20,093 nucleotides of DNA from a virus. Shown here piece by piece: positions 1 through 20,093 of this stretch. Under the pieces are notes generated by a model. That model saw nothing but the letters and a program-made list of their open reading frames with translations. It did no database searches and was not told the origin of the DNA. The translations under genes and the position numbers were made by a program. Each line of letters starts with the position of its first letter. The stretch's first letter is position 1. The stretch lies in IMG/VR virus record IMGVR_UViG_3300034120_000452, positions 1 through 20,093 of that record. One strand, given 5' to 3'.

Positions 1-218
1 CCTTCTTTGCCCTGCTTCTTGAACTTACCGCTGGGCGTTACGGCGGTGAGCCTTCGTTTGGTTTCCTCGGTTTTGGCCTTACGGTAGGCCATGACTTCGG
101 TGTAGAAGATGCCGTCCTTGATGTCCTGAATGTACTGGACGAACTGCATGTGGCTCTCCGGGACGTTGTTTCGTACACCGCTTCCCGTGGAGGCTTTGAA
201 GATTGATATTTCTGCCAT
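1..218 (-). CDS. VirE_N / BT4734-like replication protein, N-terminus (partial, runs off the left edge)
   Basis: The frame opens with ATG at 218 and stays open to the window edge (72 codons seen). The protein begins MAEISIFKASTGSG, and around residues 52-66 it has TKRRLTAVTPSGKFK. In established knowledge, Bacteroidota and phage proteins with the BT4734-like/VirE N-terminal domain start with a short strand, an alpha-helical stretch and then a 'lPaiTpSG.F' motif before the catalytic part. These proteins are often fused to primase- or helicase-type domains and act in phage or element DNA replication; that part lies outside the window. The gene comes after a terminator (228-261), so it probably depends on readthrough or on an undetected promoter. 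Family assignment rests on one motif and the position in a replication block, so it is moderate. Confidence 0.6.
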   Translation of the reverse strand, partial: MAEISIFKASTGSGVRNNVPESHMQFVQYIQDIKDGIFYTEVMAYRKAKTEETKRRLTAVTPSGKFKKQGKE

Positions 219-227
219 AGCATAAAG

Positions 228-261
228 AAAAAAACGCCCCAACTGTTCCGGCAGTTGAGGC
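228..261 (-). terminator. Rho-independent terminator, leftward
   Basis: On the minus strand GCCTCAACTG and CAGTTGGGGC form a 10-bp stem with one G-U pair (236-261) and a CCGGAA loop. Seven Ts (228-234) follow after one C. It lies 10 nt before the start of the VirE_N-type gene and ends whatever is transcribed across 262-356. Confidence 0.8.
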
Positions 262-343
262 GAGGGGTTACGATGGATTGAACCCTTTATCTAAACACCG
301 CATGGCCGGAAACATGAGGTGGTTATTGGTAAATGTAATTAGT
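228..343 (-). ncRNA. Candidate small RNA between promoter box and terminator
   Basis: The 138-nt gap between the genes at 357-599 and 1-218 contains a TAnnTTTG box at its upstream end and an intrinsic terminator at its downstream end. A transcript starting near 340-343 would be about 115 nt. It could fold as CACC-T-CATG / CATG-C-GGTG (one 1x1 mismatch), then GGGTT/AACCC, then the terminator stem. A 15-codon ATG frame (starting MFPAMRC) lies inside, so a leader peptide or attenuator is an alternative. No match to a named RNA family is recognised, and expression is inferred only from the promoter and terminator. Confidence 0.3.
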
Positions 344-346
344 TCA

Positions 347-354
347 CAAAGTTA
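347..354 (-). promoter_or_regulatory. Bacteroidota-type -7 box TAACTTTG
   Basis: The minus strand reads TAACTTTG, matching TAnnTTTG, the known -7 element of Bacteroidota promoters. It starts 2 nt after the TAG of the gene at 357-599. No clear TTG -33 element is seen 17-23 nt upstream. The first downstream structure is the 228-261 terminator. Confidence 0.45.
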
Positions 355-356
355 CA

Positions 357-599
357 CTAAAAAGGCATATCACCATCTTGGGGGGCAAAATTCCCGCCGC
401 TGGTCTGCTGCTGGAATGGTTCAACCTTGCCTGACAGGAACCGCTTGCCGCTCTTGCCTTCTTTGACCCATGCGGACAGGCGCATCTTGGTTCCGTCGGG
501 CAGGACGATGTCGCCCTTGTAATCGGGCCGCTTGGGGTTGTCACCTTTGTCGTTAGCAAACAAGGTGAAGGTGTTGGGTTGTGGGGTGTAATCGCTCAT
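357..599 (-). CDS. Small putative ssDNA-binding-like protein with SSB-type C-terminal tip
   Basis: 80 residues. The body has FTLFANDKGDNPKRPDYKGD, then a TKMRLSAWVKEGKSGKRFLSG segment; the general pattern 'LF.N....PDY.G......lsaW.k....gk.fls' occurs in small uncharacterised phage and bacterial proteins. It then has a Q/G-rich stretch (EPFQQQTSGGNF) and ends in QDGDMPF. Bacterial SSB proteins end in a flexible Gln/Gly-rich tail and an acidic DDIPF-like tip that recruits repair proteins, and the ending here mimics that. The start ATG at 599 overlaps the stop of the winged-helix gene as ATGA. It lies between a recombination gene and a replication gene, which fits a role on single-stranded DNA. 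The function is inferred; no OB-fold can be proved by eye. Confidence 0.5.
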   Translation of the reverse strand: MSDYTPQPNTFTLFANDKGDNPKRPDYKGDIVLPDGTKMRLSAWVKEGKSGKRFLSGKVEPFQQQTSGGNFAPQDGDMPF

Positions 600-823
600 G
601 GGTTTTGGGTTGGGGTTTGGTTAGGTTGAATTGAGTATTTGCAGTTTTCCAGTACGAGCCAATTTGAGGCCCGTAAATCGCTTAGGATTCGGTAGGTGGT
701 ACGGATGGTCACCCCAAGCACTTCTGCGAGTTCTGTGGCCCTGTACGGGCGTTGTGCGAGGTACGACACGGCGTAGATGGTGGCGACTCTTCGTTGGATT
801 TCTTTTCCTTTTGGCTTGGGCAT
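596..823 (-). CDS. Small winged-helix / helix-turn-helix DNA-binding protein
   Basis: 75 residues. Residues about 14-60 read as a winged helix: AVSYLAQRPYRATELAEVLG (helices 1-2), then VTIRTTYRILSDLRASNWL as the recognition helix, followed by a short wing (VLENCKYSI) and a Pro/Gln/Thr tail. The 'tELAe.lgvt.rT.yRil..L' pattern is that of IclR/MarR/HTH_11-type regulators. It probably regulates phage early genes or binds replication DNA; the target is unknown. It starts 2 nt after the stop of the 826-1134 gene and overlaps the next start by ATGA, so the block is probably co-translated. Confidence 0.65.
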   Translation of the reverse strand: MPKPKGKEIQRRVATIYAVSYLAQRPYRATELAEVLGVTIRTTYRILSDLRASNWLVLENCKYSIQPNQTPTQNP

Positions 824-825
824 GG

Positions 826-1134
826 TTAAGGGATTAATTGATATTTGCGTCCGTTGTGTTCGATGACTTCGGGGGTGCGGTTGTCCGTAATCACGCCATT
901 TCTATTTTCATAGTATATACGATTGCTTTCGGAATCGTATTCACACTTTTCCCAAAACCCAGAGCAATCCTCTGTGTAGATTAATCTGCATTGAAAATCG
1001 TGTTCATACTTTTGCCAAAATCCATTTGAATATTCATGGTAGATTAGGTTGCCATTCTTGCCGTAGATTTCCAAGTCCCCATTCACCTCAAAATCCCACT
1101 TTAGCCATTGGGCGATAGTTTGTCCGTCTTTCAT
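826..1134 (-). CDS. Hypothetical repeat protein (aromatic, YD/MORN-like repeats)
   Basis: 102 residues. Residues about 25-80 hold three degenerate repeats of about 20 residues: GNLIYHEYSNGFWQKYEHD, CRLIYTEDCSGFWEKCEYD and NRIYYENRNG. Each has the pattern 'n.IYyE...GfWek.eyD'. Such repeats (GN-IYYENSNG-W) are common in uncharacterised phage and Bacteroidota proteins and are expected to form a beta-repeat. The last residues read RTPEVIEHNGRKYQLIP. The gene is AT-rich (by eye 35-42% GC over 901-1080) compared with neighbours near 55-60%, suggesting recent acquisition. Function unknown. Confidence 0.7.
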   Translation of the reverse strand: MKDGQTIAQWLKWDFEVNGDLEIYGKNGNLIYHEYSNGFWQKYEHDFQCRLIYTEDCSGFWEKCEYDSESNRIYYENRNGVITDNRTPEVIEHNGRKYQLIP

Positions 1135-1135
1135 C

Positions 1136-1585
1136 TTAACTGGCTTTAAAAGTTACTGCGATGCTTGGTTTTGTCCCTTTGGCGGGACATACGGGAACCG
1201 CTTCACCCGTGGATTCGTCGTACACCGTTGCCTTGCCAGCGTTGCGGAAGGCCATCTTTAGCAGTTCCTCACGGGCTTTCATGCTTGCCTGCAGGTCGCT
1301 CCATTGCTGGTCGTGCGAGTAGTCGGGCGTGAGCGCCCCCTCCTTGACTTGGATTTCAGCACCGAAGGCGGAGAAGGTCTTGCCGTGCTTTTCGGCTTCG
1401 TCCCGAACGATGTCCTCTGTCGCTTTGAGGACTTGCTCCAGGGCTTTCACGACCGCCTTCAAGCGTACATGGGCGGCGATGGGGTTGACCTCGCCTTCCT
1501 CAATGCGGAGGATGAGGCCAGCGGCGATGTCGGCGATGTCCTGCTTGGATATATCCGACTTGGGGATGGTGACTAAATGGTTCAT
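1136..1585 (-). CDS. Hypothetical phage protein, recombination-gene neighbour
   Basis: 149 residues, mainly helical. Residues 15-75 are an amphipathic helix pair (IADIAAGLILRIEEGEVNP, then LKAVVKALEQVLKATEDIVRDEAEKHG). It ends with a short beta-rich tail (TGEAVPVCPAKGTKPSIAVTFKAS). The general pattern 'sdIs..d......i...eeGevnpl....rLKal...i.......e.A..yg' resembles small Bacteroidota phage proteins of unknown function usually found beside single-strand annealing proteins. The start ATG overlaps the upstream stop as ATGA, and the next start follows 1 nt after its stop. A partner role in recombination is inferred from context alone. Confidence 0.75.
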   Translation of the reverse strand: MNHLVTIPKSDISKQDIADIAAGLILRIEEGEVNPIAAHVRLKAVVKALEQVLKATEDIVRDEAEKHGKTFSAFGAEIQVKEGALTPDYSHDQQWSDLQASMKAREELLKMAFRNAGKATVYDESTGEAVPVCPAKGTKPSIAVTFKAS

Positions 1586-1821
1586 GGCATTACGGTTGTT
1601 TGTTTGGATTCAAAGAGGAATTGAAAGGTGTGGACTTTGTAGTCCCACATTTTCCAAGGAAGATGCGCAGAGAACCAAAGCATTTCGGAGCAAGTTAAAT
1701 CAAATGACCATTCGTGCTTTTGCAGGATAGAGATGATTTTCTCCCCAATTACGGGTTGTTCCTCTTTGATGTCAAGGATGGCTTTATAGACATCCGCATT
1801 ACATTTTTCAAGTAAGGCCAT
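1582..1821 (-). CDS. Hypothetical protein
   Basis: 79 residues, not recognised. It has an acidic/hydrophobic N-terminal helix (LLEKCNADVYKAILDIKEEQ) and a Trp-rich C-terminal half (WSFD, MLWFSAHLPWKMWDYK). It is lower in GC than the genes on either side. It starts 3 nt after the stop of the annealing-protein gene with an A-rich leader (AAAAAATAAGCC before ATG), typical of Bacteroidota start sites, and overlaps the next gene by ATGA. Real-gene status rests on perfect packing in the operon. Confidence 0.65.
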   Translation of the reverse strand: MALLEKCNADVYKAILDIKEEQPVIGEKIISILQKHEWSFDLTCSEMLWFSAHLPWKMWDYKVHTFQFLFESKQTTVMP

Positions 1822-1824
1822 GGC

Positions 1825-2463
1825 TTATTTTTTAGAGAGTTGGTTTTGGATGAATACGATGCCCTTTTCAAATCGGGCAGGGGTCATTTGGTCAATGTCC
1901 TTCATGTAGCGTTCCTGCTGGTCGGCGGGGAGTTTCTTGACCAGTTTCAAGAAGTCAGCCTTGAGCGTTGCGGCGGTGAGGTCGTCGTATGCGGGAACTA
2001 GGCCGAGGCGGTCGTTGAGGTCCAGCAGGTTGGCGTTCGTGGGCTTGGGGGCCGCTCCGTGCTTGCCTTTGTAAACATCAATGCCGATTCCAATCCACGA
2101 AGCAATCTTGGTAATCGCATCCGTGGTCGCACCCTTGGCGGCATCGCCTGGGTCGGAGTTGGTGCTGGATGCAATGCACTCGTAGTAGATGTCGTGGGCG
2201 GGAACCGTGAAGATGGTTTTGGCTACGGCGGTGTACTCAATCCGCTCACGGCCAGCATTCGTTGTGGTGTGGACGGTTGCAATGGGGGCAGACAGGTCGG
2301 TCTTGACGACCCACGCACCGACACCGAAAACTTGGTTCAGTCGTTCGGTTACGAAGATGCCCTTAATGGTTGAGAGGCCCGCCATGCGGGGATGAGCCGC
2401 AATGGCTTCGGGTGGGAGTGGCTCGGCGATTTTAGCGAGTTGTTCGGGGGATAGTGGTTTCAT
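1825..2463 (-). CDS. Single-strand annealing protein, Rad52/ERF-like
   Basis: 212 residues. The core has KGATTDAITKIASWIGIG (about residues 111-128), followed by DVYKGKHG. In Rad52-, ERF- and Sak-type phage recombinases an 'A.k.A.TDA..K....lGig.d.y.G' stretch like this closes the annealing fold. The N-terminal part (LSTIKGIFVTERLNQVFGVG, then IEYTAVAKTIFTVP) matches the preceding strand/helix layout. The protein would coat and anneal ssDNA during replication or end repair. It is the largest complete gene of the early block. The start is fixed by a TAAACCCACCAACC leader shared with two neighbouring genes. The subfamily (Rad52 versus ERF) is not resolved. Confidence 0.65.
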   Translation of the reverse strand: MKPLSPEQLAKIAEPLPPEAIAAHPRMAGLSTIKGIFVTERLNQVFGVGAWVVKTDLSAPIATVHTTTNAGRERIEYTAVAKTIFTVPAHDIYYECIASSTNSDPGDAAKGATTDAITKIASWIGIGIDVYKGKHGAAPKPTNANLLDLNDRLGLVPAYDDLTAATLKADFLKLVKKLPADQQERYMKDIDQMTPARFEKGIVFIQNQLSKK

Positions 2464-2477
2464 GGTTGGTGGGTTTA
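2464..2477 (-). promoter_or_regulatory. C/A-rich translation leader, copy 3
   Basis: The minus strand reads TAAACCCACCAACC directly before the ATG at 2463. It is the same element as at 2595-2607 and 2854-2866, with one extra C. Its TAA is the stop of the 2475-2594 gene. There is no Shine-Dalgarno sequence. Confidence 0.45.
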
Positions 2478-2594
2478 GTTGGTGATAATTGCGAGAAAGA
2501 ATCTGCCGAAAAATGCGAGGCCGAGGCAGGTGGTCAGCACGATGTAGCCCGTCGCAAGGGCTGCTTTGAGTTTGGTTTTGGTTTCGTGGGTCAT
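2475..2594 (-). CDS. Membrane microprotein (39 residues)
   Basis: ATG at 2594, TAA at 2475-2477, 39 residues. A basic N-terminus (MTHETKTKLKAA) is followed by one hydrophobic span (LATGYIVLTTCLGLAFFG, then RFFLAIITN), which predicts a single-pass small inner-membrane protein. Three points support it as a real gene: it fills an otherwise empty gap exactly, it is preceded by the same 13-14-nt leader as both neighbours, and its stop codon is part of the leader of the next gene. It could be a superinfection-exclusion or host-takeover peptide; that is a guess from size and topology. Confidence 0.6.
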   Translation of the reverse strand: MTHETKTKLKAALATGYIVLTTCLGLAFFGRFFLAIITN

Positions 2595-2607
2595 GGTTGG
2601 TGGTTTA
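2595..2607 (-). promoter_or_regulatory. C/A-rich translation leader, copy 2
   Basis: The minus strand reads TAAACCACCAACC before the ATG at 2594; with the ATG it forms a 16-bp exact repeat of the copy at 2851-2866. The TAA is the stop codon of the upstream gene. Confidence 0.5.
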
Positions 2608-2853
2608 ATTGTTGAACATATTGTGGGTCATAACGCCATTCTTGAAAATCCAATGGCCTTGGACATCGGTGCTGGTTTCTTCGTACACATGGACCTCGTA
2701 GAATTTCTTCAATAGTTTGGCCATTGAAAACGCTCTCGCCTTGCTCTTTGGGGTTACGAGGGTGTACTGGTCGCCTCCGCAGGTTTCTTTGGACACGGGG
2801 TCGGTCGCTGATTCTACAACGACGACGGGGTACTTTTTGATGGTTTGTGGCAT
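2605..2853 (-). CDS. Hypothetical early protein
   Basis: 82 residues from ATG 2853 (MPQTIKKYPVVVVESATD). Not recognised. It is a mixed alpha/beta protein with a Lys-rich helix (KARAFSMAKLLKKFYEVHVYEE) and a final hWIFKNGVMTHNMFNN. A TTG at 2877 would extend the frame by 8 residues, but it lies inside the TAACTTTG box at 2875-2882, upstream of any expected transcript start, so ATG 2853 with its repeated leader is preferred. It is the first gene of the leftward early operon. Confidence 0.7.
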   Translation of the reverse strand: MPQTIKKYPVVVVESATDPVSKETCGGDQYTLVTPKSKARAFSMAKLLKKFYEVHVYEETSTDVQGHWIFKNGVMTHNMFNN

Positions 2854-2866
2854 GGTTGGTGGTTTA
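2854..2866 (-). promoter_or_regulatory. C/A-rich translation leader, copy 1
   Basis: TAAACCACCAACC immediately before ATG 2853. It is identical to the 2595-2607 copy but here no upstream gene supplies the TAA, so the sequence itself, not a stop codon, seems to be conserved. Confidence 0.5.
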
Positions 2867-2874
2867 GTGTCCGA

Positions 2875-2882
2875 CAAAGTTA
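2875..2882 (-). promoter_or_regulatory. Leftward early promoter -7 box TAACTTTG
   Basis: The minus strand reads TAACTTTG, identical to the box at 347-354 and flanked by the same GTAACTTTGT. It would start transcription near 2868-2871, giving a leader of about 15-18 nt before ATG 2853. No clear -33 TTG at the normal distance. It stands back to back with the plus-strand box at 3001-3008. Confidence 0.55.
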
Positions 2883-2922
2883 CAACGCCTCTACCATTTT
2901 GCGACCATTGTAGTCATTTTTC

Positions 2923-3003
2923 TTTTTGGGCATTTACACCCGATGCGGTATAAGATTTTCAAAACTCTCTGTTTTGGGCATATTTCTGCGCTATCGGGTA
3001 TAA
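2923..3003 (+). repeat. Imperfect tandem direct repeat in the divergent control region
   Basis: TTTTGGGCAT at 2924-2933 and again at 2972-2981, each followed 13-15 nt later by GGTATAA (2947-2953 and 2997-3003). The unit is about 30 nt and the period about 49 nt. The second copy contains the -33-like TTTTG and runs into the TAAATTTG box of the rightward operon. Possible repeated operator or tandem promoter. Confidence 0.45.
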
Positions 3004-3008
3004 ATTTG
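2972..3008 (+). promoter_or_regulatory. Rightward promoter (TTG / TAAATTTG)
   Basis: TAAATTTG at 3001-3008 matches TAnnTTTG. A TTTTG at 2972-2976 gives a -33-like TTG at a 24-nt spacing, slightly longer than usual. The ATG at 3013 follows only 4 nt after the box, so transcription would start at or next to the start codon. Confidence 0.55.
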
Positions 3009-3012
3009 CGGT

Positions 3013-3264
3013 ATGACCTACCACTCCACCCGACCTGCCAAAGCCCTCACGAATGCCTTGGAGCGGCTGATGATTGCGGTATCGCCCGCTGACCTAGAGC
3101 AGAACCACGCCCTCCTGTGCGAGTACCGAAGGGCTTGCGAGTTGCTGGGCTACGACCCCGCCAAGGCTCAATGGGCGGGGGTTCATGAAGTGTCCGCCTC
3201 CCAGTTGCCCAAGGACGAAGACCACACCGTTTGTTACTACCCACTCCTTAACCCCGAAGAATAA
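3013..3264 (+). CDS. Hypothetical protein upstream of the amidase
   Basis: 83 residues, not recognised. Residues 10-48 form two helices (KALTNALERLMIAVSP, then LEQNHALLCEYRRACELLGYDP); the C-terminus is acidic and loop-like (PKDEDHTVCYYPLLNPEE). It is the first gene of a two-gene rightward operon; the amidase ATG follows 2 nt after its stop. Possible roles are regulation or inhibition of lysis, but only by position. The start is ATG 3013, 4 nt after the promoter box. Confidence 0.7.
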   Translation: MTYHSTRPAKALTNALERLMIAVSPADLEQNHALLCEYRRACELLGYDPAKAQWAGVHEVSASQLPKDEDHTVCYYPLLNPEE

Positions 3265-3266
3265 CT

Positions 3267-3692
3267 ATGAGAAATATAACCCACCTCGTCGTCCATTGTA
3301 CGGCCACGCCGAAGAACACCACTATTGCATCCATCCGCCGCCATTGGAAGGAAGGGTTGGGCTGGAAGGCGGTGGGGTATCACAAAATCATTGAACCCAA
3401 CGGGAACATCACGACGCTGGCAACCGACGACAAGGTGACCAACGGGGTTGCAGGACACAACGCTACGAGCCTCCATGTGTCCTACATTGGAGGCAAGGAC
3501 ACGGACGACCGAACCATCCAGCAGAGGCAAGCCATCGCAGGGGTGCTGCTATCGTGGTTGCAGAAATATCCGAAGGCCCGCATTTGTGGCCATCGTGACT
3601 TCCCAGGCGTGACCAAGGCTTGCCCGCAGTTCAACGCAGAGAAGGAGTACGGTTACCTGTACCTAACCGCAAACGATACGCAGGAGGGATAG
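3267..3692 (+). CDS. N-acetylmuramoyl-L-alanine amidase (endolysin)
   Basis: 141 residues, one Amidase_2 (T7 lysozyme-like) domain without a cell-wall-binding domain. It cuts the bond between muramic acid and L-alanine in peptidoglycan. Seen: zinc/catalytic residues in the expected order, H10 (LVVHCTAT), Y38-H39 (GYHKII), H64 (VAGHN), H109 (GHRDFPG), K117 and C119 (TKACPQF). By comparison with T7 lysozyme the zinc ligands are H10, H109 and C119, with Y38 and K117 catalytic. Size is normal for the family. No signal peptide, so export needs the holin, encoded at 4879-5106 on the other strand. It ends 22 nt before the convergent phosphoesterase gene. Confidence 0.93.
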   Translation: MRNITHLVVHCTATPKNTTIASIRRHWKEGLGWKAVGYHKIIEPNGNITTLATDDKVTNGVAGHNATSLHVSYIGGKDTDDRTIQQRQAIAGVLLSWLQKYPKARICGHRDFPGVTKACPQFNAEKEYGYLYLTANDTQEG

Positions 3693-3693
3693 T

Positions 3694-3712
3694 TGTACGA
3701 GGGAATCGTACA
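3694..3712. terminator. Palindromic hairpin between convergent genes
   Basis: TGTACGA GGGAA TCGTACA: a perfect 7-bp stem with a 5-nt loop, between the amidase stop (3690-3692) and the phosphoesterase stop (3715-3717). There is no T-run on either side, so it may slow polymerase or protect 3' ends more than terminate fully. Confidence 0.4.
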
Positions 3713-3714
3713 GG

Positions 3715-4599
3715 TCAGTACAACCTATCCGCAGGGGTGAAGGTGGCGTGCAGTTGCAGTTCGGTCCCCTTGTTGTCCTTGCTTGCGTTCCTGCTGGTTT
3801 CAAGTTTCATCCAATATCCGCCCAAAGGCTTCGGGCCTCGGCCTCGTTCAGTGTGAAAGCCCATGTAGCCCCCGTCCCATTCCTCTTTGTAAGTCGCAGT
3901 ACGCAGTTGGTGAATAGGTTTTTGAAGGAGGGTCTTCGTGGAGCGGTCATAGCGGTGAATGATGTTTTGGTGGTAGTAAAGTTCATGCACATGGCCCATC
4001 CATGTGAGGTCGTAGCCTTCGGTGCTTGCGAGTAACCGTTGGTCATGAATTACTCCACGGCTGACGGGACCACCCCCACCTGCGCCATGAAAATAATGCA
4101 CTACAAAGTTGACCCCACGGATTGCATCGTGCAGCACTCGGATGTCAATGGTTCCTCCGTACCCACCGACCTCAACCGCTGACCCCGTGGCGTAGTTCAA
4201 GGTGCTTGCGAAGCGTTGCAGGATGTCGGTTTCTTGGTGGTGGATGATGGATGTTTCGTGGTTCCCGTAGCCGACCAATAGAAGGTTCTTGGCATAGGGT
4301 GCAAACCATTCCACGGCCGTGTTGACAATGGAATCCAAGTAGCGGGCGTTGTTGTGTTCTTCCCGTATGTCTTCCTTGCTCCTGCGTGGGTCGCCCTTGC
4401 CCTGCATCAAACAAAAAAAGTCACCATTGACGATGACTCCTGCGTTGCGCCGTTGGGCTTCCTTTAGGTGGTTGGTCAGCAACCCCCTATCGCAGTGCGG
4501 GTTGTCCCAATGCAGGTCGCTGATGAGCAAGAACTCCTGCCCGCTTTGGCAGGTGACTTCGTGGATGTTTCGGGTGTGCTTGGTTAGTGGCAGAATCAT
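3715..4599 (-). CDS. Calcineurin-like metallophosphoesterase
   Basis: 294 residues. All five metal-binding motifs are seen in order: D28-x-H30 (LLISDLHWDNP), G59-D60 (VNGDFF), G112-N-H-E115 (YGNHETS), H168 (FVVHYFHG) and G202-H-V-H205 (WMGHVHELYY). It should be a di-metal phosphoesterase acting on DNA, nucleotides or another phosphoester; the substrate is not predictable. It starts inside the stop of the spanin-like gene (ATGA at 4596-4599) and is the last gene of the leftward late block. A position next to lysis genes is seen in other Bacteroidota phages, but a lysis role is not established. Confidence 0.88.
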   Translation of the reverse strand: MILPLTKHTRNIHEVTCQSGQEFLLISDLHWDNPHCDRGLLTNHLKEAQRRNAGVIVNGDFFCLMQGKGDPRRSKEDIREEHNNARYLDSIVNTAVEWFAPYAKNLLLVGYGNHETSIIHHQETDILQRFASTLNYATGSAVEVGGYGGTIDIRVLHDAIRGVNFVVHYFHGAGGGGPVSRGVIHDQRLLASTEGYDLTWMGHVHELYYHQNIIHRYDRSTKTLLQKPIHQLRTATYKEEWDGGYMGFHTERGRGPKPLGGYWMKLETSRNASKDNKGTELQLHATFTPADRLY

Positions 4600-4871
4600 C
4601 GCTGGGATTTAAGTGTTGCGTTTTCGGCTTCGAGTGTTTGGATGGTGTTCTCCAGCAACTCTATCCGCTCTCGCAAACTTACAATCTCATTGCGTAATTC
4701 GGTCAACTCTTTCTTTTGAGCCTCAGCGGTTTCCTGCCACATAGCCAGCACCGCTTGGGCTTGCTTGACTTGGAGGGAATCCGCCGTAAAGCGTCCCCGT
4801 GTCAGCCAAGCGACTGCACCGCCAACGATTGCGCTGACCGTGCCGATGATAGTGGTTTCAATTAGGTTCAC
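4596..4871 (-). CDS. Membrane-anchored coiled-coil protein (i-spanin-like)
   Basis: 91 residues from GTG at 4871 (no ATG nearby; the first residues read MNLIETTIIGTVSAIVGG). Residues 5-23 form one membrane span, then a basic RGR, then a long heptad-rich coiled coil (WQETAEAQKKELTELRNEI, LRERIELLENTIQTLEAENA). This is the layout of an inner-membrane spanin such as lambda Rz: N-terminal anchor, periplasmic coiled coil. It sits just after the holin, as lysis-cassette spanins do. No lipoprotein partner (o-spanin) was found overlapping or next to it, so the role is inferred. Confidence 0.6.
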   Translation of the reverse strand: MNLIETTIIGTVSAIVGGAVAWLTRGRFTADSLQVKQAQAVLAMWQETAEAQKKELTELRNEIVSLRERIELLENTIQTLEAENATLKSQR

Positions 4872-4878
4872 CCTGTGG

Positions 4879-5106
4879 CTACTTGTTGGGTTCGCCCTTT
4901 GATTTATCCAACGCCATCCAACCTACTGAAAGAAGCGTGATTACCGAGCCAATAATTTCGGTGAGGGTTGCGGTGTCAAGGATACCTTTGGCGACAAGTG
5001 TACCGCCGATAAAGGTGAGCAGGTGGCGAAGCAGAGCGATGACGGCTGATTTCATAAGTGGAAGTTTGGGTTGGTCGGGGTTGGCGTTACGGCGAAATAG
5101 GCGCAT
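4879..5106 (-). CDS. Holin
   Basis: 75 residues. Two membrane spans: about 18-40 (KSAVIALLRHLLTFIGGTLV) and 46-66 (LTEIIGSVITLLSVGWMAL), a short loop (AKGILDTAT) and a charged C-terminus (DKSKGEPNK). The 'lRH.Lt..Gg.l..kGild......iGs...l...gW....K' pattern is that of Pam3-gp28-type holins of Gram-negative phages. It makes the inner-membrane lesion that lets the amidase reach the wall. Gene order holin, then coiled-coil protein, supports a lysis cassette. Confidence 0.75.
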   Translation of the reverse strand: MRLFRRNANPDQPKLPLMKSAVIALLRHLLTFIGGTLVAKGILDTATLTEIIGSVITLLSVGWMALDKSKGEPNK

Positions 5107-5120
5107 AAGGGGAAATGTTT

Positions 5121-5420
5121 TTATTTGGAAGGTGTTGCAAATTCTTTGTGGTCAGCAGCGTATTGTTCTTCCCACCCGCTGAACGAATGCACTCCGCAAG
5201 GGGCGGGCCATACCACGAATGCGGCCAAGGCTTCGGGGCAGGTGTCGTGGAATAGTATGTCCACCGCAAATTCGGGGCGGGTCTTGATGCAGTTTCCTTC
5301 CCCATCGGTAGCGGCGCAGAGGTGTCCGAGCGGCACGGCGAAGTCCAGCGGTTGCAGTCCTTGCAATGCCTTGTCAGCGGTTGCTTGGTTGGGAAAGGCG
5401 AACTTGCGGAAGGTGGGCAT
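5121..5420 (-). CDS. Hypothetical protein downstream of the tail fibre
   Basis: 99 residues. It begins MPTFRKFAFPNQATADKALQ and has a conserved-looking centre (DILFHD..PEALAAFVVWPAPCGVHSFSGW) before EEQYAADHKEF. The 'W..P.GvH.F.G' motif occurs in small Bacteroidota phage proteins next to tail fibres and connectors; function unknown. It starts 1 nt after the fibre stop. Could be a fibre chaperone or minor virion protein, from position only. Confidence 0.7.
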   Translation of the reverse strand: MPTFRKFAFPNQATADKALQGLQPLDFAVPLGHLCAATDGEGNCIKTRPEFAVDILFHDTCPEALAAFVVWPAPCGVHSFSGWEEQYAADHKEFATPSK

Positions 5421-5421
5421 C

Positions 5422-6708
5422 TTAGGGGGTGGTCAACGACTGAAGTTCATCGTTGGTGAGGCGGGTCGTGTAGAGGGCCACGGCACGGATGCGGTCGTTG
5501 AGTTGAGTGCCTGCGCTTCCATCACCACGAATGCCAAGACCAAAAACTGCGGCAGATAGATTTGGAATTGCGATTGTTTTGGTATCTCGCAAAGTTCCGT
5601 TGACATACAAAACCGTTCCACTTGCTGCTGAATTATAGCCAACCGCAATTTTATATATTCCAGCCGTTAATCCCGACGCAAAGGCAGTAACGCTTGTTAT
5701 GCCCGATGCTGCGACAAATTCAATATTTGTGCTTGCTTCATTTATTTGTAAGGACAAAAGATTGCTACCGTCCACACGAAGGTTGACAATGCGTCTTGCC
5801 GCACTTGATGTAAAAGTCCTCACATCAACCTCCGCATAAATCGTCCCCTCCGTCTGCCCAATGGACCCGCTGACCGCTCCGCTCACGGATACCACATCTG
5901 CGCTTCGGCTTCCCGTTCCTGTGGTGGTGGGGATATAAGAAGTCGCCACCGAGCCTGTTTCAAGTTGTGCGCCCCATACATACGCAGTATTCCCGCTTGC
6001 GCTTTGAATTACTGCACTTGTCATGGTTCCATTGCTCGTATTAGCACGAATATTCCCAGCGGCCCCAAGGCCAAGAAGAACGGTCATTCTACAACGATAC
6101 CATCCATTCCCGTAGTTCTCAATGCCTTGTGACTGCAATGTGTAGCCCGCTCCAACAACTCCGCTAACCGCAAGAGCGCCCGTGTTAAGATTCCAAACAA
6201 CTGCGGACCCGCTTAAAACACCGCCATTCTCCATAGTCAAGCCAAAAAACCCACTCCCCGCTTTTGCGAATGCGGAATAAGAATAAGTTGTGCCTGAAAC
6301 AAATGTAAACGACTGATTAATTCTTGCGTTACCGCTTGTGGTAGCAGTCAAGAGGTCGGCATTGGTTGTTCCATCGGGAGCCGTAAACGCAGCCGTTGAG
6401 CCAGTTGTTACTGCAATATTTGAGGGAGCCCAAGTTGTCAAGAAGTTCTCACTCTGCAACGCCAAGTTCGTCGCCGCAGGCTCCACGAGCAACGCAGGAC
6501 ACCCCGTCACGCCGCCGCTGGTGTAGTAGTCCAAGCGGGGGATGCCCGACGCTACGGATGCAACCAAGCCAGCAGAATCAAACCGCCGTGCCTCGGTGTT
6601 GCGGGTAACGGTGAAGTCCCCTCGGTTGTCCGTGTTGGTTGGGATTTGCGAGTATAACCGCCCCGTTTTGAAACGGGCGGGGACAAGTAGAAGTGAAGGC
6701 GTGGGCAT
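5422..6708 (-). CDS. Tail fibre / receptor-binding protein with lectin-like domains
   Basis: 428 residues. The N-terminus (LLLVPARFKTGRLYSQIP) is a typical fibre start. Residues about 80-270 form a carbohydrate-binding-like beta sandwich: LLVEPAATNLALQSENF, then YGNGWYRCRMTV, then AYVWGAQLETGSVATSYIPT; this set of motifs recurs in phage tail fibres. Residues about 290-420 resemble a concanavalin/LamG-type sandwich (EGTIYAEVDVR ... YKIAVGYNSAASGTVLYVNG ... RIRAVALYTTRLTNDEL). It most likely binds host surface glycans. The central part (5581-6300) is lower in GC than its neighbours, consistent with domain exchange. Confidence 0.8.
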   Translation of the reverse strand: MPTPSLLLVPARFKTGRLYSQIPTNTDNRGDFTVTRNTEARRFDSAGLVASVASGIPRLDYYTSGGVTGCPALLVEPAATNLALQSENFLTTWAPSNIAVTTGSTAAFTAPDGTTNADLLTATTSGNARINQSFTFVSGTTYSYSAFAKAGSGFFGLTMENGGVLSGSAVVWNLNTGALAVSGVVGAGYTLQSQGIENYGNGWYRCRMTVLLGLGAAGNIRANTSNGTMTSAVIQSASGNTAYVWGAQLETGSVATSYIPTTTGTGSRSADVVSVSGAVSGSIGQTEGTIYAEVDVRTFTSSAARRIVNLRVDGSNLLSLQINEASTNIEFVAASGITSVTAFASGLTAGIYKIAVGYNSAASGTVLYVNGTLRDTKTIAIPNLSAAVFGLGIRGDGSAGTQLNDRIRAVALYTTRLTNDELQSLTTP

Positions 6709-6710
6709 TC

Positions 6711-6884
6711 TTAGAAGTTAAATAGAATAGCGAATCGGGCTTGCAGGCAACCGCTGACGGCGGCCTCTGCCGCTGCTGCCCCGTCGGTCGTAGCACGGGC
6801 GTTGAAGGCATCCCACGCAAGTTCTGCAGGGGTCTTGCCCATCACCATTGAACGGGGGTAGCCGTAGCCGTAGCCTATCAGCAT
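6711..6884 (-). CDS. Small phage protein (57 residues), linked to the fibre gene
   Basis: ATG at 6884, TAA at 6711-6713, 57 residues. It begins MLIGYGYGYPRSMV, continues KTPAELAWDAFNARATTDGA and an Ala-rich helix, and ends QARFAILFNF. It fits exactly between two genes (2 nt on each side), which supports it although it is very short. The C-terminal half has the 'a..w...v.adG......av..l' shape of short Bacteroidota phage proteins found in tail/fibre regions. The Tyr-Gly repeat at the start is unusual. Function unknown; likely a minor virion or fibre-associated protein. Confidence 0.65.
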   Translation of the reverse strand: MLIGYGYGYPRSMVMGKTPAELAWDAFNARATTDGAAAAEAAVSGCLQARFAILFNF

Positions 6885-6886
6885 GG

Positions 6887-7168
6887 TTAGAGGAAGGTGT
6901 AACCGATGACGCTACCTACGGAAACCGTTACCGCCGTAATCTTGCCGCCGTTGCGACCGCAAATCACGATGCCTGCGGAGATGGACTTGGTGGAAAAGTT
7001 GTAAGCGGTCAGCAGGTTCTCGCTGCCTGTACCCGTGAGGGTGGTCATCGTTGCGGCTGAATTGACGACAAGAAAGTCGTAGTTCTTACCCGTGGCGGCT
7101 GCACCTGAATCAATCAGTTCGCAAGTACCGCCCTGTCCGAGCATTTGTTGTAAGATTGGAGTTGGCAT
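6887..7168 (-). CDS. Small structural-type protein
   Basis: 93 residues. It starts MPTPILQQMLGQGGTCELID, then alternates short strands rich in Ala, Thr, Gly and Ser (KNYDFLVVNSAATMTTLTGTG, SAGIVICGRNGG, ITAVTVSVGSVIGY). The composition and predicted beta content fit a small decoration or tail-tip protein in the virion block; it is not recognised as a named family. The 25-nt gap upstream has an A-rich leader, with TACATTTA one base away from a -7 box. Confidence 0.65.
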   Translation of the reverse strand: MPTPILQQMLGQGGTCELIDSGAAATGKNYDFLVVNSAATMTTLTGTGSENLLTAYNFSTKSISAGIVICGRNGGKITAVTVSVGSVIGYTFL

Positions 7169-7193
7169 AATTCTGCTTTAGGGTAAATGTATC

Positions 7194-7697
7194 TTATGAA
7201 GGAATTTCACAAACGGAATGCGAGTACGGAAGTTGGAATGACATCGTAGCCACCCACCCCGCCGTGCGGTCATCTCGGCTCTCCACAAACCTCGTAAGGC
7301 TGACGCTGGTACTTAGGGTCCACTCTTGCGTCGGGTCGTTTGTGAGGCTTGAAATGAAGTCCTGAGCGATTTGCAGTTGGTCGCTCAAAACCTCGTCTTC
7401 GTTGTCCTGCCAACCCAGCGTCGGGCTGCCCGAAACCACTCCACCCATCGTGGCAATGGATTCCACTCGGTCAGAAAAATAGACCCCGACCACAAGAGCC
7501 AAACTCCCAAGGTCAGTACTCGCTGACTGAACATCCGCAAATACCAAAGGATAGACGATTCGCTCACGGCTTGGGGTTCGTAGGTTGATGGTGTTGTCCG
7601 TTCCGATGGCAAGCGGGTCGCCCGTTCCGAAGGAGTTTACTTGCGGGTGAGCATTTGCAAGCGCAAGGAGTGCTTGCTTGATTTTTATCCAAGACAT
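7194..7697 (-). CDS. Neck / tail-completion protein
   Basis: 167 residues. Pattern in order: an N-terminal helix (WIKIKQALLALANAHPQVN), ERIVYPLVFADVQSAS, LALVVGVYFSDRV, EVLSDQLQIAQDFISSL, WTLSTSVSLTRF, DDRTAGWVATMSFQLPYSHS, and a final VCEIPS. The 'YPl.....  d....e..sd...ia.D...........l..f....D.vaGw......py...C.iP' pattern is a conserved head-tail or tail-completion protein in Bacteroidota siphophages. It comes right after the other connector gene and probably closes the tail end or joins head and tail. Confidence 0.65.
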   Translation of the reverse strand: MSWIKIKQALLALANAHPQVNSFGTGDPLAIGTDNTINLRTPSRERIVYPLVFADVQSASTDLGSLALVVGVYFSDRVESIATMGGVVSGSPTLGWQDNEDEVLSDQLQIAQDFISSLTNDPTQEWTLSTSVSLTRFVESRDDRTAGWVATMSFQLPYSHSVCEIPS

Positions 7698-7739
7698 AGG
7701 CTTGTAGTTTCAAAATGTTTTTAGAGTGTGCGCCCATGT

Positions 7740-8315
7740 TCAGCAGTTGTTGCAGTAGGGGTCGTAGGGCCATGGCCTGTCAAGTCCAGCACCACGGCGG
7801 AGGGTCCGAGCATCCAAGGCCATCCCCGTGTTGTAATTGGTTCCGTTGGGGTAGATGGTGTCCAAGGCCGATGGCGGAGAGTTGAATAGCGGATAGTTGG
7901 CCTTCTGCTCCATCAAGTAGCGGGTGATGCGCTCGGAGTACCACTCGGCATCATTCTTCACTTTGTCGGTGAGGCGGGTGATTTCGTCCATGGACATTTG
8001 GGAACTTTCCTCGCTGGTTCTGCGGACCATTCCCTTGTTCATGTACTTGAACGCCAAGACCATGGGTAACTCGTAGTAGAGCCATTGCACCATAGCGGGT
8101 TGGATGTAGTCCTCCAATAGCGTAGTGTTGAGTGCCGTGGTCGTGCCGCTCACCACTTGCGTCACCATTTCCGAGTACAGGGCCGACCCAACGATGGGCT
8201 GAATCCGCATCTCCTGCACCTTCACGATGGTAGGCCGAATCTGCGTAAAGGAAACATTCTCGTTTATGACCGAGTTGTCCAGCAGGGTTTGTTCGCTTAT
8301 GAATAGTGCCTTCAT
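7740..8315 (-). CDS. Head-tail connector-like protein (DUF6712 type)
   Basis: 191 residues, mainly helical. Seen: KALFISEQTLLDNSVINENV, then IVKVQEMRIQPIVGSALYSE, then LLEDYIQPAMVQWLYYELPM, a long helix with EWYSERITRYLMEQKANYPLF, and a Pro/Tyr/Cys-rich C-terminus. This matches the DUF6712-type connector of Bacteroidota phages, with the same job as gp6-like adaptors: a ring between portal and tail. It overlaps the portal stop by ATGA, which supports assembly as a portal partner. The 42-nt gap after it (7698-7739) shows only an A-rich leader. Confidence 0.7.
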   Translation of the reverse strand: MKALFISEQTLLDNSVINENVSFTQIRPTIVKVQEMRIQPIVGSALYSEMVTQVVSGTTTALNTTLLEDYIQPAMVQWLYYELPMVLAFKYMNKGMVRRTSEESSQMSMDEITRLTDKVKNDAEWYSERITRYLMEQKANYPLFNSPPSALDTIYPNGTNYNTGMALDARTLRRGAGLDRPWPYDPYCNNC

Positions 8316-10588
8316 GCTTTTGAAATTTTGTTGCCCTTACGGATGACAAGTTGCTGCTCCCAAATGTGCCTGCATTGGGGGCGGTTCACTCCGCTGGCCG
8401 TGTGATACCAACCGCCACGGCGATTCCAAACGGAGTAGCCCATGATGTTGGAAATACCATTTATGTCGTCACGGGTGTAAACCTTGCCTTGGTCAGCGAG
8501 GTCCAGCATGACCTTGCAGAACTCACGGCTCGTGCTCTTGTCTTTGTTGCTGAACCCTGCGGCCCACGAATATTTGTACCTCACTTCAAGCACGGGTTCG
8601 GCCACTTCCTTGATGTTTTTGGGCAAGCCCTGCTCTGCGATTTGGTCCACCGCTCTTGCGATGGGGTAGCGGTCTTTGGTAATCAAGTACGCCACCCGCT
8701 TGGCGACCTTCGCTTTGCTGACCCCGAACTCCTTGGCCATTTCTTCCACCGATGCTTCACGGTTCTTCTTGCGGTACTTTTCAATTTTCTCGTCAAGTTC
8801 TTTTTCTTCCTCCCTAAGTTCAGCGAAGGCTTGACGCACCTGGTCGTCCAAGTCGGCATCAAACCGCATTGGCTTGGAGTGCATGACCACATAGTCGTCG
8901 GAACTGCTCCCAAACTTGCTTGCAACCACCTCCAAGACCTTAAATTCCTCGTCCCCCCATCCGTAATCCTCGGTGTCTTCTTCGCCCCACATAGGCTCGG
9001 AAAACGCCTGCTCTTGCACTCCGAGCAGGGTGTTCACTTCTTCGGGGGTCAACCCGAAACCAGCGGATAGCATCGTGCGGGCCATCTCCAGCGTGATTTT
9101 CTCCTGCGCATAGTGCCGAACGATACGCATGAGGTTTTGGTACTCACGGCCCGACAACTTCTTGATGTTGTCGTTGCCCATCATGGCGGGGGTTTGCGGT
9201 TGCTCGTCGGGTTGGGGATTGGGTCCAACCACATCCGAAGGCGTGCCAGCGGGGGTCATCAGCCCTTGGCCCTCTGCCTTCGCAGGAAGCGACACAAGCG
9301 CACGGATTTCATTGGGCGACATTGACTCCAGCACCTTGTTTGCAACGAGCGGAGAGAGGCTATTAATGGCCGTGATGACATCCTGCACGCTGCTCTCGGT
9401 CTTGACTTCAATGGCAGGCAGTCCCGCCTTCTCTCGGAGTTCGGTGGGTGTCATTGCTTGAATCATTGCGTTCTCGCTTAACTGCTCCGTGATGGGCTCC
9501 ACAGGAATCAGTTCCATCCCTTCCACGCCGTTGAACGAACCCAAGTAGTTCATCATCCGCTCCACCTTCCGCACTCGGTCGTTCACATAGGTCGCCTTGA
9601 ATAGTTCGTACGCCTCCACCAGTTCCTGCCGCCCTCCCAGTTGGCCTTCGGTCTTCACCCCGAATAGCATCGGGTTCACGACCCTGTGACTGATGAAGAT
9701 TTCCGACTGGATGGCTTTGTTCAAAATCTCGAACTGCTTATCCATGTCCGATGGCGTGAGCGGTTCAAGCGTCGGGGCTTTGCTGACATCATCATTAAAA
9801 GTCACAACGAATCGTCCAGCGTTATCCGTCCCGCTGAACTTGCGCTTGATTTGACGCTCAATGTCGCCCTGTTCTTCGGGGGTCGGGATGCCGTTATTGA
9901 AGTTGATTAAATACCCGCCCCAAAAGTTGTTCCGCAGGTTGTTGTTGTGAAAGTTCGCCACCTGCACATCGGCTTCAATCCACGCCAATCCTCCCATGTA
10001 TTCGGGGAGCGGATAGGACTTCACGCCTGCGGCATACACCCGATAGTAGAACAGTTGCTTGCCGATGCGGTTGTCTGCATCAAATGCGGGGATTTTCTCG
10101 ACATCCCCAATCTTGGGGTAGAGTTGGATCATTGCGTCGTCGTACCAATCGGCCACCTGGAACATCCGCTCGTCCTTGTCCACTCGGATTTTTTCAAAGG
10201 GGATGTGTTCCATTTTCGCAATGGTTCCCATCTTGTTCCAAGTTACCGCAACGGCAAACCCGTTGAATAGTTCAAGGTCCAGGACCAACTTCTCGGTGAT
10301 GTCGTTCAAGTCGTCATGCTCACTCAACCCGTCAAAGAACTTGGCGTAGCGGGCCTGCTGCTCCACGGTCATCTTTTCCCCAGGTTGCCAGCCACCGCCC
10401 ACGATGTAGTTCACCTTCCCGTTCACAATAGCGTTGTGCTTGCTGCTTCTTCGGTAGTTGTCCAGCAGATAGTAGGGGTACTCGTTGAAAGCCCCATAAG
10501 TGATGTACTTGCCCGCTTTGTTTTCAAGCATCACGGGGACCTTGTGCTCAATCCCAAGCCATTGGGTGAATGATTGTTTTATACTCAT
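8312..10588 (-). CDS. Portal protein with C-terminal HTH-like and MuF-like extension
   Basis: 758 residues. Residues 1-400 are a phage portal: YRRSSKHNAIVNGKVNYIVG (45-64), DLELFNGFAVAVTWNKMG (104-121), IPFEKIRVDK (129-138), QSEIFISHRVVNPMLFG (294-310) and GGRQELVEAYELFKA (318-332). It forms the dodecameric ring for DNA entry and exit. Residues 440-475 are a Pro/Gln-rich linker, 480-525 a helical segment, 535-610 very acidic then charged helices, 611-635 a helix-turn-helix-like stretch (ASVEEMAKEFGVSKAKVAKR). Residues 668-752 end in GVNRPQCRHIWEQQLV, similar to the C-terminal 'RC.H.W' motif of MuF-type head proteins. Portals of many phages are 400-550 residues, so this is a fusion. It overlaps both neighbours by ATGA. 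Confidence 0.85.
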   Translation of the reverse strand: MSIKQSFTQWLGIEHKVPVMLENKAGKYITYGAFNEYPYYLLDNYRRSSKHNAIVNGKVNYIVGGGWQPGEKMTVEQQARYAKFFDGLSEHDDLNDITEKLVLDLELFNGFAVAVTWNKMGTIAKMEHIPFEKIRVDKDERMFQVADWYDDAMIQLYPKIGDVEKIPAFDADNRIGKQLFYYRVYAAGVKSYPLPEYMGGLAWIEADVQVANFHNNNLRNNFWGGYLINFNNGIPTPEEQGDIERQIKRKFSGTDNAGRFVVTFNDDVSKAPTLEPLTPSDMDKQFEILNKAIQSEIFISHRVVNPMLFGVKTEGQLGGRQELVEAYELFKATYVNDRVRKVERMMNYLGSFNGVEGMELIPVEPITEQLSENAMIQAMTPTELREKAGLPAIEVKTESSVQDVITAINSLSPLVANKVLESMSPNEIRALVSLPAKAEGQGLMTPAGTPSDVVGPNPQPDEQPQTPAMMGNDNIKKLSGREYQNLMRIVRHYAQEKITLEMARTMLSAGFGLTPEEVNTLLGVQEQAFSEPMWGEEDTEDYGWGDEEFKVLEVVASKFGSSSDDYVVMHSKPMRFDADLDDQVRQAFAELREEEKELDEKIEKYRKKNREASVEEMAKEFGVSKAKVAKRVAYLITKDRYPIARAVDQIAEQGLPKNIKEVAEPVLEVRYKYSWAAGFSNKDKSTSREFCKVMLDLADQGKVYTRDDINGISNIMGYSVWNRRGGWYHTASGVNRPQCRHIWEQQLVIRKGNKISKA

Positions 10589-11139
10589 AGCGTGTGGACG
10601 GTGAAGTTGAGGGCCGAAATCGTGATAGCACCGCCATCGCTCACGGCGTTGATGTAGATGGTAAACTCGTCATTGACTGCACCTTGCAGAACGGCTTCAA
10701 TCGTGACCGCATGGCCGTTGTTGTGGCCCGTGGTGATGTCAGTCATGGACTGCGGAATGATGGTTCCGTTCTTGGCAATGTAGATGATTATTTGGTTGCC
10801 GTTGCCTTGCGAGAATACCATGCTTGCCGACACCCGCAAAGCAGCACTCGTCGTCCCTGTGTAGGTGATGGCGGTGGTAGTGCGGGTAAAGTTGTAGGTA
10901 GTCAGCAGTCCCGATTTCAGCGGGGTTGTTAACTTGACGGCCTGCCCTTGGGTCGGGGTAAAGTTCTTGGATTCGTCAAGGTACAGGTTCGCAACGCCCC
11001 GCTCTCGGTCCAAGGTGGCGCTATCGGCGAGGTCGTCGAATAGTCCACCCACACGGGCGGCGGTGTTCGCTCCTGCAGCGGTTTCGGATGTGATGGTGGC
11101 AGCAGATGCTACCAACTGACTGCGGGTTTGTACGCTCAT
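10585..11139 (-). CDS. Structural protein with C1q/TNF-like beta domain (head or tail fibre)
   Basis: 184 residues. The N-terminus (TRSQLVASAATITSETAAGA, then NTAARVGGLFDDLADSA) is a helical anchor found in Bacteroidota phage fibre proteins. Residues about 85-184 alternate strands (TTAITYTGTTSAALRVSA, NQIIIYIAKNGTIIP, VTIEAVLQGAVNDEFTIYIN, ITISALNFTVHTL) in the order of a C1q/TNF-type jelly roll, a fold that forms trimeric heads on phage spikes and head fibres. It lies between another beta-rich protein and the portal, overlapping both by ATGA. Head fibre or short tail spike are both possible. Confidence 0.6.
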   Translation of the reverse strand: MSVQTRSQLVASAATITSETAAGANTAARVGGLFDDLADSATLDRERGVANLYLDESKNFTPTQGQAVKLTTPLKSGLLTTYNFTRTTTAITYTGTTSAALRVSASMVFSQGNGNQIIIYIAKNGTIIPQSMTDITTGHNNGHAVTIEAVLQGAVNDEFTIYINAVSDGGAITISALNFTVHTL

Positions 11140-11534
11140 GCGAAAGATTGGTCAAAGGTGGAATCAAACACTCGCTCATCGGACGAGCCGAAGACGGTGT
11201 ACTGGATGGAATTGGCGAAGGTGTTGAAGGTCAGCAAAACTACCTGTACATACGCCAAGCCCGTTTCAACGACTGCAGTCGCTGCGCTAACCGTGGAAGA
11301 GGTATCGTAAACTTCATACTTATACGAGCCTGTTTCAAGCGACCCCACGGCAATCTGAAATTTGTCATAACGGTTCGTATAGTTGGAAAGGTTGGCCGAT
11401 TTCAGCAGGGTAAAGTCGGTCGTGGCGTTCTTGGCGATGTTGGTCAGCCGCAAGATGTAACGGTCCCCCGATGAGGCCCGCTGCGTCCAAGTGACGACGA
11501 TTGTGTTCGTGGTGTTGGGGGATAGGTAAATCAC
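11136..11534 (-). CDS. Beta-rich structural protein (Ig/fibronectin-like)
   Basis: 132 residues from GTG at 11534 (IYLSPNTTNTIVVTWTQRAS...). Strands with short loops: TIVVTWTQ, DRYILRLTNIA, KFQIAVGSLETGSYKYEVYD, ETGLAYVQV. The pattern 'W......g.YeyeVyD....v...G...V' is that of small Ig/fibronectin-like virion proteins. The frame can be extended to TTG 11630, but this would overlap the glycosyltransferase by 65 nt and put the start upstream of the promoter box at 11543-11550, so GTG 11534 is chosen. The stop overlaps the next start by ATGA. Probably a fibre-complex partner of the 10585-11139 protein. Confidence 0.65.
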   Translation of the reverse strand: MIYLSPNTTNTIVVTWTQRASSGDRYILRLTNIAKNATTDFTLLKSANLSNYTNRYDKFQIAVGSLETGSYKYEVYDTSSTVSAATAVVETGLAYVQVVLLTFNTFANSIQYTVFGSSDERVFDSTFDQSFA

Positions 11535-11542
11535 TCTATTCC

Positions 11543-11571
11543 CAAATGTAGGATGCGCCCGAATTTCACAA
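11543..11571 (-). promoter_or_regulatory. Promoter TTG-N18-TACATTTG
   Basis: The minus strand carries TTG (11571-11569), an 18-nt spacer and TACATTTG (11550-11543). Both elements and the spacing match the known Bacteroidota sigma-factor promoter (TTG, 17-23 nt, TAnnTTTG). It lies across the end of the glycosyltransferase gene and 8 nt before GTG 11534. It would start a separate transcript for the two fibre genes, the portal and later genes. Confidence 0.65.
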
Positions 11572-12642
11572 TTTGCGCCCGATGCTTCGGTAGAGTTCGG
11601 CCCTCCGTTCGGCGGTCTTGCTGATGTCAAACCGCTCCCTCACATCCTTGGACAACTGCACGGCCAAGGAGCGAGCGTAGTCGGGGTCGTTCACAAACTT
11701 GCGGACGGCCTTGTACCAAGCGTCCTTCTTGCCGTAGGGTATGAGCAACCCGTTGTGGCCGTGGACGATTATGTCCGTGTAGGGGATGGTTTCGGATGCG
11801 ATGATAGCCTTGCCCATCCATCCCGCTTCCACGACTTTCAGTTCGCTTTTAAGGCGGTTGAACTTGGTATCACGGAGGGGGGCAATCGTGGCGTTGATGA
11901 AGTTGTAGCCGCCCACATAGGAGTAGATGTCCGCCGCTTGGATGCGGCCGTAGTTCTTGTTCAGCCCCCTGCAGGATAGCATCCGCTCGTAATCGTCATA
12001 GACGGGGTTGCCGTCGTTCCACCCGCCAAGGTAGATTTTGTAACGGCCATCCAGCGACTTGTCGTGGGCCAGCAGGCTGAAGGAATGCTCCACCAAGGCG
12101 ATGTCCTCCTGATGCTGCGCCCCGCCAAACCATCCGATTTTGAACAGGTGCGGTTCGGGTTCAGCAGTCGTGTCGGGCAAGTACTGCTGATAGGCTTCGT
12201 AGGGTTCGTTGGGGAGGATGGTTACCTTCTTGTTGAGCAGGCGAATCTTTTGTGCGAGGTGTTCGGTCGTGGTGGTCACATGGTCAGCCAAGCGGATGTG
12301 TTCCCGTATCTGCTCGTCAAGTTTGGTGGACAAATAGTGTCGGTACATGATGTGTCCCGATTCCAGCACCCAATAGTCGTCAAGGTCCAAAATAACCTTC
12401 GCTCCAAACGCCGTGAGAGCCTCGTAGACCTTCCGAATTTGTTCCAGCGTACCTTGACACCAAAGACGATTGAAAAGCCACACATCGACCGTCTTTAGGT
12501 CTTCATCCTTGACATTGGCGATGTTGTCCACGCAGACATAGTCAAACTCCGTGTAGTTGTCGCCAAGATAGGCGTTTGGCATTTCCAGTCGGTAAAAAGA
12601 ACACCCCGTCGGGTGAGCGTTGTAAACGATGCAAATTCTCAT
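11566..12642 (-). CDS. Glycosyltransferase, GT-B fold (GT4-like)
   Basis: 358 residues from ATG 12642 (MRICIVYNAHPTGCSFYRLE). A GTG at 12669 would add 9 residues but lies upstream of the promoter box. N-terminal Rossmann half: acceptor side, with DVWLFNRLW and AKVILDLDDYWVLESG. C-terminal half: nucleotide-sugar side, with FKIGWFGGAQHQEDIALVE, then RLKSELKVVEAGWMGKAIIA, then YTDIIVHGHNGLLIPYG. The last two carry the conserved 'kSElKvvEag..g..vias ... G.nGlL' region of GT4-type enzymes. It would move a sugar from a nucleotide donor to a virion protein or a host glycan. It has its own promoter box and a terminator in front, inside a block of virion genes. Confidence 0.85.
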   Translation of the reverse strand: MRICIVYNAHPTGCSFYRLEMPNAYLGDNYTEFDYVCVDNIANVKDEDLKTVDVWLFNRLWCQGTLEQIRKVYEALTAFGAKVILDLDDYWVLESGHIMYRHYLSTKLDEQIREHIRLADHVTTTTEHLAQKIRLLNKKVTILPNEPYEAYQQYLPDTTAEPEPHLFKIGWFGGAQHQEDIALVEHSFSLLAHDKSLDGRYKIYLGGWNDGNPVYDDYERMLSCRGLNKNYGRIQAADIYSYVGGYNFINATIAPLRDTKFNRLKSELKVVEAGWMGKAIIASETIPYTDIIVHGHNGLLIPYGKKDAWYKAVRKFVNDPDYARSLAVQLSKDVRERFDISKTAERRAELYRSIGRKL

Positions 12643-12645
12643 GCC

Positions 12646-12653
12646 CAAAGGTA
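12646..12653 (-). promoter_or_regulatory. Glycosyltransferase promoter -7 box TACCTTTG
   Basis: TACCTTTG on the minus strand, just after the terminator T-run and 3 nt before ATG 12642. Transcription should start at or very near the ATG. No good -33 TTG, because the region upstream is the terminator stem. Confidence 0.5.
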
Positions 12654-12654
12654 C

Positions 12655-12686
12655 AAAAAAAAGGGCCACCCCTTGCGAGATGGCCC
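12655..12686 (-). terminator. Strong Rho-independent terminator after the tail-tube gene
   Basis: Minus strand GGGCCATCTC-GCAA-GGGGTGGCCC, a 10-bp stem (two G-U pairs) with a GNRA-type GCAA loop, followed at once by eight Ts (12655-12662). It stops transcription from the capsid/tail-tube genes before the glycosyltransferase. Confidence 0.88.
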
Positions 12687-12722
12687 CTGACCACTAAACC
12701 ATGCGGGCGTATGAGAACCCGC
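12655..12722 (-). ncRNA. Candidate small RNA downstream of the tail-tube gene
   Basis: A TATCTTTG box (12727-12734) lies 2 nt after the tail-tube stop, and the terminator at 12655-12686 ends the stretch. The expected RNA is about 65-70 nt with two stem-loops: GCGGG/CCCGC near the 5' end (TGCGGG 12718-12723 with CCCGCA 12702-12707, 10-nt loop), a single-stranded TGGTTTAGT linker, and the GCAA-capped terminator. Alternatively these are only 3'-end hairpins of the tail-tube mRNA. Confidence 0.3.
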
Positions 12723-12726
12723 AGGT

Positions 12727-12734
12727 CAAAGATA
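12727..12734 (-). promoter_or_regulatory. -7 box TATCTTTG
   Basis: Minus-strand TATCTTTG, 2 nt after the TAA of the 12737-13264 gene, the same distance from a stop as the box at 347-354. No convincing -33 element. Confidence 0.35.
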
Positions 12735-12736
12735 GT

Positions 12737-13264
12737 TTACGAACCGCTGATTTGTGCGGTCAGCGCAGAGAATGTTGCTGGCAAGATGTTCAGCATGGCG
12801 TCGGGCTCCATGCCCGTCAGCGTCATCTCGTAGCCTGAACGGTCACCGAATGCAGTACCCGTTCCAGCAGTCCCAGCGGAGGCTTCCAAGCCATTCGCAG
12901 CACCCAACACCCAGTAGCGGTTGTTGTTGTCTTGGACGATGACCAGCAAGCGATTCCGAGCCAAGAGGCGCAGTTCATTCCGCACGGCGGTCTGCAACTT
13001 GTTGATGGTAAAGGTTACTTCGGGAGTGTAGAACAAGGTTCCGTTCTCGGTGCTTGCGTTCAAGGTTTCCGTCATGGACGAAGTGGCCTTAGTCAAGTCG
13101 TACTCGTAGAATCCCGATGAGAAACCCGTGAAGCCTGTGACCGTTCCGCTTCCGTTGGTGTTCACGGAACCCGTTGGGTTGAAGGCTTGGACAAAAATAG
13201 TTTTGATGCCGCCGACTGAATCACGGCATCCGAGGGCGTAGCCCGTAGTTAAGGAGCAAGACAT
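12737..13264 (-). CDS. Major tail (tube) protein-like
   Basis: 175 residues. Begins SCSLTTGYALGCRDSVGGIK, continues with strands TIFVQAFNP, FYEYDLTKATSSMTETLNAS, GTLFYTPEVTFTINKLQ, RNELRLLARNRLLVIVQDNN, RYWVLGAANGLEAS, and GYEMTLTGMEPD. The last third ('l....l.vivqDnNg.ywvlG...Gle...g...G...GD.sGYem.ltG.e') is the beta-sandwich core of a tail-tube-type protein conserved in Bacteroidota siphophages. It comes after the major capsid gene and before a strong terminator, as expected for a highly expressed virion protein. The leader is A/T-rich (TTAAAATAAAATATACACT) with no Shine-Dalgarno. Confidence 0.7.
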   Translation of the reverse strand: MSCSLTTGYALGCRDSVGGIKTIFVQAFNPTGSVNTNGSGTVTGFTGFSSGFYEYDLTKATSSMTETLNASTENGTLFYTPEVTFTINKLQTAVRNELRLLARNRLLVIVQDNNNRYWVLGAANGLEASAGTAGTGTAFGDRSGYEMTLTGMEPDAMLNILPATFSALTAQISGS

Positions 13265-13299
13265 AGTGTATATTTTATTTTAAGGTGGAACAAAATAAC

Positions 13300-13321
13300 G
13301 GGGGGAAGTTTCCCTCCCCCC
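13300..13321 (-). terminator. G6/C6 hairpin between capsid and tail-tube genes
   Basis: GGGGGGA-GGGAAACT-TCCCCCC on the minus strand, 6 nt after the capsid stop, followed by GTTATTTTG, not a clean T-run. Probably a leaky terminator or an mRNA 3'-end stabiliser that sets the capsid-to-tube ratio. Confidence 0.5.
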
Positions 13322-13327
13322 TTACAC

Positions 13328-14266
13328 TTAGGCCAAGCGGAAGTCAACCATGTGGTCTGGATACGCAAATTGTGTTGCGGCCTTAAAACTGGCTTGGAAT
13401 CTTACCTCGTCGTTGTCCCGTGAGAAATACAGTTCAAACTGCTCCTCGTCGCTCAACAAGTCGGTTCCGTAGAAGAGGTTGCCAAGGTAGGTGCAAACGA
13501 TGCGGTTGGTAGAGGTCAAACCTGGGACTGCAACGACACGGACATTCGTGCCTGGGTAAACGATGTCGCCATCGGCAAGGCCCTGCAAATCCACCTGGTT
13601 ATACATCACACCCGTGTTGGCTTTGAAGGCTCCAATCAAGGTGCGGAAGTTGTTCCAACCGCAGAAGATTACAAGGTCATTACGGGTCAAGATGGCCTGC
13701 GGGATGTCGTTGTAAACCTTGTCAAAGATGCTGATGACATTGGAAGTCGTGATACCAACGGAAGCCGATACTGGGTTCCAAGTTGTGGAGGAAGCGTTAG
13801 CAAGAACGGTAGAACCCGATGCAGCGTTCAGCAATTGGTTTACACCGCTGAAATAAGCGTTGCCCTGCCAAATAGCGGTTTCCAAGGCTTCGGCGATACG
13901 CAGAGCCTTCTGCTCGGCGAATGCTTGCTCAAATGGAACGCCGTCGTAGGTAGAACCAGCGGTCAACTGGGACTGCATCCAGTACTGCTCAAGTGAGCGA
14001 GGGCAAAGAGCCTCTTGGATTTTCATTGCACCTACGGTGATGTTACGCTGGGTGAAAGTAGTGTTACCTGTTGCAGACCAACCGCAGACAGTTCCCGACT
14101 GAATGTTTGCGTCGGTGTCCATGAGGTTAAGTGCAGCAGACGATTTTATGCCCACCTGTTTGGTGAACAAGGCTGCGGAACGGGCGGAGAATACCGCTTT
14201 GGTGATGAGGGGGAGGCGCTGCTGCTCGGTGTAAGTAGTCAGCGGTGCAACGAATGAATAAGCCAT
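13328..14266 (-). CDS. Major capsid protein
   Basis: 312 residues. Pattern in order: AYSFVAPLTTYTEQQRLPLI, FSARSAALFTKQVGIKSSA, GNTTFTQRNITVGAMKIQEA, LCPRSLEQYWMQSQL, FEQAFAEQKALRIAEALETA, QAILTRNDLVIFCGWNNFRT, then NRIVCTYLGNLFYGTDL and DEVRFQASFKAATQFAYPD. The middle ('i.v....k...lc...L......q........f.....q....i...le..iw.G') and the end ('n.vytDl..d....r.w.d.....v......fk.g.q.a.p..i') are those of HK97-fold capsids in Bacteroidota phages. The preceding genes are a protease and a scaffold-like protein, as expected. Its leader is A/C-rich. Confidence 0.85.
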   Translation of the reverse strand: MAYSFVAPLTTYTEQQRLPLITKAVFSARSAALFTKQVGIKSSAALNLMDTDANIQSGTVCGWSATGNTTFTQRNITVGAMKIQEALCPRSLEQYWMQSQLTAGSTYDGVPFEQAFAEQKALRIAEALETAIWQGNAYFSGVNQLLNAASGSTVLANASSTTWNPVSASVGITTSNVISIFDKVYNDIPQAILTRNDLVIFCGWNNFRTLIGAFKANTGVMYNQVDLQGLADGDIVYPGTNVRVVAVPGLTSTNRIVCTYLGNLFYGTDLLSDEEQFELYFSRDNDEVRFQASFKAATQFAYPDHMVDFRLA

Positions 14267-14291
14267 GGCTTTTTGTTTTGGGGGTTAAGGA

Positions 14292-14924
14292 TTAATTGGA
14301 TTTTTTGAGAGTTTGGATTGCTTGTGCGAGTGCGTTGAAGTTCTGCTGGGCAGCGGCCTTCCGTTGCTCCACAATAGCGGAGGCGGTTGGCTTCGGGGCT
14401 TCGGATGGTAGTTCGGCGACCTTCTCGACAATGTCCGTCATGGTTTCCATCTGCGATGCAAATGCGGCCATCTTGTCCTTCATTTTGCCCATTTCAGCGT
14501 AGGCGGCTTTGAGTTCCTCCATGATGCTCACCAAGTGCTTCTTGACGATTTCTTCAACCATTGCGGGGTCCACCATTGGGTAACCTTCGGCGATTTCACT
14601 CACCACTTCACCCGCAACTTCGGGGGTTATCTCAGCAGCAACGGCGACTTCTTCAACAGGTGCTGGGGCTTCGGCTACGACAACTTCGGTGATTTTGCCA
14701 CCTTCGGTCTTGATTGTTCCAACACCTTCCACTTGATGCTCTCCGTCAGGAGCAGGAAGGGTTTCGTCCTCGGTGATGACATACACGGCGGTACCTGCAA
14801 CGAGGTCGCCGTCCACACGGACAACGGTTCCATCCACCAACTTGTAGTCGGCAAAGGATTGCTTTTGGGTTGTGAACTTGCGGAGTTCGGTCCGCAAAGT
14901 GTCAATGGCTGCTTTTAAGTTCAT
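14292..14924 (-). CDS. Scaffold-like protein
   Basis: 210 residues. Residues 1-75: a helix (LKAAIDTLRTELRKFTTQKQ) and a small beta region (DYKLVDGTVVRVDGDL ... TLPAPDGEHQVEGVGTIKTE). Residues 80-125 are very acidic and Pro/Ala/Glu-rich. Residues 125-210 are a long helix (KKHLVSIMEELKAAYAEMGK, KDKMAAFASQMETMTDIVEK) and a basic end (QAIQTLKKSN). Acidic, coiled-coil proteins with a basic C-terminus directly before the capsid gene are typical internal scaffolds, here just after the XkdF-like protease that would digest it. The small 'G..V.v.g......g......' beta part is known in Bacteroidota phage scaffolds. Confidence 0.7.
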   Translation of the reverse strand: MNLKAAIDTLRTELRKFTTQKQSFADYKLVDGTVVRVDGDLVAGTAVYVITEDETLPAPDGEHQVEGVGTIKTEGGKITEVVVAEAPAPVEEVAVAAEITPEVAGEVVSEIAEGYPMVDPAMVEEIVKKHLVSIMEELKAAYAEMGKMKDKMAAFASQMETMTDIVEKVAELPSEAPKPTASAIVEQRKAAAQQNFNALAQAIQTLKKSN

Positions 14925-14925
14925 G

Positions 14926-15519
14926 TTATTGGGATTTGTAGTTTGGTTGGATATGTTGCAAAAAGTTAGTCAAATCGTCTGCGAGGCCCGCAAGTGCGAC
15001 CTCCAGTTCGGTTCCTGTATTTTTCATCCCGAACAAGCCCTCCACGGAGAAACCTTTGAAGGCGTGGCGGTTCTCCCACACTTCGTCGTTCTCAACCTTG
15101 AAGGAACCAAACCAAGAGCCGTCGGGGGTGTCCTCGTAGCCTTTGGGAGCCATTATGCCCCGCTCGGTGTCGGTGATGTAACTCTCGAACATGAACACGC
15201 CATCGAGTTCTGCATTGTGGTAAGCGTTCACATTGTGCTGGTTGCCTTGCTTGAAGTACTTCTGCACGATTTTGCGGATGGTGGCCTTGTCAAACACGAC
15301 ATAATACTCGCCGTAGGTGTCGTCCTTCCGATAGATGGGTGTGTCGGCAAGCATGAGCGGTCCCGTCAGCACCCTGCGTTCTCCCGTTTCGGCGAATCTT
15401 TGCGGGGTCTTGGCAAAGGCTTGGAAGGGTTTTTCAATCGCAGGCATATCAACGAGGGCGACAAACTGCACGCCTTCGTCCACCTCGTCCACGGTCATTC
15501 GGTACACGGGAAGTTCCAT
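14926..15519 (-). CDS. XkdF-like prohead protease (Peptidase S78_2 type)
   Basis: 197 residues. Hallmark order: GVQFVALVDMPAIEKPFQAF (16-35), LTGPLMLADTPIYRKDDTYG (51-70), EYYVVFDKATIRKIVQKYFK (71-90), NVNAYHNAELDGVFMFESYI (96-115), DGSWFGSFKVENDEVW (133-148), KGFSVEGLF (155-163). This is the pattern of the phage-like PBSX XkdF family, putative serine proteases of prohead maturation. H101 and S113 are my candidates for catalytic residues, by analogy with S78 enzymes. It would cut the scaffold and possibly the capsid N-terminus. Its start is 1 nt-scale packed next to the scaffold gene, 17 nt after the tape-measure stop. Confidence 0.8.
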   Translation of the reverse strand: MELPVYRMTVDEVDEGVQFVALVDMPAIEKPFQAFAKTPQRFAETGERRVLTGPLMLADTPIYRKDDTYGEYYVVFDKATIRKIVQKYFKQGNQHNVNAYHNAELDGVFMFESYITDTERGIMAPKGYEDTPDGSWFGSFKVENDEVWENRHAFKGFSVEGLFGMKNTGTELEVALAGLADDLTNFLQHIQPNYKSQ

Positions 15520-15536
15520 GTGGGGATATGTAATCC

Positions 15537-17192
15537 TTACCCCAATGTTGCAAATTCGGACAAGCGGCGCACCCTGCTGGTCGTCTGCTGAATGTCACGC
15601 TCAACGACATAGGCCCGCATGGGTTGGTTCTGCTGACCCTGACCCGATGACAGGTCACCCGTTCCGAGGTTGGTCGTTTGCGGGCTTGTAAAGGTTGGAG
15701 GCGGGGTCATAGTCGCATTACCAGCGGCAGGGGATGGCGCAGAACTTCCGCCACCTCCACCACCTTGGAATTGAGTCGCTTTAATCTTGGCCACATTTGC
15801 AAGACCTGCGGCTATCGTAAGTGCTGCCTGCACGAATCGCTGACCTGGGAACACTTCCTTGAGAGGGTCCATTGCTAATGCCGCATTTGCGGCGAGGTAG
15901 GTGTTGACGATGGCTTGAGCGATGCTTGCCGCCTTGGCTATGTTAAACGCCTTCCGTTGTGCTGCCTCACTCTGCCCTGCCGTTGCCGTGATGATGTCGC
16001 CAATGATAGAGAACGATTGGTCAGCCATTTGTTGTTGGGCTTGACGCAAGTCAGCCTCACGCTGGAGTTGACCCTCCTTTGATGCCTTGTCCCTTGCATT
16101 TTCCAAAGACGCAAATCGCATCCTTGCAGCCGCTTCCTTTCGCATCCCTGCAATTATTGCATCCTCGTATTCTGTCGAAAATTGCTTTTGTAATTCAAGA
16201 CGCTCGTAATAGCCTTCAATTTCAATGGCTTTGGTTCGCTCCTGTTCGGCTTTGCGGTCAGCAAGGGCTTTGTCCCTTCTTGACTTTTCTGCTGCTGATA
16301 GAGTGCTTGCCGCTTGGTTAATTATCTTGGATTCTTCCTTGATTTTGATGTCAAGCAACTCAATCTCTTGGCGCAAAGCCGTTTGGTACTTATCATTTTT
16401 AACCCCAAAGCGAGCGACATCTTCCTGCAACTTGCGTTCAAGTTCAGCCTTTTCTGCTTCAAGGGCCTTCCTGCGGATTTTGGCAAGGTCTGCCTCGGTT
16501 GCTCCGTTGGCTTTGAGTTTCCGTTCATAGTACTCAAGTGTTCCAGCAGTATCTTCCAAGGAGCGTTTCAAGTCCTTTTGCGAACTTGTAGCCTCTTCCG
16601 TCACTTTGTTAAAAAAACCCATGGCTTCGGCAATCAAGCCAAGCACGACCAAGATTCCCGCAAGCCCCAATCCCGCAAGGGCAAGCCTAAACAACCTCGT
16701 TTTTTCAGTTGCATCACCTACGACCGTGGCGTAGGCTTTTGTTGCAAGGGTATTTAGCCCCATCATTACCGATGATTCCTTCTGCAATAGGTTGGCCACC
16801 TGCTGAACCCCGTTGGCTAAAGCAATCGCCCCTTGCACCTTGAGCATTGCCTTTTGCAAGTCCTCATTTTCATCGCCGAACAATGCCGCCGCTCCTTGAG
16901 CGATTTGGAAGCCTGCTGCTATGCCCTGCACCGCACCAACAAAAGCGTCAATCCTTTTGGTGTCGGATGCGAGATTCTTGATTCGCTGATTGACATCACC
17001 GATTTCATCCTTGAGCGAACCCGCCTGTTGTTCCAATCTCTTGAACGCATCAGTCCCTTGCTGGCCCGCTTGAGCCATTGCAATCAATTCTTTCTGCATC
17101 TCACGCAGACGCTGCTTTGCGCTTTGCGTTCCTGCGCTTGTGCTATCCTTGAGGCTTACCTCAAGTGCAATCTCTTTGGTTACATCTGCCAT
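15537..17192 (-). CDS. Tape measure protein
   Basis: 551 residues. N-terminal coiled coil (residues 25-80), then an Ala/Gly-rich helical region (KAMLKVQGAIALANGVQQVA, 115-133) and a hydrophobic span (RLALAGLGLAGILVVLGLIA, 169-188) that may enter the membrane during DNA injection. Residues 205-395 are a highly charged coiled coil; 410-470 is Ala-rich (AKAASIAQAIVNTYLAANAA, PGQRFVQAALTIAAGLANVA). Residues 477-525 are Gly/Ser/Pro/Gln-rich, and the end is RAYVVERDIQQTTSRVRRL, as in Bacteroidota phage tape measures. 551 residues would give a fairly short tail. The start ATG has GAAGG 7 nt upstream, one of the few SD-like sites here. Confidence 0.8.
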   Translation of the reverse strand: MADVTKEIALEVSLKDSTSAGTQSAKQRLREMQKELIAMAQAGQQGTDAFKRLEQQAGSLKDEIGDVNQRIKNLASDTKRIDAFVGAVQGIAAGFQIAQGAAALFGDENEDLQKAMLKVQGAIALANGVQQVANLLQKESSVMMGLNTLATKAYATVVGDATEKTRLFRLALAGLGLAGILVVLGLIAEAMGFFNKVTEEATSSQKDLKRSLEDTAGTLEYYERKLKANGATEADLAKIRRKALEAEKAELERKLQEDVARFGVKNDKYQTALRQEIELLDIKIKEESKIINQAASTLSAAEKSRRDKALADRKAEQERTKAIEIEGYYERLELQKQFSTEYEDAIIAGMRKEAAARMRFASLENARDKASKEGQLQREADLRQAQQQMADQSFSIIGDIITATAGQSEAAQRKAFNIAKAASIAQAIVNTYLAANAALAMDPLKEVFPGQRFVQAALTIAAGLANVAKIKATQFQGGGGGGSSAPSPAAGNATMTPPPTFTSPQTTNLGTGDLSSGQGQQNQPMRAYVVERDIQQTTSRVRRLSEFATLG

Positions 17193-17194
17193 GG

Positions 17195-19561
17195 TTATCC
17201 TTCAGAAGGGAGTTCGGGGTTTATCGGGGGTTCATATCCTGGGTCCACAGGGTCGGGGTCAATGGGACCGTTAAACAAAAATTCGGGGTTGCTTGCAATC
17301 GGGGTGGTCGTGGTTGCAGCAAAGTCGGTCAGGTTCAGTATGCGTCGCAGGGTCACACGGCAGGGCTTCATCTGCCCGACCAGGTAGTCCCGAATCTCCA
17401 GCAACCTCCAACGAATACCGCCGTAATAGACGGGCTTGCGGAAGTCCAGTTGGTAGATGTCCACGGACGAGAGCAGCATCGTGAGTTCCAACTGCAAGGC
17501 TTCCTGCGATACGGTTTCGTTGATATAGTTCAGCCAGTAATTGTTGTAGAGGTTGTTGTTGGTGTAGGCGTACGGCGACCCGCTTGCGTTCACGGCGTTG
17601 TAGTACACCAACCTTGGCTGCCCGAAGGTGAGGTCCACATTCGGGGCGTATGGGTTGTCAATGTGGGACACGAAGGGCATCTTGAGGATGCCCACGGATA
17701 GGGCCGTGTTCCCGCTGACCCCGTATTGGTAGGCCCACTCGGTCTGCCCTTCAATCAAGTTATACTGCGCCAATCGATAGCCCGTTTGCAGAGGCTTGAT
17801 GGTTCCGCTTGCGAGAGTTCCGTCGATGTCCCAAGTCCTGCCCACGATTTTGTCCGTGCTGAAGGATGCGGGGATAAGAGTGCCGCATAGTGTTTCAACC
17901 ACCTTGTCCCCCTTGCCGTAAAAGTTGCCCGTGTTGAAGATTCGCCCGCCGTAGCCTTCCCTTGCAAGCGGATAGGACTGCTTATAGGTCTTGGACAAAT
18001 AGTCCCCCATGTCCTTGTACTTGAAAATGATATTGGTATAGGCGTTGGGGTCGCCGTTGGTGAGGTTTTGCTCGGCGTTCTCGTCGGATTTTTGCGACCA
18101 GTCCACCACCGACCCCGAAGAATAGAAGTCCTTCCAAGGTTCAATGTATAGGAGTTTCGGGTCCTGCGGGTCGGGCATGAACTGGAGGTTGAACATCTTC
18201 TGCAAATCTTGCAGGAGGTCCGACTGCTTGACATCGGCAGGCAGGGCGGTCCGCATATCCAGCACGCCGATATTGGATGGGTTTTCAAGACAGGTCCATT
18301 GAACTGTTGCGCCTGATGGAATTGTGTAGAAATTATTTGTTGTCAACGAATTGACACGGAATCCAATATTAACCGCTGCATTTGCAGGGACGGTGATATT
18401 GTCAAACTTAATCGTGTATCGTTTACCCGTTAACCCGTTGATGTTTGGGCCGATGTTTACGATGTCACCAGAGGATGACAAATTGCGTATTGATGCGCTA
18501 TAAGTGTAAAGGCTATTTGCTACCGTTGACGACACTACAAACCCTATCTCCACATTCCATCGGGATGGAGTAATAGGGGCATTAAATCGGCTATTTGCCG
18601 TTGACCAATAACCCGAACGGTCATAATAGGGACCCGTTGAGTCGTTTTGAAAATCAATCGTTCCATTGTCATTAACCAAGTAAGTGATGTTTCCCGTACT
18701 TGCCGCAAAAATATTGGACCCCGAAAGGTTGGTGGGCATCGTCCCCGCTGCGTATGGGATGACCAGTTTATTGAATAGCGACGAGTTGAAGAAGTTGGAC
18801 GAGTACCTGAATCCCGCCTCGGTGAAAATGAGGTCCACCATCTTCTTGACATAGATGCTTGGTCCGAGCCTCCACCATGGGGCTTGGAACCAGCCGCCGC
18901 CTTGGTTCAAGATGTCCGTGAACCCCGCCGCATCAACCACGCCGTAAACATACCCGCTGCTCAACGCACCGCTTGCCGTCCAAGTACCGCTCACATGGCC
19001 GCTGGTGGGCGTGTGGTTCATGCCTGTAACGCCCGCCGTGTTCACCAGCATATTGCCCTCAATGGCTTTGAACAAACTCACATTGTCCGTAAATAACCCC
19101 ACCTCGTAGGTGACGGTTCCCTTGGTCTTGGACATGGATAGCAACTGCAGCACTCCGCTGAACACCTGCACCCCGTCCTCCCACATGGCGGCTCTTATCC
19201 GCTTGTTGGGTTGGAATCCACCCACAAAGGACTGGATATTGTACGCATACGCAAAGCAGGCCCGATTCGTCGGGGTGTTCGGCAGGGTAATGGTTTTGCT
19301 GAAACTACCCCGTTGCTTGGTCACATCCTCAATGTCCCCGATGCTATAGGTGACGGCGATGTCGGTCCCGCCCATCGTGTCAAGGACATAGGCAAGTTCG
19401 GGCATGGCATTCAGCCCCGCAAAGCGCAGGTAGAGGCAGTCAAAGCAAGCGTCTTCCTTGGTGTCCGCTCCATCGGCATCGGCACGGGTGTTGAAGTTGT
19501 TCCACGCCGCCAAGTCGTTGATGAAACTGGTCGTCGGGTAGGCTATGAGGGTTACACTCAT
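17195..19561 (-). CDS. Large distal-tail / baseplate structural protein
   Basis: 788 residues from ATG 19561, which overlaps the upstream stop as ATGA; the frame is open to 19693 but that would overlap by more than 130 nt. Residues about 60-180 hold VTYSIGDIEDVTKQRGSFSK, TITLPNTPTNRACFAYAYN, NKRIRAAMWEDGVQVFSGVL; this segment is conserved in large tail proteins of Bacteroidota siphophages. Residues about 275-425 form a beta-rich, AT-richer insert. Residues 430-560 (LLQDLQKMFNLQFMPDPQDP, LLYIEPWKDFYSSGSVVDWS) are also typical. The C-terminus (DFRKPVYYGGIRWRLLEIRD) is the end of the fold, followed by a Pro-rich tail. Probably tail hub or baseplate, next to the tape measure. Exact role not assigned. 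Confidence 0.7.
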   Translation of the reverse strand: MSVTLIAYPTTSFINDLAAWNNFNTRADADGADTKEDACFDCLYLRFAGLNAMPELAYVLDTMGGTDIAVTYSIGDIEDVTKQRGSFSKTITLPNTPTNRACFAYAYNIQSFVGGFQPNKRIRAAMWEDGVQVFSGVLQLLSMSKTKGTVTYEVGLFTDNVSLFKAIEGNMLVNTAGVTGMNHTPTSGHVSGTWTASGALSSGYVYGVVDAAGFTDILNQGGGWFQAPWWRLGPSIYVKKMVDLIFTEAGFRYSSNFFNSSLFNKLVIPYAAGTMPTNLSGSNIFAASTGNITYLVNDNGTIDFQNDSTGPYYDRSGYWSTANSRFNAPITPSRWNVEIGFVVSSTVANSLYTYSASIRNLSSSGDIVNIGPNINGLTGKRYTIKFDNITVPANAAVNIGFRVNSLTTNNFYTIPSGATVQWTCLENPSNIGVLDMRTALPADVKQSDLLQDLQKMFNLQFMPDPQDPKLLYIEPWKDFYSSGSVVDWSQKSDENAEQNLTNGDPNAYTNIIFKYKDMGDYLSKTYKQSYPLAREGYGGRIFNTGNFYGKGDKVVETLCGTLIPASFSTDKIVGRTWDIDGTLASGTIKPLQTGYRLAQYNLIEGQTEWAYQYGVSGNTALSVGILKMPFVSHIDNPYAPNVDLTFGQPRLVYYNAVNASGSPYAYTNNNLYNNYWLNYINETVSQEALQLELTMLLSSVDIYQLDFRKPVYYGGIRWRLLEIRDYLVGQMKPCRVTLRRILNLTDFAATTTTPIASNPEFLFNGPIDPDPVDPGYEPPINPELPSEG

Positions 19562-20093
19562 AGGATGTTGTTGTCGTAGGCTACTGCAACTTCCAACTGC
19601 AACTGCGTGAGGCGGTCGTTCCGTCTGGTTACAAATTGATACTGGTTGGCGTTGACCACCGCTTCCACAAGGGTTCCCCCAAGTTCGAGCCATACATACC
19701 CGCTACGCACCATCTCAATCAACCACTCGGATTCGGCGTCGGTCAGCCAATCGCTATTCAGGGCGTACACGAAGTCAAACGACCCCGCCCAAACCTTGTT
19801 GTAGGTCGTGGTTGCATAGACATCGGAGTTGTAGCCAAACACTTCCCGCTGGATGTTGGCCCGCTTTCGGTTCTTCATGGTGAAGGTGTAGGAATCAATC
19901 CCGCCGTACTTGTTAACAAAGTGAACGGGGATGGAATCAAACCGCTGGCAGGGGCCGAAGGTGAAGGTGGTCTGCACCGACCCAAGGCCAGCATTCCCCA
20001 AGAACTGCACCGTGTAGGAATCGCCCTCCACCGCTCCGCTCAATGCCGTGATGGTTCCCGAAAGATTTGCAGGGCCACAAGCGAAACGCTGGA
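19558..20093 (-). CDS. Tail structural protein, C-terminal part (partial at right edge)
   Basis: The frame is open from the right edge to TGA at 19558-19560 (178 codons seen); no start is needed inside the window, and a TTG at 20043 is only an internal codon. Visible parts: QRFACGPANLSGTITALSGA, PVHFVNKYGGIDSYTFTMKN, RANIQREVFGYNSD, DFVYALNSDWLTDAESEWLI, MVRSGYVWLELGG, then FVTRRNDRLTQLQLEVAVAY. The 'i.FvN.yGg.dsytF' and 'l.sdwltd.e..wl.eli.S..v.l' motifs are found in a Bacteroidota siphophage tail protein encoded beside the large distal-tail protein. It probably belongs to the same tail-tip complex. Confidence 0.7.
   Translation of the reverse strand, partial: QRFACGPANLSGTITALSGAVEGDSYTVQFLGNAGLGSVQTTFTFGPCQRFDSIPVHFVNKYGGIDSYTFTMKNRKRANIQREVFGYNSDVYATTTYNKVWAGSFDFVYALNSDWLTDAESEWLIEMVRSGYVWLELGGTLVEAVVNANQYQFVTRRNDRLTQLQLEVAVAYDNNIL

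Follow-up and report, generated by a model that had tools for sequence, protein, structure and literature searches.

The gap between the genes for a tail-tube-like protein and a glycosyltransferase (minus strand, 12736-12655) in a 20-kb virus record combines a promoter-like box, a hairpin and a transcription terminator, and raises the question of whether it ends an mRNA in the ordinary way or encodes a regulatory RNA. The window referred to below is the whole analysed stretch of 20,093 nucleotides (IMG/VR record IMGVR_UViG_3300034120_000452), the structural genes of which are likewise located on the minus strand.

Genomic context

The gap is preceded by the gene for the tail-tube-like protein (12737..13264, minus strand; PHROG match phrog_19091) and followed by that for the glycosyltransferase (11566..12642, minus strand; phrog_7162, Pfam Glyco_trans_1_4). 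The label 'tail-tube' for the phrog_19091 gene is plausible, because the modest AlphaFold model of its product (pLDDT 69) retrieved mainly tail-tube proteins from the PDB with Foldseek (best E-value 3e-3). The nearest cultured matches of this protein belong to the Nonlabens phages P12024S/L only (33 % identity), and the RNA element is absent from these sole cultured relatives. The search of bacterial genomes yielded one remote glycosyltransferase match; a Bacteroidota host is suggested by the promoter type. Literature searches retrieved no description of an element in the tail-tube/glycosyltransferase gap.

Anatomy of the gap

On the minus strand, the stop codon TAA of the tail-tube-like gene (12739-12737) is followed by 2 nt, the box TATCTTTG (12727..12734), a hairpin (12702..12723), the linker TGGTTTAGTGGTCA (12688..12701) and an intrinsic terminator (12655..12688). 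Each element listed for the gap by a first-pass annotation made from the letters of the window (stop, 2 nt, -7 box, stem-loop, linker, GCAA-capped terminator and eight T) is thus present. The stop codon stands 2 nt ahead of TATCTTTG, a candidate -7 promoter box of a small RNA, which is invariant in the group of phages to which the window belongs (family 1) and the word of which recurs before other genes. Applying the box-to-start distance given in PMC6847099, transcription of the small RNA is predicted to start at about 12722. The hairpin TGCGGGT-TCTCATAC-GCCCGCA, which is indicated by folding, by its variants and by complementarity, presents TCTCATAC as its loop; the loop plus one stem base (TTCTCAT, 12717-12711) is antisense to the start of the glycosyltransferase gene. 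The linker, with the seed TGGTTTAGTG at 12701-12692, is antisense to the leaders of several phage genes. The terminator consists of a 12-pair stem (12688-12661) with a GCAA loop and a run of eight T, and is the top-listed terminator of the whole window. The fold of the stretch far surpasses those of its dinucleotide shuffles (z -5.7), none of 200 equalling it. As in base-pairing small RNAs, an intrinsic terminator is joined to a conserved structured body.

Neither the window nor members of families 3, 4, 6 and 7 matched any Rfam covariance model at the gathering score, including that of C4 antisense RNA. Derivation from a tRNA, to which the D-arm-like linker and the likeness of the loop to that of an initiator anticodon would point, was considered and rejected, as ARAGORN (no tRNA or tmRNA) and Rfam found nothing.

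Conservation among related phages

From IMG/VR, 138 loci with a readable gap behind a tail-tube homologue were taken, some of them sharing contigs, and further scans added more. The unit is kept between the tail-tube and glycosyltransferase genes in more than 100 relatives and is therefore not a product of chance. The first-pass annotation had suggested comparing this gap in related phages and had made its proposal depend on conservation of the -7 box; the unit as such is conserved, and the -7 box is invariant in family 1 and altered or absent in others. In family 1, the box in its extended form TATCTTTGAC, the loop word CTCATAC and the linker GTTTAGTGGT are practically unchanged, while stem, terminator loop and spacing vary. 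Fifteen hairpin variants occur among 97 distinct loci, all of which variants fold as a hairpin, 14 with a loop of 8-10 nt containing CTCATAC and the remaining one with an extra base; one stem pair occurs as U-A, A-U or G-C. Families 2 and 5-7 are laid out in a related way, and what families 3 and 4 have at this position is unrelated in sequence.

More distant phages have a plain terminator in the gap, as would suit an ordinary 3' UTR, in which a stabilising hairpin and a terminator would end the tail-tube mRNA and any complementarity to other genes would be a by-product of composition and shared ancestry. Against this reading, loop and linker are invariant in an otherwise variable RNA.

Complementarity to the starts of phage genes

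Base-pairing of the TGGTTTAGT linker with mRNAs, which the first-pass annotation had suggested looking for, is indeed predicted on the phage side: the linker is complementary to the leaders of several phage genes. Predicted targets in the window are CACTAAACCA (2860..2869, minus strand; 10 bp with the linker) in the leader of an 82-aa gene starting MPQTIKK, ACTAAACC (2472..2479, minus strand; 8 bp with the linker) in the leader of a Rad52-like gene, and TATGAGAA (3266..3273, plus strand; 8 bp with the loop) where the endolysin (amidase) gene begins. Those predicted recurrently are the genes for a DnaB-like helicase, the Rad52-like protein (or another gene at that place) and the endolysin, as well as the 82-aa gene. 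In several genomes, the word TATCTTTGACC precedes a leader containing AACCACTAAACC, a perfect complement of the family 1 linker over 12-15 nt, and 33 of the 53 plus-strand copies of ACTAAACC fall into gene starts (19 genomes).

The whole RNA, beginning at its predicted +1 (at the hairpin for family 3) and running up to the terminator, was tested against gene starts other than that of the glycosyltransferase. At least 9 complementary bases were found for 31 gene starts in family 1 (3.4 with shuffled RNA, P 0.003), 16 in family 2 (3.2, P 0.016) and 4 in family 3 (0.6, P 0.04; one of the 4 is an extended glycosyltransferase ORF), counts that are not independent, because genomes within a family are related, and that come from simple ORF calling with several word lengths and families examined. 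The excess persists when only leaders upstream of the ATG are considered and when shuffles preserve CAT, and site density in gene starts is roughly 5-10 times the expectation. With leader-only 9-mers, cognate combinations of RNA and genomes gave 16, 10 and 4 matches, as compared to 0-2 for combinations between families; the complementarity is thus largely specific to the phage's own family. The RNA of a second locus (228-354, locus 1), tested in the same way as a control, showed no excess complementarity to gene starts. Conserved anatomy, hairpin and terminator are accordingly accompanied by excess complementarity concentrated at gene starts, which is conserved and exceeds the controls, as in small RNAs acting by base pairing.

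The linker alone, tested against its own shuffles, reached a weak P of 0.1, and several genomes have no significant target. An apparent co-variation of the family 2 linker with the leader word CTCAAACCTC was abandoned in favour of the whole-RNA test, its few genome hits probably being mostly the element itself. The weak linker-only test would fit the ordinary 3' UTR, as would the leaders being A/C-rich and related within families. The results of the dinucleotide and CAT-preserving shuffles, the contrast between cognate and non-cognate combinations and the negative control with locus 1 speak against complementarity as a mere by-product, and render the 3' UTR reading rather unlikely.

Genomes L298-L330 share a constant promoter and leader (TATCTTTGACCTACAAACCAACCACTAAACC), situated upstream of the SSB gene at a distance of about 2-3 kb and followed by differing small ORFs, a fixed leader with changing ORFs that resembles an insertion hotspot; an analogous leader, TATATTGCAGGCGTAAACGACAACGA, occurs in family 3.

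Complementarity to the glycosyltransferase start

The glycosyltransferase gene of the window starts with ATGAGAA (12642-12636), to which TTCTCAT is exactly complementary; with G-U pairs included, the match extends over 13 nt (0.1 % of random windows match over this length). Corresponding matches are found in family 2 (TTTTCAT with ATGAAGA, 11 nt including G-U pairs), family 3 (CTTCGTTGTCGTTA with TAACGACAATGAAG over 14 nt; 0 of 1495 windows as long) and family 4 (GTTCGTTTAC with GTAAACGAAC, 10 Watson-Crick pairs; 0 of 1280 windows). Families 3 and 4 hence still pair over 10-14 nt with the start region, even though their sequences are unrelated to that of family 1. In family 3 loci, the non-coding part of the glycosyltransferase target is kept while the flanking bases change. 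When all families were compared with each other, the cognate pair came out on top for families 1, 3 and 4 and was shared for family 2, and families 5-7 showed a weak match or none. Loop pairing with the glycosyltransferase start amounts to 5 bp only in many variants of family 1. In three family 3 loci (L492, L493 and L494), the AACGACA target site is duplicated upstream of the glycosyltransferase gene, together with a second upstream ATG.

Candidate promoter boxes on both sides of the terminator

In a sigma-A promoter of the Bacteroidota type, the box TATCTTTGAC would occupy positions -12 to -3; variation in family 1 starts directly after it, and the word TATCTTTGACC also stands at promoter distance before other genes of these phages. 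No conserved -33 element was found upstream of TATCTTTG. Some members of family 2 have an altered box (TATCTTCG), and families 3 and 4, which retain the antisense, have no box; the RNA of families 3 and 4 may therefore represent a 3'-terminal portion of the tail-tube mRNA. The late small RNA postulated in the first-pass annotation agrees well with the data, gaining from the invariance of TATCTTTGAC, the occurrence of TATCTTTGACC before other genes and the complementarity of the linker to leaders, and losing from the missing -33 element, the altered box in part of family 2 and its absence from families 3 and 4. In family 7 (locus L641), the word TATCTTTGACC is kept behind the tail-tube stop codon and pairs with GGTCAAAGG at the foot of a long hairpin; a search for antisense to the following gene gave none.

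Downstream of the terminator, TACCTTTG (12646..12653, minus strand) may be the -7 box from which the glycosyltransferase is transcribed into a leaderless mRNA; five families (1, 2, 5, 6 and 7) have a box of the form TAnnTTT(G/A) at -11 to -13 relative to the ATG. The -7 box of Flavobacterium johnsoniae occupies -12 to -5 relative to the transcription start (PMC6847099), and the glycosyltransferase mRNA would therefore begin approximately with its AUG. In F. psychrophilum, leaderless mRNAs account for a minority of 5.5 % (PMC9723704), and few other genes of these phage genomes have a box arrangement of the leaderless type, one of them behind the word TATCTTTGACC. An 83-aa gene (MTYHSTRP...; at about 3013 of the window, plus strand) is preceded in 14 genomes by the box TAAATTTG, at a distance of exactly 12 nt from the ATG, and because of this second case the phages may habitually make leaderless mRNAs. 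In genomes G001-G016, a gene of about 183 aa (MASAEQ/MQSAE...) is preceded by a terminator and by TACCTTTG or AATCTTTG just before the ATG, which is the terminator-then-leaderless-promoter layout of the glycosyltransferase gene.

Pairing in cis and DNA-level alternatives

The proximity of antisense and glycosyltransferase start could also serve a lock in cis: in read-through RNA, arm and loop of the post-stop hairpin would fold onto the glycosyltransferase start, and the enzyme would be translated only from its own leaderless promoter between the arms, like e and soc of phage T4. Such a promoter-like box is present between the arms, and the minimum-energy fold of read-through RNA pairs the start with hairpin arm and loop, enclosing the terminator, in the window and in families 2, 3 and 5. 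By partition function, the AUG region is paired with a probability of 0.87 in the window versus 0.33 when the hairpin segment is shuffled, and in T4 the longer transcripts are repressed about 100-fold (PMC3014915). Taken together, the folds predict a sequestered start codon in the window and in families 3 and 5. The lock is, however, not predicted in the common family 1 variants L007, L092 and L131, nor in families 6 and 7, and it leaves unexplained the invariant linker and its match to the leaders of distant genes. A purely cis-acting lock was rejected, as the partition function supports it in some variants only, and the lock as the explanation of the element is distinctly unlikely; for the glycosyltransferase of some variants, the predicted folds make it a real possibility, compatible with a role in trans.

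Invertible promoters are common in Bacteroidota, and inverted repeats of 7-11 bp flank the terminator in several families. An element acting at the DNA level, be it a protein-binding site or a switch that inverts, is nevertheless very improbable, the pairing being partly G-U and shown in a hairpin loop, as expected of RNA, and inversion being rejected by its absence from all 184 family 1 segments (0/184).

Proposed mechanism

The reading preferred here, to which we give an even chance, is that the gap encodes a late, terminator-capped antisense RNA repressing several phage genes in trans. This confidence is not set higher, because the evidence is sequence comparison among related genomes, some genomes lack a target, the linker-only test gave P 0.1, and several word lengths and families were examined. 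An RNA of about 65-70 nt would start at TATCTTTG and/or remain from the 3' end of tail-tube mRNA, both sources carrying identical seeds. Its hairpin loop and single-stranded linker would be two seeds pairing with translation initiation regions: that of the neighbouring glycosyltransferase and, via a shared leader motif, those of the DnaB-like helicase, the Rad52-like protein, the endolysin and a gene of unknown function. The loop word CUCA conforms to YUNR, which is typical of fast-pairing antisense loops. Initiation at paired starts would be blocked, and, because the RNA arises from the structural (late) region, translation of the targets would be lowered once the structural genes are on. Transcription as a separate RNA, action in trans, repression and timing are what we infer from these features.

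More tentatively, and with some doubt, the RNAs of the gap may form a late small-RNA family co-evolving with a leader motif of the phages' own early genes, one RNA switching off a whole set (replication, recombination, lysis and surface modification) when the structural genes are expressed. To our knowledge, most phage antisense RNAs have a single target or a few of them, or are directed at the host. If true, seeds tracking a common motif of the phage's own leaders would constitute a post-transcriptional early-to-late switch; as seed and leaders are not the same in related phages, this idea lends itself to a direct test. The RNA would also be one of the rare regulatory RNAs of such freshwater phages, which are abundant and have received little study.

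Relation to known systems

The c4 RNA is located upstream of its own target within the same transcript. In phages P1/P7, this antisense RNA carries complementary sequences in loops and blocks a phage gene around the ribosome binding site (PMC12197685). The gap RNA would likewise be a phage antisense RNA with complementary sequences in RNA loops; c4, in contrast, has a single target and a role in immunity, whereas several further targets are predicted for the gap RNA, which has no Rfam match and is separated from the neighbouring gene by a terminator. In T4 e, soc, 49 and I-TevI, a 5' arm lies upstream, a promoter is adjacent and the start is sequestered only on longer transcripts (PMC3014915). 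The gap would share the upstream 5' arm and has a candidate promoter immediately ahead of the gene, but differs in the terminator between the arms, in a lock predicted in some variants only and in predicted targets elsewhere in the genome. SdhX is a terminator-ended 3' end of an operon mRNA regulating other genes by base pairing (PMC6393394), to which the phage RNA would correspond in its terminator-ended position at an mRNA end and its predicted base-pairing regulation. SdhX is an Hfq-dependent sRNA of an enterobacterial host, whereas the gap RNA is phage-encoded and has its own candidate promoter in families 1, 2, 5 and 7.

A different structured RNA at positions 228-354

The first-pass annotation regarded the gap as an exact repeat of the layout at locus 1 (minus strand, 228-354), with dissimilar sequences and a shared design. 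Exactness does not hold: in locus 1, stop codon, 2 nt and TAACTTTG are followed by about 25 nt of spacer that include another -7-like box (TACATTTA); next come two hairpins, the second of them small, and a terminator with a different, larger loop complementary to that of the first hairpin. The dissimilarity is nearly right, save for the word GTTTAG in the linker of both loci. A common design is supported no further than the succession of promoter, hairpin and terminator, locus 1 kissing internally and having no excess at gene starts. Kissing between hairpin and terminator loops was looked for in the gap as well and is absent, the terminator loop there being a varying tetraloop. No Rfam match was obtained for the locus 1 RNA. 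There is strong sequence support for locus 1 being a conserved, structured kissing-loop RNA different from that of the gap: its loop-loop complementarity of 7-8 bp is kept through seven different sequences in relatives (strong covariation), among them TTCCGGC/GCCGGAA, GTAGAGG/CCTCTAC, ATTGCAGC/GCTGCAAT and ATTCAGGC/GCCTGAAT.
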